The translations under genes and the position numbers were made by a program. From Ignavibacteriales bacterium (GTDB lineage: Bacteria; Bacteroidota; Ignavibacteria; Ignavibacteriales; SURF-24), in assembly GCA_026390815.1 (NCBI GenBank), contig JAPLFH010000015.1, positions 1 through 64,000 of the forward strand: DNA of 64,000 bases, written 5' to 3'. Position 1 is the first letter of the stretch, and each line of letters starts with the position of its first letter. Below the pieces are notes generated by a model. It had not been told where the DNA came from, ran no database searches, and saw only the letters and a list, made by a program, of their open reading frames with translations. Positions 1-64,000 of the stretch are shown here, piece after piece.

Positions 1-153
1 AGTTGGTATTGATATCTATCAGCCGATTGTATGTATTTCATTTTATGACCAAAACTTTTCCCGTAAAATTATTAATTTATTTTGAGCTTTCATATTAATT
101 TTGTATAACTTGACTAATAATTTTCACACAGCCTCTTTAGGACGTGGACGGTT

Positions 154-254
154 CACCCGAACAAATGCGGCTTTAGCCATGTAAATAAGTTTGTTTTATG
201 GCTAAAGCCTGAGTTATTTGGGTGTGTTTAAACCCCGTCATGAATGGCGGGGTT
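154..254. repeat. Two adjacent hairpin (REP-like) elements
   Basis: Two palindromic units lie side by side. The first has perfect 12-bp arms (169-180 GGCTTTAGCCAT and 198-209 ATGGCTAAAGCC), and the complementarity continues imperfectly outwards to about 154 and 224. The second is AACCCCGTCAT at 231-241 facing ATGGCGGGGTT at 244-254, one G-T pair short of perfect. Such short GC-rich palindromes in an AT-rich genome resemble REP elements moved by RAYT transposases, but no transposase is visible. A terminator role is unlikely because no T-run follows. Positions 1-153 hold nothing I can recognise. Confidence 0.6.
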
Positions 255-317
255 ATTAAAATAAAAGTATGTGTGAGATTACTTACTGAATTAATTTTAA
301 AAGCTTTTTCTTATTAA

Positions 318-695
318 GAAATGGATGGTTCGTTTTAAACAATGTAAAAATCGATTTTAGAAACGATAAGATTAAAGTTAGAAATGATGAGTGCAAATTT
401 GGAAATGATAAGTTTTGAATTGGAAATGTTAAATTCAATTTTAGAAATGCACAGTTGAAAATTAGAAATATATAGTTCATTCTACAAGATGAGAATTGTA
501 ATAAAGAAATGAGCAGTTTGAAATTGGAAATGAGTAATTGGAAATTGGAAATGAGTAATTAGAAATTAGAAATGGATAGTTAGAAATTGGAAATGATCAG
601 ATTGAATTTAGAAATGAACAGTTTAAAACTGGAAATGGAGAGATTAAAACAAGAAATAACGAGTTTTTTATTATAAAAATGCGATTTTTACAACA
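318..695. repeat. Array 1 of degenerate repeats with exact 21-bp period
   Basis: GAAATG-like hexamers occur at 318, 339, 360, 381, 402, 423, 444, 465 and 486, then, after a single 20-bp step, at 506, 527, 548, 569, 590, 611, 632 and 653. The unit decays after about 690. A typical unit reads GAAATGAGCAGTTTGAAATT plus one base. The fixed elements are GAAATG and an AGTT about nine bases later; the rest drifts. About 17-18 units are present. No two neighbouring units are identical, so this is neither a CRISPR nor a recent tandem expansion. The array ends about 70-110 bp before the start codon of the 764-1486 gene. A second array with the same skeleton precedes that gene's paralogue further on. 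Confidence 0.85.
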
Positions 696-763
696 AAACA
701 GAGCTTTTTAACGTAAATAATCCAAATGGCATTCTATTTATCATAACAAATTAAGGGGTAGCA

Positions 764-1486
764 ATGAAAAATAGTGAAGAAAACTCGCTTCGTATGTTCG
801 AAAATGTTTCCGGTTTATTAAAAGAAAATCAGGGAATCACTTCTGGTATCCAGCAGTTTGCTGAGAGTGAAGCTGAGTTAAACCAGCTCATAGCCGATAT
901 TAAAACAACCAACCAAATGCTTATAAACGCCGCCAACGGAAAGACAGATGAAAAAACTGCCGCGGAAGAGGATCTTGAAGATTACGTTATCCTTTTCAGT
1001 CGTAAGTTTTTTGTCTATGCCCGCAGGAATGCAGTTGAGGACCTTAAAGCGCTAATAGCTTTTAAGGATTATGAAATTAAAAAACTGCGCGACAGGGAAT
1101 TAATTGATAAGGCAGAATCGATCCGTAAGAAAGCTGTTGAACACATTGCGAAGCTTGAAAAGTACGGCATTAAGCAAGTAGATATTGATTTACTTGATGC
1201 TAAAATTAAACGGTTTGAATTAACTATCGGTGAGCAGGGAACCGGGTATAGCGAGCGGGGTGGAGCAAGAAAATCCCTTAATGTACTTTTTGAGCAGGCA
1301 AGCCTGCTGCTTAAGGAGGAAATTGATGGATTGATTGAATCGTTCAAAGATGAAAATTCCGATTTTTATAACCAATACATAACCCCACTAGGTATTAAAA
1401 ACCTGGGTGTAAGGCACAGAAAAAAAGAGGAGCCTGTCGTTCCTGTTGTTGGTGATGGAAGCGGGACTGGTAATAACGGAATATAG
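764..1486 (+). CDS. Unrecognised helical/coiled-coil protein, paralogue of 23636-24340
   Basis: This 240-residue soluble protein has no signal peptide or membrane segment. It is rich in Lys, Glu, Leu and Ile and is predicted largely helical. I do not recognise the family with confidence; uncharacterised DUF6261-like Bacteroidota proteins are one possibility to test. It aligns along its length with the protein at 23636-24340. Near the N terminus, RMFENVSGLLKEN matches RMYFAVNGTLKDN. Near the C terminus both have an LF-x6-L-x-E segment, then FYNxY and IKxLGxxH, followed by a low-complexity tail (here Pro/Val/Gly-rich). The start follows AAGGGG at a usual spacing. A 21-bp repeat array lies directly upstream, as it does for the paralogue once a nuclease gene insertion is discounted. 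It could bind nucleic acid or act as a scaffold, but the sequence does not show which. Confidence 0.8.
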   Translation: MKNSEENSLRMFENVSGLLKENQGITSGIQQFAESEAELNQLIADIKTTNQMLINAANGKTDEKTAAEEDLEDYVILFSRKFFVYARRNAVEDLKALIAFKDYEIKKLRDRELIDKAESIRKKAVEHIAKLEKYGIKQVDIDLLDAKIKRFELTIGEQGTGYSERGGARKSLNVLFEQASLLLKEEIDGLIESFKDENSDFYNQYITPLGIKNLGVRHRKKEEPVVPVVGDGSGTGNNGI

Positions 1487-1652
1487 AAGTTGGAAGTTAA
1501 TTAAATGGTCGTTCCGTCAAGGCGGACAGGTAGGTGGTCATTAAGTTGTCATTGAAAAACTTTTTTGTAATAATAGAAAACAAATTTTGGCGCCAGTTGG
1601 CGTCTAATCAATATGTTAGCTTTCTAATATTCATCAATATAAGGAATTCATT

Positions 1653-2306
1653 ATGCAGTCTTTAAAATCGGTTCTGGAATCATCAAATGAAAAGGAATTA
1701 AAAGGTTTGGCTGAAATATTAGGGACAAAAGATTCAAAGCCAGAAGTGGTAATGGCTATGTTATGGTGGAATAGTCGTTCAATATTTGGAATGTTTTTAA
1801 GAAAAATGCCAACATATGTGGATATTGCAAAACAAGTTGCTAAAAAATTAAAAGTAAAATATGAGGAAAAAGATGGAGTTGAAACAATAGAAACAAAAAT
1901 TTCCCAGAAAGTATTTCAGACTATGTGGAAAAAGATGACAAATGAACAACGAGAAGAGTTAGATAAAAAAATGCAAGAAGTTGCAAAGAAATTTGATAAA
2001 TCTGGTTCAATGGTTGGAAGTGTTAGTATGTTAGGTGCGTTATCAGCTGCACAGCTATCTGGCTTTGGCGTATATTTATTAGCATCCACTTCCCTTGGTG
2101 CATTATCCGGTGCAATTGGTATTGCATTACCATTTACAATTTATACAACAATGTCATCTGCTATTTCAGTAATAATCGGTCCTGCCGGTTGGATTGGAGC
2201 CGGACTATTTGCTATTTGGAAACTGACTGGTCCAAATTACAAAAAATTAATACCGGCTATAATTTATTTGAATATGTTGCGTTCTAAACAGAAACTTGAA
2301 TTATAA
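1653..2306 (+). CDS. YaaW/UPF0174-like membrane-associated protein
   Basis: 217 residues. The first half is charged and helical (MTNEQREELDKKMQEVAKKF is about residues 90-110). The second half holds two or three Gly/Ala-rich hydrophobic segments (about 120-190), ending in a short helix with PAIIYLNMLRSKQ. This order, and the 'xxIPAxxxxxxLR' tail, resemble E. coli YaaW and the UPF0174 family, whose function is unknown. The resemblance is from memory, not a search. The gene stands alone, follows AAGGAATTC about 10 bp before the ATG, and is followed after 11 bp by an attC-like inverted repeat, as expected for an integron cassette. Its base composition is AT-rich, like the following cassette genes. 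Confidence 0.65.
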   Translation: MQSLKSVLESSNEKELKGLAEILGTKDSKPEVVMAMLWWNSRSIFGMFLRKMPTYVDIAKQVAKKLKVKYEEKDGVETIETKISQKVFQTMWKKMTNEQREELDKKMQEVAKKFDKSGSMVGSVSMLGALSAAQLSGFGVYLLASTSLGALSGAIGIALPFTIYTTMSSAISVIIGPAGWIGAGLFAIWKLTGPNYKKLIPAIIYLNMLRSKQKLEL

Positions 2307-2317
2307 GATGATGGAAA

Positions 2318-2490
2318 GCTAACCAGCAGCTCAACACGGACAGCGTTTTGAGTGTGGCATTTATGTAATTATAAAGTTGTGTTTACAAAACTAAGTTGCT
2401 TCTTAAGTTACTTTGTTCATAGAAACATTTTTATAAATAAAAGTAGTTGCAACTATTCGGCATTCTTGTTTTGAGCTGCCGGTTAGTAGC
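2318..2490 (+). other. attC-like recombination site (cassette 1)
   Basis: The left end has GCTAACC at 2318 followed by AGCAGCTCAA. The right end has TTGAGCTGCC followed by GGTTAGTAGC up to 2490. The two ends are reverse complements over about 17 positions, with an offset of a few bases between the outer and inner boxes, as in integron attC sites (R'' RYYYAAC, R' GTTRRRY). At about 173 bp it is longer than most attC sites, and the R boxes deviate from consensus at one or two positions. Confidence 0.55.
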
Positions 2491-2554
2491 AACGATAGGC
2501 ATATAGCTTTAGTATATTATAATAATACAATAACCAAAATAATAAGGAAAAATT

Positions 2555-3250
2555 ATGAAACAAGTTCTTAGTAAATCTCAAGAATTAGTATCAGAAGGTA
2601 AATATTTTACATTTAAGGATGTTAGTGGTGAATATAATACTGAAAATTTAATTAAGGCAGCAAAGTTTATGCAATGGCAAGGTAAAGCACGCGATTTTTT
2701 AGAAAAATTATATGGTGAAAGACATAAAACAATAGTTGAGTTTAATAGGGCAACAAAAATTATTGAAGATGCAGATAATGAAAATGAATTTAATATTGGG
2801 CATACAATGATGTTAAATGCTTTTAAATATGCTTTAAATGTAGCTGATGATAATATTAATATAAAACAAAATTATTTTTACTCTAATAGTGAAAATAAAA
2901 AAGTAACGAATGTTAAAAATATTTTATCGAATTTAATTGAAGAAAAGGAAAAAGAAATAAAAAATATTTCATTTAAAGATGGTTGGGAAGAATTAGCTAA
3001 AAGTGAATTAAAAAGAGATAAAAGACAACTTCAGGTAATCGGTTTTATAAACGAAGAAGATTTTAATTTTTATGAAACAAATTTAGGGAAGGAATATTTT
3101 GATGTAACAGGTCGGATGTTAACTGTCCTAAAACCCCGTGATTATGAAAAATTTTTTATTGAAATGCTTGATAAATTAGATAACGTTAACGATAAAGAAT
3201 GGGATAAATTTATAGATGAATATTTTAATAAAAGAATAAATATTAAATAG
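2555..3250 (+). CDS. Hypothetical cassette protein
   Basis: 231 residues, soluble, very rich in Lys, Asn, Glu and Ile, with no signal peptide and no motif I recognise. The N-terminal third contains a helical stretch (LIKAAKFMQWQGKARDFLEKLYG, residues about 32-54, interrupted here for reading only). The C-terminal half is a Lys/Glu helix followed by a Phe/Tyr-rich segment. The coding sequence is even more AT-rich than its neighbours. AAGGAAAAATT precedes the ATG. It is bounded on both sides by attC-like repeats, so it reads as a single-gene integron cassette. Orphan proteins of this sort are usual in cassette arrays. Function unknown. Confidence 0.7.
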   Translation: MKQVLSKSQELVSEGKYFTFKDVSGEYNTENLIKAAKFMQWQGKARDFLEKLYGERHKTIVEFNRATKIIEDADNENEFNIGHTMMLNAFKYALNVADDNINIKQNYFYSNSENKKVTNVKNILSNLIEEKEKEIKNISFKDGWEELAKSELKRDKRQLQVIGFINEEDFNFYETNLGKEYFDVTGRMLTVLKPRDYEKFFIEMLDKLDNVNDKEWDKFIDEYFNKRINIK

Positions 3251-3252
3251 AT

Positions 3253-3441
3253 GCCTAACCAGCTTTTCCACACGACCGCATTTTCAATACGGCATTGTTC
3301 AAAATTCCGGGTTTAGTGAAAAATGTAAATATTGCAAGTAAGTTTGTTCTATTAAATAAAATTGTTAAAAATATTTGGCAGTAGTTTTTCAGTTCGTCAT
3401 TGCTATTCTGGGCGGACGGGTGGAAAGCTACGCCGTTAGCC
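3253..3441 (+). other. attC-like recombination site (cassette 2)
   Basis: This is the clearest site of the series. Left end: GCCTAACC, then AGCTTTTCCACACGACCGC from 3253. Right end: GACGGGTGGAAAGCTACGCC, then GTTAGCC at 3435-3441. Folding pairs AGCTTTTCCACACGACCGC with the complement of the right arm with one bulge and two mismatches. The GGCG-T left unpaired between the R and L boxes is the central-spacer asymmetry typical of attC. GCCTAAC fits RYYYAAC exactly. It starts 3 bp after the stop codon of the upstream gene. Confidence 0.65.
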
Positions 3442-3464
3442 ATCCTAGTAAATATGGATAAATT

Positions 3465-5501
3465 ATGAATCTTACTGAAGCTGAGAAAAAATTAAAAGCA
3501 ATTTTTGGTTTTGAAAAATTTTATGATGAACAATGGGATACTATCAAATTATTATTTGAAGGTAAAAGAGTACTCCTTATTGAGAAAACTGGCTATGGTA
3601 AATCACTTTGTTTTCAGTTTCCAGCAACGCAGTTTAGTGGGATTACTGTAATCTTTTCACCTTTAATTGCATTAATGCGAGACCAAGTAAGAAGTTTAAA
3701 TGAAAAAGGAATCGTGGCAAAATTTATAAATTCTGAACAAACTAAAGAAGAAAATTCATCCACTATTCAAGAAGCTATTCAAGGGAAAATAAAAATTTTA
3801 TACATAGCACCAGAAAGACAAGAAAATCAAGAATGGATAGACGCTACGCGGAAAATGAATTTATCAATGATTGTTATTGATGAAGCTCATACCATATCAG
3901 TTTGGGGGCACGACTTCCGACCCGCATTTAGAAGAATTATAAATTTAGTTCAATTGTTACCAAAGAACCTTCCTATTTTAGCCACTACAGCGACAGCAAC
4001 TAAAAGAGTCGAAAAAGATATTGAAAAACAAATCTCTGGAGATATTGTTACAATTCGAGGTAATTTAATGAGGGAAAACTTACATCTCTTTGTAATAGAT
4101 GTTAAATCAGAGGATGATAAACTTGTCTGGCTAGGCAATAATATTAACAAGCTTCAAGGAAGTGGAATAATCTATACTGGGACTAGAGTTAATACCGAAA
4201 TTTATTCAAGATGGCTAAATTTCATAAAGGTTAGCTCAGTTGAGTATAATGCGGGTTTAGACGGTGATTCAAGAAAAGAAATTGAAAAAGGGTTGATGTC
4301 GAATAAATGGAAATGTATTATCTCTACTAATGCTCTTGGAATGGGTATTGATAAGCCTGATATAAGGTTTATAATTCATACTCAAATTACTGCTTCACCA
4401 ATACACTATTATCAAGAAGTCGGGAGAGCTGGGCGGGATGGAAAACCCACATATATAATTTTATTTTTTAACTCAACACTAGTTGAAAATAATATTTATG
4501 AAGATGCACAACTTCCATTGGCTTTCATCGAAGGAGGAAGACCGTCTATTCAAAAATATCAAAGTGTAATTGAAGCTTTAAAAACTCAACCGCTTGGAGA
4601 AAGAGAACTTATCAAAGTAACAAATATGAAACAGACTCAGATAAGAGTAATTAAAGCAGATTTAATTGAACAAGGGATTGTTAAAGAAGTAGTATATGGA
4701 CGTTCTAAAAAATACGAATATCAGTTTAACGCTCCTAGATTAGATACAAAGGCATTCCAAGAATTAAGAGAAATGAAGCTCAAAGAATTAGATTCTATGA
4801 TTGAGTACATATTCACTAAGCAATCAAGGATGCAATTTCTATGTGAGTATTTAGGTGATTTAAACAATAAAAGCTTCTCAAATTGCGACAATACTAATCA
4901 CAAAAAAATTATTTTTGAGCTGAACAAGGAAATGTCAGAAAAACTATTGGAATTTAGAGAAACGTATTTTCCGGAATTGATTGTTGAATCTAGAGATTCA
5001 AATATTGTGAACGGTGTAGCATCGTCATACTATGGTGTTTCAAGTGTTGGGGCAGCTATACATAGGTGTAAATATGAAAATGGTGGTGACTTCCCGGATT
5101 TCTTACTAAAATTAACATTAAAAGCATTTAGAAATAAATATGTTCAACAAAAATTTGACTACATTTGTTATGTACCACCTACTGAGTCAGGGGATTTAGT
5201 TAAAAATTTTGCTGAGAAACTTTCTATTGTTTTAAAAATTCCGATTTCGCATAAATTGAAAAAGATTTCGGTTACAAAATCTCAAAAAGTTTTTCAAAAT
5301 AGTTTTTTGAAGAAGGACAACGTAAAAGATGCATTTAGATATGAAAATCCATCAGAAATGAGAAATAAGTCTGTTTTAATATTTGATGATATTTTTGATA
5401 GCGGTGCTACCATTAAAGAAATTGGAAATTTATTAACAAGTTATGGGGCAAATACAATAGCACCAATAGTAATTGCAAGAACTGTTGGCGGAGATATTTA
5501 G
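3465..5501 (+). CDS. RecQ-family helicase fused to a C-terminal phosphoribosyltransferase domain
   Basis: 678 residues. The N-terminal half is a superfamily 2 RecQ-type helicase: GYGKSLCFQFP (Walker A, about residue 40), DEAH (about 140) with the RecQ-type WGHDFRPAF following, and helicase C with STNALGMGIDKPDIR and QEVGRAGRDG (motif VI) around 280-325. A winged-helix-like segment follows at about 370-420. The C terminus (about 540-678) has a PRPP-binding loop, VLIFDDIFDSGATIKEIG, as in ComF-like phosphoribosyltransferases. The next gene, a DprA-like protein, starts 9 bp downstream, so the pair is one transcription unit. As I recall, helicase-PRTase plus SLOG/DprA pairs have been proposed as conflict systems against foreign DNA; the role here is inference. 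The pair lies between attC-like sites. An ordinary repair RecQ would have RQC and HRDC domains instead. Confidence 0.85.
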   Translation: MNLTEAEKKLKAIFGFEKFYDEQWDTIKLLFEGKRVLLIEKTGYGKSLCFQFPATQFSGITVIFSPLIALMRDQVRSLNEKGIVAKFINSEQTKEENSSTIQEAIQGKIKILYIAPERQENQEWIDATRKMNLSMIVIDEAHTISVWGHDFRPAFRRIINLVQLLPKNLPILATTATATKRVEKDIEKQISGDIVTIRGNLMRENLHLFVIDVKSEDDKLVWLGNNINKLQGSGIIYTGTRVNTEIYSRWLNFIKVSSVEYNAGLDGDSRKEIEKGLMSNKWKCIISTNALGMGIDKPDIRFIIHTQITASPIHYYQEVGRAGRDGKPTYIILFFNSTLVENNIYEDAQLPLAFIEGGRPSIQKYQSVIEALKTQPLGERELIKVTNMKQTQIRVIKADLIEQGIVKEVVYGRSKKYEYQFNAPRLDTKAFQELREMKLKELDSMIEYIFTKQSRMQFLCEYLGDLNNKSFSNCDNTNHKKIIFELNKEMSEKLLEFRETYFPELIVESRDSNIVNGVASSYYGVSSVGAAIHRCKYENGGDFPDFLLKLTLKAFRNKYVQQKFDYICYVPPTESGDLVKNFAEKLSIVLKIPISHKLKKISVTKSQKVFQNSFLKKDNVKDAFRYENPSEMRNKSVLIFDDIFDSGATIKEIGNLLTSYGANTIAPIVIARTVGGDI

Positions 5502-5510
5502 GAATTAATT

Positions 5511-6644
5511 ATGAAACAAGAATATGCATATTGGATGGCTTTAGCGCATCTACCAAAATTGAGCAACAAAATAAAAAATGAATTAATAGTAAAAACATTC
5601 CAAGAAGGTCTTTCTATTATAGATATATTTCAGTTGGATAAAATTACTCTAAAAACTAATTATCTTCTAAATGATAATGAGGTAACCTTATTAGAAGAAT
5701 CTAAAAACGATTTGGCCAATTATGCTTTCATTGTTGAAGATTTACTTGAGCAAGGATATGAAATTACCCCAATTACATCAGAAATATATTCATCTATACT
5801 TAAAAATAATTTAAAGCGTGCTTACTCGCCCCTCGTCATATATACAAAAGGTAATAAACAAATCTTAAAAGAAAAATCAATAGCTATTGTTGGTTCAAGG
5901 GATGCTTCTGAAATAGCCTTAAAGTTTACAGACAACATTGCTCTAGATGCAAGCAAAAATTTTAAAGTTGTTGTAAGTGGTTTCGCAAAAGGTATTGACA
6001 AGCAAGCTTTAGACTCTGCAATCAAATATAATGGTCAAAGCATAATAGTTTTACCTCAAGGAATTATGACTTTCGATTCGGGTTTTAAAAAATATTACAA
6101 ACAAATTATTGATGGGAATGTTTTAGTGCTTAGTACTTTTTTCCCGAAAGCTCCCTGGAATGTTAAATTAGCAATGGCTAGAAATCCAATAATATATGGT
6201 CTAGCTGAGGAAATATATGTCGCGGAATCAAGCGAACAAGGAGGAACTTGGTCTGGTGTAATGGATGGATTGCGTAAAGGAAGAAAGATATATGTACGAA
6301 AACCAGAAATTGATGAGAAGAATGCAAATAATCTACTTATTGAAAAAGGAGCATTGTCCGTTGATTTGCTTGGTAATATTGTTGAACAAACAAAGTACGA
6401 GCAATTTGAAACAACAATTCAAGTTATATCAGAACCAAAGATCGAGTCCTTTGAAACGATAATTTCTGAATTACTCAATAAAGGAGCGTATACTTCAAAA
6501 GAGATTATAAAAATATTAAATCTTGATTGGGACTCTAGAAAATTAACCTCATTTCTAAAATCTCATACGAAGGTTCAGACTATAAACAAAAAACCGTTAA
6601 AGTTTACTATGAAACAATCTGAAGAATTATCTTTATTTAACTAA
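5511..6644 (+). CDS. DprA/Smf-like SLOG-domain protein
   Basis: 377 residues. The central SLOG (Rossmann-like) domain spans about 100-285 and has the DprA signatures IAIVGSRDAS (about 124), VVSGFAKGID (about 153) and EQGGTWSG (about 243). The C terminus (about 305-370) looks like a winged-helix region (LLNKGAYTSKEIIKIL). Housekeeping DprA loads RecA on incoming single-stranded DNA in natural transformation. Here the protein is diverged and coupled to a RecQ-PRTase fusion in an apparent integron cassette, so a defence role is more likely than competence. A small in-frame-shifted ORF inside it is a shadow. GGAATTAATT precedes the ATG, and an attC-like site begins 6 bp after the stop. Confidence 0.82.
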   Translation: MKQEYAYWMALAHLPKLSNKIKNELIVKTFQEGLSIIDIFQLDKITLKTNYLLNDNEVTLLEESKNDLANYAFIVEDLLEQGYEITPITSEIYSSILKNNLKRAYSPLVIYTKGNKQILKEKSIAIVGSRDASEIALKFTDNIALDASKNFKVVVSGFAKGIDKQALDSAIKYNGQSIIVLPQGIMTFDSGFKKYYKQIIDGNVLVLSTFFPKAPWNVKLAMARNPIIYGLAEEIYVAESSEQGGTWSGVMDGLRKGRKIYVRKPEIDEKNANNLLIEKGALSVDLLGNIVEQTKYEQFETTIQVISEPKIESFETIISELLNKGAYTSKEIIKILNLDWDSRKLTSFLKSHTKVQTINKKPLKFTMKQSEELSLFN

Positions 6645-6649
6645 AAGGT

Positions 6650-6834
6650 GGCTAACCAGTTATTCCGATCGAAGTCAATGAATGAGAGAAGAAATAAGAA
6701 ATAAAAAATGATAAGGTTGAGATAGGGTTATCCCAACAAGAACAAAAATGTTCTTTGCCATAATGATAATATTTTATCACTTGCCTACTTAAAGAGAGGA
6801 CAAATGAAAGATCCCGGAAATAACGGAGTTATCC
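6650..6834 (+). other. attC-like site after the helicase/DprA pair
   Basis: GGCTAACC followed by AGTTATTCCGATC begins at 6650. The matching right arm is CCGGAAATAACGGAGTTATCC, ending at 6834. Inner pairing is between GTTATTCCG and CGGAAATAAC; the outer R' box (GTTATCC) is a poor match to GTTRRRY. The left arm is nearly the same as the left arm of the site after mazF. A GC-rich CCGCCAAGGCGGACAGG palindrome at about 6861 follows. The remainder to 7060 holds only the right-half site listed next. Confidence 0.4.
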
Positions 6835-6974
6835 GTTGTGGGACTTCGTTTGTTCCTCTCCCGCCAAGGCGGACAGGCGCTTTTTGTTTTGCTTACGAGA
6901 TACAGGAGCAAAAGGATCGAATAATTGATATCTCTTGTGTTTAAAATCTAGGGATTTAATATAAATGTGTTAAA

Positions 6975-7043
6975 AATTATTGGCATTTATTTTCAAGGCT
7001 ACATTGTTGTTATTGATGGCGGCTTAAAATATCGTCGTTATAA
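6975..7043 (+). other. Right half of a second attC-like site
   Basis: The stretch from TTATTGGCATTTATTTTC to GGCGGCTTAAAATATCGTC-GTTATAA matches the stretch at 8655-8727 at roughly three quarters of positions. The latter ends in a good R' box, GTTGGGT. No convincing left half is visible, so this could be a decayed cassette boundary. It ends 18 bp before the next start codon. Confidence 0.35.
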
Positions 7044-7060
7044 ATTAATTAGAGGATAAA

Positions 7061-8305
7061 ATGAAAATATATTTATTCTTTTTTGTAATAGTTTTCCTGA
7101 ATATTAATATTCATGCGCAATGGGTACAAAAAAATAGTATAACCCAAGAAGTTATTACTACTTTAATAACAAATGGGAATTATATTTTTGCAGGTACTAA
7201 TGGGAATGGAGTTTTTCGTTCATCTGATATGGGTGAAAACTGGACACAAATAAATATCGGATTAACAGGAAGTAAGATTAGAGCATTTGCAATTATTGGT
7301 GATAATATCTTTGTAGCTTCCGAAGGTAGTGGAATCTTTATTTCATCTAATAATGGTTCCAATTGGAATTCATTAAATAATGGATTAGAAGAAACCTATT
7401 TCCGCTCTTTACATGTAGATGGAAATAATTTATATGCAGTTGGGACTGGTGGCGCCATTTTTCTTTCAACTAATAACGGCACAAATTGGGAGAATATTAC
7501 TACTCCAGGTCAACAAAATTATTCAATATTATTTAAAGGAACTAAAAGATTTGTATCTGATATTTACGATGGGATTTTTGTAACAACTGATAATGGCTTG
7601 AATTGGAAACAAATAATAAATGGCTTGAATTCCTATTACATTTATCCTCCTTTTATTTGGAAGGTCGGTTCAATGTCACTTTGTGGAAATAGCATATTTA
7701 TTTCACAGGAGTGGGATATTGATAAAGGATTGTTTCGTTCTATAAATGATGGAGAACAATGGGTGCAGGTAAGTGAAGGAATCAAATCTGTTGAGTTTGC
7801 CTCACCAATATTTGAAATGTTTGGTAATAATATATTTCTGGCGAATCATAAGGAGATATATCTATCGACTGATAATGGTGATAACTGGTTTTTAGTAAAT
7901 TATGGCCTTCCCGATGAATACATAAATACATTAGTTATTGTTGATACAGTTATATTTGTTGGAACAGGTGGAAATGGAGTTTGGTGCCGGTCTTTAACCG
8001 AAATTATTACTGCAATCGGGAATGAAAAAAATAATTTACCTTCCAACTATACACTTGAACAAAATTATCCAAATCCATTTAATCCAACTACGACTATTCA
8101 ATTTCAGGTTCCAAAATTTTTATTCGTAAACATAAAAGTTTATGATGTTCTTGGAAGAGAGGTTGCTAATTTAGTTAATGAAGAAAAGCCTGCCGGGACT
8201 TATCAAGTTTCATTTGATGCTGCTATTCTCTCAAGTGGCGTCTATTTATATAAACTTAATGCAGGAAGTTTTATTGAAACAAAGAAGATGATTTTGCTTA
8301 GATGA
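7061..8305 (+). CDS. Secreted Asp-box beta-propeller protein with T9SS sorting domain
   Basis: 414 residues. An N-terminal signal peptide (about 1-19, ending HAQ) is followed by five to seven blades with the Asp-box pattern S-x-D/N-x-G-x-x-W (for example SSDMGENW, SSNNGSNW, STNNGTNW, STDNGDNW), as in sialidase/BNR and Ycf48-like propellers. After about residue 325 comes the C-terminal sorting domain, with NYPNPFNPTTTIQF and a closing 'GVYLYKL' strand, which directs export and surface attachment by the type IX secretion system. No catalytic residues are apparent; propellers of this kind in FCB bacteria are probably structural or adhesive. It lies among cassette-like genes. The start follows AGAGGATAAA. 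Confidence 0.85.
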   Translation: MKIYLFFFVIVFLNINIHAQWVQKNSITQEVITTLITNGNYIFAGTNGNGVFRSSDMGENWTQINIGLTGSKIRAFAIIGDNIFVASEGSGIFISSNNGSNWNSLNNGLEETYFRSLHVDGNNLYAVGTGGAIFLSTNNGTNWENITTPGQQNYSILFKGTKRFVSDIYDGIFVTTDNGLNWKQIINGLNSYYIYPPFIWKVGSMSLCGNSIFISQEWDIDKGLFRSINDGEQWVQVSEGIKSVEFASPIFEMFGNNIFLANHKEIYLSTDNGDNWFLVNYGLPDEYINTLVIVDTVIFVGTGGNGVWCRSLTEIITAIGNEKNNLPSNYTLEQNYPNPFNPTTTIQFQVPKFLFVNIKVYDVLGREVANLVNEEKPAGTYQVSFDAAILSSGVYLYKLNAGSFIETKKMILLR

Positions 8306-8335
8306 AAGGAGACAATATGAAAAACTTTACCCCCT

Positions 8336-8609
8336 CTCATTATTTTGCTATGGTTTTGTTAACACAGGAAAAACTTTTATACGATAATTTTTATTTAATA
8401 TTTTTTCCAAACAAATATAATATAGTTGCTAATATAGTTATTCCTGTCAAGGTGTGGGAGCCTGTCCGAGAACTAGTATTGCAAGAATAAAAATCCAATA
8501 AGAGGGGGTTATAAATTATTTAAATGCAATATTGTGAAAATTAATTTAACAAATCTAAGTTCTCGGACAGACTCGTGGACCTTGACAGCCGAGAAAAAAA
8601 ATAAAAAAA
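8336..8609. repeat. Copy 1 of ~270-bp direct repeat
   Basis: From TATTTTGCTATGGTTTTGTT at about 8341 to CAGCCGAGAAA at about 8596, this region matches 9487-9758 in the same orientation. Identity is about 75-80% over the first 110 bp and near-perfect afterwards, except that the middle 111 bp is reversed between the copies. The match stops abruptly after GCCGAGAAA. A short reading frame starting at 8302 runs into this repeat and is not considered a gene. Confidence 0.8.
8445..8587. mobile_element. Invertible/MITE-like element, orientation A
   Basis: A 143-bp element bounded by imperfect ~31-bp inverted repeats beginning TGTCAAGG and ending CCTTGACA. Within these, a 16-20-bp core (GAG-N-CTGTCCGAGAACT at 8458-8474, and its complement ending at 8574) borders a central segment. 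That segment, including the variable base N of each arm, is the exact reverse complement of the corresponding segment at 9599-9741, while the outermost 16 bp keep their orientation. This is the pattern left by recombination between the inverted cores. No recombinase or transposase gene is present nearby. Confidence 0.75.
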
Positions 8610-8654
8610 AGATAAAGTTGCTCTTTAAATGTAGTTAAGTAAACGAAGTAATTA

Positions 8655-8727
8655 ATAAATTATTGGCATTGGTTTTAAAACTGCATTGCTGTGTTGGATG
8701 GCGGCTTAGTTGCCTCGCCGTTGGGTA
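8655..8727 (+). other. attC-like right half before mazEF
   Basis: GGCGGCTTAGTTGCCTCGCC is followed by GTTGGGT at 8720-8726, which fits the R' consensus GTTRRRY exactly. The upstream part (TTATTGGCATTGG, AAAACTGCATTGCTG) resembles the site at 6975-7043. The left half expected after the 7061-8305 gene is missing; the repeat and invertible element at 8336-8609 occupy that place and may have displaced it. Confidence 0.45.
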
Positions 8728-8832
8728 CTTAAATCGTTTTTCATAAAAGTATTGTTCTCTTATTATTTTGTTTATTGTAAAGATTGTTTGACTTATGTAT
8801 CTTTCTTGTAGAAACAAAGGAAAGGTTAAAAT

Positions 8833-9075
8833 ATGCGTATCAAAATTCAAAAATGGGGCAATAGTTTAGCTCTAAGAATTCCGAAGGCTTTTGCTTTCCA
8901 ATCAAGAATTCGACAAGATGAATATGTAAATTTAACACTGGACAATGATAAAATTATTGTTGAGCCAATAGAAGAAAAAAAATATAGCTTGGAAGAATTA
9001 GTTTCTGGAATTAAAAAATCGAATCTTCATAGAGAAATTGACTTTGGGAAAAAAGTTGGAGCAGAACATTGGTAA
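8833..9075 (+). CDS. mazE: MazE-like antitoxin
   Basis: 80 residues. The N-terminal AbrB/MazE-type swapped-hairpin DNA-binding domain is recognisable from IQKWGNSLALRIPKA (about residues 5-19), followed by a strand-rich segment and an acidic C-terminal tail that would wrap around the toxin. MazE neutralises MazF and represses its own operon. The start follows GGAAAGG. The coding sequence overlaps the following toxin gene by 7 bp, typical of translationally coupled toxin-antitoxin pairs. The pair sits between attC-like sites, consistent with the known enrichment of toxin-antitoxin cassettes in integrons. Confidence 0.9.
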   Translation: MRIKIQKWGNSLALRIPKAFAFQSRIRQDEYVNLTLDNDKIIVEPIEEKKYSLEELVSGIKKSNLHREIDFGKKVGAEHW

Positions 9076-9416
9076 AAGCAAAAAAGTATGTTCCTGAATG
9101 TGGAGATATTGTTTGGTTAACATTTAGTCCACAATCTGGCCACGAACAATCAGGAAGAAGACCAGCTTTGGTAATTTCTCCATTGGTATACAATAGTAAA
9201 ACCGAGCTTGCACTATTTTGTCCAATAACAAGTCAAGTAAAAGGATATCCCTTTGAAGTAAAGCTTCCAGATGATTTAGAAATTGCTGGTGTAATATTAT
9301 CTGATCAGATCAAAAACCTTGATTGGAAAACCAGAGAAGCTGAATACATCTGCAAATTGCCAAAATCGCTATTAACAGAAACATTAAATAAAATAAATGC
9401 TTTGTTAACCAAATAA
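9069..9416 (+). CDS. mazF: MazF-like endoribonuclease toxin
   Basis: 115 residues of the PemK/MazF fold: GDIVWLTFSPQSGHEQSGRR-PALVIS at about residues 12-38 contains the conserved GDI strand and the SGRRPALV loop with the catalytic Arg, and CPITSQ at about 51 is the family's conserved strand with its Thr/Ser. MazF cuts mRNA at short sequence motifs; the specificity cannot be read from the sequence. No ATG or GTG fits. The TTG at 9069 is supported by GGAG at 9058-9061, 7 bp upstream, inside the antitoxin gene. Translation from a weak TTG start overlapping mazE would keep toxin below antitoxin. Confidence 0.9.
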   Translation: MVKAKKYVPECGDIVWLTFSPQSGHEQSGRRPALVISPLVYNSKTELALFCPITSQVKGYPFEVKLPDDLEIAGVILSDQIKNLDWKTREAEYICKLPKSLLTETLNKINALLTK

Positions 9417-9423
9417 TGCCATA

Positions 9424-9517
9424 GCTAACCAGTTATTCCGATTAAAGTAAATGATTGCTTTGGTTGTAAAGGACCTTTCCTTTACAGAATTGTTATTTTG
9501 CTATGGTTTTGTTAGCA
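9424..9517 (+). other. attC-like site after mazEF
   Basis: AGCTAACC followed by AGTTATTCCGATT lies just after the mazF stop, and TTTTGTTAGCA ends at 9517. Between them is a perfect 9-bp-arm hairpin, TGTAAAGGA/TCCTTTACA, at about 9466-9487. The 94-bp length is usual for attC. The left arm is nearly identical to that of the site at 6650. The right arm lies at the beginning of the ~270-bp repeat copy 2. Confidence 0.45.
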
Positions 9518-9758
9518 CAGAAAAACCTTTTCTGTAATAATTTTTACTTAATGTTATTTTCTGAACCGATGTAGTATGGCTGATAATATAGTTATTCCTG
9601 TCAAGGTGTGGGAGTCTGTCCGAGAACTTAGATTTGTTAAATTAATTTTCACAATATTGCATTTAAATAATTTATAACCCCCTCTTATTGGATTTTTATT
9701 CTTGCAATACTAGTTCTCGGACAGGCTCGTGGTCCTTGACAGCCGAGAAAGATACCCT
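9487..9758. repeat. Copy 2 of ~270-bp direct repeat
   Basis: Partner of 8336-8609 (see there). It carries the central segment in the opposite orientation. It lies immediately after the mazEF cassette, so the two copies bracket the toxin-antitoxin pair as direct repeats about 1.15 kb apart. Homologous recombination between them would delete mazEF and its attC-like sites. Confidence 0.8.
9599..9741. mobile_element. Invertible/MITE-like element, orientation B
   Basis: Same 143-bp length, same TGTCAAGG...CCTTGACA termini and same inverted cores as 8445-8587. The internal segment, from CTTAGATTTGTTAAATT to TTCTTGCAATACTAG, is the exact reverse complement of the internal segment of the other copy. 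The variable core bases (T on the left, G on the right) are also swapped as an inversion predicts (C and A in copy 1). Only one base of the outer flanks differs (GGTCC versus GGACC). Confidence 0.75.
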
Positions 9759-9901
9759 ATTACTTTTTACTTAACTATTTTCTTGCTAGCTATAGTTGTG
9801 ATATTTAATTTAGAATCCAGGATTATCAATTCCAACAGAGATAAGACAATGTTGATAATATACTAAAACATTTTAGTCTACGGTCGAAAACGGGAGAAAA
9901 A

Positions 9902-11698
9902 ATGAAATTCATTAGTTTAGTTTTATTAATCATTTCAAGTCCAATACTTATTCAAAACTCTAACGCTCAATGGATTCAACCAAGTGGACTAATAGGATCG
10001 GTCTGTTCTTTTATCATTATAGATGATACTTATTTTTTATCTGGTACCGATAAAGGAAATATTTACATCTCTTCCAATTATGGTATTGATTGGAAAAAAG
10101 TTAATGAGGGAATGCCTACTACAAATATCTTTTCATTTCTTGTCTACGGCAATACTGTCCTTGCTGGAACAGATAAGGGATGCTTTATTTCGATTAACAA
10201 AGGTGCAAGCTGGAATCCAGAATGTTTCTCCTTAAACAATAAAGCTGTAAGTAGCTTGATTCTTAATGGTTTAAATATCTATGCAGGAACGAAGGGAGAA
10301 GGATTCTTTTTATCAGTTGACTATGGTAAGAGTTGGAAAAAAGTAAAATCGGAATTAACTGATTCAGCCTATATTATGACACTTACTAAGAGTGATTCAA
10401 ATATTTTTGCTGGAACAAGAGGAGAAGGAGTATTGGTTTCTACAGATAATGGAATAAAATGGAATTTTTTCAACTCTGGATTGAAAAATAAAAATGTTAA
10501 TTCCTTAGTTGTGAACAACAGATGCATATTTGCTGGAACTAATGATGGGATATATAAATATTCAAACAATGGAAATATATGGGCTCCAATTGGTTTAGAA
10601 CACTTAAAAATTAATAGTTTATGTGTTTTCGGGAATATAATTTATGCGTGTACATATACGTTTGGCCTTTATCGTTCCACCGATAACGGATTCAGTTGGA
10701 AAGAAATTAACATTTTATATAAAGGAGGGTGTGTTCATCATATGTCTTCTGCATATTCATTTGCTAAAATGGATTCAACTATGCTTTGTGGTTTAGATAG
10801 CGGACTTTATAGCTCACCTGATGATGGCAAAAGTTGGTCATCTGTTGGATTTACGGATTCATACGGTAGTGGATTTGCTTTAGTTGATACAAAAATAATT
10901 GTTGGAACATGGGATGAAGGAATACTTATTTCAAATAATAATGGATTTACTTGGACACAATCAAATGAAGGATTAAAACGATTATATATTTTATGTCTAA
11001 CTGTAAAGGATACAGTCATTTTCGCAGGTACATATCTTGGAGGGGTATTTCGTTCTAAAAATAAAGGTGCAAGTTGGCAGGAAGCTAACAAAGGATTGAA
11101 CGGTGTTCATATTGAATCGTTAGCTCTAAAAGATGAATGTGTTTTTGCAGGTACTAACGATTCTGGTGTCTACTATTCAACAAATAATGGAGAAAGTTGG
11201 ATAGAATTAAATAATGGATTAGAAGGAAGTGCAATACATATAAAGGCATTATTAGTAAGTGGTTCTAACCTTATTGCTGGAACTTCAGATGGTATTTATA
11301 TAATGGAAAGAAATAAAAGTTGGAGAAAAGTTAATGTACTAACGAAAAAAACTATTTATGGTTTTGCAGTGATTGAAAAAAAGATATTTGCAGGAATACC
11401 TGGTGAGGGTGTTTATCTTTCAACAAATAATGGTGAAGACTGGAACGCTGTTAATAACGGTTTAACAAATAAAGGAGTATGGTGTATATATGCAAAAGGT
11501 ACGAGTTTGTTTGTGGGAACTGCCGGAGGAATATTTGTTACAAGTGATTATGGAACAAACTGGAATGATGTTAATAATGGATTACCATCTGTATTCGTGT
11601 ATGCACTAGGTTCTGATAATAAATATTTATATGCTGGGACTTTCCGTATGGGAATCTGGCGAAGACCGCTATCAGAAATTGTAACGCCACATCAGTAA
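9902..11698 (+). CDS. Secreted Asp-box beta-propeller protein lacking the sorting domain
   Basis: 598 residues. A signal peptide of about 23 residues (ending SNAQ) precedes about twelve Asp-box blades (SSNYGIDW, SVDYGKSW, STDNGIKW, SPDDGKSW, STNNGESW, STNNGEDW, TSDYGTNW), enough for two seven- to eight-bladed propellers. It is related to the protein at 7061-8305, and the last propeller residues correspond (CRSLTEIIT there, RRPLSEIVT here). The present protein stops at TPHQ, where the other continues into its T9SS sorting domain. With no visible sorting signal it would be left in the periplasm unless another route exists. A true truncation by a stop codon is likely; I found no remaining sorting-domain sequence in the 140 bp downstream. 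Confidence 0.82.
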   Translation: MKFISLVLLIISSPILIQNSNAQWIQPSGLIGSVCSFIIIDDTYFLSGTDKGNIYISSNYGIDWKKVNEGMPTTNIFSFLVYGNTVLAGTDKGCFISINKGASWNPECFSLNNKAVSSLILNGLNIYAGTKGEGFFLSVDYGKSWKKVKSELTDSAYIMTLTKSDSNIFAGTRGEGVLVSTDNGIKWNFFNSGLKNKNVNSLVVNNRCIFAGTNDGIYKYSNNGNIWAPIGLEHLKINSLCVFGNIIYACTYTFGLYRSTDNGFSWKEINILYKGGCVHHMSSAYSFAKMDSTMLCGLDSGLYSSPDDGKSWSSVGFTDSYGSGFALVDTKIIVGTWDEGILISNNNGFTWTQSNEGLKRLYILCLTVKDTVIFAGTYLGGVFRSKNKGASWQEANKGLNGVHIESLALKDECVFAGTNDSGVYYSTNNGESWIELNNGLEGSAIHIKALLVSGSNLIAGTSDGIYIMERNKSWRKVNVLTKKTIYGFAVIEKKIFAGIPGEGVYLSTNNGEDWNAVNNGLTNKGVWCIYAKGTSLFVGTAGGIFVTSDYGTNWNDVNNGLPSVFVYALGSDNKYLYAGTFRMGIWRRPLSEIVTPHQ

Positions 11699-11839
11699 AA
11701 AATGTTTTCAGTGTTACCGAATCTTCTGTTCTTGACTGATTAATTAACATTCAGTCTGAGTTATTTCCTCAAACTTCTTGCAACACTTAAATGCTATCTT
11801 TATTTTTATATCCGTAATTTAACTTATAAAGGAATGTAA

Positions 11840-12421
11840 ATGTCTCCTAACCAAAACGAAATAATGGATATCTTCCTTAAAACCGAAGCATTACTAAACG
11901 GACACTTCCTTTTAACTTCTGGAAGACACAGCAATCAATATTTCCAATGTGCAAAGGTTTTACAGTATCCAGATTATACAGAGCAAGTTTGCAAAAAAAT
12001 AGCAGATTACTTTAAAACATTTGATATTGAAACAGTAATATCACCTGCAATGGGTGGGATAATTGTTGGACAGGAAGTAGCTCGTCAATTAGGTAAGCGA
12101 TCAATTTTTGCAGAGAGGGAAGAGAAGAAATTATCGTTAAGAAGAGGATTTGAAATTAAACCTGGCGAAAAAATATTAGTGTGCGAAGATGTAGTAACTA
12201 CAGGCGGTTCCGTTTTTGAAACAATAGAAATTGTAAAAAAAGCTGGTGGTCAGGTAGTTGGAGTTGGATTTATTGTTGATCGCAGTAACGGAAAAGTCCA
12301 GTTTGGATTTCCGCAAGTAAGTGCACTTAAGCTGGATGTAGTTTCTTATTCTGCGGAAGAATGCCCACTATGTAAAGAAGGAATACCTGTTGTAAAACCT
12401 GGTTCCAGAAAAATAAAATAA
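11840..12421 (+). CDS. pyrE: Orotate phosphoribosyltransferase
   Basis: 193 residues. Transfers the ribose-phosphate of PRPP to orotate, giving OMP in pyrimidine synthesis. The PRPP-binding loop [14 protein letters not shown] (about residues 112-125) is intact. [12 protein letters not shown] (about 26-37) is the N-terminal substrate loop, and an Arg/Glu/Lys-rich flexible catalytic loop ([15 protein letters not shown]) lies at about 90-105. Length and motifs fit the shorter, bacterial/archaeal type with a cysteine pair near the C terminus (CPLC). It stands alone, after AAAGGAATG, and is followed by a strong hairpin. Confidence 0.95.
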
Positions 12422-12437
12422 ATTGTTAAATTGATGC

Positions 12438-12468
12438 ATTGTTAAATTGCTAAAAACAATTTAACAAT
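12438..12468. terminator. Hairpin after pyrE
   Basis: Perfect 12-bp arms ATTGTTAAATTG and CAATTTAACAAT with a 7-base A-rich loop. It lies 17 bp after pyrE and 30 bp before the next start. There is no following T-run, and the stem is AT-only, so it is at best a weak terminator; it may instead be a mobile palindrome or an RNA-processing site. Confidence 0.4.
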
Positions 12469-12497
12469 AAAGCAATTCAACCTAAGGGAAGGTAAAA

Positions 12498-13766
12498 ATG
12501 AAAGTGATATGTTTGATTATAACAATTTCTACTTCGTTATTCGCTCAGGTAAATTTTGAAAAGTATTTTGAATCCAAAACGCTCCGAATTGATTATTACC
12601 ATACCGGAACTAAAGATTCAGAACTTTATTCAATTGATGAATTACGAGGTGAACAATTCTGGGGTGGCTCCAAAGTAAATTTGATTGACAAATTTGAATT
12701 TGGAAAGTATAAAGTAATGGTACTTGATTCTACATCAAATGATCTAATCTACTCTCATTGCTATTCCACTTTATTCAGCGAATGGCAGACTACAGAAGAA
12801 GCAAAACATACAACAAAATCTTTTAGTGAAACTGTGGTAATACCATATCCAAAATCAAATGTTAAAGTTGAGTTTTATTCACGCGAGGGAAAAAACATTT
12901 TCCAGAAAAAATTTGAATATTTTATAAATCCCAAAAATTATTTTATAAATCCTGAAAGTAGAATGAAGTTTGATAAATTTGAAATTGTGCATTCAGGCGA
13001 TCCGGATAAGAAAGTTGATATTGTTATTATTCCAGATGGATATACAAAAGAACAATTGCCAAAGTTTAAAGCTGATTGTACAAGGTTTGCCATTTATTTA
13101 TTTAATGCTTCTCCTTATAAGGAAAACAAGGATAAATTTAATCTTTGGGGAATTGAAGCAGCTTCTGAGGATTCCGGAACTGACATTCCCAAAAATAATA
13201 TTTGGAAGAGAACAATTCTTAATACAACTTTTTACTCGTTTGATTTAGATAGATATTGTATGACTTCAGATAATAAAAGTGTAAGAGATGTTGCAGCTAA
13301 TGCACCGTATGATCAAATTTATATTTTAGTTAATACAAACAAATATGGTGGAGGATCTATCTATAATCATTATTCAGTTTGCGTTAGCGATAGCAAATAC
13401 AGCGAATATATCTTTACTCACGAATTTGGACATGGATTTGTTGGGCTTGCCGATGAATATTATACATCAGATGTAGCATATGAAAACTTTTATCCGCTTG
13501 ATATAGAACCCTGGGAAGCTAATATTACTACTCGTGTCAATTTTAAATTGAAGTGGGCAAATATGATAGAAACGGATACTCCAATACCAACTCCAAATGA
13601 AGAAAAGTACAAGGATGTTGTTGGATTATTTGAAGGTGGAGGTTATGTTGCCAAAGGTGTTTTCAGACCAAAGTTCGATTGCACAATGAAATCAATTTCA
13701 ATAAATAATTTTTGCCCTGTTTGCAAAAAAGCAATTCTTGAAATGATAGACTTTTATTCTGAGTAG
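12498..13766 (+). CDS. Secreted M64 (IgA-peptidase-like) metallopeptidase
   Basis: 422 residues with a short signal peptide (about 1-15, ending FAQ). The N-terminal 130 residues are beta-rich, as in the M64 N domain. The catalytic part begins at about 155 (HSGDPDKKVDIVIIPDGYT is a family hallmark). The zinc motif is HEFGHGFVGLADEY (about residues 307-320): two His ligands, catalytic Glu and the downstream Asp/Glu. Cys residues near the C terminus (CTMKSI, FCPVCKKA) are as in family members. M64 enzymes were first described as IgA proteases, but environmental homologues probably digest extracellular protein. No sorting domain is present, so it is probably periplasmic or released. Preceded by AAGGGAAGG. 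Confidence 0.88.
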   Translation: MKVICLIITISTSLFAQVNFEKYFESKTLRIDYYHTGTKDSELYSIDELRGEQFWGGSKVNLIDKFEFGKYKVMVLDSTSNDLIYSHCYSTLFSEWQTTEEAKHTTKSFSETVVIPYPKSNVKVEFYSREGKNIFQKKFEYFINPKNYFINPESRMKFDKFEIVHSGDPDKKVDIVIIPDGYTKEQLPKFKADCTRFAIYLFNASPYKENKDKFNLWGIEAASEDSGTDIPKNNIWKRTILNTTFYSFDLDRYCMTSDNKSVRDVAANAPYDQIYILVNTNKYGGGSIYNHYSVCVSDSKYSEYIFTHEFGHGFVGLADEYYTSDVAYENFYPLDIEPWEANITTRVNFKLKWANMIETDTPIPTPNEEKYKDVVGLFEGGGYVAKGVFRPKFDCTMKSISINNFCPVCKKAILEMIDFYSE

Positions 13767-13861
13767 TATTTTTTAACACCGTAACGTGTAATGTTTGCTA
13801 TTTAACGGAAGACGAAAAAATATTTGGACAAATTAAACAAAGATAAATTGATTAATAATAA

Positions 13862-15094
13862 ATGAAGCACAAACGACTTTACAGAACTATTGAAGCAGTT
13901 GCATCAAATAAATATGCTTCTGAAGAGGAAATGCTAATTTCCATCTTAAACTTGATTTTACATACCGATGAAGTTGGAATTACTGGTGGAAGAATATGGC
14001 AGCTTGATATTACTAACCAATCTTACAAGTTAATTTATCAAACAGGATCAGTTGAAAAGATAAAAACAGATTTTGTAATCTACATTAAAGATTATCCTCT
14101 TTTTGATTTAATTGCAAATGAAAGAACCATTTTAGCCGATGAAACCAGCGCAATATTACGGCAGAAGGGAATATTTAAATATTCTGCATCCGGTGTTGGC
14201 TCAAAGCGTAAGTTAAATGGTAAAGCTTATTACGAATATCTTTTTGCTTTGAATAGTGATAACATAGATGACGAATTACGTTATACGCTAAATATTGTGG
14301 CAACAGTTTTAACTTCACAATTGAAACAAAAAAGAATTACAGAAAGTGAACAGCATTTAAAAGCTGATATCGACAAGGCAAAGCAATTGCAGAAAAGTAT
14401 TTTACCTGAACATGAATACAAATTTAATAATTATGAAATGTTTGGGTTAACGATTCCCGCAGAAATAGTCGGCGGAGATTTTTTTGATTACATCAAAATA
14501 GGAGATGATGAAGAACGCCTTGGGATTGTTGTTGGTGATGCAGCAAGTAAAGGACTTAGTGCCGCAGCGGAAGCAATGTACATTTCGGGTGCTATCAGAA
14601 TGGCTTGTACGTTTCAAATAAAAATATCTTTATTAATGAAACGAATGAACGAGCTTGTCCATAAAATATTCAGCGAAGAAAAATTTGCATCATTGTTTTA
14701 CGGAGAAATTTCAACAGATAAAAATAGTTTATTCCTTTACTCGAGTGCAGGACATAATCCACCGATATTTGTACGGGCTAAAACAGGAGAAGTGACTTAC
14801 TTAATGTCTACCGGTCCATTGCTTGGTCCTTCACCAAAAGCTAAATATGACACAGACAGTTTAAATTTTCAGGTTAATGATTTGTTAGTAATTTATACTG
14901 ATGGAATTACAGAAGCATCAAATGGTGCGGAAGATTATTATGAAGAACATCGGCTTGAGAAAATAGTTAAGGAGGTTAGACAGCTAAATCCAAAAGAAAT
15001 AGCTTATAAAATTCTTGATGATGTTATTCACTTTTCAAAGGATGGGATTTATTCGGATGATAGAACTTTAGTGATTGTAAAAAGAACTTCATAA
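13862..15094 (+). CDS. RsbU/SpoIIE-type PP2C phosphatase with N-terminal sensory domain
   Basis: 410 residues, cytosolic. Residues 1-160 look like a GAF-type sensory domain. A short coiled coil with the DIDKAKQLQKSILPE linker (about 170-190) leads to a PPM-family phosphatase, with metal-binding aspartates in EIVGGDFFDY (about 203), GIVVGDAASKG (about 225), YTDGITEA (about 347) and SDDRTLVIVKR at the end. Such enzymes dephosphorylate anti-sigma-factor antagonists in partner-switching pathways. No anti-sigma or STAS gene is adjacent, so the target is unknown. The ATG follows AATAATA with no clear Shine-Dalgarno sequence, which is common in this group. Confidence 0.9.
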   Translation: MKHKRLYRTIEAVASNKYASEEEMLISILNLILHTDEVGITGGRIWQLDITNQSYKLIYQTGSVEKIKTDFVIYIKDYPLFDLIANERTILADETSAILRQKGIFKYSASGVGSKRKLNGKAYYEYLFALNSDNIDDELRYTLNIVATVLTSQLKQKRITESEQHLKADIDKAKQLQKSILPEHEYKFNNYEMFGLTIPAEIVGGDFFDYIKIGDDEERLGIVVGDAASKGLSAAAEAMYISGAIRMACTFQIKISLLMKRMNELVHKIFSEEKFASLFYGEISTDKNSLFLYSSAGHNPPIFVRAKTGEVTYLMSTGPLLGPSPKAKYDTDSLNFQVNDLLVIYTDGITEASNGAEDYYEEHRLEKIVKEVRQLNPKEIAYKILDDVIHFSKDGIYSDDRTLVIVKRTS

Positions 15095-15111
15095 TTAAAA
15101 AAATAATTTCA

Positions 15112-15900
15112 ATGAAGAATCTCCGGGAAAAATATGGAAAGTGGGCTGTAATTACCGGTGCTTCTTCCGGAATTGGTGAAGAGTTTGCAAAGTATCTTGC
15201 TAAAGAAAAAATTAATTTATTTATTATTGCCCGTCGTATAGATAAACTAAATAAGATTGCTGAAAAATTATCTTCTGAAAATGAAATTGAAGTAATTCCA
15301 ATAAAAGCTGACTTAACAAAGGAAGAATCATTCCCAGCTATAATGGAAGAAATCGGGGATAGGGAAGTTGGTCTTTTAATTAATAATGCTGGTGTTGGTT
15401 CTATCGGTCAATTCCAAAATATAGATTGCAAAAAAGAAATTGATTTGATAAAATTAAATTGTATTGCTCCAGTATTGCTTACTCATCTTTTAGTTGAGAA
15501 AATGATTTTGCAAAAGAAAGGTGCACTAATATTTTTAGGTTCACTTGTTGGTATGGTACCAACACCATATTTAACAACATATTCTGCAACCAAAACATTC
15601 AATATTTTTGTTGCAAACGCGCTTTGGTATGAATTAAAAAAATATAATATTGATGTTTTAGCTTTATCGCCAGGAAGTACAAATACAGAGTTTGAAAGGA
15701 TGACAAAAGGTACAGGAAATATTTTTATTGCTGAACCTTCAGATGTTGTTAAGACAGCAATGAAAGCACTTGGGAAAAAATCGTCTGTTGTAAATGGAAA
15801 AAGGAATAAAGTATTGGCTGGGATCGTGAAGATTCTGCCAATAAAAACTGCAGTAAGTTTGGCTGGGGCAATTGCAAAAAGAAGAAATTCTATTAATTGA
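15112..15900 (+). CDS. Short-chain dehydrogenase/reductase
   Basis: 262 residues of the classical SDR fold. Nucleotide binding is shown by TGASSGIGEEFA (about residues 15-26) and NNAG (about 91). The catalytic set is Ser in LGSLVGMV (about 143), Tyr and Lys in YSATK (about 157-161), and the preceding Asn. The C-terminal tail is basic. The group resembles DltE/YqjQ-like 'SDR family oxidoreductases' of unspecific substrate; NADP preference is suggested by the ARR after the second strand (IIARRIDKL). It begins 17 bp after the phosphatase gene and may be co-transcribed with it. Confidence 0.88.
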   Translation: MKNLREKYGKWAVITGASSGIGEEFAKYLAKEKINLFIIARRIDKLNKIAEKLSSENEIEVIPIKADLTKEESFPAIMEEIGDREVGLLINNAGVGSIGQFQNIDCKKEIDLIKLNCIAPVLLTHLLVEKMILQKKGALIFLGSLVGMVPTPYLTTYSATKTFNIFVANALWYELKKYNIDVLALSPGSTNTEFERMTKGTGNIFIAEPSDVVKTAMKALGKKSSVVNGKRNKVLAGIVKILPIKTAVSLAGAIAKRRNSIN

Positions 15901-15952
15901 AAAATAGATTCTTCTCTGTTTATTGTAATATAAAATTATAGGAAAGTGAAAG

Positions 15953-16459
15953 ATGAGAAAATCCATAATAATTATTTTCATTTTGTTTATCGGTTTTACC
16001 GGATGCATTCGTCATTCCGATCAAGGACTAAACAAAAGGATAAAGAATAAGAGTACATTAGAAAAAATTAATTTGAAAAAGCTTACTCCCAATTTGATGG
16101 TTAACAATATCGATTCCTCCGTCCAATTTTACAAAAATATAATTGGTTTAGAACCCGTTCTTTATTACCCTGATTCACTAAATATTCAATTTGTTATTCT
16201 GGCAAAAGGAAATATTGAGCTGATGCTTCAGAAAAAGGAGAGCTTTGTTGATGAGTTAAATGAATTTGGAGATAAGCAAGCAGGCGGTACATTTAATTTA
16301 TATTTTGAGGTAAATGAAATATTGATGGTGTATGAAAAAGCAATTTCTAAATCAATTATTATAAAAGAACTGCACCAAACTTTATACGGTACAAAAGAAT
16401 TTACTATCAAAGACAACAATGGATATATTTTAACTTTTTCGGAACCATTAAAAAAATGA
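15953..16459 (+). CDS. Lipoprotein with VOC (glyoxalase-like) domain
   Basis: 168 residues. The N terminus is a lipoprotein signal with lipobox FTGC (Cys at about 18). A single VOC fold follows: LTPNLMVNNIDSSVQFYKNI (about 43-62) is the classic opening strand-helix, and the end (FTIKDNNGYILTFSEP) is the classic closing metal-Glu strand. Two paired modules are needed per active site, so it probably dimerises. A membrane-anchored VOC protein is unusual but not unknown; the substrate cannot be told. It converges on the reverse-strand AAA+ gene with 15 bp between stops. Confidence 0.8.
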   Translation: MRKSIIIIFILFIGFTGCIRHSDQGLNKRIKNKSTLEKINLKKLTPNLMVNNIDSSVQFYKNIIGLEPVLYYPDSLNIQFVILAKGNIELMLQKKESFVDELNEFGDKQAGGTFNLYFEVNEILMVYEKAISKSIIIKELHQTLYGTKEFTIKDNNGYILTFSEPLKK

Positions 16460-16474
16460 TTTAATATAATCACT

Positions 16475-19400
16475 TTATTCAAACTTAGTAATCTTTTCAA
16501 CATCTTCCAGAAGGATGGTTGTTAAGTCTTCATCACTACAATCATAGATTTGTGAAATTCTTTCCTCCTGGTTGCTGATAGCTTCGTAAAGAATATTTCT
16601 TGCCGTGCGTGCATTTCCAAAAGTTTTGTTTCGTTTTAAGTAGAGATTGGAGAAAATTTCTAATAGAAATTGTAAAGCTCCTTCATCAAGACGGTAACCA
16701 TTGTTCAAAGCGATGGCTGCGGCTATTTCCAAAAGCTGCCTCGAAGTGTAATCCTCAAATTTAAAATAATTAGAAAAACGGGATTGCAAACCGGGGTTAG
16801 AATTTAGAAATATATTCATCTCGTCAGGATATCCAGCAACGATAACTAAAAACTTATCGCGGTTATCTTCCATCTCTTTTATCAATGTATCGATAGCTTC
16901 CTGACCGAAATCGGATGATCCACGCGAAAGAGTATATGCTTCATCAATAAACAGAGTGCCACCAAGAGCTTGCTTAATAATTTTTTCAGTTTTTATTGCA
17001 GTCTGCCCCTGGTAACCAGCAACAAGATCAGATCGTTTTACTTCAACTAAATGACCTTTTTCCAGCAAGCCCATCTCTTTATAAATTTTGCTAAGAAGTC
17101 TGGCAACTGTTGTTTTACCCGTCCCGGGATTTCCTGTAAAAACTGAATGAAGATTTTTTTCAATGATCGACAATCCGCGTTGCTGCCTAAGCTGAGTTAC
17201 CTTTAAGCTATTAATTAATTTCTCAACAGATTTCTTTACCGTTTCAAGTCCAGTAAGTTCCTGAAGTTCAATTAAGTGCAAGTCGAGCAATTTCGAATCA
17301 CCTTCAACTTTAACAAATTTCTTTTCTTTTTTAAATGAAATAATATCTTCAATATCTTTAATAATAATTTCCGTCGATTCCGCAGTTTGATTTTCTGTAC
17401 CGGCTTCTGCAACAATTCGTAAAAGTTGATTTCTAATTACAGTTTCTGTCATGTTTCTAACAAGTCGAGCATTGCCAAAAGTTTTGTCGCGATTACGATA
17501 TAGCTCGTTATAATATTTTTTAAGTGGTTCAAAACATTCTTCATTCAGTTTTAACCCCTTTGCTGCTAATTCATTTTCTGTAATCTTCAACAATTCATCC
17601 GGGGAATAATCTTCGAAGAAAAAAGTTTTATTAAACCTTGATTGCAAGCCTGGATTACTTTCTAAAAATGATTTCATTTCATCAGTATAGCCAGCAGCGA
17701 TAACAAGAAATTTTCCTCTGTCATCCTCCATTCGCTTAAGAAGCGTATCGATAGCTTCCTGTCCAAAATCACCTTTTCCCTCATCTTTTTTTGCCAGAGA
17801 ATAAGTTTCATCTATAAATAGTGTTCCACCAATTGCTTTATTGATCAATTCAGTTGTTTGTTTTGCAGTTTGACCAACATAACTTGCAACCAATCCCTGT
17901 CGGTCTGCTTCCACTAAATGACCTTTAGAAAGAATTCCAATTGCAGAATATATTTCGCTAAAGATACGTGCTACAGTAGTTTTACCTGTTCCTGGATTGC
18001 CAAGAAAAACGATGTGAGAAGAAAATTTATTTCGAAGATCTTCTCCTTGCTGAGAATAATACTTTGCAATCTTTACTAACTCATCAATTTCCTTTTTGAT
18101 ATTTTCCATTCCAACCATTGCATTTAATTTTTGCAAGGCTTTGGAAAGATTTTCTTCATCAATTGGAGGAGCAAAATCTTTTTTGTCTTCGGACAAAATT
18201 GCTGCTTCAATATCTTCAAAAAGTATTGTTGTTAGATTTTCTTTTGTTCTTTTATCCGGATGCGTGTTTAAAAATCGTTTGCTAAGATGCATTTTCGCTT
18301 TATCAAACATCATTTTTGCAATGCGTGCATTACTAAATGTTTTATCTTTCCGCCGGTAGAGTTTTGTAAATTCCTTTTTAACAAGATCAGAAGCCAATTC
18401 ATCAATTTTATAATCTTCTTTTTTAATAACGAGTTTGAAAATTTCCAGCAGTTCATCAGGATTATAATCATCAAAAGTAAAAATATGATTGAAGCGTGAT
18501 TTTAATCCAGGTGTTGATTCGAGAAATGTTGTCATTTCATCCGGATAACCGGCTACAATTACAGCAAACTCATTACCTTTATCTTCCATTCTTTTTAACA
18601 GAGTTTCAATTGCTTCTTGTCCAAAATCCTGCGCACCTGATTTTTTTGAAAGCGTATAAGCTTCATCAATAAACAATACTCCACCAATCGATTCATCAAT
18701 TACTTTGTTTGTTTTGATAGCAGTTTCGCCGATATACTGACCAACAAGACCGCTCCGATCAACTTCTATAACATGACCTTTTTCTAAAAGACCCATCGCC
18801 TTTAAAATTCTGCCAAGCATTCGTGCAATAGTTGTTTTTCCAGTTCCAGGATTACCCTGAAATACGCAATGGAATGATTGTCCGGATTCAGATCGTAAAC
18901 CGGATTTTTTCCTTTCTTTTAAAAATTCAAGGTAACTGATAAAGTTTTTTACTGTTTGCTTAACATTATCTAAACCAACAAAGCTATTTAAATTGATAAG
19001 TAATGCTTGTAATGTTTCATCCACTGGTTGCTGAAAAGATTCTGTTTTTGTTTCTTCAATTTGATGAATGATTGTATTGTTAGATTTTTCTTCTTGTATT
19101 AATATATTCTCAGCTTCAGTTGTATAAATAATTTCAGAATCACCAACCAGGAAATATTTTTCCAGTACTTTTTCGTTATCGATATATAATTCTAATTTAC
19201 CCTGACCTCTTTTCCAAAAGCCCGGAAAATCTGTTCCCCAGCTTTGTGTAGCAGTTACCAACTGCCAGTTCTTATCAATTCTTAAATTAAAATTATTTTT
19301 ACCTACCTCTTTATTATTTAAGAACCACACAATACCTGGCGAAACATTTTGGTCCTTCTTTTTAAAAAACGGATTTTTAAAAATTATTTCTGCAGCAACA

Positions 19401-20347
19401 AAGGAAGTTTTCTTTTCATCAAATTGAATTAAATACTTTCGGTTAGTTTCATCAATCTCCGGCAAGCTAAATACTTTTGTATCCGTAAAAAATGCAAAGC
19501 TATTCGGAATGCTTACAAAATCAATTCTCTTTTCTATATTAATAATTTTTTCAGAAATAGATTCTTCCTGGGTCTCCTTCAATTCAAGCTTTACTAATGA
19601 ATTATATATATTTTCGAATTTATTATTTCCACTAAACATCTCCTTAAGTCCATTAGCTTTTTCTAATGCAGGGCGGTATTGATACATCAAAAACATTGCT
19701 TCTAGTTCAAGCAGCAAAGCTTTTTTGTGTTCTTTTTTTTGTTTTGGATTATCCAGAATTTTTCGCGTAGCTAACAAAGTAAACCAAAATTCTTTTTGTT
19801 TTAGTGCTTCTTCAGCTTCATCCAGCAGATTTACTGGCTTATTGGATTTGCCATTTACTAGATCTTTATCAAAACCACCGGCAATCTTATACCACTTCTT
19901 AAGATTATTTAAATTTGCATTTTTTTCTGGATCTGCAGAAATAGCTTTATCAATTTCTTCGAGTGCTTCAAAAAATCTTCCGAGTCCAGCAAGACTTCTT
20001 GCTTTATTTAAATAAGTCCAGGTTATTAATGATTGTTCTTGTTCAAGTGCAGAATTCAGATCAGAAAGTGCGCCTTCAAAAATGCTCATTCGGCTTAAGA
20101 AAAAACCGCGGTATAGGCGAGGTTGAATAGCATTACCGCTTTGTTCAACAGCAAGATTCGCTAATTCAAGAGCTTTTACGGGATCACCATTTTCTAATAA
20201 AGACCAGGCGAGACATAATGCCGCGTTATAATCATCCGGTTTTGCGTCGTAAACTTTTTGAGAGGCTATTAATGCCAGTCTAAATCTTCCATGCCAAAGA
20301 TGTTCAAAAGCTTCTGCCAATAATGATGTGATTTCTTCCGGACTCAA
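16475..20347 (-). CDS. Giant TPR protein with three CbbX/SpoVK-type AAA+ modules
   Basis: 1290 residues, cytosolic. Residues 1-230 are TPR-like helical repeats. About 270-410 is a beta-rich domain with FPGFWKRGQGKLELYI. Three tandem AAA+ modules then repeat every ~288 residues, with Walker A GNPGTGKTTIARMLG (about 499), GNPGTGKTTVARIFS (about 786) and GNPGTGKTTVARLLS (about 1074). Each has Walker B (FIDEAYTL, FIDETYSL, FIDEAYTL), a pore loop (GQYIGETAIKT, ASYVGQTAKQT, AGYQGQTAIKT), sensor-1 and a C-terminal lid. These are CbbX/SpoVK-type remodelling ATPases; CbbX itself reactivates Rubisco. All three sites look intact, so the three modules could form two-chain hexamers. The client is unknown and no Rubisco gene is near. 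Confidence 0.9.
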   Translation of the reverse strand: MSPEEITSLLAEAFEHLWHGRFRLALIASQKVYDAKPDDYNAALCLAWSLLENGDPVKALELANLAVEQSGNAIQPRLYRGFFLSRMSIFEGALSDLNSALEQEQSLITWTYLNKARSLAGLGRFFEALEEIDKAISADPEKNANLNNLKKWYKIAGGFDKDLVNGKSNKPVNLLDEAEEALKQKEFWFTLLATRKILDNPKQKKEHKKALLLELEAMFLMYQYRPALEKANGLKEMFSGNNKFENIYNSLVKLELKETQEESISEKIINIEKRIDFVSIPNSFAFFTDTKVFSLPEIDETNRKYLIQFDEKKTSFVAAEIIFKNPFFKKKDQNVSPGIVWFLNNKEVGKNNFNLRIDKNWQLVTATQSWGTDFPGFWKRGQGKLELYIDNEKVLEKYFLVGDSEIIYTTEAENILIQEEKSNNTIIHQIEETKTESFQQPVDETLQALLINLNSFVGLDNVKQTVKNFISYLEFLKERKKSGLRSESGQSFHCVFQGNPGTGKTTIARMLGRILKAMGLLEKGHVIEVDRSGLVGQYIGETAIKTNKVIDESIGGVLFIDEAYTLSKKSGAQDFGQEAIETLLKRMEDKGNEFAVIVAGYPDEMTTFLESTPGLKSRFNHIFTFDDYNPDELLEIFKLVIKKEDYKIDELASDLVKKEFTKLYRRKDKTFSNARIAKMMFDKAKMHLSKRFLNTHPDKRTKENLTTILFEDIEAAILSEDKKDFAPPIDEENLSKALQKLNAMVGMENIKKEIDELVKIAKYYSQQGEDLRNKFSSHIVFLGNPGTGKTTVARIFSEIYSAIGILSKGHLVEADRQGLVASYVGQTAKQTTELINKAIGGTLFIDETYSLAKKDEGKGDFGQEAIDTLLKRMEDDRGKFLVIAAGYTDEMKSFLESNPGLQSRFNKTFFFEDYSPDELLKITENELAAKGLKLNEECFEPLKKYYNELYRNRDKTFGNARLVRNMTETVIRNQLLRIVAEAGTENQTAESTEIIIKDIEDIISFKKEKKFVKVEGDSKLLDLHLIELQELTGLETVKKSVEKLINSLKVTQLRQQRGLSIIEKNLHSVFTGNPGTGKTTVARLLSKIYKEMGLLEKGHLVEVKRSDLVAGYQGQTAIKTEKIIKQALGGTLFIDEAYTLSRGSSDFGQEAIDTLIKEMEDNRDKFLVIVAGYPDEMNIFLNSNPGLQSRFSNYFKFEDYTSRQLLEIAAAIALNNGYRLDEGALQFLLEIFSNLYLKRNKTFGNARTARNILYEAISNQEERISQIYDCSDEDLTTILLEDVEKITKFE

Positions 20348-20660
20348 TATAAACCCAAGTTTTATTTATTATCGAAAAGAATTTTATTTCCTTAATATAT
20401 TTTTTGAAATAAGTATCAGGAAATAAAGCACTTTCTAAAAATAAATTATTTTGGCTTATGTAAAAAGATATTTCTAATATATTATTTGGATCTGTCCTAT
20501 TAATTAAAATAGCGGGCTGTGTAATTGGAGAAATTCTTCTATTAAATAGAAAAATCCAAGTTAATGTTTTTAACTACTTTTAAGAGAAGATTTGCAAAGA
20601 TGAACTTTTATCGTAATAAAGTCGTCTAATTTTTCAAAGATTGGTTTATTAGGAGTTATT
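20348..20660. other. Divergent intergenic region
   Basis: This 313-bp AT-rich gap separates the reverse-strand AAA+ gene from the forward GIN-domain gene, so it must hold both promoters. I can see no repeat, hairpin or RNA gene. AGGAGTTATT at about 20650 is the ribosome-binding site of the next gene. Confidence 0.5.
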
Positions 20661-21308
20661 ATGAAAATTTTGAAAGCAATATTTGGAATTACTACATTAC
20701 TTTACTTTGTAGGATGCAATGGAATTGGTGTGCATGGAAGTGGTATAATAAAAGATGAATACAGAGATGTGGAATCGTTTGATGGGATAGAAGTAAGCGG
20801 TTTTTATGATATTCATATTCAATGCGGTGAAAAACCAGGTCTTAAAATTATTGGTGATGATAACATTCTTCCTCTTATCAAAACAAATATTGAAAATGGA
20901 ACATTACACATCTGGAATAAAAAAAATATTTCGCCAAGAAAAAAAATTAGGTTTGAAATTACTACTGATAATATCTCTTCATTAAATAGTTCCGGTGCTA
21001 ATAGAATAATAGTTCAAAATATTAATAATGATGAACTGGAAGTTGAAGTAAGCGGTGCCGGTACAACTAAATTGGAAGGTAAAACTGAGTATTTAAATAT
21101 TAATCTTTCCGGAGCTGCCAATATTAAAGCCGATAAATTGAAAGCAAAAAAAGTTACCGTTGAAATTAGCGGAGCATCCAGTGCTGATGTATATGCTTCT
21201 GAAGAATTACGTGCTGAAATTTCCGGGGTCGGTAATATTAATTATTATGGTAATCCACAAGATGTTAAAAAAAGTATTTCCGGGCTGGGTTCTATAAATC
21301 AAAAGTAA
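20661..21308 (+). CDS. Head-GIN-domain (DUF2807) lipoprotein
   Basis: 215 residues. The lipoprotein signal ends at FVGC (Cys at about 18), followed by GSGIIKDEYRDVESFDGIEVSG, which spans the 'GIN' signature (G-S-G then F-x-x-I/V-x-V-x-G). The rest is a parallel beta-helix-like ladder with regularly spaced SGA/SG turns (about residues 110-200). The family is common on FCB-bacterial envelopes, is often called a putative autotransporter adhesin, and has no assigned activity. It stands alone after AGGAG. Confidence 0.85.
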   Translation: MKILKAIFGITTLLYFVGCNGIGVHGSGIIKDEYRDVESFDGIEVSGFYDIHIQCGEKPGLKIIGDDNILPLIKTNIENGTLHIWNKKNISPRKKIRFEITTDNISSLNSSGANRIIVQNINNDELEVEVSGAGTTKLEGKTEYLNINLSGAANIKADKLKAKKVTVEISGASSADVYASEELRAEISGVGNINYYGNPQDVKKSISGLGSINQK

Positions 21309-21649
21309 TAACTAAAAATTCTTATTCATAAGTCCAATCTGAAAAGCCTATATACTCAAATTGGCATTCCCACGAACCTGCCAGCGGTAAGCGGGGGTGG
21401 GAATCTTTTCAAAATTCTAGGTTCTTTAGATTTCCGCTTGCCTGCTGCAAGCAGGTTTTCACCGGAATAAACTTTATAGATCAGACTCATTCAATTAATT
21501 TGATTTTATTAGTCGTTTTGCTTTTCTAATGAGTTTCCATTCTAATTATTAATTATTTTTGTGAAATAAATTTACGATTTTGCTTGAACTGTATATCAAT
21601 TTAGATTTAGATTGCCATAGAAGTTTTAATTCATTTTAATGGAGAAAGT
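21309..21649. repeat. Intergenic REP-like palindromes
   Basis: The gap before purE contains ATTCCCAC at 21366 facing GTGGGAAT ending at 21404, and a second palindrome around 21440-21456 (GCCTGCTGCAAGCAGG). The tetrad CCTGCNNGCAGG recurs elsewhere in the window (23042, 23550) and belongs to the same kind of scattered GC-rich repeat. The remainder to 21649 is AT-rich and featureless to my reading. Confidence 0.5.
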
Positions 21650-22147
21650 ATGGAAATTAAAAATCCAATTATTGGGATTTTAATGGGGAGCGATTCAGAC
21701 CTGCCAGTAATGAAAGAAGCATCTGAAATTTGCAAACAGTTTGAAATTCCATATGAAGTGAAAATTATTTCTGCCCACAGAACACCGAACCTCTTAGCAG
21801 AATATGCTACATCAGCCAAAGAAAGAGGAATTAAAGTGATAATTGCCGGCGCAGGCGGTGCTGCACATTTACCTGGTGTTGTAGCAGCTTTTACAACTTT
21901 ACCTATCATTGGTGTACCAATTCAAAGTAAATCATTAAATGGTATAGATTCTTTGCTATCAATTGTTCAAATGCCAACAGGTGTTCCTGTTGCTACAGTT
22001 GCAATTGGTGGAGGAAAAAATGCAGGTATACTTGCAGCCCAAATTATTGCAATAGGTGATAACGCACTTTCTGAAAAGTTGAATGATTATAAAAAGAAAT
22101 TAGCGGAGGATTCGAAAGCAAAGAATAAGAGTCTGGAGAATCTTTAA
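21650..22147 (+). CDS. purE: N5-carboxyaminoimidazole ribonucleotide mutase (class I PurE)
   Basis: 165 residues. Converts N5-CAIR to CAIR in purine synthesis. [12 protein letters not shown] (about residues 8-19) and the invariant SAHRTP (about 42-47, with the catalytic His) identify the class I enzyme, and [14 protein letters not shown] (about 67-80) forms the substrate pocket. Length is normal. No purK follows, so the ATP-dependent partner is elsewhere or lies outside the window. GGAGAAAG precedes the ATG. Confidence 0.95.
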
Positions 22148-22627
22148 TCCGTCTCCACATTCGTTTAGACGGAAGAGAATGCGGGGTATAACCTTTATCC
22201 CGAAGACAAGGTTCTCTTACACATATTGTGGAAGAGGATTTAGGTTCATACCATTAATTTCTTACCGGAGGTTATCCTGCATTAAATGGGTCAGGGATTA
22301 CAAAACAGGAAAGTTATTACAAGAATGAAAAATATTTCAAAAATCACTTGACAATGTGATTTTTTTTTTACGATATTTGTGTCGGGTTTTAGATTTATTC
22401 ATTTAAACTTTATCTCATATCAATTAGTCAGTTATTTTTTAATATAGATTTTTAGTATTTGTAAGAATTTATTTTCAATTAAAAGAGGGGATCTTTATGA
22501 CTGACAATTATTACTTGATAGTTAACTGTAATGAAAGTAAAGTTAACTTAAAAACCACCTGATCTTCCGATGGGGGAAAATCCAGTGAAAAAAAAGAACA
22601 TATAATTTACTCTTAGGTAAACTATAC
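22148..22627. other. Intergenic region before array 2
   Basis: The first part holds a weak palindrome (CCGTCT...AGACGG, about 22149-22172). A 21-codon frame at 22497-22562, preceded by AGAGGGGATC, could be a leader peptide but has no recognisable composition and is not called as a gene. From about 22560 the sequence begins to show the 21-base spacing of the following array. Confidence 0.4.
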
Positions 22628-23005
22628 CCGTTTTGCTGAAATTGATTTTAGCAGAGAGGGAATTAGTATTTGCTTTAAAGGGATAAATATTTTCTATTAT
22701 GAAAAGAAGATTGACAATGCAAGAAATAATATTAACAGAAGAGAAAAAGAGATTTACATAAAAGAAAATGAAATTTACACTGAAGAAAAATCGAATGACA
22801 GTATGGAAAAATTGAATTACAGCGACGAAAACCCGAGTTACGATGTAGAATTTGGCGGTTGCATTTGCCGAATTGACAATTACATAAACGAAAAATAGAG
22901 TTACACTGATGAAAAGAGCAGTTACATTGACGAAAAGCACATTTACATTGAAGGAAAACGTAATTACATCAACGAAAAATGGAGTTACAAAGCAGAAAAT
23001 GCGAA
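22628..23005. repeat. Array 2 of degenerate repeats with exact 21-bp period
   Basis: TTACA-like pentamers stand exactly 21 bp apart, with no slip, at 22754, 22775, 22796, 22817, 22838, 22859, 22880, 22901, 22922, 22943, 22964 and 22985. The same phase extends back through 22733, 22712, 22691, 22670 and 22649. A typical unit is AGTTACATTGACGAAAAG plus three bases. Alignment with array 1 (318-695) shows a common skeleton, AGTT-x2-A-x-TT-x2-GAAA-x-G, in the same register. About 17-18 units are present. The array is followed by the DUF559 insertion unit and then by the paralogue of the gene that follows array 1. Confidence 0.85.
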
Positions 23006-23020
23006 AACAGAAGAAAAAAC

Positions 23021-23104
23021 AAACCCTACCTGTTTCCTCCCCCCTGCCTACTGCAGGCAGGTTTAATTAAAGGGGAGGATAAGGAGGGGTTCGATAAAAT
23101 ATAA
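23021..23104. repeat. Left direct repeat flanking DUF559 gene
   Basis: AACCCTACCTGTTTCCTCCCC, then GCCTACTGCAGGCAGG, then GGGGAGG and AGGAGGGGTT. The outer parts pair with each other and the centre is itself a palindrome, so the unit can fold into a long cruciform. Nearly the same sequence follows the DUF559 gene at 23525-23606. Confidence 0.8.
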
Positions 23105-23135
23105 TGACAACAATGCTAATTTTTAGTAGATACAT

Positions 23136-23525
23136 ATGACTAGACACTACAACAAAAGCACAGAAAAAGAAAAGAGAAGGAGTTTAAGAAATAACTCAAC
23201 GTATGGAGAAAAATTATTGTGGGTGTACATCCGTAAAAGACAAGTATGTGACGAAAGGTTTTTGCGTGAGTATAGCGTAGATAAATATGTGATTGATTTT
23301 TATTGTCCTGATTTACACCTTGCAATAGAAATTGACGGACCGACTCATTTTGAAAATAATGAAGCAATTGAGTATGACAGAAGAAGACAAAGTTATTTGG
23401 AAAATTATAACATTAAATTCCTAAGATATACGGATGATGAAGTAAAAGGAAATTTAGATAAGGTATTAAAGAAAATAGAAGAAGAAGTAATAAAAAGACA
23501 AAAAGAAAAACAAAAAAATAAATGA
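23136..23525 (+). CDS. DUF559-domain (Vsr-like fold) endonuclease-like protein
   Basis: 129 residues. An N-terminal basic stretch (about 1-25, with LRNNSTYGEKLLW) precedes the DUF559 core. The restriction-endonuclease-type residues are visible: DKYVIDFYCPDLHLAIEIDG (about 49-68) carries the Asp and Glu-x-Asp metal ligands, followed by RRRQSYLENYNIKFLRY (about 85-101), with a Lys/Glu-rich C-terminal helix. DUF559 proteins are small predicted nucleases related to very-short-patch repair endonucleases. Here the gene is flanked by ~80-bp direct repeats and lies between the 21-bp array and its gene, suggesting that it arrived as a mobile unit. No transposase is present. Confidence 0.85.
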   Translation: MTRHYNKSTEKEKRRSLRNNSTYGEKLLWVYIRKRQVCDERFLREYSVDKYVIDFYCPDLHLAIEIDGPTHFENNEAIEYDRRRQSYLENYNIKFLRYTDDEVKGNLDKVLKKIEEEVIKRQKEKQKNK

Positions 23526-23606
23526 ACCCCACCTGTCTCCTCCCCCTTGCCTACTGCAGGCAGGTTTGACTAAAGGGGAGGAAAGGAAGGAGGGGTTTAA
23601 TAAACA
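23525..23606. repeat. Right direct repeat flanking DUF559 gene
   Basis: AACCCCACCTGTCTCCTCCCC, GCCTACTGCAGGCAGG and GGGGAGGAAAGG...AGGGGTTTAAT repeat the left copy (23021-23104) with few differences and in the same orientation. The left edge overlaps the stop codon of the nuclease gene. About 504 bp separate the equivalent points of the two copies. Confidence 0.8.
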
Positions 23607-23635
23607 ATATAAATAATCACAAGAGAGAGGTTACT

Positions 23636-24340
23636 ATGAACAGGCGACAATTAAACAAAAAGCGGATGTACTTTGCTGTTAACGGTACTTTAAAAGATAA
23701 TTCTGTTATTGTTGATGCAAAGGTGAAATTAAAGGAATATCATCAAAAGCTGCAGAGTAAATTAACAGAGCTTGATAAAGCAGAGGTAATAATAAATAAG
23801 GCTGCTGCAGGCGTAACTAAAACTAAGAATGATCTTAAGCTTGAGCTTATAAAAACATTCCTGCCGTTAAAAGCAGTATTAAATTCCTATGGAACGGAAA
23901 AGAAAAGGAACGATATACTTGCATTAGTAAAGATATCTGAATCGGATCTAAAAAAAATGAATGATACACAATTAACTGGCAGGATAAGTTCTGTGCTTGT
24001 GGCTGCTAAAGAAGTATTAACGGAACTTGCGGATTATGAAATTGACGCGGATGTAATAACCGGAATACAGTCTGCATCCGATTTATTTAGCGGTGCAATT
24101 GATAAAATGGGTGGAGGAGAGTCGCAGGAATCCAGCGCAAGAGATGAGGTTGATAAATTATTTGATGAGATAGATGAAATATTAAATGAGCACCTTGATA
24201 GCTTTGTTGAAATGCTAAGAGAGAAAGAGCCGAATTTTTATAATGCGTATTACTCAGCAAGAGTAATAAAGGATTTAGGCGGAAGCCACGGTGTAGAAGA
24301 GGGAAACAAAACGGTGGAAACGACAACAGATAATAAATGA
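23636..24340 (+). CDS. Unrecognised helical/coiled-coil protein, paralogue of 764-1486
   Basis: 234 residues with no signal peptide or membrane segment; basic N terminus (RRQLNKKRM), helical Lys/Glu/Leu-rich body, and an acidic Thr-rich tail. It is homologous along its length to the 764-1486 protein. Shared points are the N-terminal RMxxxVxGxLKxN, the helix before and after AAxGxT, and the C-terminal block LFDEIDEILNEHLDSF followed by FYNAY, VIKDLGGSH and a degenerate tail. I do not recognise the family. AGAGAGGTTACT precedes the ATG. The 21-bp array upstream, interrupted only by the DUF559 unit, repeats the arrangement seen at the first locus, so array and protein probably work or evolve together. 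Confidence 0.8.
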   Translation: MNRRQLNKKRMYFAVNGTLKDNSVIVDAKVKLKEYHQKLQSKLTELDKAEVIINKAAAGVTKTKNDLKLELIKTFLPLKAVLNSYGTEKKRNDILALVKISESDLKKMNDTQLTGRISSVLVAAKEVLTELADYEIDADVITGIQSASDLFSGAIDKMGGGESQESSARDEVDKLFDEIDEILNEHLDSFVEMLREKEPNFYNAYYSARVIKDLGGSHGVEEGNKTVETTTDNK

Positions 24341-24457
24341 AAGATTGTAAGTGGAGGCAGAAAAAGTTTTATGAAAAATACTAAATTCGAATTTCTAAAT
24401 AACAAACAAATTCAAAATACAAAGTACAAAACTTTCTTGAAGGAGTTTTACAGTTAG

Positions 24458-24626
24458 AGAATTTGCGATTTTGAATTTGTTTAGAGTTTATTATTTCGGA
24501 TTTAGAATTTATATCTAACACACAAATTCTAATACTAAGGCGCAAAACATTTTAGAAATGTTTTTAGAGTTTAGAATTTGCGATTTTGAATTTGTTTAGA
24601 GTTTATTATTTCGGATTTAGAATTTA
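24458..24626. repeat. 54-bp perfect direct repeat pair
   Basis: The sequence starting AGAATTTGCGATTTTGAATT occurs at 24458-24511 and again without change at 24573-24626, 115 bp apart. Between and before the copies lies related AT-rich sequence with repeated AATTC/GAATTT words. It occupies most of the 328-bp gap between the coiled-coil gene and the next lipoprotein gene. It is unlike the 21-bp arrays in sequence and period. Confidence 0.85.
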
Positions 24627-24668
24627 CACTGAGTAGCTATAGATTATCACTGGCAATAAAAGGGAGTT

Positions 24669-25772
24669 ATGAAAAGAAAAATACTAATAAATACGGCAGC
24701 TTTAATTTTAATTACAATAACATTTACGGCTTGCAGCAGAAAGGTAAAACCGGAGTATGCTATTTATGTAGATATGAGTAAGGCGCATAAGAGCGGATTG
24801 TTCCAGCCTGCCCCGGCAGGCAAGCCTGAAAAAGGGGCTAAGATTTTTATAACAGGTAATTATAATAATTGGAGTAAAGAAGGGTTGCAGCTTACTGATG
24901 AGGACAAAGATTTTATTTTTAAGATTGACCTGAAGAAAATTACTGATGCTGCAAAGAAACCGATGGATTCTTTAGAATTTAGATTTAATATAGAAAAATG
25001 GAGGATGGTTGATGGAAGATGGATGATGGAAAGCGATACAACAGAAAGTATTGCTATAAGGAAGATTGCGTTGAATGATTTGTACAAAGCAGGAGTAGAT
25101 GGAAAAAAAATTGTGCTTGTATTTAATGAAGTTTATGATGTACGTGAAACTGCGGAGGTTACTTTTACTGTTGGCACAAGCAACCAGAAAGTGCTTGGCT
25201 TTTTTAAGCCCGAAGAAGGAGATAAGATTGCAATTACAGGCAGCTTTTGTAACTGGGCTAAAAATGGGATGATAATGGGCGATGACGGTGATGACATTTA
25301 CAAAATAAAACTGCCGGTTAAGTATTATAAGAACAAACCTGTTGAGTACAAATATAAAATACTTACAAAACGTAATGCTTACCTGCCTAACGAAGGATTA
25401 GAAAAAACTACGCACACAATAAATATATGGAGCGAAGGCAATGAAGCTGCTTACACAGAGTTTGATAACATAAGCCGTGTAGCGCGGTTTATAATTAACA
25501 CAGAAAAATTTGAGCGTGAAGGAAAATTTAAACCGCTTAAAGGAGACGTACTGCAGATAAAACTTTTACTTGACGGAAAAGAAGTATTAACAAACCCTTT
25601 GTTTAGAGTAAAGACACACGAGTATGAAACCGCAGTGATTGTACCGATGAATATTAAAGAGGTGAAATGGAGCATTGTAACAAATATTAATAAACAGCTT
25701 ATCCCGCGAGCGGGACAAGGTGAATTTGAAAATGCAAATATAAAAACTAAAGGTTATTGCATAAAAATATAG
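24669..25772 (+). CDS. Lipoprotein with two glycogen/starch-binding-like (CBM20/48) domains
   Basis: 367 residues. The lipoprotein signal ends at FTAC (Cys at about 22). Two E-set/CBM-like repeats are visible: KIFITGNYNNWSKEGLQL (about 58-75) and KIAITGSFCNWAKNGMIM (about 187-204), each with the 'GxFNxW' motif of isoamylase-N/CBM48-type modules. A third, looser unit may occupy the C terminus. Such domains bind alpha-glucans, or in lipoproteins of this kind may serve only as structural folds. It is the first of a run of envelope genes; the next begins 12 bp after its stop. Confidence 0.8.
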   Translation: MKRKILINTAALILITITFTACSRKVKPEYAIYVDMSKAHKSGLFQPAPAGKPEKGAKIFITGNYNNWSKEGLQLTDEDKDFIFKIDLKKITDAAKKPMDSLEFRFNIEKWRMVDGRWMMESDTTESIAIRKIALNDLYKAGVDGKKIVLVFNEVYDVRETAEVTFTVGTSNQKVLGFFKPEEGDKIAITGSFCNWAKNGMIMGDDGDDIYKIKLPVKYYKNKPVEYKYKILTKRNAYLPNEGLEKTTHTINIWSEGNEAAYTEFDNISRVARFIINTEKFEREGKFKPLKGDVLQIKLLLDGKEVLTNPLFRVKTHEYETAVIVPMNIKEVKWSIVTNINKQLIPRAGQGEFENANIKTKGYCIKI

Positions 25773-25784
25773 GAGAAAAATTAT

Positions 25785-26942
25785 ATGAGGAAAATTAAAC
25801 CTAAGATAAGAAGTAAGATAACTTTAATTACTTTTTTATTAAGTGGAATATTATTTAATAAATGTACTACTGATGTAACAAATAATAATCATGTTTTTGT
25901 TGGATTTGAAAATTTCCCAAATACACAACCCACAGGGAACGTTAGTTTTACAGTTCAATATGTATTGGATAAAAGTTTTAGTGGAAAAAAATTATGGATT
26001 GGAATCCAAAAGAAATTAATAGATGGTACCCGTGAGGATATTATTTATATAGATTATTCATTGCCTAATTCAAATACTGATATAATAGGACCATATACAT
26101 TCCAACATAACTTTTCACAAGCAGGGAATTATGATATTTGGGCTGGGGCTGGTTCTGAAGGGATGAAACCCTGGGGCGACAAAGGGACAGGAAAAGCCGA
26201 AAATTTAGAAATAACAGGTAATACAGCAGACCTAAAGTTTCTTTTAGTACAAGAAGCCCAACGCTATGTTAATTATGAAATTACTTGGTATAATCGTAAT
26301 GGAAATGTTTTAAAGGACGATGACCAAAACAACGATGCAACTAAGACCAGAACATGGACGCAAAGTTTGCCATACAGCTACATAAACTATGATAATCTGG
26401 ATGAGATAGTAAATAAGATAAATAATTGGCAACAAATGAATCAATCCCACTGGTATGACTACACTCCTGGTAAAATAGGATTCAATCTGTATGATTATGA
26501 ATATTGTTTTACTGATCAGGATTATCCGTGGCCAAAAGAAAGGTCCAATTGGACCGGAACTAGTTGTCAGGCATTTATTTACAACTGTGCGAAAGCAACC
26601 GGTTACAGTTTTACTTCTGATGAAAAGTATAAAAATGATGTAGCTGAGTGGGAAAATATAGGAACAGAAATTAATGCTTTTGAGGCACAACCAGGAGATA
26701 TTGTTTATTTTGAGCAAAAGGATAATAGTGGAATTCTTGTTGTTGCTTCTCATGTCGCAATAATTTCAGCTTCAGCACTGGATGAAGCTAATATAAAACT
26801 TATTCAGGCTTTGGGTGTTTATTATGATCCATTTAAATTCCAAGTTTCAACTGATGCTACTATAGGACAAACAAAGCTTGCTATTAAGCAAGAGTTACTT
26901 CAACAACCAACATGTATTTATAGAAGATTACCATTACAATAA
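25785..26942 (+). CDS. Exported protein with NlpC/P60- or CHAP-like C-terminal domain
   Basis: 385 residues. The N terminus is a signal peptide, possibly lipoprotein-like (FNKC at about 28, a poor lipobox). Residues 35-140 are beta-rich. The C-terminal part has TSCQAF (about 259; candidate catalytic Cys) and, about 45 residues on, AQPGDIVYFEQ followed by SHVAIISA (candidate His), the order of an NlpC/P60/CHAP papain-like amidase. Such enzymes cut peptide bonds in cell-wall peptides. The assignment rests on motif order alone. It is preceded by GGAGAAAAATT and followed after 12 bp by the next gene, so it is in the same run. Confidence 0.65.
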   Translation: MRKIKPKIRSKITLITFLLSGILFNKCTTDVTNNNHVFVGFENFPNTQPTGNVSFTVQYVLDKSFSGKKLWIGIQKKLIDGTREDIIYIDYSLPNSNTDIIGPYTFQHNFSQAGNYDIWAGAGSEGMKPWGDKGTGKAENLEITGNTADLKFLLVQEAQRYVNYEITWYNRNGNVLKDDDQNNDATKTRTWTQSLPYSYINYDNLDEIVNKINNWQQMNQSHWYDYTPGKIGFNLYDYEYCFTDQDYPWPKERSNWTGTSCQAFIYNCAKATGYSFTSDEKYKNDVAEWENIGTEINAFEAQPGDIVYFEQKDNSGILVVASHVAIISASALDEANIKLIQALGVYYDPFKFQVSTDATIGQTKLAIKQELLQQPTCIYRRLPLQ

Positions 26943-26954
26943 GGAGATGTGAAA

Positions 26955-28076
26955 ATGAAAAAGTATTTATTTTTATTAATTATTGTTATCAGCATCTTAT
27001 GCCAGAAGAGGATGTTGCCTCAAATAGTTTCGGGAGGATATAACTTACAAAAGAAGATATCAATACCAATTGGTAAAGGTGCCGGAAAAGTGAATTTAGA
27101 ATATCTTATACTTGGTTATGGTGTTGGTTTTCCGGATGCAATGGCAGTTGATAATGAAGGTAATTTCATCATTGGTAGCCGGCTACAGAAAGACGCAGTC
27201 CAGAAATTTGACGACGATGGGAAGTATTTAACTACGATAGCAATAGACGGTATGAACGAGGCTAATGTAAATTATCCCTATAAAATAGTTGTTGATAGCA
27301 GTAATTCAATCTATGTTCTTGATATTGATAAGGCTTTAAAACCCGGCTTAGTAAAAGCAAGCTCTTCAATAAAAAAGTTCAATAAAACAGGGGAATTAAT
27401 ATTTAATTTTGAGCATAATAAAATAAGGCAAAAAATTACCGATAGGGATGGCATAAAGGAATTATGGGTTACACCGGGTGGAGAAATTTATATTAAGGAT
27501 CGTTATAATAGTAAGACAGAGAATGACCAATATGGATTTCCAAAAAACGAGGAGAAAATATTTGGAATTGACAAAGATGGAAAGTTGATAGGGGAAGTTG
27601 ACGAATCTTTTTATAAGAACTATAATAATGATATTGTGAAGTTTAAGTCAAAAATGAATCTCGGGCATACCTTTAACTATACTATACTTAAATATAAAGT
27701 AACGAATGAAAAAAATAGAGAGAAAGAGTTTATTGTGAATCAGGGACAGCTTAGTAAAATGAAAGAATTTAATATAGAAAACACAAATGATCGTCTTGAA
27801 TTCCTGGGGTTTGATAAAGAAAATAATCTTTACTTGCTCAGGAGATGTGAAGAACGAGAAATTGACAAAGCTACAGTAGGCTCGGGTTCTACAATGATAT
27901 ATAAATATTCTCCAAACAATGAAATGTTAGCAAAGATAGATTTGTCCGCAAGAGTCGGAATTTACCTTGTAGATTCAGTGGGGAATATATACGCCATTTA
28001 CATTGTTTATCAAACACCCAAGAAATTCACCGAAGGCGATCATATTGAAATTCAAAAATGGGTACAGAAAAAATAA
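26955..28076 (+). CDS. Secreted NHL-like six-bladed beta-propeller protein
   Basis: 373 residues from the ATG at 26955. A GTG at 26949 is in frame, but AAGGAG at 26941-26946 is only 2 bp from it and 8 bp from the ATG, so the ATG is preferred. A signal peptide (about 1-17) precedes NHL-type blades: FPDAMAVDNEGNFIIGSR (about 54-71), YPYKIVVDSSNSIYVLD (about 100-116), and later 'ENNLYLL' and 'GNIYAIY' strands. Such propellers are common in 6-bladed TolB-like proteins of FCB bacteria and have no assigned substrate. It is part of the run 24669-31768. Confidence 0.75.
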   Translation: MKKYLFLLIIVISILCQKRMLPQIVSGGYNLQKKISIPIGKGAGKVNLEYLILGYGVGFPDAMAVDNEGNFIIGSRLQKDAVQKFDDDGKYLTTIAIDGMNEANVNYPYKIVVDSSNSIYVLDIDKALKPGLVKASSSIKKFNKTGELIFNFEHNKIRQKITDRDGIKELWVTPGGEIYIKDRYNSKTENDQYGFPKNEEKIFGIDKDGKLIGEVDESFYKNYNNDIVKFKSKMNLGHTFNYTILKYKVTNEKNREKEFIVNQGQLSKMKEFNIENTNDRLEFLGFDKENNLYLLRRCEEREIDKATVGSGSTMIYKYSPNNEMLAKIDLSARVGIYLVDSVGNIYAIYIVYQTPKKFTEGDHIEIQKWVQKK

Positions 28077-28141
28077 TTAAAGAGTAAATTGAAAGCTAAA
28101 GCGTAATATTTTTTAAATAATTTATTAAAAACAGGTGCGTA

Positions 28142-31100
28142 ATGAAAGAAATAATTTTTAGTTTGATACTTATATCAAGCATATTTTTTGGGCAAAAACT
28201 TGATGTAAGCGGAATAATACCGGCAGACGATGAAAGAGTATTGATTACAAAAAAAATTGAAGAGATAAATTATTATTTATTGAAGAGATCTTCTAAAAAG
28301 ACTCTACAAAAAAGTAATTCTAATAGTTATCTTCATTTGAGTGAAGCGGATATTACTAATATACAAAATCTTAATGACGATATAAAAATGATTAAGTTGA
28401 TAAGCTATAACAAAGAAGATAAAGGATACGTAGTAAATTGCAGGGTAATATACAATATAGAAGGACACCGAACGCAGGAGCAAGCAACAATATCATTTGA
28501 TAAAAACAAAAACTGGAAAAGCGTAAACAATAAAATATTAAACGAAATTAAAAACCAGAAAATTGTAGCATCAGGCAGTACTTATAAAACACGGGGCATA
28601 AATAATATTAACGATGTAACAGAAGCACAGATAAAAGTAACAGGTTATACATACCGTGGTTGGCCTCTATATGAATATGAGGGGGAAGATATAATGCAAA
28701 TAGATAGGTATGTTACAGAGAATTATCTTGACAGAACATTATTTGCTCCTGGTGCAAGCTTAGACATGGGCGGCTACTTAATGGGTTATAATGGAAATGA
28801 AGTTAGTGCAGTAACTTTTTATTTGGATAAATCATGGGAAAGAATAGTCTATGCGGAAGATAACTATGGTTCGTATGGGGCTATAAAATCTTTTGGTGAT
28901 GGAAATGGTAACTGGTATTTCAACCGCCCACAAGCATTATGTGTTAGTGATAATTGCTGTGTATTTGTCTTAGATAGAACAGACTATGATCCAAGAGTAG
29001 TTAAATTAAGCTATTCAGGTGGATTACTGTCTTTAGCAAATTCAAACTTTGTAAATCAAAATTATCTTTCATCACCAGTAGATATTGAATATAGCAATGG
29101 TTATATATTCGTCTCCGACGCAGGTCGTCAATCAATTTTAGTATTTAATGCAAACGATGGAAGTCTTTACAATGAAATAAAATATCTAATGCTCAATGGT
29201 CAGCAGCAACCAATAGGAAATCCTCAAAAAATATGTATTGATGGAATGAATATAGTGTATATTGATGGAAATATCTGCATATATGGCGCTTGGCAACCAG
29301 GAACAAGTGTAATAAATTGTATACAAAAAACAATATTTCCACCACAATACCGGTTAGAAGACATTGGACAGGACGGTACAGGCTCTTTCATTATTGCAGA
29401 TCCAAATAATGGATTGCTCCACAAATTAAACGCATACGGTGAATATATCTGTTCAAATACAATTTATTCAGGATATAATCCAATATTTTGTTCTAAGTCC
29501 CCGGCAAATTCTTCTGGAATAGTAACTGGAATTTATATATATGCGCCATGGGATTATAACCTGGGAATAAGAAAAGTTATGCCTGGTTCCAATGTAATTG
29601 ATATAACCAAAAATGAAGATGATTATAATTTTTATATAAATTATTTGATTACAGGTGAGAGTTATTATGAAGTGTACATACAAACACCAGGTGGTGATCA
29701 GTTACTAATCGAACAATCAACTTCAGGTACAGGTGAATACCATACTACTTCTGTCTCGAAACAAGATATGATTGGGGGAGAGAATAAATGGATAATAAAG
29801 TATAAGTCAATTTATCCAAGACCACCCTATGAAAATGTAGGTGATGGCTGGTGCAGCGAAGAAGTATCTTTTTTTTCAAAGACGTATTTAAGCGGTGTAT
29901 ACAATCAAGGTCAAATGCATTTTGGAGGTGAGATAGAAGTTATTGATGATGTTATTTTCTCTGGCAATTGTACTGCTCATTTTGATGATGGAACTGCAGT
30001 TGTAAAGATCTTACCAGGTAAAACAATAACAATAATAGAAGAGGCTGCAATCCATGCTATAGGTGCTTCGTTTATCCCAAAGGATACCAGCAAATGGGGC
30101 GGTATAATTTTAAATAATAATTATGGTAATTCTTTTAGTAATTGTACATTTGATGGAGCGTATAATCATGTAAAAGTATATCGTAATACTAATAATAATT
30201 TTGATGGTTGTACTTTTACAAATGCTGCTACAGCTGGAATTTATACTTATCAGGGTTCAGCAACGCCGGTAAGTTTTACAGTAGATAATTGTTCCTTCAC
30301 TGGCAACTGGATAGGCATTTATGCCAAGTATGCAAGCGGTTCAATAACAAACAATTTTTTTGAGCTCAATGATTTTGGTCTGTATATGGGTCAATCAAGG
30401 TTCGATAATTTTCATAATAATTATATCCGCAATAACTATAGTTCAGGTATTTGTATTGATTATAGTTCACAGGCTATTTGGTGCAACGATATAATTAATA
30501 ATGGTGGAACGCAAGTATACATTAATGGCTGGAGTACTGCCTGCGGAAGTAATAATAATATTTATGTGGATGGCTATCAGATAGATTACCCACCGAATGC
30601 TTATATACGTAATTTTGCATATACATATAATTGTGAAGAATTTTGTTATGTAACGCAGGATTGGCGATCTAATTATTGGGGCAGGAGCCAAATAGAGGAC
30701 ATGTACACATGGTACTTGTTTGCACCCATGCCATGGACAATAGATTATTCTGATTATTGTACCTCGCCTGTAAGTAATAGGGTAGCATCGGTTGTTGAGA
30801 ATATTTCTAAAAATACTTCTCCTGTTATACAGGAAATTTTGACTGAAGGTATTGCAAAATCATTAGGAAATGAAACACGTATAGAATCTTATGAGAAAAT
30901 TCTTCTGACAATAAGTATGCTTAATAATTTTCCTAATTCAAAATTCAACTCAAAGAGATTAATTGAAATTTACTTTTTGCAAAACCAGTTAGAAGTAAAA
31001 GAACACCCGGAAGTTAAAAAAACAATAATGAACATTGCAAAGAATAAAAAAGAAAGGTTTGAGCAATTTATTGATAAAAAAATAACTCTTACTGAAGATG

Positions 31101-31768
31101 AAATATTAAGCGCTAAACTAACAGGTGAAGTTTCTATGTTAATAGAGATCGACGATATGATAAAGACTAAAAGTTTTAAAGAAGCTATAAACAAATCAAA
31201 ACAATTTGAAAAATACATTACTAATTTTGATAACCAGTATGCATTAAAGTCATTAAAATTAGACGCATTGCAAAGAGATCAAAAATTTGATGAAGGATTA
31301 GAAGTAATAAATGAGCTGAAGGAAATGATGAAATCAATACATGTAAAAACTGATTTCAATACACCGATGCTTAATGTATTAGAGAATGAGTTGTTATCCA
31401 GAACAGGCAGATCTAAAAATACAATGTTTGTAAAAAATACAACCGGTTTTAGCAAAGCAACTTTAGAAAAGGAGGATATTCCACTTGAATTTGCCATGTA
31501 TAAGAACTTTCCAAATCCATTTAATCCAACTACAACAATAACATTTAGTCTACCGGAAGAGAGTAATGTAGTAATTGAGGTTTATGATATGACAGGAAAG
31601 CTTGTTAGTTTATTAGCAAAAGGAGATTACATTGCAGGAGAACATTTTACAAGATTTGATGGAAGCGGACTTGCAAGTGGAGTATATCTTGTTAACTCAA
31701 GGATTACTTCAAAACAAGCAAGCGGTAAATTATATAACTTCACACAAAAAATAATGTTGATGAAGTAA
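28142..31768 (+). CDS. Large T9SS-exported protein: NHL propeller, beta-helix, sorting domain
   Basis: 1208 residues. A signal peptide (about 1-17) is followed by an N-terminal domain, then an NHL-type propeller (about 230-480: DNCCVFVLD, YIFVSDAGRQSILVF). A right-handed beta-helix (about 620-870) shows short repeats of N-x-F-x-N/D-C-x-F typical of NosD/pectate-lyase folds. A helical segment follows (about 900-1090), and a T9SS sorting domain (about 1120-1208) with FPNPFNPTTTITF and GVYLVNSR. It is probably a surface-anchored adhesin or polysaccharide-interacting protein; no catalytic residues are evident. It ends the envelope run that begins at 24669. Confidence 0.8.
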   Translation: MKEIIFSLILISSIFFGQKLDVSGIIPADDERVLITKKIEEINYYLLKRSSKKTLQKSNSNSYLHLSEADITNIQNLNDDIKMIKLISYNKEDKGYVVNCRVIYNIEGHRTQEQATISFDKNKNWKSVNNKILNEIKNQKIVASGSTYKTRGINNINDVTEAQIKVTGYTYRGWPLYEYEGEDIMQIDRYVTENYLDRTLFAPGASLDMGGYLMGYNGNEVSAVTFYLDKSWERIVYAEDNYGSYGAIKSFGDGNGNWYFNRPQALCVSDNCCVFVLDRTDYDPRVVKLSYSGGLLSLANSNFVNQNYLSSPVDIEYSNGYIFVSDAGRQSILVFNANDGSLYNEIKYLMLNGQQQPIGNPQKICIDGMNIVYIDGNICIYGAWQPGTSVINCIQKTIFPPQYRLEDIGQDGTGSFIIADPNNGLLHKLNAYGEYICSNTIYSGYNPIFCSKSPANSSGIVTGIYIYAPWDYNLGIRKVMPGSNVIDITKNEDDYNFYINYLITGESYYEVYIQTPGGDQLLIEQSTSGTGEYHTTSVSKQDMIGGENKWIIKYKSIYPRPPYENVGDGWCSEEVSFFSKTYLSGVYNQGQMHFGGEIEVIDDVIFSGNCTAHFDDGTAVVKILPGKTITIIEEAAIHAIGASFIPKDTSKWGGIILNNNYGNSFSNCTFDGAYNHVKVYRNTNNNFDGCTFTNAATAGIYTYQGSATPVSFTVDNCSFTGNWIGIYAKYASGSITNNFFELNDFGLYMGQSRFDNFHNNYIRNNYSSGICIDYSSQAIWCNDIINNGGTQVYINGWSTACGSNNNIYVDGYQIDYPPNAYIRNFAYTYNCEEFCYVTQDWRSNYWGRSQIEDMYTWYLFAPMPWTIDYSDYCTSPVSNRVASVVENISKNTSPVIQEILTEGIAKSLGNETRIESYEKILLTISMLNNFPNSKFNSKRLIEIYFLQNQLEVKEHPEVKKTIMNIAKNKKERFEQFIDKKITLTEDEILSAKLTGEVSMLIEIDDMIKTKSFKEAINKSKQFEKYITNFDNQYALKSLKLDALQRDQKFDEGLEVINELKEMMKSIHVKTDFNTPMLNVLENELLSRTGRSKNTMFVKNTTGFSKATLEKEDIPLEFAMYKNFPNPFNPTTTITFSLPEESNVVIEVYDMTGKLVSLLAKGDYIAGEHFTRFDGSGLASGVYLVNSRITSKQASGKLYNFTQKIMLMK

Positions 31769-31769
31769 A

Positions 31770-31866
31770 ACTCAGTGGTTCTCTGAGGTACTCTGTGGCA
31801 CTCTGTGTAACGTGATCTAATACTTACACAGAGAACCACGGAGAAAACCCAGAGTAACACAGAGAT
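31770..31866. repeat. Imperfect inverted repeat of CTCTGTGT type
   Basis: The left half (CTCAGTGGTTCTCTGAGG, then CTCTGTGGCACTCTGTGTAA) is complementary to the right half (TTACACAGAGAACCACGGAG, then AGTAACACAGAG) over most of its length, giving a long hairpin between two same-strand genes. It may stop transcription from the upstream gene, but its extent and word repetition suggest a scattered repeat rather than a simple terminator. Confidence 0.6.
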
Positions 31867-31873
31867 AAATTAG

Positions 31874-33679
31874 ATGAACTATTTTTTAATAATTATTATA
31901 TCAACAATAGCTTTCTTATTTGATAATGGTGTATATCTATCCAACCACACTCCAAAGAATTTTGCGCTAATAACATTAGTCCCGCTTTTACTTACATTTT
32001 ATTTCGTCTGGTTTTTAATAAAGAATAAAAAACAAGCAATAACTTTTTCAATCATAGAAGCTTTATTGGTTTTAAGATTGGTATGGATGGTTGTAACTAA
32101 CCCGCAATTTTTAACTCACCCAAGCAATTTAAGTTTTTGGATATTGCTTTCTTTAACTCTGCTTACTTTGTTAACAAGACAGATAATAAATGCAAAAGGT
32201 AATGATACACCAATAAAATATTTTATCAGAACAATATGGGTAACGGGAATAATACAAGCGCTTATAGGTTACTGGCAGTTATTAATATCTCCGCCTTATG
32301 CGCCGCAGTTTATGAAAACCCCGCTGGCAGGGACAATAGGCACCGCTAACGGGTATGGATTATTCTTAGCGCTCTCTTTAGCTGCATTGGCAATTGAATT
32401 TATAATGCAGAAAGAAAAGATTTACAGGATGATACTTTTGTTTTTTATCGTATTGTTATTAACTGCTTTATTCATAAATGGAAGCAGGGGAGCAATGCTT
32501 GGGCTTTTTGCATCTGCAATGCTTATTGTAATATTTCTCATCATTACAAAAGAAAAAGCTTCAGGTAAATTATCAGAAAGGAAAAAATATTTGTATGTAA
32601 TAACCGGCCTAATTTTATTAACTATAACCACCACAGTACTCTTCCTATTAATCATTCAGAATTCAGAATCAACAAAAGGAAGATTGTTCGTCTGGAAAGT
32701 ATCTTTGCCAATGCTGGTTGAGCATCCAGCCATAGGTGTTGGTCAAGGAAAATTTGCAATTGAATATCTGAATTACCAGGCAAAATTTTTTAATCGATCT
32801 GAAAACAGAATATATTTTTATAAAGCAGCAAATTTAAAGCAGGCACACAATGAATTCTTTCAGGCATTTTGTGAAACCGGAATATTTGGAGGAATAATAT
32901 TCCTTGCAATCTGGTTATTTGCGTTGTGGCAATTGTTTAAAAATATCGGAGGGAAGTCCGGCACAAATACATTTATATACATCGGGTCAACTGCAATGCT
33001 TTTAACAATACTTGTCCATGGTTTAGTGGATACAACGTTGCACGTACTCCCAATTTCTGTTGCTGCATATATTATTTTAGGTCTTATCCCAACAAAAAAA
33101 TTTACTTATGAATTACAGCTACGCAGATTTAATCTAAGATTTTTAGTTGTTAGTCTGTTAATCATATTCACAAGCATTGTTTTGTATAAAAGTATTAATC
33201 AGTATCAAGGTTATTACCACTGGAAGAAAGGAGTACAGGCAGTTGGATACAGAAGCTGGTATACTGCAGAAATTCAATATCAAAAAGCGCTGGAAAAATT
33301 AGAAGAGCAAGGCGAACTACAATTTCATCTTGGTTCCGCTTTTGTTATGGATGGAAATTATGTGGAAGGAATAAACCTGTTAAAGGAATCTTTAAGCAAC
33401 TTTAACGATAGGAATATTTACCTTTCGATTAGTTATGGATATTTGAAAACAGGTGGATATGGAGAAGCGGAAAAATACGCTAAGAAAGCTTTATCTATGT
33501 TCCCGGATCATCTTGCACCGCATTTACTGCTGGGAGAAATCTATTTTTATCAAAAAAGAATAGAAGAATCGAAAGCTTCATTGTTGAAATGTATAAACAG
33601 GCAAACGGAAATTCAGTCTTATGAAACAGGAAAAATTTCTAATGATGCACAGATTCTGTGGAATAAATTTTATAAGTAA
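31874..33679 (+). CDS. O-antigen ligase (Wzy_C) family membrane protein with TPR tail
   Basis: 601 residues. About ten to twelve membrane segments (residues 1-430) carry the Wzy_C signature: NGSRGAMLGLF (about 197-207), HPAIGVGQGKFAIEY (about 285-299) and QAHNEFFQAFCETGIFGG (about 322-339), with the conserved Arg and His. These polytopic proteins join or polymerise surface polysaccharide. The C terminus (about 440-590) is soluble, with three or four TPRs, as in PglL/'O-antigen ligase + TPR' proteins. Which glycan is handled cannot be told. The ATG follows AGATAAATTAG without a clear ribosome-binding site. Confidence 0.88.
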   Translation: MNYFLIIIISTIAFLFDNGVYLSNHTPKNFALITLVPLLLTFYFVWFLIKNKKQAITFSIIEALLVLRLVWMVVTNPQFLTHPSNLSFWILLSLTLLTLLTRQIINAKGNDTPIKYFIRTIWVTGIIQALIGYWQLLISPPYAPQFMKTPLAGTIGTANGYGLFLALSLAALAIEFIMQKEKIYRMILLFFIVLLLTALFINGSRGAMLGLFASAMLIVIFLIITKEKASGKLSERKKYLYVITGLILLTITTTVLFLLIIQNSESTKGRLFVWKVSLPMLVEHPAIGVGQGKFAIEYLNYQAKFFNRSENRIYFYKAANLKQAHNEFFQAFCETGIFGGIIFLAIWLFALWQLFKNIGGKSGTNTFIYIGSTAMLLTILVHGLVDTTLHVLPISVAAYIILGLIPTKKFTYELQLRRFNLRFLVVSLLIIFTSIVLYKSINQYQGYYHWKKGVQAVGYRSWYTAEIQYQKALEKLEEQGELQFHLGSAFVMDGNYVEGINLLKESLSNFNDRNIYLSISYGYLKTGGYGEAEKYAKKALSMFPDHLAPHLLLGEIYFYQKRIEESKASLLKCINRQTEIQSYETGKISNDAQILWNKFYK

Positions 33680-33912
33680 ATAAATTGATTTTATCTTCGG
33701 GTTAGTTAATGCAGAAAAGATCATTCCTTGCAATAATTAAATAAGCCATTTTTGATTTCAAAATTTAAACTCTTCATAGAAATTCTTTTCTTACAGATAG
33801 GAAAAAAAGCCCAAAATATCTCAAAACAATTGAATTATCGTAAAATAAGCCAAAAACGCAGAATGGCATAATTGTTGGCAAAATATAATGAATCATAATT
33901 AAGGAATTAGAG

Positions 33913-34404
33913 ATGCATTCAGAAATATTTAGTCACTATCCTCCAAAAGATAAAAGCAATTTAATAGGACTTTTGCAAGAAATACAAACTATATATGGCT
34001 ACCTTCCAGAATCTGCACTTCAGGAAATTTCTGAATTTTTAGGAATGCCAGTTAGCCGAATTTACGGTGTGGCTACATTTTATAATCAATTTAGATTGAA
34101 ACCACTTGGTAAACATGTAATAAGAATTTGCCGCGGAACAGCATGCCATGTAAAAAATTCAGCTAACATTTTATTTGCCATGGAAACCGCTTTAGGAGTA
34201 AAAGCCGGAAATACTACTCGTGATAAAAATTTTACTTTAGAAACAGTAGCTTGTATTGGTGCATGTAGTATTGCACCAGTAATAAATGTTGATGGTGATT
34301 ATTACGGCAGGGCTGAAGTTAAGGACATTCCAAAGATATTAAAGAAATATTCCAGTGAAAATGTTAGTGAAAAGAAAGAAGAACAAACTGTGAGTGAACA
34401 ATGA
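33913..34404 (+). CDS. hydC: [FeFe]-hydrogenase subunit HydC (NuoE-like), set 1
   Basis: 163 residues, a thioredoxin-like [2Fe-2S] protein of the NuoE family. The four ligands are in CRGTAC (about 75-80) and CIGAC (about 116-120), with the spacing of HydC/NuoE. The N-terminal helical domain (about 1-70, with GYLPESALQEISEFL) is normal. HydC transfers electrons within a NADH-linked, multi-subunit hydrogenase. It is the first gene of the hydC-hydB-hydA order, and its stop overlaps the hydB start by 4 bp (ATGA). A near-match to a -24/-12 promoter lies at 33864-33880 but is not called. Confidence 0.92.
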   Translation: MHSEIFSHYPPKDKSNLIGLLQEIQTIYGYLPESALQEISEFLGMPVSRIYGVATFYNQFRLKPLGKHVIRICRGTACHVKNSANILFAMETALGVKAGNTTRDKNFTLETVACIGACSIAPVINVDGDYYGRAEVKDIPKILKKYSSENVSEKKEEQTVSEQ

Positions 34405-36386
34405 ATACATTCTTAGAAAAATGCTGTAACGAATGCTGGCATAGTTTGGAAAAACCTTGCGATCAATTTGTAGCATGCTGCACAGAAGGACCGCTTTGTC
34501 ATCATAACGAAGAATGCAGTGCGAAATTTAAAACATTAAACAGCAAGCTAAGTTACAAAGAGCATGATATTCCTATTATTTGGATTGGGATGGGAACATG
34601 CGGTTTAGCCTCCGGTGCTAAAAAGGTGGAAGAAGCAATTATTGCTGAACTTAAGAAATTAAATATCACAGCGGTTATTGAAGCAACCGGATGCATTGGA
34701 TTTTGTGCAAAAGAAGTTATAGTTGATATAAAATTGCCCGGTCAGGATAGAATTTCTTATTGCGAAATTACTCCCAAAATTGTCTCTAAATTAATTCAAA
34801 GAACAATCGTGGAAAAAGGAATTTTCAGAGAAAAATTACTCGGGACACATGGCAAATCTACCGATGAAGTTCCGAATATAAACGAAGATCCTTTCTTTAA
34901 ACATCAATTGAAAGTTGTGCTGGAAAATTGCGGTATAATTAATCCGGATTCAATTGATGCTTATATAGCTTCCGGCGGTTTTAAGGGATTAAGCAAAGTT
35001 CTCCGATTGATGAAACCTGATACAGTTGTAAAGGAAGTATTGTCCAGTGGATTACGCGGAAGAGGTGGTGCAGGATTTCCAACCGGAAAAAAATGGGAAT
35101 TAGCTCTTAAACAAAAAGCTGAAGTTAAATATGTAATATGCAATGCTGATGAAGGTGATCCTGGTGCATTTATGGATCGCTCTGTTCTTGAAAGCGATCC
35201 GTATAGGATAGTTGAAGGCATGATCATTGCGGCTTATGCAATTGAAGCGACACACGGCTACATCTATTGCCGTGCAGAATATCCTCTTGCTATTGCGAGA
35301 TTAGAGAAATCGATTATTGAATGTAAAAAGTATAGCCTGCTTGGAAAAAATATTTTAGGCAGCGGTTTTAATTTTGAACTGAAGGTTAAAAAAGGAGCTG
35401 GTGCATTTGTTTGTGGTGAAGAAACAGCTTTGATGGCGTCGATAGAAGGGAAGCGTGGTATGCCTAAACCTCGTCCACCATTTCCTGCCGAATCTGGTTT
35501 ATTTGGCAAACCAACAATCATTAATAATGTTGAAACTTTTGCAAACGTTGCTACAATAATTAAAAGAGGTGCTAATTGGTTTTCATCAATTGGAACTGAA
35601 AAAAGTAAAGGAACTAAAGTTTTTGCATTGAGCGGGAATATTAAAAATACCGGACTAGTTGAGATTCCAATGGGAGTTACTCTAGAAGAAATAGTTTTCA
35701 CTATCGGTGGTGGAATCCCAAATAACAAATTATTCAAAGCAGTTCAAATTGGTGGTCCTTCAGGTGGTTGTTTACCGGATTCTGTAATTAAAACTCCGGT
35801 TGATTATGAATCACTTAAAGTGGTTGGCGCAATGATGGGATCAGGTGGATTTGTAGTTATGGACGAAGATACTTGTATGATTGATATTGCAAAATTCTTT
35901 TTAACATTTATTCAAAATGAATCTTGCGGTAAATGTGTTCCTTGCCGAGAAGGAACAAAAAGAATGCTTGAAATAATTGAACGCATTCCAACCAGCTACA
36001 AAAACACAAAAGACAAATTAGATCAGCTTCAAAGATTTAAAGGAACAATGCACCTTCAAAGATTGGCTGATGTAATTCGCGATACTTCGCTTTGCGGACT
36101 TGGTCAATCGGCTCCAAATCCAGTTCTTTCCGGATTACGTTATTTCAAGGATGAATATGAATCTCATCTTTACGATAGAAAATGCCCGGCGGGTGTTTGC
36201 AAAGAATTATTAACATTTACCATTGATAATAGTTTATGCAGTGGTTGTGGTTTATGCTTAAAGAAATGTCCGAATGATGCAATTGTTGGTGATAAAGGTC
36301 AGGCTCACTACATCGTTCAGGATAAATGTATTCAATGCGGTATGTGCTTTGAGACCTGCCGCTTAAAAGCTATTTCTATTAACTAA
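34401..36386 (+). CDS. hydB: [FeFe]-hydrogenase subunit HydB (NuoF-like), set 1, with Fe-S extensions
   Basis: 661 residues. A Cys-rich N-terminal segment (about 1-36, eight Cys and two adjacent His) precedes a thioredoxin-like [2Fe-2S] domain (TCGLAS about 67, CIGFC about 98). The NuoF core follows: LRGRGGAGFPTGKKW (about 214-228), the NAD/FMN loop CNADEGDPGAF (about 247), and CGKCVPCREGT plus DTSLCGLG for the [4Fe-4S] cluster (about 512-575). A C-terminal 2[4Fe-4S] ferredoxin module ends the protein (CSGCGLCLKKCP and CIQCGMCFETC, about 614-655). This is the layout of electron-bifurcating HydB, where NADH and ferredoxin are oxidised together to make H2, or the reverse. Confidence 0.93.
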   Translation: MNTFLEKCCNECWHSLEKPCDQFVACCTEGPLCHHNEECSAKFKTLNSKLSYKEHDIPIIWIGMGTCGLASGAKKVEEAIIAELKKLNITAVIEATGCIGFCAKEVIVDIKLPGQDRISYCEITPKIVSKLIQRTIVEKGIFREKLLGTHGKSTDEVPNINEDPFFKHQLKVVLENCGIINPDSIDAYIASGGFKGLSKVLRLMKPDTVVKEVLSSGLRGRGGAGFPTGKKWELALKQKAEVKYVICNADEGDPGAFMDRSVLESDPYRIVEGMIIAAYAIEATHGYIYCRAEYPLAIARLEKSIIECKKYSLLGKNILGSGFNFELKVKKGAGAFVCGEETALMASIEGKRGMPKPRPPFPAESGLFGKPTIINNVETFANVATIIKRGANWFSSIGTEKSKGTKVFALSGNIKNTGLVEIPMGVTLEEIVFTIGGGIPNNKLFKAVQIGGPSGGCLPDSVIKTPVDYESLKVVGAMMGSGGFVVMDEDTCMIDIAKFFLTFIQNESCGKCVPCREGTKRMLEIIERIPTSYKNTKDKLDQLQRFKGTMHLQRLADVIRDTSLCGLGQSAPNPVLSGLRYFKDEYESHLYDRKCPAGVCKELLTFTIDNSLCSGCGLCLKKCPNDAIVGDKGQAHYIVQDKCIQCGMCFETCRLKAISIN

Positions 36387-36411
36387 GTTTGATAATTTCA
36401 GGAGTTTTAGA

Positions 36412-38148
36412 ATGGTTCAATTAACCATAAATAATATAAAAGTAAATGCTGAAAACGGAATGACGATATTAGATGCGGCTAAATCAGTTGGTATTCACGT
36501 TCCTACTTTATGTCATATGAAAGGATTAACCCCAACCGGTGCTTGTAGAATTTGTGTAGTTGAAGTTGAAGGGCAAAGAGGTTTGATTCCAAGTTGTGCA
36601 TACCCTGTTTATGAAGGAATGGTTGTAGAAACAAATTCTCCGCGGGTTCGCCGTTCCCGTAAAACTATTGTTGAATTATTGGTAGAAAATCATCCACAGG
36701 ATTGTTTGATATGCGTTAGAAATAAAAATTGTGAACTTCAGGATCTATCAGAACAATATGGTTTAAGAGAGCACAGATATGTTGGTGAAACCAGGAAACA
36801 CGCTATTGATATTTCTTCTGCCTCGATGGAACGAGATCCTGCAAAATGTATTCTCTGCGGTCGCTGCGTAAGAACCTGTAATGAAGTTCAGAAAGTTGGT
36901 GCAATAGATTTTACAAACCGTGGATTTTCTACTATAGTTACAACACCATACAACAAAGGTTTAAATATTAGTGATTGCATTCTTTGTGGGCAATGTATTC
37001 TTGTTTGTCCAACAGCCGCTCTCAGGGAAAAAAGCTCGTTAAAGGAAGTTGCATATGCGCTTCAGGATAAAAAGAAATTTGTTATAGCCCAGGTTGCTCC
37101 TGCAGTTAGAGCTTCTATTGGTGAAGAGTACAACTTGCCTTTGGGCACAAATGCAACAGGACAATTAGTAACCGGTCTAAGACGATTAGGATTTGATCGA
37201 GTGTTTGATACAAACTTTGCTGCAGACCTAACCATAATGGAAGAAGGTACTGAGTTGATTAACAGAATTACTAATAAGAAAAAACTGCCAATGTTCACAA
37301 GCTGCTGTCCTGGATGGGTTAAGTATATTGAACAAAATAAACCAAACTTGCTTGAACATGTATCCACCTGCAAATCACCTCATGAAATGCTTGGAGCAGT
37401 TAGCAAAACTTATTACGCAAAAAAAATGGGATTAGATCCTAAAGATGTTTTTGTAGTTTCAATTATGCCTTGCACTGTTAAAAAGTTTGAATCAGTTCGA
37501 CCGGAATTAGCTGAACAGCATTTACAGGATGTTGATCAGGTTCTAACAACAAGAGAGTTAGTACGATATTTTAAGATGGCTGGAATTGATTTTAATGATT
37601 TACCTGAAGATAAATTTGATAATCCGCTTGGTGAATCAACTGGTGCAGCAGCTATATTTGGAACATCAGGTGGTGTAATGGAAGCCGCTTTAAGAACTGC
37701 ATACTTCAAACTAACAGGTACAAACTTAGAAAAACTTGAATTCGAAGATATACGTGGATTGGATGGTATTAAGGAAACAACTGTAATGGTTAATGGACTG
37801 GAATTACGTATTGCAGTTGTAAATGGAATTGGAAACGTGGGACCTATTCTGGAAGAATTAGAGAAAGGTGAAAGCAAATACGATTTTATTGAAGTGATGG
37901 CTTGCCCCGGTGGCTGTATAAACGGTGGTGGACAACCAATCCACAGTAAACCTGAGAAAGTGATGAAAAGAATTAAAGCTTTATATGAAATTGATTCACA
38001 TTCTACACATCGCAGATCCCATGAAAATGAAGCAGTAAAAATCATTTACAAAGAATTCTTTATTGAACCAAACAGTCATAAAGCTCATGAGATTTTACAT
38101 ACTTCTTATACGGATAGAAAGAAATTGTTGAAAGAGAAAATAGGTTAA
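36412..38148 (+). CDS. hydA: [FeFe]-hydrogenase catalytic subunit HydA, set 1
   Basis: 578 residues. A [2Fe-2S] domain has C34, C45, C48 and C62. A His-Cys3 [4Fe-4S] site follows (H94, C98, C101, C107), then two [4Fe-4S] sites (C146-C156, C189-C199). The H-cluster domain has TSCCPGW (298-299 are the Cys pair), MPCTVKKFE (C354) and ACPGGCINGGGQP (C498, C502), so all ligands and the proton-transfer Cys are present. The protein reduces protons or oxidises H2. Start after AGGAG. It lies 25 bp after hydB. Maturation genes hydE, hydF and hydG are not in the window. Confidence 0.95.
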   Translation: MVQLTINNIKVNAENGMTILDAAKSVGIHVPTLCHMKGLTPTGACRICVVEVEGQRGLIPSCAYPVYEGMVVETNSPRVRRSRKTIVELLVENHPQDCLICVRNKNCELQDLSEQYGLREHRYVGETRKHAIDISSASMERDPAKCILCGRCVRTCNEVQKVGAIDFTNRGFSTIVTTPYNKGLNISDCILCGQCILVCPTAALREKSSLKEVAYALQDKKKFVIAQVAPAVRASIGEEYNLPLGTNATGQLVTGLRRLGFDRVFDTNFAADLTIMEEGTELINRITNKKKLPMFTSCCPGWVKYIEQNKPNLLEHVSTCKSPHEMLGAVSKTYYAKKMGLDPKDVFVVSIMPCTVKKFESVRPELAEQHLQDVDQVLTTRELVRYFKMAGIDFNDLPEDKFDNPLGESTGAAAIFGTSGGVMEAALRTAYFKLTGTNLEKLEFEDIRGLDGIKETTVMVNGLELRIAVVNGIGNVGPILEELEKGESKYDFIEVMACPGGCINGGGQPIHSKPEKVMKRIKALYEIDSHSTHRRSHENEAVKIIYKEFFIEPNSHKAHEILHTSYTDRKKLLKEKIG

Positions 38149-38192
38149 TAAAAAATTAAATTCTTTTTTTGAACCAGCCTTTGGTTGGTAGG

Positions 38193-38242
38193 CAAGGAAT
38201 TTCGAAGTTCGGAGTATATACTTCGGGGTTCAACATTCCTTG
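38193..38242 (+). promoter_or_regulatory. Strong hairpin between hydA and the sensor gene
   Basis: CAAGGAAT (38193-38200) faces ATTCCTTG (38235-38242). The inside, CGAAGTTCGGAGTATATACTTCGGGGTTC apart from one or two mismatches, is also self-complementary around AGTATATACT. The 50-nt stem-loop lies in the leader of the sensor gene, 58 bp before its preferred start. It has no T-run; an mRNA processing or stability role, or a regulator-binding palindrome, is possible. Confidence 0.55.
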
Positions 38243-38300
38243 TTCAATAATTATCATTCCTTTAAATATTAGAAAGTTTTGGAGAACAAATAATTTTAGA

Positions 38301-40292
38301 ATGAACACGAGCATTGTAACAACAATAAGTCAGCGATGTAAAAGATGTTATTCATGCATTAGAGAATGCCCTGCAAGAGCTATCCGGGTGGAGAATGGAC
38401 AGGCTGTTGTTATTGAAGAAAGATGTATTAGCTGTGGTCATTGTGTAAAAGTTTGTTCTCAACATGCCAAACAAATAAAAAGTGATGTTGAATTCCTTGA
38501 ATCGATCCTTGCAACAAAAAAAGCTGTTGCAATTGTTGCACCTTCATTTGCAGCTTCATTTCCGGATGATTATTCTAAAATTCCTGCAGCATTAAAAAAA
38601 CTTGGTTTTATACAAGTGATCGAAACTGCATTTGGAGCTGATTTAGTCAGCCAACTTTATGCTAAGGATTTGGAAGAAGCAGATGGAAAAACTATAATCA
38701 GCTCAGCTTGCCCGGCTGTTTATAATCTTATTGAGAAATATTTTATTCAGCTTGTTCCAAATCTTGCCAAAATAGTTTCACCGATGATTGCGATGGGTAG
38801 ATACCTAAAAACAAATTTTGGCGAGGATACGCAAGTTGTGTTTATTGGTCCATGTGTAGCAAAAAAAAGTGAGTACACGGATGAACAGGTTAAAGGCGCA
38901 ATTGATGTAGTATTAACTTTTACCGAATTGAAAAATGTATTTCAGCAAAAGATGATCAATCTTTCAGAATTGAATGAAATGGAATTTGATCCTCCGCATT
39001 CACTTATGGGTAAATCATTTCCGCTTGCAGGTGGTTTGCTAAAGACTGCAAATATTTCAAATGATATACTTGCAAAAGAAATTATTGTTGTTGAAGGTAA
39101 AGATAAAGTTGTTGAAATAATAAATGAAGTTGCTGCAAATAACATCAACTCTAAACTTATTGATATTCTTTTCTGTGAAGGATGCATTAGCGGTCCCGCA
39201 ATAGCAAGCGATTTGAATTACTATTCCAAAAGAGAAAAAGTTATTAAATACATTGATGAGAAAATTAATCTTGCAGATAAGCAGATTTGGAAAAGTAACA
39301 TTTACAACAGCCGTAACATAAATTTAAGACGCCAATTCGTTCCGAAGAACCAAAGAAAGCCAATGCCTACAGAAGAAAAGATAATTGAGATTCTTGCACG
39401 TTCAAATAAGTTTACAAAGCAAGATGAATTGAATTGTACAGCGTGCGGATATGAAACCTGCCGCGAATATGCAATAAATATTGCAAAAGATTTGGCAGAA
39501 GATGATATGTGTTTACCTTATTTAATCGACAAGCTGGAAAAAGCTTATGATGAATTAAAAACTACCCAGGAGCAATTGCACGCAACAGAAAAACTTGCTT
39601 CCATTGGACAATTGGCAGCAGGAGTTGCTCACGAGATTAATAATCCACTTGGAACGATTATGCTCTATTCCTCTATGCTGAATAAAGAGCTTTCCAAAAA
39701 TGAGCAAAATGCCCAGCATTCAGATGATTTGAATTTGATCATTGAAGAAGCTAAGCGTTGCAAGAATATTGTTGCAAATCTGCTTAACTTTGCAAGGCAA
39801 GGTAAATTAAAACTTACCGAAGTAAATGTGCTTGATATAATATCTTCAATTGTAAAAACAATTTTTATCAATCCACAGTATAAAGGAATATCAATAACTC
39901 TACACGTGGATATTGATGAGCCAGTTATTCAGGCAGATGCTGATCAAATTAAACAAGTATTTCTGAATGTCATCAATAATGCGTGCGAAGCACTGGATGA
40001 AATACAAAACAAAAAAATTGAAGTTAGCATTTACAAAAGTGATGCTTACCTTACAGTTGATATAAAAGATAATGGAAACGGAATTCGTAAAGAAAATATG
40101 GCAAAGCTTTTTACTCCTTTTTTTACAACTAAAAAAATGGGAAAGGGAACCGGCTTAGGGTTGCCAATTACTTACGGTATAATCAAAATGCACCGTGGTG
40201 ATATTAAAGTAAAAAGTGAAGTTGGAGATGGAACAACATTTACAATTAAACTTCCAATGAATTTAAACCCAAATCAAATAATTATGAACTAA
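38301..40292 (+). CDS. Hydrogenase-like sensor histidine kinase (HydS type)
   Basis: 663 residues from the ATG at 38301; a TTG at 38169 would add 44 unrelated residues encoded across a hairpin and is rejected. The N-terminal 2[4Fe-4S] ferredoxin module (CKRCYSCIRECP, CISCGHCVKVC) is followed by an H-cluster-like domain in which L1 is SSACPAVYN, L2 GPCVAKKSE and L3 FCEGCISGP. The Cys ligands are kept, but the proton-transfer Cys is Ala. Next come a four-Cys Fe-S domain (CTACGYETC, about residue 385), a short coiled coil, HisKA (GVAHEINNPLG, phospho-His about 455) and HATPase (NACEALDE, DNGNGI, GTGLGLP). This matches sensory group C [FeFe] hydrogenases, here fused to the kinase. It probably senses H2 or redox state. 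Confidence 0.88.
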   Translation: MNTSIVTTISQRCKRCYSCIRECPARAIRVENGQAVVIEERCISCGHCVKVCSQHAKQIKSDVEFLESILATKKAVAIVAPSFAASFPDDYSKIPAALKKLGFIQVIETAFGADLVSQLYAKDLEEADGKTIISSACPAVYNLIEKYFIQLVPNLAKIVSPMIAMGRYLKTNFGEDTQVVFIGPCVAKKSEYTDEQVKGAIDVVLTFTELKNVFQQKMINLSELNEMEFDPPHSLMGKSFPLAGGLLKTANISNDILAKEIIVVEGKDKVVEIINEVAANNINSKLIDILFCEGCISGPAIASDLNYYSKREKVIKYIDEKINLADKQIWKSNIYNSRNINLRRQFVPKNQRKPMPTEEKIIEILARSNKFTKQDELNCTACGYETCREYAINIAKDLAEDDMCLPYLIDKLEKAYDELKTTQEQLHATEKLASIGQLAAGVAHEINNPLGTIMLYSSMLNKELSKNEQNAQHSDDLNLIIEEAKRCKNIVANLLNFARQGKLKLTEVNVLDIISSIVKTIFINPQYKGISITLHVDIDEPVIQADADQIKQVFLNVINNACEALDEIQNKKIEVSIYKSDAYLTVDIKDNGNGIRKENMAKLFTPFFTTKKMGKGTGLGLPITYGIIKMHRGDIKVKSEVGDGTTFTIKLPMNLNPNQIIMN

Positions 40293-40305
40293 GGGAGTTC
40301 GATAA

Positions 40306-40722
40306 ATGAATATTCACGAAAAAGTTAAAAAAATATTATTAGTTGATGACGACATCGATTTACTTGAACAGCATAAAATAATTCTTGAGGCTAAAGGTTT
40401 TAAAATTATTACTGCAGAAAATGTTGCAGATGGTTTTGCTGCATTCAAAAAGGAAAAACCGGACGCAGCAATATTAGATCTGATTATGGAAGAACATGAC
40501 GCCGGATTTATTCTTTGCCATAAAATTAAAAAAGATCCATATGGTAAAACGATTCCGGTTTTCATATTAACCTCTGCAACTTATGTAACAGGTTTTAAAT
40601 TTGGCGCATCTACTCCTGAAGAAAGAGAGTGGGTTAAAGCTGATGCTTTGTTGAATAAACCAATTGTAGAAGAAGAACTGCTTCAAAAATTGGAAGCATT
40701 CTTTGAAAACGTTAAAAAATGA
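40306..40722 (+). CDS. Single-domain response regulator
   Basis: 138 residues, a receiver domain only. LLVDDDIDLLEQ (acidic pair about residue 15), phospho-acceptor Asp in AAILDLIMEEHDAGF (about 59), and the Lys in LLNKPIVEEEL (about 121). It has no output domain. It follows the hydrogenase-like kinase by 13 bp and is probably its phosphorylation partner or a relay to the downstream kinase. Confidence 0.92.
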   Translation: MNIHEKVKKILLVDDDIDLLEQHKIILEAKGFKIITAENVADGFAAFKKEKPDAAILDLIMEEHDAGFILCHKIKKDPYGKTIPVFILTSATYVTGFKFGASTPEEREWVKADALLNKPIVEEELLQKLEAFFENVKK

Positions 40723-40839
40723 TAGTAGATAACATTCTACTACATTATATTTGCAATGTAAAAAATCAAAGTCTAATTCTGTGGTGAAATTAAAATAATT
40801 TTTCCTTGAACTTAGTCTTTACCTTAGAATAAAATTAAA

Positions 40840-42318
40840 ATGGAAAACGGCAAACCTCACATACTCATTATAGATGACGAGAAAGGACTTAGACTCGGTG
40901 CTAAGCGACTTCTTGAAAGTGAAGGCTATGTTGCCGAAGCTGTTGAAAGCGGTATGCTTGGACTTGAACTTGCAAAAGAAAAAGAATTCGATTTAGCCTT
41001 AATAGATTTAAAAATGCCGGATATGGATGGCATCGAGGTGTTAAAAGAAATAAAAAAGATCCAGCCAAATATTGTTTGTTTCATGGCAACAGCTTATGCC
41101 AGTTATGAAACAGCAATCGAATCAACTAAACTTGGCGCATACAGTTACATTCCAAAACCATTTACACCGGAAGAGCTTTTACAACAACTTGAAAAAGGTT
41201 ACGAAAAACGATTGTTGATATTGGAAGCAGAACGTTTGAAAAAGGAAAGAGAGGAGAGACTTCTTGAAGTTGCTTATGAAAAATCACGATTAAAAACTAT
41301 AATCAATTCTATCACCGAAGGTGTTCTGGTTGTTAATAAAACTGGCGAATTAGTTTTATTTAATTCCAGTGCTGTAAAATTTCTTGATCTGAATGTTCTG
41401 TTCATCGGCGATGTTATTCTAGACATTCTTCCGAAAGAAATTGTAAAACTCATCAGAAAATATATTGAATCTGATTCCTTCATTCCAAATTCCTATTCTA
41501 CACAAATTGAATTAAAACCAAATAAAGAATTAATTGTTGAAGCAACCTGTTCACCAGTTCCACACGCTGATGGATCCTTAGCAGGAATTGTAACAGTAAT
41601 AAAAAATATTACTGAACAAAAAAAATATGAGGAAATAAAATCGCAGTTTGTTTCTATGGTTGCGCACGAACTTAAAGCCCCAATGGCTGCGGTAATTGGT
41701 TTTATAAAACTTATTCTTGATGATAGTATTGGTGTTACCAAGGAACAGGAGGTTGATTACCTAAACCGTTCTTTCAACCGCCTGCAAGGTTTGCTTGCAA
41801 TGGTGAATGATCTGCTTGATATTTCCAGGATGGAATTGAAAAGTAAGCAGCGAGAAATTAAAGAGCTGGATGTAGTTGCTGTTCTCAATTCTACAATTGA
41901 GTTTATGGAATTTGAACTAAAGAAGAAAAATATAACGGTTAATCTTGTAACTGATACATCATCAACAAAATTGAAAGCTGATCAAAATGAAATAACAAGG
42001 TTGTTTACAAATATTTTAAGCAATGGAATTAAGTACAATAAAGAAAATGGTTCTATCAATATAATTGTAGACCGATCAGAAAATTATTTGACGATAAAAA
42101 TTGCTGATACCGGTATTGGAATGATATCAGAAGAAAAAGCTAAACTATTCCAGGAATTCTACCGTGCGAAAAATGAAAAAACACGCAGCATCAGCGGTAC
42201 CGGATTGGGTTTATCAATTGTAAAAAGAATTGTTGATTCTTATAACGGCAAGATTAAAGTTGATAGCGAGTATGGTGCTGGAACAACATTCGTAATCTAT
42301 TTTCCAATTACACAATAG
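40840..42318 (+). CDS. Receiver-PAS-histidine kinase
   Basis: 492 residues, cytosolic. An N-terminal receiver (about 1-120: IIDDEKGLRLG, phospho-Asp in ALIDLKMPDMDG about 54, Lys in IPKPFTPEE) is followed by a coiled coil, a PAS-like domain (about 145-255), HisKA (MVAHELKAPMAAV, about 275) and HATPase (NEITRLFTNILSNGI, DTGIGM, GTGLGLS). The order suggests a phosphorelay intermediate that receives phosphate from the hydrogenase-like sensor or its receiver and passes it on. No DNA-binding protein is in the module. Confidence 0.9.
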   Translation: MENGKPHILIIDDEKGLRLGAKRLLESEGYVAEAVESGMLGLELAKEKEFDLALIDLKMPDMDGIEVLKEIKKIQPNIVCFMATAYASYETAIESTKLGAYSYIPKPFTPEELLQQLEKGYEKRLLILEAERLKKEREERLLEVAYEKSRLKTIINSITEGVLVVNKTGELVLFNSSAVKFLDLNVLFIGDVILDILPKEIVKLIRKYIESDSFIPNSYSTQIELKPNKELIVEATCSPVPHADGSLAGIVTVIKNITEQKKYEEIKSQFVSMVAHELKAPMAAVIGFIKLILDDSIGVTKEQEVDYLNRSFNRLQGLLAMVNDLLDISRMELKSKQREIKELDVVAVLNSTIEFMEFELKKKNITVNLVTDTSSTKLKADQNEITRLFTNILSNGIKYNKENGSINIIVDRSENYLTIKIADTGIGMISEEKAKLFQEFYRAKNEKTRSISGTGLGLSIVKRIVDSYNGKIKVDSEYGAGTTFVIYFPITQ

Positions 42319-42402
42319 AGGTTGTGAAAAAAATTTAATAACTAAAAAGACAGATTCATCTAAATAAAACTTAATTAACAAATTAAAAATCGGAGAAATG
42401 TT

Positions 42403-42786
42403 ATGGCACTTATAGCGCTTATTGATGACGATCCGGATATTATCGATGCAAGTACACTTGTATTGAAATCGAAAGGATACGAGGTTATCACTGCTTCTAA
42501 TCCAAAGGATGGTTATGATATTGTAGTTAAAAACAAACCCGACTTAATCATTCTTGATGTAATGATGGACGAGCCGGATGATGGTTTCTTTTTAGCACAA
42601 AAATTCAGAAAAGAAAACATTCATACTCCAATCCTGATGTACACTTCTGTATCCAAGGCGATTGGTATGGATTACGCCGCTGGCGAGCTTGTTCCTGTTG
42701 ATGACTTTGTAGAAAAACCAATTTCACCAGAAGAACTCATCCAGAAAGTAGAAAAACTATTAATTCACCACCACGTGAAGGAGTAA
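42403..42786 (+). CDS. Single-domain response regulator
   Basis: 127 residues. Receiver fold with ALIDDDPDIIDAS (about 4-16), phospho-Asp in LIILDVMMDEPDDGF (about 50), and Lys in VEKPISPEEL (about 108). No output domain. It is related to the 40306 receiver (the same DDGF/DAGF after the phospho site). CGGAG precedes the ATG. Its last codons contain the ribosome-binding site (AAGGAG) of the next gene, hydC of set 2, four bases after its stop, so receiver and hydrogenase are translationally linked. Confidence 0.92.
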   Translation: MALIALIDDDPDIIDASTLVLKSKGYEVITASNPKDGYDIVVKNKPDLIILDVMMDEPDDGFFLAQKFRKENIHTPILMYTSVSKAIGMDYAAGELVPVDDFVEKPISPEELIQKVEKLLIHHHVKE

Positions 42787-42789
42787 GAT

Positions 42790-43263
42790 ATGTTAGTATT
42801 AGAAAAAAATACTTTAACCGAAGAAATAGAGCGCCTGATTGAGCAGTTTGGATGTGACAGAACTTCCTTACTTCCTATTCTTCAAGCAATTCAAAAAAAA
42901 CATAAATACATTTCCGATTTTGCTCAGCAGGAAGTTGCCCGTTTGCTTGATATTCATCCTGTTGAAGTTTACAGTGTAATTTCTTTTTACTCATTTCTTT
43001 CATCAAAACCGCAGGGCAGAAACATTGTTAGGTTATGCCAAACAATTACATGCGATATGTCAGGTAAAGAAGCAGTTGCAATGGCTGTTGAAAGAGAACT
43101 CGGAATTAAATTTGGCGAAACAACAAAAGATAAAAAAGTTACTCTTGAATACGCAAATTGTTTGGGAATGTGCGATCAGGGTCCTGCAATGATTGTGAAC
43201 GACAGAGTTTTCAGCCATCTTACGCCGGAAAAAGCTGTTCAAATTCTTAATGAGATTAAATAG
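42790..43263 (+). CDS. hydC: [FeFe]-hydrogenase subunit HydC (NuoE-like), set 2
   Basis: 157 residues, same fold as the set-1 HydC, with ligands in CQTITC (about 78-83) and CLGMC (about 119-123) and an N-terminal helical domain. It is clearly diverged from set 1 (different residues between the cluster Cys). It is the first gene of the second hydC-hydB-hydA order, spaced 8 bp from hydB. It would carry electrons between the flavin subunit and the catalytic subunit, or hold a cluster in the flavin site. Confidence 0.92.
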   Translation: MLVLEKNTLTEEIERLIEQFGCDRTSLLPILQAIQKKHKYISDFAQQEVARLLDIHPVEVYSVISFYSFLSSKPQGRNIVRLCQTITCDMSGKEAVAMAVERELGIKFGETTKDKKVTLEYANCLGMCDQGPAMIVNDRVFSHLTPEKAVQILNEIK

Positions 43264-43271
43264 GAGTTAAC

Positions 43272-44486
43272 ATGGAAAATATAGGAATTAAAACTCCACG
43301 CGATGGTGTTGTACTTTTTACAAAATATAATCGTGGAGAAGGAATAAAAAAAGCACTTGAACTTGGAAGGGAAAATGTCCTTTTCGAAGTACGCGAATCA
43401 AAATTAAAAGGAAGAGGCGGGGCAGGATTTCCAACAGCTACAAAATGGATGTTAGTTGCAGCCGCAGTTGGAGATGCAAAATATGTTGTTTGCAATGCAG
43501 ATGAAGGTGAACCCGGTACATTTAAAGACCGAGTATTGCTTCTTGAATATCCTGAACTTGTTTTTGAAGGAATGGTAATAGCTGGCTTTACAATTGGAGC
43601 AAAATTAGGAATACTTTATCTGCGCGGTGAATACGAGTATATGCTTCAACCGCTGAAGGATTATCTTGAAGTGATGAGAAAAGATAACCTGCTTGGAGAA
43701 AATATTCTTGGTTCTAATTATAGTTTTGATATTGTAATTCGTCTTGGATCCGGCGCTTATGTATGCGGAGAAGAAACTGCATTGATAGAATCGCTTGAAG
43801 GTCATCGTGGTGAAGCGCGTAACCGCCCACCTTATCCTGTTAATACCGGCTTTTGGGGCAAACCAACCACAGTTAATAATGTAGAAACACTTGCTTCAGT
43901 TCCACACATATTAATTAAAGGTGGAACTTGGTATGCAAAACATGGTACTGATAAATCAACTGGTTCCAAGTTGTTATCTGTTTCCGGTGATTGCGAAAAA
44001 CCTGGAGTTTATGAATTACCATGGGGAACAAAGATTAAAGATTTATTAGAGATAGTTGGTGCAAAGAATACGAAAGCAGTTCAGATTGGTGGAGCTTCCG
44101 GAATTTGTGTTCCTAAATCTCAATTTGATAGAACACTTGCTTATGAAGATGTTGCCACAGGTGGCAGTATTATTATTTTTAATGAAAGCAGAAGTATGTT
44201 AAAAGTTCTTAAAAATTTTCTTGAATTCTTTGTAGAGGAATCTTGTGGACAGTGTACACCATGCAGAATTGGGAATGTTAAACTACTTGAATGTGTAAAG
44301 AATATAGAAAAAGGTGTTTATACTTTTGCCGAAATAAACAAGATGAAAGAATTAGGCAAAACAATGCAGGTTGCTTCTAAATGCGGATTAGGGCAATCCA
44401 GTCCAAATGCATTCCTTTCAATCTTAGAAAATTTTAAAGAAGAATTATTCAACAAAAATGGATTCGGAGGCAGGAATGGAAAGTAA
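43272..44486 (+). CDS. hydB: [FeFe]-hydrogenase subunit HydB (NuoF core only), set 2
   Basis: 404 residues, against 661 in set 1. The flavin/NAD core is complete: LKGRGGAGFPTATKW (about 46-60), CNADEGEPGTF (about 74), GAYVCGEETALIES (about 160), and the [4Fe-4S] ligands CGQCTPCRIGN plus SKCGLGQS (about 325-380). It lacks both the N-terminal [2Fe-2S] domain and the C-terminal 2[4Fe-4S] ferredoxin module of the set-1 protein. It ends naturally with a normal stop overlapping the next start, so it is a short form and not a broken gene. A HydB without the ferredoxin-like tail may not couple to ferredoxin. Confidence 0.92.
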   Translation: MENIGIKTPRDGVVLFTKYNRGEGIKKALELGRENVLFEVRESKLKGRGGAGFPTATKWMLVAAAVGDAKYVVCNADEGEPGTFKDRVLLLEYPELVFEGMVIAGFTIGAKLGILYLRGEYEYMLQPLKDYLEVMRKDNLLGENILGSNYSFDIVIRLGSGAYVCGEETALIESLEGHRGEARNRPPYPVNTGFWGKPTTVNNVETLASVPHILIKGGTWYAKHGTDKSTGSKLLSVSGDCEKPGVYELPWGTKIKDLLEIVGAKNTKAVQIGGASGICVPKSQFDRTLAYEDVATGGSIIIFNESRSMLKVLKNFLEFFVEESCGQCTPCRIGNVKLLECVKNIEKGVYTFAEINKMKELGKTMQVASKCGLGQSSPNAFLSILENFKEELFNKNGFGGRNGK

Positions 44487-46353
44487 AGATAAATTAAGAG
44501 CGCCGGTTAGCCAGAAGGCTCACATTGTTGAAAAGCCAAAAGATACCAGTGCAATTGGCGGTAAAGTAACAATTGAAATAAATGAAAAGAAAATTTCTGT
44601 TCCATTTGGTACTACAATTTTAGATGCTTGCAAGGAAAATCAAATTCATATTCCAACATTGTGTCATCATCCGGATTTATGTGTAGCCGGTGTTTGCCGT
44701 ATTTGTGTTGTGGAAGTTGAAGGAATGAGAACACTCCAGGCTTCCTGCGCTTTTCCAATTACAAATCCAATTAAGATTAAAACATCTACTCCGATGGTAA
44801 GAAAAGCCCGCAGACATGTAATCGATTTACTTTTAAGCGAGCATTATGGTGAATGTTATTCCTGTTTCCGAAATCAGAATTGCGAATTGCAAGATCTGGC
44901 AAAAGAATATGGTGTTGATGAATACAACTTTGGACATGTTACTAAAGAAAAATATGAAGTTGATAAATCCTCAGCTTCAGTTATTCGTGATATGAACAAA
45001 TGCGTTCTATGTAAACGCTGCGTAAGAACTTGCATCGATCTTCAGGAGGTTGGTGTGCTTGAAGCTATTAACCGTGGGCACGAAACACGCATTGGTACAT
45101 TCCTGGATAAACCGCTTGCTGATGTAATTTGTATTAATTGCGGACAATGTATTAACCGTTGCCCAACTGCTGCTTTAAGAGCAAACGATCCTTCTGATGA
45201 AATTTGGGCTGCTATTGATGATCCTACAAAGCATGTAGTTATACAAACTGCGCCATCACCAAGAGCTGGGATTGGAGAGGAATTTGGATTAGAACCAGGT
45301 AACTCTCTAACAATGGAAATGAACACTGCATTAAGAAGAATTGGTTTTGATAAAGTGTTTGATACAAACTTCACAGCTGATTTAACAATTATGGAAGAAG
45401 GAACCGAGCTTCTTTTAAGATTGAAGCAAGCTTTAGTTGAAAAAGATTCCAATGTTAAACTCCCGCAGTTTACTTCTTGTTCACCAGGCTGGGTAAAATT
45501 TATCGAGCATTTTTATCCAGAATATTTAGATTATCTCTCAACTGCAAAATCTCCACAGCAAATGTTTGGTGCATTAATAAAAACTTTTTATGCAAAGGAA
45601 ACTAAGATTGATCCTGCAAATATTGTTTCGGTTGCACTTATGCCTTGCTCAGCTAAAAAGTTTGAATGCAACAGACCAGAGATGACAGCTTCCGGTTATA
45701 AAGATGTTGATTATGGATTAACAACCCGCGAATTGGCAAAGATGATTAAAGAAGCTGGTATTTACTTACCAGAAATGCCCAAGAGTCATTTTGATGATCC
45801 ATTTGGTGATGCATCTGGTGCAGGTTTAATTTTTGGTGCTACTGGTGGAGTTATGGAAGCTGCTTTAAGAACAGCTTACGAAATTGTAACAGGCAGACCA
45901 GTTCCATTTAAGAACCTTAACATTGAACCCTGCCGTGGATTTGATGGAATCAAACAGGCATCTGTTAAGTTAGAAGGTTGTGTACCGGCTTGGAGTTTTC
46001 TTGAAGGTGTTGATTTGAAATTTATGGTTGCTCACGGAACTGCGAACGCCAAGAAAGTTATGCAGATGTTACAAAAAGGTGAATTGAAAGATGTTCACTT
46101 TATAGAAATTATGGCATGCCCTGGTGGTTGTATTGGTGGCGGGGGTCAACCAATTCCAACTTCAATGGAGATAAGGAAGAAACGCGCACAAGCAATTTAT
46201 GCAGAAGATGAATCTCTTGCACTTAGAAAATCTCATGAAAACGAACATGTAAAAAGTATTTATGAGACATTCTTAACAGATGGACCTTGCGGACATTTAT
46301 CGCATAAACTATTGCACACGCATTATATTAAGCGTGGAAAGTATATTGCTTAA
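44476..46353 (+). CDS. hydA: [FeFe]-hydrogenase catalytic subunit HydA, set 2
   Basis: 625 residues from the ATG at 44476, chosen because GGAGGCAGG lies directly upstream; an in-frame ATG at 44458 adds six residues. An N-terminal 35-residue extension precedes the [2Fe-2S] domain. The His-Cys3 site (EHYGECYSCFRNQNC) and two [4Fe-4S] sites follow. In the H domain L2 is MPCSAKKFE and L3 ACPGGCIGGGGQP, but L1 reads TSCSPGW where set 1 and the usual enzyme have TSCCPGW. The Ser codon is TCA at 45481-45483, at the position of a [4Fe-4S]H ligand. A terminator follows the gene. Confidence 0.93.
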   Translation: MESKDKLRAPVSQKAHIVEKPKDTSAIGGKVTIEINEKKISVPFGTTILDACKENQIHIPTLCHHPDLCVAGVCRICVVEVEGMRTLQASCAFPITNPIKIKTSTPMVRKARRHVIDLLLSEHYGECYSCFRNQNCELQDLAKEYGVDEYNFGHVTKEKYEVDKSSASVIRDMNKCVLCKRCVRTCIDLQEVGVLEAINRGHETRIGTFLDKPLADVICINCGQCINRCPTAALRANDPSDEIWAAIDDPTKHVVIQTAPSPRAGIGEEFGLEPGNSLTMEMNTALRRIGFDKVFDTNFTADLTIMEEGTELLLRLKQALVEKDSNVKLPQFTSCSPGWVKFIEHFYPEYLDYLSTAKSPQQMFGALIKTFYAKETKIDPANIVSVALMPCSAKKFECNRPEMTASGYKDVDYGLTTRELAKMIKEAGIYLPEMPKSHFDDPFGDASGAGLIFGATGGVMEAALRTAYEIVTGRPVPFKNLNIEPCRGFDGIKQASVKLEGCVPAWSFLEGVDLKFMVAHGTANAKKVMQMLQKGELKDVHFIEIMACPGGCIGGGGQPIPTSMEIRKKRAQAIYAEDESLALRKSHENEHVKSIYETFLTDGPCGHLSHKLLHTHYIKRGKYIA

Positions 46354-46363
46354 CTTTAACAAG

Positions 46364-46395
46364 AGCCGGAAGAAAAATCTTCCGGCTTTCTTTTT
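46364..46395 (+). terminator. Intrinsic terminator after hydA set 2
   Basis: Perfect 10-bp arms AGCCGGAAGA (46364-46373) and TCTTCCGGCT (46378-46387) with a 4-base loop, followed by TTTCTTTTT. It lies 10 bp after the hydA stop and closes the hydrogenase transcription unit. This is the best-formed terminator in the window. Confidence 0.9.
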
Positions 46396-46518
46396 GGTAA
46401 AATAAATGAATTATCGATTGATGGAAACTTGACATGCTGCATCCAATATTCTATTATTCCAGTGCTCTTTGGCAGTTGTTAGTACTTTTATTGTTAAATT
46501 CATTGCAATAGGTAGAAA

Positions 46519-47955
46519 ATGGTTTCACTTGTACCATCCTGGGCGAAACATAATGATGAATTTTGGAATGCCATAAAAAAACGTAACCTATGGTTTATTC
46601 AGCTAAGATATGGTGCTGTTGTACTTCTTGTATTTCTTTTAATTGGTGTAAAATTTATTCTTCAACTACAATTAACAGAAACACAGCTTACCGCAATCAT
46701 TTCAATTACTATTTGCATTCTTATTTATAATGTTTTGATTCATAAGATCAGACCCAAGATAAAACCAACAGGAAAATTTAATAATCTGCATCTTTCACTT
46801 ATGCAAATGATTTTAGATTTGCTTGCTCTTACCTTACTAATTTACTATTCCGGTGGCATAGAAAATCCGCTCTATATGTTTTATATATTTCATATGATCA
46901 TAGGAAGCTTGATACTACCTGGGGCGGTTATTTATACAATTGCTACAGTAGTTGTTATTTCTCTTTGGATGATAGCATTATTGGAATATAATGGAATTTT
47001 AATCCACCATGGTATTGCTGGGCTATTTTCACAACCAATTTATACCAATCACAATTATTTGCTGATGATTCTTTTCGTTTTTACAATTATGATGTACCTG
47101 AGTGTAGCAATTGCCAACAGGATCGCTCATCAACTTTACCAAAGGGAGCAGCAATTGAGAGAATCACTGAATAAATTGAACGAAGCAGAAAAAGCAAAAC
47201 AAAGATATGTAATTGGAGTTGTGCACGAAATTAAAACTCCAATTGCTGCTGTAGAATCTTTTATTGAATTGATACTAAAAAATTATGTTGGTCCAATAAG
47301 CAAAGAAGTAGAGGAAAAACTATTAAGAGTTAAAATAAGAACAAATGAAGCTATCAAAATGATTAATAATGTGCTTCATATATCCAAGCTAAAGTTGCTT
47401 GATGAAATTTATGATGATGAAATAAATATTGTAGAAATAGTTGAAGGATTATTATCCAAACAAAATATTATTGCAGAATCAAAAGATATAAAATTAGAGT
47501 TTGAAAAATATTGCGATAATAATTCCAAAATTTTTGGTGATGCTGTGCTGCTGGAATTGGCGCTTTCAAATATCATTAACAATGCATTAAAATATGTAAG
47601 TTCAGGTGGACGAGTTGAAATAAGTCTAAAACCAGATGGAGATTATTGCCTTATTGAAGTTTGCGATAACGGAATTGGTATCCCAGAAACTGATCAGAAA
47701 AAAATATTCGAAGAGTTTTATCGTGCTTCAAATATTAAACATAAGGGATATGAAGGAACCGGTCTTGGGTTGTCTCTTGTAAATCAAATTGTAAAACGCC
47801 ACAACGGAAATATTACAGTACAAAGTCCTTCTCGACTTCAAGACAAAGATAGACCTGGAACTTGTTTTACTATTAAAATACCTGTTAAAAAATTACCATC
47901 AGAAGAAGTAGTATTTACTAATTCTAATCTGAATTTGGAGAGCAAAATAATCTAA
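46519..47955 (+). CDS. Membrane-bound sensor histidine kinase
   Basis: 478 residues. Six hydrophobic segments (about 25-215) form an integral-membrane sensor with no large periplasmic loop. A short coiled coil leads to HisKA (VIGVVHEIKTPIAAVES, phospho-His about 239) and HATPase (ALSNIINNALKY about 354, DNGIGIPE about 390, GTGLGLSLV about 415). No cognate regulator is adjacent; the nearest receivers belong to the hydrogenase module upstream. It lies after the terminator of that module and overlaps the convergent gene by 32 bp at the 3' end. Confidence 0.9.
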   Translation: MVSLVPSWAKHNDEFWNAIKKRNLWFIQLRYGAVVLLVFLLIGVKFILQLQLTETQLTAIISITICILIYNVLIHKIRPKIKPTGKFNNLHLSLMQMILDLLALTLLIYYSGGIENPLYMFYIFHMIIGSLILPGAVIYTIATVVVISLWMIALLEYNGILIHHGIAGLFSQPIYTNHNYLLMILFVFTIMMYLSVAIANRIAHQLYQREQQLRESLNKLNEAEKAKQRYVIGVVHEIKTPIAAVESFIELILKNYVGPISKEVEEKLLRVKIRTNEAIKMINNVLHISKLKLLDEIYDDEINIVEIVEGLLSKQNIIAESKDIKLEFEKYCDNNSKIFGDAVLLELALSNIINNALKYVSSGGRVEISLKPDGDYCLIEVCDNGIGIPETDQKKIFEEFYRASNIKHKGYEGTGLGLSLVNQIVKRHNGNITVQSPSRLQDKDRPGTCFTIKIPVKKLPSEEVVFTNSNLNLESKII

Positions 47956-48856
47956 ACCCTGCTGTATCCACACGAATTTTGTAAACTGCGTTTGTTTCAT
48001 CTTCAGTAATGTAGAGAGTTTTCATATCAGCATCTGCAAATTCCAGGTTGCTGGGTTTTTTACCCGGTGTAATTATTTTTTGTTTAATTGAACCATCAGG
48101 TTTAACCACGTAAATTGCTTTACCACCAAAGTGTGCCACATATAAATTTCCTTCAACATCAAAAGCAATTCCATCCGGATCACCACCAGGAAGAATAATA
48201 AAAACTTCCGGCTCACCAAAAGTACCATCCTTTTTTAATCTAAATTTTAATACTCTTTCTTTTGCGGATTCACAGACATAAACAAATTTAGCATCGGGAG
48301 AAATAGCAATTCCATTTGGGAAACATAATCCAGTGTAAACAGGTTTTACCTTTTGTGTTTTCCTGGAAATCTGGTAAACAATTCCATCAGGATTGTTTTT
48401 ATCATAAGATTTAGGATCTGTAAAATATAAATTTCCCTTACTATCAAATGCTAAATCATTCGGACGGTTAAATTTTTTTCCTTTATAACCAGAAGCTAAT
48501 GAAAAACATTTCCCATCCATTGTAAATTTTAATATGGCTCCTTTTCCATATTCACAGGCATAAAGGCAGCCATCTTTATTCACAGTTAATCCATTAGTTT
48601 TTTCAAAACTGAATGGGGAAGAGGGAGCCACAATAAATGTATCGGGTTTTCCATTTCTTATTCTCGTTACCCAATTTCCATTACAATTGGAAACATATAA
48701 ACTTCCTCTTCCATCCCATGCCGGTCCTTCAGGAAATTTTAAACTATCAGCTACTTTTATAAAATGGTGGTTTTCCGGTAAACTATCTTGTGCAAATGAG
48801 ATTGTAATTGAAAATATTATTATGGTTAAAAACATAATAAGAATTTTTGTATTCAT
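47924..48856 (-). CDS. Secreted SMP-30/gluconolactonase-like beta-propeller
   Basis: 310 residues. The signal peptide (about 1-22, ending SFAQ) precedes a six-bladed propeller of SMP-30/strictosidine-synthase type: FPEGPAWDGRGSLYVSN (about 39-55), NRPNDLAFDSKGNLYFTDP (about 133-151; the N/D are candidate metal ligands), FPNGIAISPDAKFVYVCES (about 181-199) and DPDGIAFDVEGNLYVAHFGG. Members hydrolyse lactones in a metal-dependent manner. It is exported, so its substrate is extracellular. It overlaps the opposing kinase gene by 32 bp, tail to tail. Confidence 0.85.
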   Translation of the reverse strand: MNTKILIMFLTIIIFSITISFAQDSLPENHHFIKVADSLKFPEGPAWDGRGSLYVSNCNGNWVTRIRNGKPDTFIVAPSSPFSFEKTNGLTVNKDGCLYACEYGKGAILKFTMDGKCFSLASGYKGKKFNRPNDLAFDSKGNLYFTDPKSYDKNNPDGIVYQISRKTQKVKPVYTGLCFPNGIAISPDAKFVYVCESAKERVLKFRLKKDGTFGEPEVFIILPGGDPDGIAFDVEGNLYVAHFGGKAIYVVKPDGSIKQKIITPGKKPSNLEFADADMKTLYITEDETNAVYKIRVDTAGFRLFCSPNSD

Positions 48857-49009
48857 AAAATTATTTCTTTATTAATATTATTACTTAGTGCAAAAATATG
48901 AATTGCGTTGCATAATAAGAAATTAAAAATATTATATTGGTGTTGTATAGGAAAATAGCTTTTACTAACTTTACACCCGTAAGAAAGAAGAAGACAAACA
49001 TTTGTCTTT

Positions 49010-49083
49010 GGCGCGTTCGTCTAGAGGCTTAGGACGCCGCCCTCTCAAGGCGGAGATCGCGGGTTCGAATCCCGCACGCGCTA
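49010..49083 (+). tRNA. tRNA-Glu (anticodon CUC)
   Basis: A full cloverleaf of 74 nt. Acceptor GGCGCGT pairs with ACGCGCT. The D arm is GTCT...GGAC, the anticodon arm CCGCC-CTCTCAA-GGCGG with anticodon CUC, and the T arm GCGGG-TTCGAAT-CCCGC. The discriminator is A; no CCA is encoded. The 'TCGTCTAGAGGC' start of the D region is characteristic of bacterial tRNA-Glu. No other tRNA lies next to it. Confidence 0.95.
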
Positions 49084-49164
49084 CTAAGTATTTAACTTTT
49101 ATTGTTCCTGCTTATGCCTGTTTATTTATGGGTTAAGCAGGAATCTTTTTTTTATAGATGATAA

Positions 49165-49503
49165 ATGAAACGATTTGAAAAACATATTTTCATTTGTGAA
49201 AATAAACGACCAATTGATCATCCACGTGGTTGCTGTTCAGATAAAGGTTCGCACGAAATAAAAGAAAAATTTAAATCCCGATTGAAAGAATTGGGATTAA
49301 ATGCAACGGTTCGTGCCAATACTTCCGGTTGTTTGGATGCTTGCGAATTTGGACCTTCTGTTGTAATTTATCCTGAGCAGGTTTGGTATGGCAGAGTTAA
49401 ACTGGAAGATGTTGAAGAAATAATCCAAAGCCATATTTTGAAAAGCAAACCTGTTGAAAGATTAAAAATAATAGATAAAAGATTTAATAGAGATGGCGAA
49501 TAA
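49165..49503 (+). CDS. Thioredoxin-like [2Fe-2S] ferredoxin
   Basis: 112 residues. Four candidate cluster cysteines: HIFICEN (about 10), GCCSDKG (about 23-24), SGCLDAC (about 53 and 57), in a fold like the (2Fe-2S) ferredoxins of the NuoE type. It is an electron carrier of unknown partner. Its 3' end overlaps the start of nth by 11 bp, so the two are translated together. The DNA-repair enzyme downstream carries its own [4Fe-4S] cluster, but no direct link is implied. Confidence 0.88.
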   Translation: MKRFEKHIFICENKRPIDHPRGCCSDKGSHEIKEKFKSRLKELGLNATVRANTSGCLDACEFGPSVVIYPEQVWYGRVKLEDVEEIIQSHILKSKPVERLKIIDKRFNRDGE

Positions 49504-50152
49504 AAAAGAAATACTTCACGCAAAAAAAATATTTGATCAGCTAAAGAAAGAATATCCGGTTGTAAAAGTTGCTCTCGATTTTGCAAATCCTTTCGAGTTG
49601 CTTATTTCAACAATACTTTCCGCACAAAGTACAGATGTTAGAGTAAACATTGTAACGGATGACCTATTCAAAAAATATAAGTCACCAAAGGATTATGTAT
49701 CTGCTCCGCAGGAGGAGTTGGAAAAAGATATTTTCTCAACTGGATTCTACAAACAAAAAGCAAAAAGTATTAGAAATTGCTGCCAGGTTTTAATCGATAA
49801 ATTTGGAGGAAAAGTTCCAGCAAATTTTGAGTTGCTAATTCAGTTACCTGGAGTTGGAAGAAAAACTGCATCGGTTGTTGCTGGAAATGGTTTTGGAATT
49901 CCTGCTATTGCTGTAGATACTCACGTTATCAGACTTTCTAATTTACTCGGCTTGGTAAATACAAATGATCCGGAGAAGATAGAACTCAAACTAAAGGAAA
50001 TGCTCCCAGAAAAAGATTGGATAAATTCTTCACATTATCTTGTAACACACGGAAGAAATATTTGTATTGCAAGAAAACCAAAATGTGTTGATTGTATTAT
50101 TGGAAAAATATGTCCAAGTTTTAATCCATTACCAACCACAAAAGTTAAATAG
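49493..50152 (+). CDS. nth: Endonuclease III
   Basis: 219 residues. A bifunctional DNA glycosylase/AP lyase for oxidised pyrimidines. The helix-hairpin-helix has LPGVGRKTASVVAG (about 118-131), which carries the catalytic Lys, and the catalytic Asp is in VDTHV (about 142). The C-terminal [4Fe-4S] loop is C-x6-C-x2-C-x5-C (CIARKPKCVDCIIGKIC, about 192-208). Length is normal. It overlaps the upstream ferredoxin gene and precedes an HD hydrolase by 8 bp. Confidence 0.95.
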   Translation: MANKKEILHAKKIFDQLKKEYPVVKVALDFANPFELLISTILSAQSTDVRVNIVTDDLFKKYKSPKDYVSAPQEELEKDIFSTGFYKQKAKSIRNCCQVLIDKFGGKVPANFELLIQLPGVGRKTASVVAGNGFGIPAIAVDTHVIRLSNLLGLVNTNDPEKIELKLKEMLPEKDWINSSHYLVTHGRNICIARKPKCVDCIIGKICPSFNPLPTTKVK

Positions 50153-50160
50153 AGGTTTAT

Positions 50161-50727
50161 TTGGAAAATCCAGCATCTAACAGAGATTTTTGTTTATCAT
50201 TATTAAAAGAATACACAAGAAGTGAAAGTTTGTTGAAACATGCTTTTGCAGTAGAAACTTGTGTTAAAGCTTATGCTGCTAAATATAATGAAGATGAATT
50301 GTACTGGGGGAATGTTGCGTTGCTTCACGATTTTGACTATGAACGTTTTCCATCTGCAACTGAACATCCATATAAAGGTTCAGAAATTTTAGCTGAAAAA
50401 GGTTTTGATGAAAACTTCAGAAAAACTATTTTATCGCATGCCGATTATACAAATGTTCCAAGAGAAACTATATTAGCAAAAGTACTTTATGCCTGCGATG
50501 AACTTTCCGGTTTCTTAACTGCTGTTGCTTATGTTAGACCAAGCAAATCAATTGATGAAGTGGAAGTAAAATCTGTTAAGAAAAAATTAAAAGATAAAGC
50601 GTTTGCTCGTACAGTCAGCAGGGAGGATATTCAGAGAGGTGTTGAAGAGTTAGGTGTTCCGATTGACGAGCACATTCAATTCTGTATAAATGCAATGAAG
50701 GGGAAAAAAGAGTTGTTGGGACTTTAA
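50161..50727 (+). CDS. HD-domain hydrolase
   Basis: 188 residues. A single HD domain: HAFAVETC (about 27), LLHDFDYERFP (about 57-67, the HD dyad), ILSHADY (about 96) and CDELSGFL (about 117) give the four metal-ligand positions. The family is metal-dependent phosphohydrolases of nucleotides or related compounds; the target is unknown. No in-frame ATG exists at the start, and the TTG at 50161 follows AGAGG, so it is accepted. The gene closes the unit 49165-50727. Confidence 0.85.
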   Translation: MENPASNRDFCLSLLKEYTRSESLLKHAFAVETCVKAYAAKYNEDELYWGNVALLHDFDYERFPSATEHPYKGSEILAEKGFDENFRKTILSHADYTNVPRETILAKVLYACDELSGFLTAVAYVRPSKSIDEVEVKSVKKKLKDKAFARTVSREDIQRGVEELGVPIDEHIQFCINAMKGKKELLGL

Positions 50728-50891
50728 TTTTCTTTAGAATTTATAAATTATGACTTGACATTGACTACCATTGTTTGCTATTTTTGAACAAAACATAAAG
50801 GACCGCATAGAGAATTTTGCTACTATCTTTCAACAGTTGAGTTAGTTTATCATCTAAAACTCCAAGTTATTGGATTATAGTTGTAATAATC

Positions 50892-53800
50892 ATGAAAAGC
50901 AAAATCTCTTTAATATTTTTACCATTCTTATTTACTATTCTTTGTGCTCAACAAGATTTTAAAGTAATATCTTCATCGAAAAATTCATTGATCATTGAAT
51001 ATAAACCGCATTACGATTCATCTTACGTTCAAATTAACAATGAAAAATATCTTAAGTTAAGTTTAAAAATTGGCAACCAACAGTTGAATAGTGAACCTGG
51101 TTTGCCAGAAATACCTGTTAGGGTAATGACTGTTGGTGTACCTTCAGAAACCGGAAATACAATTCAAGTTATTGGATCTTCATATGTAGAAAAAAATGCA
51201 AAACTTTCGCCAGTTCCTAAAGCAATTATGGAAGATGGTTTGTTGTATTATTCTTATGATGTGAAGGAAAATTATTCTCAGAAGTCTGCAAGTGAATTAG
51301 TTAGTTTTAGTGATTTTGGTTTAACAAGAAATCTTCCTGTTCAATCAATCACTATTTCTCCAGTTCAATTTGAGCCTATACAATATGTAATAAGATTATA
51401 TACGAAAATTATTTTTAGGATAAACTTTGCAGCTTCAAAATCTGCTGCTAATGTTGGCACAGATGATTTTAATAAAGATGCAGTAATAAATTATGGTGTA
51501 GCTAAAAATTGGCAGATTGAAACATCTTCATTATTAAAGAAACAAATTGTTAATAACAGTGTGCTATCTTCCGGAAAGTGGTATCGGTTTGAAACCCCGG
51601 ATGAAGGAATTTATATAATTAACAAAACAACTCTGGCAGCAATTGGAATTGATCCTGCAACAGTGGACCCACGAACAATAAAAATTTATAATAACGGTGG
51701 CAAGGTTTTATCAGAAAATATTTTAACAGCTCGCCCACAGGATTTAGTTGAAAATGCAATTTTTGTTAATGGGGAATCTGACGGGAAATTTGATGATGGT
51801 GATTATATTCTTTTTTATGGCAGAGGAATAAATTTTTGGGAATATGATGCAACTACTAAAAAAGTTATTCGGTTTTATCATAATTATTCCAGGCAAAATT
51901 ATTATTGGATTACATATGGTGGTAATACCGGTAAAAGAATGGAATCCAAATCAAGTTTAAACTCCACACCGGACAATACACAACTAACTACAGATGCTTA
52001 TTACAGTTGGGAAGAAGATAAAGCAAAAATACTGCCTAGCGGCAGATTATATGTTGGAGATGAATTTACTGAGGTTCAAAGAGTGAGGCAATATCCAATT
52101 AAACTGGATGGTATTGTAAGCGGTTCAACAGTCTCTTATCGTTTCAATTTTGCCAACAGATCCGAACTGGATGTTCCATTAAAAATTGATGAGAACGGAA
52201 CAAATATTTATTTTGGAACTCTGTTTGGACTTGGTATAGGGAATCTTGAAAACGCAGAAGGATTACATGGAACTCAATTAACAATCAATACTTCTTTTCA
52301 CGGGGCATTACCAGATGATAGAAGTTTGCTTAGGATGGATTATGAACCAACCCGTTCTCCTTCGATTGGATACTTGAATTATTATGAAATTTATTACAAT
52401 AGGAATTTAACTGCTGCAAATAATGAATTACAATTTTATTCACAACCGACTCCCGGAATTACTGAGTATCATTTATCCGGATTTCCATCAAGCGACATTA
52501 AAATTTTTGATATAACTAATTTTTCTGACGCGAAATTAATTTCTGAAACACACATTAGTGGAGGCGACTGCGTTTTTCAATCTTCTGAAGTTAATAATTC
52601 AATTAGCAAATATTTAGCAATTGGTAATTCAGTTTACAAAACACCAATCAATTTTACTTCAATTGATAATTCCAATTTGCATGGAATTGCAGATGGAGCA
52701 AAGTTTATCATTATTACAAATAGCTTATTTAAAGAGCAAGCTGAAAGATACAAGGTTTATAAAGAATCAAATTCTCTTACAAAAATGTCCACAGTTGTAG
52801 TGGAAGTGGATAAGATTTTTAATGAATTTTCCGGTGGTTTGCAGGATGTGAGCGCCATCCGTGATTTTATTAAATATGCATATGATAACTGGAATATAAA
52901 ACCGGAATATGTTCTTCTTTTTGGTGATGGCGATTATGATTATAAAAATGTTGAAGAGAAAAGTCAGAATTTTGTAATTCCTTATGAATCACTTGATTCT
53001 TTTAGCGCAATTGGTTCATATTGTTCAGACGATTTTTACGTGTACGTATCGGGTAACGACAGGAAAGTGGATTTAGCAATTGGAAGGCTGAATGTAACAA
53101 CTGTATCAGAAGCCAAAGATATGGTTGATAAGATAATCCGTTACGAAACTCAATCAGAGTTTGGTTTATGGCGAAATCTTATTACGCTGGTGGCGGATGA
53201 TGAGATTGGCGCAAAAAAAACTGATGAAAGTTCACTTCACACAGGTCAATCAGAATCTTTAAGTTCTTCCTACATTCCTTCATCTTATGATCAAAAGAAA
53301 ATTTATTTGACAGTTTATCCAACAGTTGAAACAGCAATTGGAAGAAGAAAACCTTCTGTTAATAAAGCTATAATAGAAGCTGCTAATGAAGGGACTGTTA
53401 TTATGAATTGGATAGGTCATGGTAATCCCGATGTTTGGGCTCACGAATATGTGTTTGAAAAGAGTGTTACTATTCCACAGATGCTAAGCGATAAATATTT
53501 CTTTTTAACAGCGGCTACTTGCGATTTTGGAAGGTATGATGTCCCTGGAATCCAAAGCTCCACAGAATTAATGATTCTTAAACCTGATGGCGGTTCTATT
53601 GGTACTTTTAGTGCTGCGCGTACAGTTTACGCTCAAGATAATGCAGCCATCAACCAGGAGTTTTATTCAAATCTGTTCCGGAAAGATTCCTTGAATCTCA
53701 TCTCTACAATTGGTAAGGCTTATTACCTTACAAAACTTGAATATTTCGCAGGAATTTCTAATAATGATTTAAAATTTCATTTATTTGGTGATCCAACATT

Positions 53801-54881
53801 AAGATTATTGGTCCCGCAATTACCGTCAAAAGTTGATTCTATAAATGGATCTGCATTAACTTCTAAAATAAATATCAAAGCATTATCAAATATCAAAATT
53901 GATGGAACTGTTAGAACTCCGCACGGGCAATTGGATAATAACTTTAATGGTGAGGCAGTAATAAGCGTTTATGATTCTGAAAGGTTAGTACTATTAACAA
54001 ATATGCATAATTACCCGATGACTGTGCAGGGTGGTGTGATTTATAAAGGAAGAGTATCAGTAATCAACGGGAAATATTCAACTTCGTTCATAGTTCCTAA
54101 AGATATTTCCTACGAAAATAAATCTGGGAAAATTGTTGGTTATTTAAGTAATTCTTCAAGCGATGCAATTAGTTTTTCAGACAGTATAATTGTTGGAGGT
54201 ACTGATTACTCAATTACTGATGATAAAAAAGGACCAGAAATGGAAATTTCCTTTGATAATGCTGCATCTGAAAATTCTTATTTAGTAAATTCAGATTGCA
54301 CTTTGTTGGTTAAGCTTAAAGATCAAACCGGACTTAATACAACCGGTAATGGTATTGGTCATACACTTTCTGGAATATTGAATGAGAATGAAAATGCACC
54401 ATTGGATTTTACAAATTATTTTGTTGGAGATTTGAATGCTAATGGTAAATCAGGTTTTATCAAATATAACTTCTATGGATTGGATTTTGGTGATTATAAA
54501 ATTCAGGTAAAAGCCTGGGATGTTTTTAATAATTATTCTTCTGCAGAAAAAACTTTTACAGTTGTAAATGGCAGCGACCTTGTATTAAGAGATGTTGTTA
54601 ATTATCCAAATCCATTCAGATCAAACACAACGTTTACCTTTCAACACAATTTATCTCAACCTGTTAGTCTAAAAATAAAAGTTTATACAGTAGCTGGCAG
54701 ATTAATTAAAGCATTGGAGGAATCAAATATTTCTGATAAATTTGTAAAGGTTGATTGGGATGGACGTGATGATGATGGAAACACAATTTCTAATGGGGTT
54801 TACCTTTATAAACTTATTGTTAAAACTCTCGACGGAAAATTAAATAGAGAAGTGCTGGGTAAACTGGCGGTTATTAAATAG
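50892..54881 (+). CDS. porU: PorU, type IX secretion C-terminal signal peptidase
   Basis: 1329 residues. A signal peptide (about 1-19) and beta-rich N-terminal domains lead to a gingipain-type C25 domain (about 600-960) with catalytic His in NWIGHGNPD (about 839) and Cys in TAATCDFG (about 876). PorU cleaves the sorting domain from T9SS cargo and attaches the cargo to surface lipopolysaccharide. Its neighbour porV encodes its membrane partner, and the pair order is the one known from Bacteroidota. Unusually, its own end (about 1240-1329) looks like a sorting domain: NYPNPFRSNTTFTF and 'GVYLYKL'. Confidence 0.92.
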   Translation: MKSKISLIFLPFLFTILCAQQDFKVISSSKNSLIIEYKPHYDSSYVQINNEKYLKLSLKIGNQQLNSEPGLPEIPVRVMTVGVPSETGNTIQVIGSSYVEKNAKLSPVPKAIMEDGLLYYSYDVKENYSQKSASELVSFSDFGLTRNLPVQSITISPVQFEPIQYVIRLYTKIIFRINFAASKSAANVGTDDFNKDAVINYGVAKNWQIETSSLLKKQIVNNSVLSSGKWYRFETPDEGIYIINKTTLAAIGIDPATVDPRTIKIYNNGGKVLSENILTARPQDLVENAIFVNGESDGKFDDGDYILFYGRGINFWEYDATTKKVIRFYHNYSRQNYYWITYGGNTGKRMESKSSLNSTPDNTQLTTDAYYSWEEDKAKILPSGRLYVGDEFTEVQRVRQYPIKLDGIVSGSTVSYRFNFANRSELDVPLKIDENGTNIYFGTLFGLGIGNLENAEGLHGTQLTINTSFHGALPDDRSLLRMDYEPTRSPSIGYLNYYEIYYNRNLTAANNELQFYSQPTPGITEYHLSGFPSSDIKIFDITNFSDAKLISETHISGGDCVFQSSEVNNSISKYLAIGNSVYKTPINFTSIDNSNLHGIADGAKFIIITNSLFKEQAERYKVYKESNSLTKMSTVVVEVDKIFNEFSGGLQDVSAIRDFIKYAYDNWNIKPEYVLLFGDGDYDYKNVEEKSQNFVIPYESLDSFSAIGSYCSDDFYVYVSGNDRKVDLAIGRLNVTTVSEAKDMVDKIIRYETQSEFGLWRNLITLVADDEIGAKKTDESSLHTGQSESLSSSYIPSSYDQKKIYLTVYPTVETAIGRRKPSVNKAIIEAANEGTVIMNWIGHGNPDVWAHEYVFEKSVTIPQMLSDKYFFLTAATCDFGRYDVPGIQSSTELMILKPDGGSIGTFSAARTVYAQDNAAINQEFYSNLFRKDSLNLISTIGKAYYLTKLEYFAGISNNDLKFHLFGDPTLRLLVPQLPSKVDSINGSALTSKINIKALSNIKIDGTVRTPHGQLDNNFNGEAVISVYDSERLVLLTNMHNYPMTVQGGVIYKGRVSVINGKYSTSFIVPKDISYENKSGKIVGYLSNSSSDAISFSDSIIVGGTDYSITDDKKGPEMEISFDNAASENSYLVNSDCTLLVKLKDQTGLNTTGNGIGHTLSGILNENENAPLDFTNYFVGDLNANGKSGFIKYNFYGLDFGDYKIQVKAWDVFNNYSSAEKTFTVVNGSDLVLRDVVNYPNPFRSNTTFTFQHNLSQPVSLKIKVYTVAGRLIKALEESNISDKFVKVDWDGRDDDGNTISNGVYLYKLIVKTLDGKLNREVLGKLAVIK

Positions 54882-54917
54882 TTAATTTGTTATTTAGATT
54901 ATTATTGGAGGATCGAT

Positions 54918-56129
54918 ATGAAAGTCTTATTAAGACTTGTTTTAGTTGGAATAATTGTAATTGGATTCAATAAAATTTCCTTTGCTCAAGGCGGAGAATC
55001 AGCAGTCCCATTTCTGCTTCTTGCCCCGGATTCAAAGTCTGGTGGATTAGGCGAATCGGGTGCTGGTTTAGCTGATAATTCTTCAGCAATTTTCTGGAAT
55101 CCTGCTGGACTTGCTTTCCAGACAGGTACTGAATTGAGCATAACACATAGTAACTGGCTTCCTCAATTTAAGTTGGATTTGTTTTACGATTATTTAACCT
55201 ACAAGCAATATATGGAAGAAGTTGATGGTACAATTTCTGGCAGTATTACTTATATGAATTTTGGCGAATTCATTCAAACCGGGGAAACAGGACCAGATGA
55301 AATTGGAAGGTTCAGATCTTTTGATGCTGCATTAACTCTTGGTTATGCAACAAAATTGCACCCAGACTGGGGACTTGGTTTAAACTTCAGAGTAATTCAC
55401 AGCAGGCTTTCCGGAAAAATTAAAGTCGGCGAACAGCTTGGAGAAGGAAGTGCAACATCAGTTAGTTTTGATATTGGAGGAATGTGGAGACCATCAAGTT
55501 TAGTTATTCCATTTACTGATGAAGATCTTGGCAATCGATTTAGTATGGGAGTTAATTTAAGCAACATTGGACCCAAAATTTATTACATCAACAAAGCTCA
55601 GGCGGATCCAATCCCAACAAATTTTAGGTTAGGTTTTGCTTATAAAATTCTTGATGATGAATATAACTCCTTAATTTATACACTGGACTTTAGCAAATTG
55701 CTGGTAAATAAAATTAAAACTAAAGTTGTTGGTGTGGGAGTAGATGGTAAAGATTCCACAATAACGATAGGCGATAGAGATGAGTTTTATAAAGCTATTT
55801 TTACAGCTTGGGGAGACCAGCCATTTAGTGAAGAACTTAGAGATATTATAACTTCGATGGGATTAGAATTTAATTATGGAAAGCCAGGTGATTTTCTTTT
55901 TGCTTTAAGAGCCGGTTATTTTTATGAAGATCCAGCTTATGGCAATAGAAAATTCATAACATTTGGTGCTGGTATCCGTTATGATTTGTATGGATTTGAT
56001 TTCAGTTATCTAACTACTTCAGTTTTTAAAGGTGCAGAAAATCATCCTTTGAATGATACAATGCGATTTACTTTACTAATAGGCTGGGGCGCAACTGTAC
56101 AACCAAAAGGATTACCACGCGGAATATAA
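54918..56129 (+). CDS. porV: PorV/PorQ-family outer-membrane beta-barrel
   Basis: 403 residues. The signal peptide (about 1-24, ending SFAQ) is followed by the family hallmark LAPDSKSGGLGESGAGLAD (about 35-53) and NPAGLAF, then a 14-strand-like barrel with aromatic ends (ending GWGATV). PorV shuttles T9SS cargo from the translocon to PorU in the outer membrane. It starts 36 bp after porU and is followed 5 bp later by the next gene, so porU-porV and the M6-like gene form an operon. Confidence 0.92.
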   Translation: MKVLLRLVLVGIIVIGFNKISFAQGGESAVPFLLLAPDSKSGGLGESGAGLADNSSAIFWNPAGLAFQTGTELSITHSNWLPQFKLDLFYDYLTYKQYMEEVDGTISGSITYMNFGEFIQTGETGPDEIGRFRSFDAALTLGYATKLHPDWGLGLNFRVIHSRLSGKIKVGEQLGEGSATSVSFDIGGMWRPSSLVIPFTDEDLGNRFSMGVNLSNIGPKIYYINKAQADPIPTNFRLGFAYKILDDEYNSLIYTLDFSKLLVNKIKTKVVGVGVDGKDSTITIGDRDEFYKAIFTAWGDQPFSEELRDIITSMGLEFNYGKPGDFLFALRAGYFYEDPAYGNRKFITFGAGIRYDLYGFDFSYLTTSVFKGAENHPLNDTMRFTLLIGWGATVQPKGLPRGI

Positions 56130-56134
56130 TAATT

Positions 56135-59100
56135 ATGCGATCACTCATTCTAACTTTTCTAATTTGTTTGGGCAGTTTATCTGCCCAAACATTTATTGGA
56201 CGAATCAATCCTTTTCCGGAATCAGCACCATCTAAAATATCTTTTGGTGATACGCTAAAAATTTTAGCAGTAATGGCAGATTTCCAGGAAGATAAGGATG
56301 CAGCAACTTATGGAACTGGAAAATTCGGATCAATTTATTCTTCGGATTATGGAACAAAAATATTAGATCCTTTACCACACGATAAAAATTACTTTCAGAA
56401 TCATTTAGAATTTGCAAAAAATTATTTTAGAAAAGTATCCAAAGGTAAAGTTACAATTGGATACGAAATGCTTCCGGATATTTTCACTGTTTCCAAAACA
56501 ATGAGAAATTATTCTCCACCAACTAATTCTGACGATTTATCAGCTTTGGGTAATTTCTCTAAAGAAATCTGGCAAATTGTTGCTGCTTCTAATCCTTCAA
56601 TTAAATTTTCTGATTATAATATTTTCTTAATCTTCCATTCTGGTGTTGGAAGAGATATATCTTCCACCGGAAGTCTTGGTACTGAAAAAGATTTACCTTC
56701 AGTTTATCTTAGCGATAAAGCTTTAAAAAATATATTTAATGGTGATTTGACAGGACTTCCGCAAAACAAGGAAGGAAAATATAATACAATGATCATCCCT
56801 GAAACTGAAAGCAGGGAGAGTACAAGTTTTGATATTAGTTCTCTACTTCAGCTTTCAATTAATGGATTGATCGTATCAAGCATTGCCAGCCATATTGGAT
56901 TACCGGATTTGTTTGATACAAAAACAGGCTTAAGTGCTATTGGGCGCTTTGGGTTGATGGATGGACAATCAATCTTTACTTATTCCGGGGCATTCCCTCC
57001 GGAACCATCTGCCTGGGAAAAAATTTATTTGGGCTGGGAGCAACCGATTGAATCAGGTATTGACAGCAAATCAATTAGCATTGTAGCAAACCTTGCTGCA
57101 ACATTAAACGATACTACCATTTTAAAAGTGCCAATCAACTCTACAGAATATTTTCTTGTGGAAAATAGAAACCGGGATGTAAATAAAGATGGCTCAAAGA
57201 TTTCCTATGTTGTTGGTAATGAACTTAGAACAAAAATATTTCCAAATGATATGACGGGATTCTATAGCTGGAATATTGATTCCTTAAGTGGAGTAATTAC
57301 TGATGTAGATGAATATGATTGGGCTTTGCCGGGTAGTGGTATTATTATCTGGCATATTGATGAAAATGTGATAAATGCAAATTTAGCTGATAACAAAATC
57401 AATATAGATAAATTTCATCGTGGAGTAGATGTAGAAGAAGCAGATGGAGTACAAGATATTGGTGAAAAATTTCAAACGATTTTTGGTTATGAAGTAATTG
57501 GAGAGGGAACCGAGCAGGATTTATGGTATAAAGGAAACAAAGCAAAACTTTATAAAAATAAGTTTACTAAAGACACACAGCCAAACACAAACTCATACTC
57601 AGGTGCAAATAGCTTAATTAGTTTTACAGAATTTTCTCCAATAAGCAACAGGATGAGTTTTAAGTTGAGTTGGGGGGATTCTCTAATCAAACCGGTTATT
57701 AGCAGGCGATTACTTAATAATAATTCAATTATTGTTTCTGATGAGAGTAATCCAAGAATATATTCAATTTCCAATAATTACATTTTAGTTTTAGCAAATG
57801 ACGGAAGTATTATAGATTCTGTTACTGTTGGATCTATTAATCTCAGCTACTCCGCATTGATTAATAATAATAATTCAAATATTATTTTATTTTCTTCATT
57901 CCAAAATTCAACGGGCAAAGGAATATTATCCATACTTGTTGATGATATTAAAAGTAATAAAAGAAGTTTATACAATCCGATAATTCAATCTTTTTCATCT
58001 CTACCTGTAATTAGAAATACCTCGGATGGAAATTATGAAGTGGTTTTAGGTACGGATAACGGCAAAGTATATTTTTATTCATTAGAAAGCTTGATTAGCA
58101 ATCAGGTTCCAGTTCCAACAGATAGTTTAATTCTGGAACCATATTACAATATCTTTAGAATAGCAGCGGATAAAGATTTTTATTCTCTTTTATTATCGGA
58201 CAATAGAGTGGAAGGATCTCCTTCATCAACTTTATATGAATCTTCGGGAAAATATTTTCTTTTAAATGGACAGGAAGGGGATTTAGTTTTGACTAAGGAT
58301 AAATCAGGGAACTATCAAACAATAATTGGTCTTTATGAAGACAAATTTTATTTGATCCAAAATGGAAAGCAAACAACCACTTTTAATTCGGCAACTTCAC
58401 CTACAGGTAGTCGCAATGTTTTTTCAATGGGTGATTTATTAGGAGATGGAAATAATTATATTTTTTCCGTTAATAGCGGAAAGCTGGAAGCATTAAATTT
58501 AACCGGCGGGCAGGCAAACAATTTCCCATTTATTGATCCTCAAGGTATTGGCTTTGAAGGAACTCCGTTGATTGTTGATTTTGCAGGTGATAATAATTCA
58601 GAAATTATAACCTATACCCAGGACGGAAGAATCTTTGCAATTGATGGTGGAAGTGGGAAAGTAGTTAATGGTTTTCCAATTTCTGTAGGAGAATCTTTAA
58701 GTTCTACACCAGTATTTTTTAATGATAATGGTAAGGCATCACTTGCAGCTATAACTAACACCAATCATCTTTATGTTTGGAATATTAGTTTAGTTGCAGG
58801 AACACCATATTGGGCAAGTGAGAATGCGGATAATTTAAATTCTTCTTTCGTTCCAGCGGCAAGTTCTGCAAACGCTATTAATTCTTTCTTTCCAAAAGAA
58901 AGAGCTTACAACTGGCCTAATCCTGTTTATGAAGATGTTACAAACATAAGATATTTTGTTGGAGAAGATTCTAAAATAAATATTAAGATTTTTGATCTGG
59001 CTGGCGGCTTTGTAACTGAGTTGAATGATTTTGCCCGAGGTGGATTTGATAACGAAACAGTATGGAATGTTAAAGACATACAGAGCGGAGTATATTTTGC

Positions 59101-59170
59101 AAGAGTTGAAGCGTCAGGTTCATCCGGCAAAACAGAAAATAACATAATTAAAATTGCAGTCATCAAATAA
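56135..59170 (+). CDS. M6-like metallopeptidase homologue with lost zinc motif, T9SS cargo
   Basis: 1011 residues. The signal peptide ends LSAQ (about 18). The start (IGRINPFPESAP, LAVMADFQEDK) and the region around 90-330 fit M6 (immune inhibitor A) peptidases. The zinc helix reads SIASHIGLPDLFD (about residues 247-259) where active members have HExxHxxGxxD: the first His and the Glu are Ser and Ile, so it is probably inactive. Then a beta-propeller-like portion (about 540-900: TYTQDGRIFAIDGGSGKV) and a T9SS sorting domain (about 925-1011, WPNPVYEDVTNIRYF, closing GVYFARVEAS). It is in the porU-porV operon, so a scaffold or inhibitor role in secretion is possible. Confidence 0.85.
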   Translation: MRSLILTFLICLGSLSAQTFIGRINPFPESAPSKISFGDTLKILAVMADFQEDKDAATYGTGKFGSIYSSDYGTKILDPLPHDKNYFQNHLEFAKNYFRKVSKGKVTIGYEMLPDIFTVSKTMRNYSPPTNSDDLSALGNFSKEIWQIVAASNPSIKFSDYNIFLIFHSGVGRDISSTGSLGTEKDLPSVYLSDKALKNIFNGDLTGLPQNKEGKYNTMIIPETESRESTSFDISSLLQLSINGLIVSSIASHIGLPDLFDTKTGLSAIGRFGLMDGQSIFTYSGAFPPEPSAWEKIYLGWEQPIESGIDSKSISIVANLAATLNDTTILKVPINSTEYFLVENRNRDVNKDGSKISYVVGNELRTKIFPNDMTGFYSWNIDSLSGVITDVDEYDWALPGSGIIIWHIDENVINANLADNKINIDKFHRGVDVEEADGVQDIGEKFQTIFGYEVIGEGTEQDLWYKGNKAKLYKNKFTKDTQPNTNSYSGANSLISFTEFSPISNRMSFKLSWGDSLIKPVISRRLLNNNSIIVSDESNPRIYSISNNYILVLANDGSIIDSVTVGSINLSYSALINNNNSNIILFSSFQNSTGKGILSILVDDIKSNKRSLYNPIIQSFSSLPVIRNTSDGNYEVVLGTDNGKVYFYSLESLISNQVPVPTDSLILEPYYNIFRIAADKDFYSLLLSDNRVEGSPSSTLYESSGKYFLLNGQEGDLVLTKDKSGNYQTIIGLYEDKFYLIQNGKQTTTFNSATSPTGSRNVFSMGDLLGDGNNYIFSVNSGKLEALNLTGGQANNFPFIDPQGIGFEGTPLIVDFAGDNNSEIITYTQDGRIFAIDGGSGKVVNGFPISVGESLSSTPVFFNDNGKASLAAITNTNHLYVWNISLVAGTPYWASENADNLNSSFVPAASSANAINSFFPKERAYNWPNPVYEDVTNIRYFVGEDSKINIKIFDLAGGFVTELNDFARGGFDNETVWNVKDIQSGVYFARVEASGSSGKTENNIIKIAVIK

Positions 59171-59290
59171 TACATACATTTACAAATTCCATCTGCACAA
59201 GATAAAATAATCTGTGTTATAATTTTTATTTATCTACAAATAAAAATTGATGATACAGATTGAGCGGATAAACATCGATATAAAACAAGT

Positions 59291-62200
59291 ATGAAAAAAC
59301 TTTTATTCCTGATTCCCGGCATGATTTTTCTAATTAACCTAAAGTTGTTTTCGCAATTCACTGAGTTTCATCCAGAATTGAATTGGCAGACGATAAAAGG
59401 GAAGCACGTTGTGGTTCATTACCACGAGGAAGCTGAAAGATCTGCAAGGACAGTTTTGAAAATTGCTGAAGAAGTTTGGGGTCCGATTACATCGCTTTAT
59501 CAGTATGAACCTGAAACAGTTCACTTTGTTATAAAAGATATTGATGATTACTCTAATGGTGCTACTTATTTCTTCGATAACAAAATTGAAATCTGGGCTT
59601 CAGCATTGGATTTTGATTTGCGTGGTTCGCATAACTGGTTGCGGAATGTTATCTCGCACGAATTTACTCACATGGTGCAGATTCAGTCATCGCTTAAAAC
59701 TTCCCGCTCATTCCCGGCATTGTATCTTCAGTTTCTAAATTATGAAGACAAAAGAAGACCAGATATTCTTTACGGTTTCCCAAATGTTATTGCCTCTTTT
59801 CCTTTAGCGGGAATAAACGTTCCAGCTTGGTTTGCGGAAGGTACAGCCCAATATATGCGGAAGGAATTTAATTATGATAACTGGGATACGCACCGCGATA
59901 TGATTTTAAGAAGTTATTCCCTCGATGGGAATATGTTAACCTGGAATCAAATGGGTGTGTTTGATAAAACGAGTCTTGGTAATGAATCAGTTTACAATTC
60001 TGGTTTTTCACTTACTCGCTATATAGCAGAAAAATACGGAGAAGATAAATTAAGACAAATCAGCAAAGCTCTTGGTAGCTTCGGTAATTTCACCATCGAT
60101 GCCGCTATTAAGGATGCAATTGGGAAAGACGGCAGGGAAGTTTATGATGAATGGAAAGATTATCTTACAAAAGATTATGAAAAGAAAATTTTTGATGTTA
60201 AAACAAATTTGGTAACTGGAGAAATGATTGGTAAAGAAGGATTTGGAAATTTCTATCCAGCTTTTTCATCCGATGGAAGCAAAATTATTTATTGCTCGAA
60301 TAAAACTAACGATTACTTCAGTCTATCTTCGCTTTATCTTTATGATCTGGTAACAAAAAAAGAGAAAATGATTACACCGGAAATTCGTTCAACATTAAGT
60401 TGGATCCCAAACATTAATAAAATTGTTTATGCCAAATTAAGTGAAGATAATCCTTCCTGGACGAACATTCATGATCTTTATTTCTATGATCTTGATAAGG
60501 AAGATGAAACAAGATTGACCAAAGGGATGCGAACAAATCAACCATCTGTTTCTAAAGATGGTTCCAAAATAGTTTTTGTTTTCCAAAAGGATGGAACAAC
60601 AAACATTGGAACGGTTGATATTGACGGTAAGAATTTTAAACGACTTACTTTTTTTGAAAACGGCGAACAAGTCTTTAATCCAAAATTTTCTAATGATGAC
60701 AAATTTATTGTATTCGATTATGCTTATACAAACGGACGCGATATTGCCAAAGTAAATCCAGATGGTTCTGGATTTGATTTTTTATTGCAATCAAAAACTG
60801 ATGAACGAAATCCTGTTTTTGGAAAAGATGGAAAGCTTTATTATTCAAGCGATGAAACTGGCATATTTAATATTTACTCAATGGATTTAATCACCAAAGA
60901 AAAACATCAACTTACAAATGTTATTGGCGGCGCGTATATGCCGGATGTTAATTCAAAAGGTGAAATTGTTTATTCCGGCTATACTTCTGAAGGATACAAA
61001 ATATTTTTGCTCCCAACTGAAGAACAAGTTAAAGTTGATTCCTCAAAAAAATATCATTCAGTTGAAGAATCCGAATTATCAGTACAAAAGAAAAATAGTG
61101 ATATTCAGAACTTCGATCTAAATGGACTTGTTAATTATAATGATAAAGAAATCCAGGATTACAAGAGTGAGAAATATTCCGGAGCATTTACAAAGCTTAC
61201 ATTTTTTCCATTCATTCGATACGACAACTACAACACTTCCAATAAAGCTTACGAAAAAATAAAACCGGGACTTTACATTTCATCTACAGATATGCTCGAT
61301 AGATTTTCGTTGTTTGCAGGCGGCTCAATAAACTCACGTTGGGAGCGCGACCTTTTTCTAACATTCAATTATAGAAACAAACTACCATTGCTTTTTAATA
61401 TAGGAATCAAACCAGAACTATCTTTGGAAGTTTACAGCATTTCCAGGAAAGCAAGTGCGGATTTGCTTGATGGTGTTGATACAACCAGTACAGGTGTTGT
61501 GACATATGATCTTAAAATTCCAATCGATGTTACATATGATCTTTTTGAATTTGATATTGTTGCCAGCCATAGAATATTTAGCCGAGGAAACGATTTGGAG
61601 TTTAGGTTTATTTTCAGTCAGTACAAAAGCACTATTGGAAGTTTTGTATACAAAGATGTAGATCAAAATGCTCAATTATCCCAAAAATTTATTGATACGT
61701 ATTTAATTGGTCGGAATTTCCAGGCAAAGTACAAACATACTGCCTGGCTTCCTTACGTTGATGATGATATAAATCCTGTAGGTAGAGAAGTTGAATTGCA
61801 GTATAACTATGAGATGAATAATTTTAATCCCAATAGTAATTATGAGATTAAAGATGGAGTAATAAAATCCATTTATGATAAATATAATTTCCATCGCCTG
61901 GAATTGAATTGGAAAGAAAATGTTCAGTTATGGAAAGGACACACAATTGCTGCACGTTTTAGGGCTGGTTCAATTTTAGGTAAAACAATGCCAGACTTTT
62001 TTGATTATTATCTTGGCGGTTTAATTGGAATGAAATCGTATCCGTTTTATTCAATCAACGGAAATAGAGTTGGATGGTTAAATTTAACTTACAGGTTCCC
62101 ACTTTTCAAAAATATTGATTATAAGTTCGGAATGTTTTATTTGGATAAAATATTTCTTTCAGTATATGGAGATTTGGGAAATGCATGGAATGAGAAAATG

Positions 62201-62401
62201 CCAAGTTTAAATACATTTAAAAAAGGTGCTGGTGCAGAAGTTCGTTTCAAGCTAAATTCCTTTTATTTGTTTCCAACAAGTGTATTTGTAAATGCATCCT
62301 ATGCATTCGATGAAGCAAATAGAACAGTTAGAAATGAATTAGTTAAGTACGGAAAAGAATGGCAGTTTTATGGCGGCATCCTTTTCGATTTCAGTTTTTA
62401 A
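59291..62401 (+). CDS. Peptidase-MA / PD40 / outer-membrane barrel fusion protein
   Basis: 1036 residues. A signal peptide (about 1-20) precedes a gluzincin peptidase-MA domain (about 25-300) with HEFTH (about 122) and the second Glu in WFAEGTAQY (about 180), so the catalytic residues are present. Next are TolB/WD40-like PD40 repeats (about 310-580: FSSDGSKIIYCS, SKDGSKIVFV, FSNDDKFIVFD, GKDGKLYYSSDETG). Residues about 640-1036 are amphipathic strands of an outer-membrane barrel (BamA-like surface-antigen type), ending with a terminal Phe. A metallopeptidase fused to an outer-membrane barrel is expected to act in the periplasm or on the surface; substrates unknown. Confidence 0.85.
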   Translation: MKKLLFLIPGMIFLINLKLFSQFTEFHPELNWQTIKGKHVVVHYHEEAERSARTVLKIAEEVWGPITSLYQYEPETVHFVIKDIDDYSNGATYFFDNKIEIWASALDFDLRGSHNWLRNVISHEFTHMVQIQSSLKTSRSFPALYLQFLNYEDKRRPDILYGFPNVIASFPLAGINVPAWFAEGTAQYMRKEFNYDNWDTHRDMILRSYSLDGNMLTWNQMGVFDKTSLGNESVYNSGFSLTRYIAEKYGEDKLRQISKALGSFGNFTIDAAIKDAIGKDGREVYDEWKDYLTKDYEKKIFDVKTNLVTGEMIGKEGFGNFYPAFSSDGSKIIYCSNKTNDYFSLSSLYLYDLVTKKEKMITPEIRSTLSWIPNINKIVYAKLSEDNPSWTNIHDLYFYDLDKEDETRLTKGMRTNQPSVSKDGSKIVFVFQKDGTTNIGTVDIDGKNFKRLTFFENGEQVFNPKFSNDDKFIVFDYAYTNGRDIAKVNPDGSGFDFLLQSKTDERNPVFGKDGKLYYSSDETGIFNIYSMDLITKEKHQLTNVIGGAYMPDVNSKGEIVYSGYTSEGYKIFLLPTEEQVKVDSSKKYHSVEESELSVQKKNSDIQNFDLNGLVNYNDKEIQDYKSEKYSGAFTKLTFFPFIRYDNYNTSNKAYEKIKPGLYISSTDMLDRFSLFAGGSINSRWERDLFLTFNYRNKLPLLFNIGIKPELSLEVYSISRKASADLLDGVDTTSTGVVTYDLKIPIDVTYDLFEFDIVASHRIFSRGNDLEFRFIFSQYKSTIGSFVYKDVDQNAQLSQKFIDTYLIGRNFQAKYKHTAWLPYVDDDINPVGREVELQYNYEMNNFNPNSNYEIKDGVIKSIYDKYNFHRLELNWKENVQLWKGHTIAARFRAGSILGKTMPDFFDYYLGGLIGMKSYPFYSINGNRVGWLNLTYRFPLFKNIDYKFGMFYLDKIFLSVYGDLGNAWNEKMPSLNTFKKGAGAEVRFKLNSFYLFPTSVFVNASYAFDEANRTVRNELVKYGKEWQFYGGILFDFSF

Positions 62402-62468
62402 GTATTTTCAAGAATAATTTACCGGTGCTTTCGGGTTCAGCTAAAAATATTTTCGTAAGGCAGATAAA

Positions 62469-63350
62469 ATGAAAAATCTAATAATTGTATTATTTTTTTT
62501 TACTTCTGGAATATCATTATTTCCACAACAAGGTGATTCAACCAAATTATTCCTTTCTGGCAATCTAAGAATTGATTCCAGGATTACGGCAAATAATATG
62601 GATGTAATTCCAAAACCAGTTTTAATTGAGAGCGAAAATAAAAAATCACCTTTTCTTGCAGGTGCAATGTCTGCTGTTATTCCAGGTGCTGGTGAAGTAT
62701 ATGCCGGCAGCTATTGGAAAGCTGCAATATTTGTGGCAATAGAAGCCGCAGCAATTTATGCAAATATTATTTATAATAAAAAAGGTGATGATGCTACATT
62801 AGAGTTTCAAAAATTTGCTGATGAGCATTGGAATGCAAGTCGGTACGCTGATTGGTTAACTAAATATTCCGCAGAACTTGGAATTACAACTACCATTAAT
62901 TTAACAAAAGTTGAACAACATGAATTTTCCACGCTTAATGCAGCAGAGAGCCAGGTGAAAGTGACGGACGCAAATGGAAAACAATTAGCTTTTTCACACG
63001 TTCTACCGTCTTATCATTCGCAGCAGTATTATGAACTAATTGGTAAGTACCACCAGTTTAATCATGGTTGGGATGATTCCGATCCAAATTCTTCTGAGTG
63101 GATAAATAACTTATCACCACGCTTTGATCAGTATGCTGCAATGCATATTAAACCAGATGACACATTTTACAAATATGCTTCAATTACTATTGTAGCCATA
63201 GTAATAAATCACCTTATAAGTGTTGCTGATGCAGTTTGGACGACAAGCAGGTATAATAAAAATTTGACCGCAAATCTTGAGATTAAAAAAATGGAAAATC
63301 AATTTGCTGTAGAATATTATCCTCAATTAAATGTTAAATTTACATTATGA
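62469..63350 (+). CDS. Exported DUF5683-like membrane protein
   Basis: 293 residues. The signal peptide (about 1-18) is followed by SAVIPGAGEVYAGSYWKAAIF (split here: the 'PGAGxxYxGxxWKA' motif, about 70-85), the signature of DUF5683/P-loop-free small envelope proteins, then a first hydrophobic segment. A soluble region (about 100-240) with an HxFNHGWDDSDPNS loop follows, then a second hydrophobic helix (about 243-260). The function of the family is unknown. It follows the OMP fusion gene by 68 bp and may share its operon. Confidence 0.75.
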   Translation: MKNLIIVLFFFTSGISLFPQQGDSTKLFLSGNLRIDSRITANNMDVIPKPVLIESENKKSPFLAGAMSAVIPGAGEVYAGSYWKAAIFVAIEAAAIYANIIYNKKGDDATLEFQKFADEHWNASRYADWLTKYSAELGITTTINLTKVEQHEFSTLNAAESQVKVTDANGKQLAFSHVLPSYHSQQYYELIGKYHQFNHGWDDSDPNSSEWINNLSPRFDQYAAMHIKPDDTFYKYASITIVAIVINHLISVADAVWTTSRYNKNLTANLEIKKMENQFAVEYYPQLNVKFTL

Positions 63351-63355
63351 ATTAA

Positions 63356-63760
63356 ATGTTAGAGCTTAAAATGATTCAAACATCAATTAAAGATAAAAGC
63401 GATTACTTAAAAGGACTTCTTGTTTTGTCCAAAAAGGATAGAAGTTTATCTTCTGAAGAAAGAACAATAGTTAAGGAAGCTGGAAACAGGCTAGGATTTG
63501 CTTCTGATTTCATTAATGAATCATTATTTAATTTACTCCAAAACAAAAATATTGCGGAAGAACCAATTCAATTTTCAAATAAGGAAATGGCTGAGACATT
63601 TATTAGTGATGGATTAGCAATTTGTTTTTGCGATACTGAAAATCCGGCAGAGGAATTGAACTGGCTAAAGAAAGTTGCTGAGATTAATCAAATAGATCTT
63701 CGTTGGTTGGAAAATGAAATAACAAAAAAAAGAAAATTGAAAATTCGTAATCTTAAATAA
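63356..63760 (+). CDS. Small TerB-like helical protein
   Basis: 134 residues, soluble, all-helical. The opening ([19 protein letters not shown], about 19-37) resembles TerB-type domains that begin with an acidic/charged 'A-x-D-G-x-x-x-x-E' helix, but the match is weak and the metal residues are not clear. Two Cys lie close together (ICFCDTE, about 90). An ATG in frame five codons later (LKMIQTS) is an alternative start. Its position 5 bp after the DUF5683 gene and 11 bp before der suggests co-transcription. Function unknown. Confidence 0.55.
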
Positions 63761-63771
63761 GAATAATTAAA

Positions 63772-64000
63772 ATGAAAGAACCGATTGTTGTAATTGTTGG
63801 AAGACCAAATGTGGGCAAATCTACTTTATTTAACAGGCTTACTGGTAAGAATGAAGCTATAGTTGATGACGTAAGCGGTGTTACAAGGGATAGAAAGTTT
63901 GGTGAAGTTGAATGGGCTGGAAAAGAATTTAAAATTATTGATACTGGTGGATATGTACCTGCCTCTCCCGATCTTTTTGAAACAGCGATTAGAGAACAGG
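63772..64000 (+). CDS. der: GTPase Der (EngA), N-terminal part, cut by window end
   Basis: About 76 residues of the N terminus are present. The G1 loop [19 protein letters not shown] (about 7-25), the G2 Thr in [12 protein letters not shown] and the G3 motif DTGGY (about 59-63) are characteristic of the first G domain of Der, a two-G-domain GTPase needed for 50S ribosome assembly. The reading frame is open at the window edge. The ATG has only a weak upstream purine run (AATAAGAATAATT). Confidence 0.93.

Follow-up and report, generated by a model that had tools for sequence, protein, structure and literature searches.

The window analysed here, i.e., the first 64,000 nucleotides of contig JAPLFH010000015.1 from an Ignavibacteriales bacterium, contains two arrays of tandem repeats with a period of 21 bp. 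Each lies upstream of a gene encoding a member of a protein family that we term family 1. The features of the two loci are as follows:

341–675, + strand: first 21-bp-period array, approximately 15 units, with a single 1-bp phase slip near 487
764–1486, + strand: family 1 helical protein P0001 (240 aa), a paralogue of P0002, modelled with AlphaFold2
22642–23006, + strand: second 21-bp-period tandem array, approximately 17 degenerate units with the core TTACATTGACGAAAA, phase constant
23037–23077, no strand assigned: REP-like palindrome, copy 1 (CTCCCC..TGCCTACTGCAGGCAGG..GGGGAG)
23136–23525, + strand: DUF559 endonuclease-like gene (Pfam PF04480, E = 1.7e-25)
23540–23580, no strand assigned: REP-like palindrome, copy 2, a direct repeat of copy 1
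23636–24340, + strand: family 1 helical protein P0002 (234 aa), all-helical in the AlphaFold2 model
24236–24292, + strand: codons of the conserved motif FYNAYYSARVIKDLGGSHG in the P0002 gene

Chance origin is excluded for both arrays. In the second array (22642–23006), 21 was the best lag, with an identity of 0.64 over 126 bp; none of 1000 dinucleotide shuffles matched this value, the shuffle maximum being 0.53. The first array (341–675) scored 0.79, and again 0/1000 dinucleotide shuffles reached the real value. Identities in the second array at lags of 21, 42, 63, and 84 bp were 0.54, 0.50, 0.53, and 0.53, respectively, i.e., phase is kept over approximately 17 units, and 11 TTACA-like cores fall at exact multiples of 21 bp from 22754 to 22985, nine of them consecutively. 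Lag scores and cores thus agree with the initial annotation, which had counted about 17–18 units without slippage; the slippage that it implied for the first array is the single slip listed above. It had also placed the second array ahead of the homologue's gene. This order is correct, but the two are not directly adjacent, since the DUF559 gene and its bracketing pair of REP-like palindromes separate them. At the matching spot of the paralogue L003 there is one REP and DUF559 is absent, which suggests that the DUF559 gene and one REP copy were probably inserted together between array and gene. Just 3' of the P0002 gene, a separate 115-bp unit with AAATTC/GAATTTG-like words is present in 2.1 copies (24389–24626).

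P0001 and P0002 are homologous (BLASTP E = 2e-19; 25% identity over 218 aa, gap-free). As had been proposed, they are the only two family 1 copies in the window; others are found elsewhere in the genome, which encodes nine in total. The AlphaFold2 models, which rest on six sequences, show P0002 as all-helical (mean pLDDT 82) and P0001 with the same helix layout (mean pLDDT 80). Confidence dips at glycine-bearing positions near 51–60 and 151–170, and therefore the two long helices of the models may in fact be interrupted. We obtained no meaningful family match for family 1 proteins in Pfam, NCBIfam, PHROGs, or PADLOC, no recognisable DNA-binding domain above cut-off in Pfam or NCBIfam, no significant sequence or fold relative in the PDB, and no fold relative in BFVD. 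With a median pI of 6.1 and a net charge of -2.6, the proteins of this family are mildly acidic. Many of the homologues from Bacteroidia carry an extra C-terminal domain that looks beta-rich and was judged by eye to be similar to carboxypeptidase-regulatory or immunoglobulin-like domains.

A census of the source genome (4.5 Mb, 59 contigs) showed that seven of the nine family 1 members have an upstream 21-bp array; the other two, L009 and L010, both belong to a separate branch that lacks arrays. We also scanned 1.16 Mb of this genome (approximately one quarter, read as stretches) for arrays of any period from 10 to 45. All 11 arrays of the 21/42 type adjoined either a family 1 gene or a gene of a second, shorter protein family (family 2), first noticed via an array near a contig end. 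All four family 2 members of this genome have an upstream array. Two 42-bp scan matches with a weak 21-bp signal (L133, 0.31; L139, 0.39) were left out of the array count, as was an apparent 21-bp array at L113, rejected as a run of the 7-mer CTACATT.

The pairing extends well beyond this genome. Stygiobacter sp. RIFOXYC2_FULL_38_25 is the closest relative with a name, which puts the window in or near Ignavibacteriales. Homologues were gathered by protein profile alone and flank periodicity was scored afterwards, with an array called at an identity of at least 0.5; the first profile (A1) was too divergent for a peptide-pattern scan. In the class-level family 1 set, which takes in the source genome's paralogues with arrays and five other-phylum-level matches, the upstream flank had a lag of 21 or 42 bp at 39 of 49 loci (42 of 49 with 1 bp of tolerance either side); no downstream 21/42-bp array occurred at 45 loci. 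Family 1 genes of Bacteroidia had an array upstream in 16/22 cases and downstream in 2/22, and in the array-less branch of the family no upstream array was found (0/18). Across periodic upstream flanks of family 1, the lag was 20, 21, 41, or 42 bp in 59 of 60. Among six family 2 loci in Bacteroidia, four had an upstream array at 21/42 bp, one an upstream array at 43 bp, and one a downstream array. A third family, discovered via its array in the distant genome G422, has the array downstream of the gene in 13/14 cases. Such counts are not fully independent because loci within one genome are paralogues, and the loci counted spread over many families in two classes. The co-occurrence of array and protein across Bacteroidota is secure. 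The functional unit suggested by the initial annotation is strongly supported by this recurrence, which spans three protein families in two classes.

For families 2 and 3, the helical assignment comes from sequence only, and some family 2 members end in what looks by eye like an FN3-like domain. Homology between the three families was not established by hhalign (probabilities of 8% and 0.3%). The module was not found in the phage, plasmid, and viral contig collections searched; homologues sit on genome contigs, some of them chromosome-sized. A Verrucomicrobia homologue (L052, 2668–3402) with approximately 21% identity to P0002 has no clear array, and the pairing may be confined to Bacteroidota. 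The initial annotation had named arrays common genome-wide without the protein as an observation that would speak against it. None of the 11 in the source genome lacks a partner, but two of four in 400 kb of G422 (L174, 18437–18696; L183, 3667–4016) have no recognisable one; these may be orphans or may point to additional partner families.

Beyond their period, the arrays have little in common. Unit sequence varies between loci, even inside one genome, and GC content ranges from approximately 0.19 to 0.70. Units are contiguous, and arrays lie tens to hundreds of bp from the gene. Mean autocorrelation over 39 arrays of unrelated sequence peaked at 21, 42, and 63 only; a half-turn (10–11 bp) or heptamer sub-period gave no peak on average. 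Departures from the step were 20-bp steps (L005, L051, L077, L094) and super-units of 41 bp (L232) and 43 bp (L250). We rejected a coding function, given stops in all sense frames of A1, L012, L078, L142, and L049; the 20-bp steps also count against coding repeats. We do not claim a universal core sequence, the AATG-like signal being weak and its null model not having kept dinucleotides.

RNA structure is ruled out as a common property by the family 1 arrays, in which none was detected (mean z of -0.58 on both strands and about -0.5 in another set). Folding is seen in some family 2 arrays (L253, L255), and family 3 arrays are strongly self-complementary, with a mean z of -9.4, values below -4 in 13/13, and a dyad symmetry of 0.56 vs 0.42 in column-permuted controls. 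At L168 (13459–13800) and related loci, family 3 arrays contain both unit orientations and very stable hairpins at 21-bp or 42-bp steps. Of the 33 family 1 arrays from Ignavibacteria, 30 have a purine-rich coding strand (P = 1.4e-6), a bias that could be a sign of transcription; Bacteroidia do not show it (11/21).

Comparisons between copies showed how far their homology extends. A1 and the C3 copy are homologous over a segment that starts at the array and reaches 14 nt beyond the stop codon; the sequences outside are unrelated. Between L049 and L050, homology runs from approximately 600 bp before the gene to approximately 90 bp past it and includes the array, interrupted by one diverged stretch immediately ahead of the start codon. 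The duplicated segment comprises the array and one gene only. These homologies, spanning both parts, support the earlier suggestion that array and gene duplicate as one unit. Just before the L049 and L050 arrays (approximately 2560–2620), an inverted repeat, TGTGTAAAAGA ... TCTTTTACACA, is conserved and is perhaps the left module boundary. The two arrays align over 268 columns with zero gaps at 87% identity, compared to 69% at the fourfold sites of their genes, which suggests that the arrays are under constraint. We do not claim selection on purine/pyrimidine content from the 28 transitions and 7 transversions in this alignment; the general transition excess is modest (median 1.36-fold).

Local exchange between copies is also possible. 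The stretch encoding the conserved motif (24236–24292) is identical to L003 at 57/57 nt in a gene otherwise 67% identical, as might arise from a local conversion tract or nucleotide-level constraint. Likewise, the otherwise diverged paralogues L027 (2125–2208) and L037 (2119–2202) share 84 nt at 95%. These near-identical 3' ends fall at the junction where other members bear the extra C-terminal domain, and a conversion tract or domain-swap point is possible.

Array and gene appear to constitute one two-part chromosomal module, i.e., a period-21 array coupled to one of three all-helical families. The best explanation, which we favour only tentatively, is that the array is a phased, multi-site platform of double-stranded DNA for the cognate protein. 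Twenty-one bp corresponds to two turns of B-DNA, and the array would present sites aligned along one face of the duplex. There the cognate protein, or a host partner that it recruits, would assemble side by side in many copies to give a multivalent nucleoprotein platform like iterons or a plasmid centromere, on which the extra C-terminal domain of many Bacteroidia members would be displayed. Candidate jobs for such a platform include gene-dose control, segregation, self-propagation, and defence. Double-stranded DNA with sites on one face is favoured because the two-turn step alone is common to the arrays, which vary in structure, strand bias, position, and sequence; with arrays that are non-coding, unstructured in family 1, and symmetric in family 3, a DNA-level period is the only property left to all. 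The location of arrays on either side of the gene speaks against a role as simple leader or promoter. Against a DNA platform stand the lack of a recognised DNA-binding domain, the missing 10–11 bp autocorrelation peak, the off-period steps, and the partnerless G422 arrays. Our confidence is kept low since the mildly acidic proteins and the strand-biased arrays of Ignavibacteria also weigh against it; such acidity does not favour protein binding to the array or to its transcript.

On plasmids, both iterons and par centromeres (parC, tubC) consist of direct repeats, in many systems spaced about two helical turns apart, beside the gene of the protein that binds them: Rep for iterons and an adaptor for the centromeres. 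The present arrays share with iteron-Rep systems direct repeats of approximately two turns (period 21, harmonics 42 and 63) adjoining a gene. In contrast to these systems, the proteins have no initiator (Rep) family match in Pfam or NCBIfam and their all-helical models no significant PDB match; the arrays are chromosomal, with proteins absent from the plasmid and phage collections searched; units are private to each locus, number 10–25, and accompany proteins with no recognised DNA-binding domain; and the duplicated module has no replication or NTPase gene.

The main rival to the DNA platform, possible though doubtful, is that the array acts as RNA. A repetitive transcript, either separate or within an untranslated stretch of the mRNA, would bind, scaffold, or neutralise many copies of the helical protein, as does the RNA of a type III toxin-antitoxin system or an RNA scaffold. 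The adjoining position of arrays on either side of the gene, the purine-rich coding strand in Ignavibacteria, and the folding of family 3 and some family 2 arrays are consistent with this model. It is opposed by the unstructured family 1 arrays, the missing strand bias in Bacteroidia, and the absence of an intrinsic terminator from 39 of 42 array-gene gaps; in addition, Rfam gave no match at the window arrays and an exact 21-nt step has no explanation in terms of single-stranded RNA. Type III toxin-antitoxin loci (ToxIN, AbiQ, CptIN) have tandem repeats of locus-specific sequence shortly before the gene for a small protein, as do families 1 and 2 here. They differ from the present modules, in which family 3 arrays lie downstream, a terminator occurs in only 3/42 gaps, family 1 arrays do not fold, and the fully helical proteins have no ToxN/AbiQ/CptN-type match in Pfam, NCBIfam, or PADLOC.

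It is unlikely, in our judgement, that the module is a selfish mobile cassette bringing the cell no gain, in which the array would be a copying or recombination substrate and the protein would help a host enzyme to spread it. The patchy, multi-copy distribution would fit such an element, as would duplications bounded by the array start and a point just past the stop codon, the near-identical 3' ends of diverged paralogues (A2/L003 and L027/L037), and REP-flanked DUF559 genes beside some modules. However, the module has no transposase or integrase and is absent from the phages, plasmids, and viral contigs searched; terminal inverted repeats or target duplications were not established, and the arrays appear to be under constraint. 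Such a cassette would be compatible with either a DNA or an RNA platform.

Two further explanations fare worse. That the array is solely a cis-regulatory region, with many sites for a third-party regulator of the neighbouring gene, would suit the position of most family 1 and 2 arrays 20–400 bp upstream of the start codon; we consider it improbable, since arrays lie downstream in family 3 and at occasional loci of families 1 and 2, and a search for a Bacteroidota sense promoter motif between array and gene gave nothing consistent. Moreover, units differ between paralogues of one genome, so a single regulator could not read all arrays. Ordinary minisatellite slippage without function might account for some nearly perfect, probably recently expanded arrays (L073, L078, L081, L247), but is scarcely credible when the period stays constant over hundreds of degenerate units, no other period is enriched beside family 1 genes, and the L049 and L050 arrays align without indels.

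Minisatellites and VNTRs share with these modules tandem repetition and, in some arrays, local homogenisation; they differ in that the module period is fixed at 21 phylum-wide and tied to particular genes. CRISPR loci likewise combine long arrays of short units with dedicated protein genes, but module units are contiguous and degenerate, with no spacers between them, and the partner proteins are not Cas. No match to a defence, phage, or plasmid family was found for the module proteins. The open-access full-text literature contained no description of the module; subscription papers and preprints lay outside this coverage, and a prior description is possible. We regard it as an evenly balanced proposition that these loci form an unrecognised class of Bacteroidota chromosomal module, in which a DNA or RNA array of 21-bp step and a cognate all-helical protein co-diversify and are copied within and between genomes. 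A phylum-wide array-protein pairing without match in the family, structure, and literature resources searched would amount to a novel type of genetic element. It may explain together several abundant hypothetical protein families of Bacteroidota, and it poses a clean question for cultivable relatives: why exactly two helical turns?

The DUF559 gene beside the second module has a counterpart in the source genome. A second stand-alone small DUF559 gene (L120, 11041–11575; C52) is likewise located between directly repeated REP-like palindromes, and both such genes of this genome lie less than 600 bp from a family 1 module. DUF559 matches occurred at four distinct module loci (391 kb with overlaps) vs two in 1.9 Mb of further sequence, where one of the two is the same site as a module match. 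From this arrangement, the REP-DUF559 unit looks like a mobile element.
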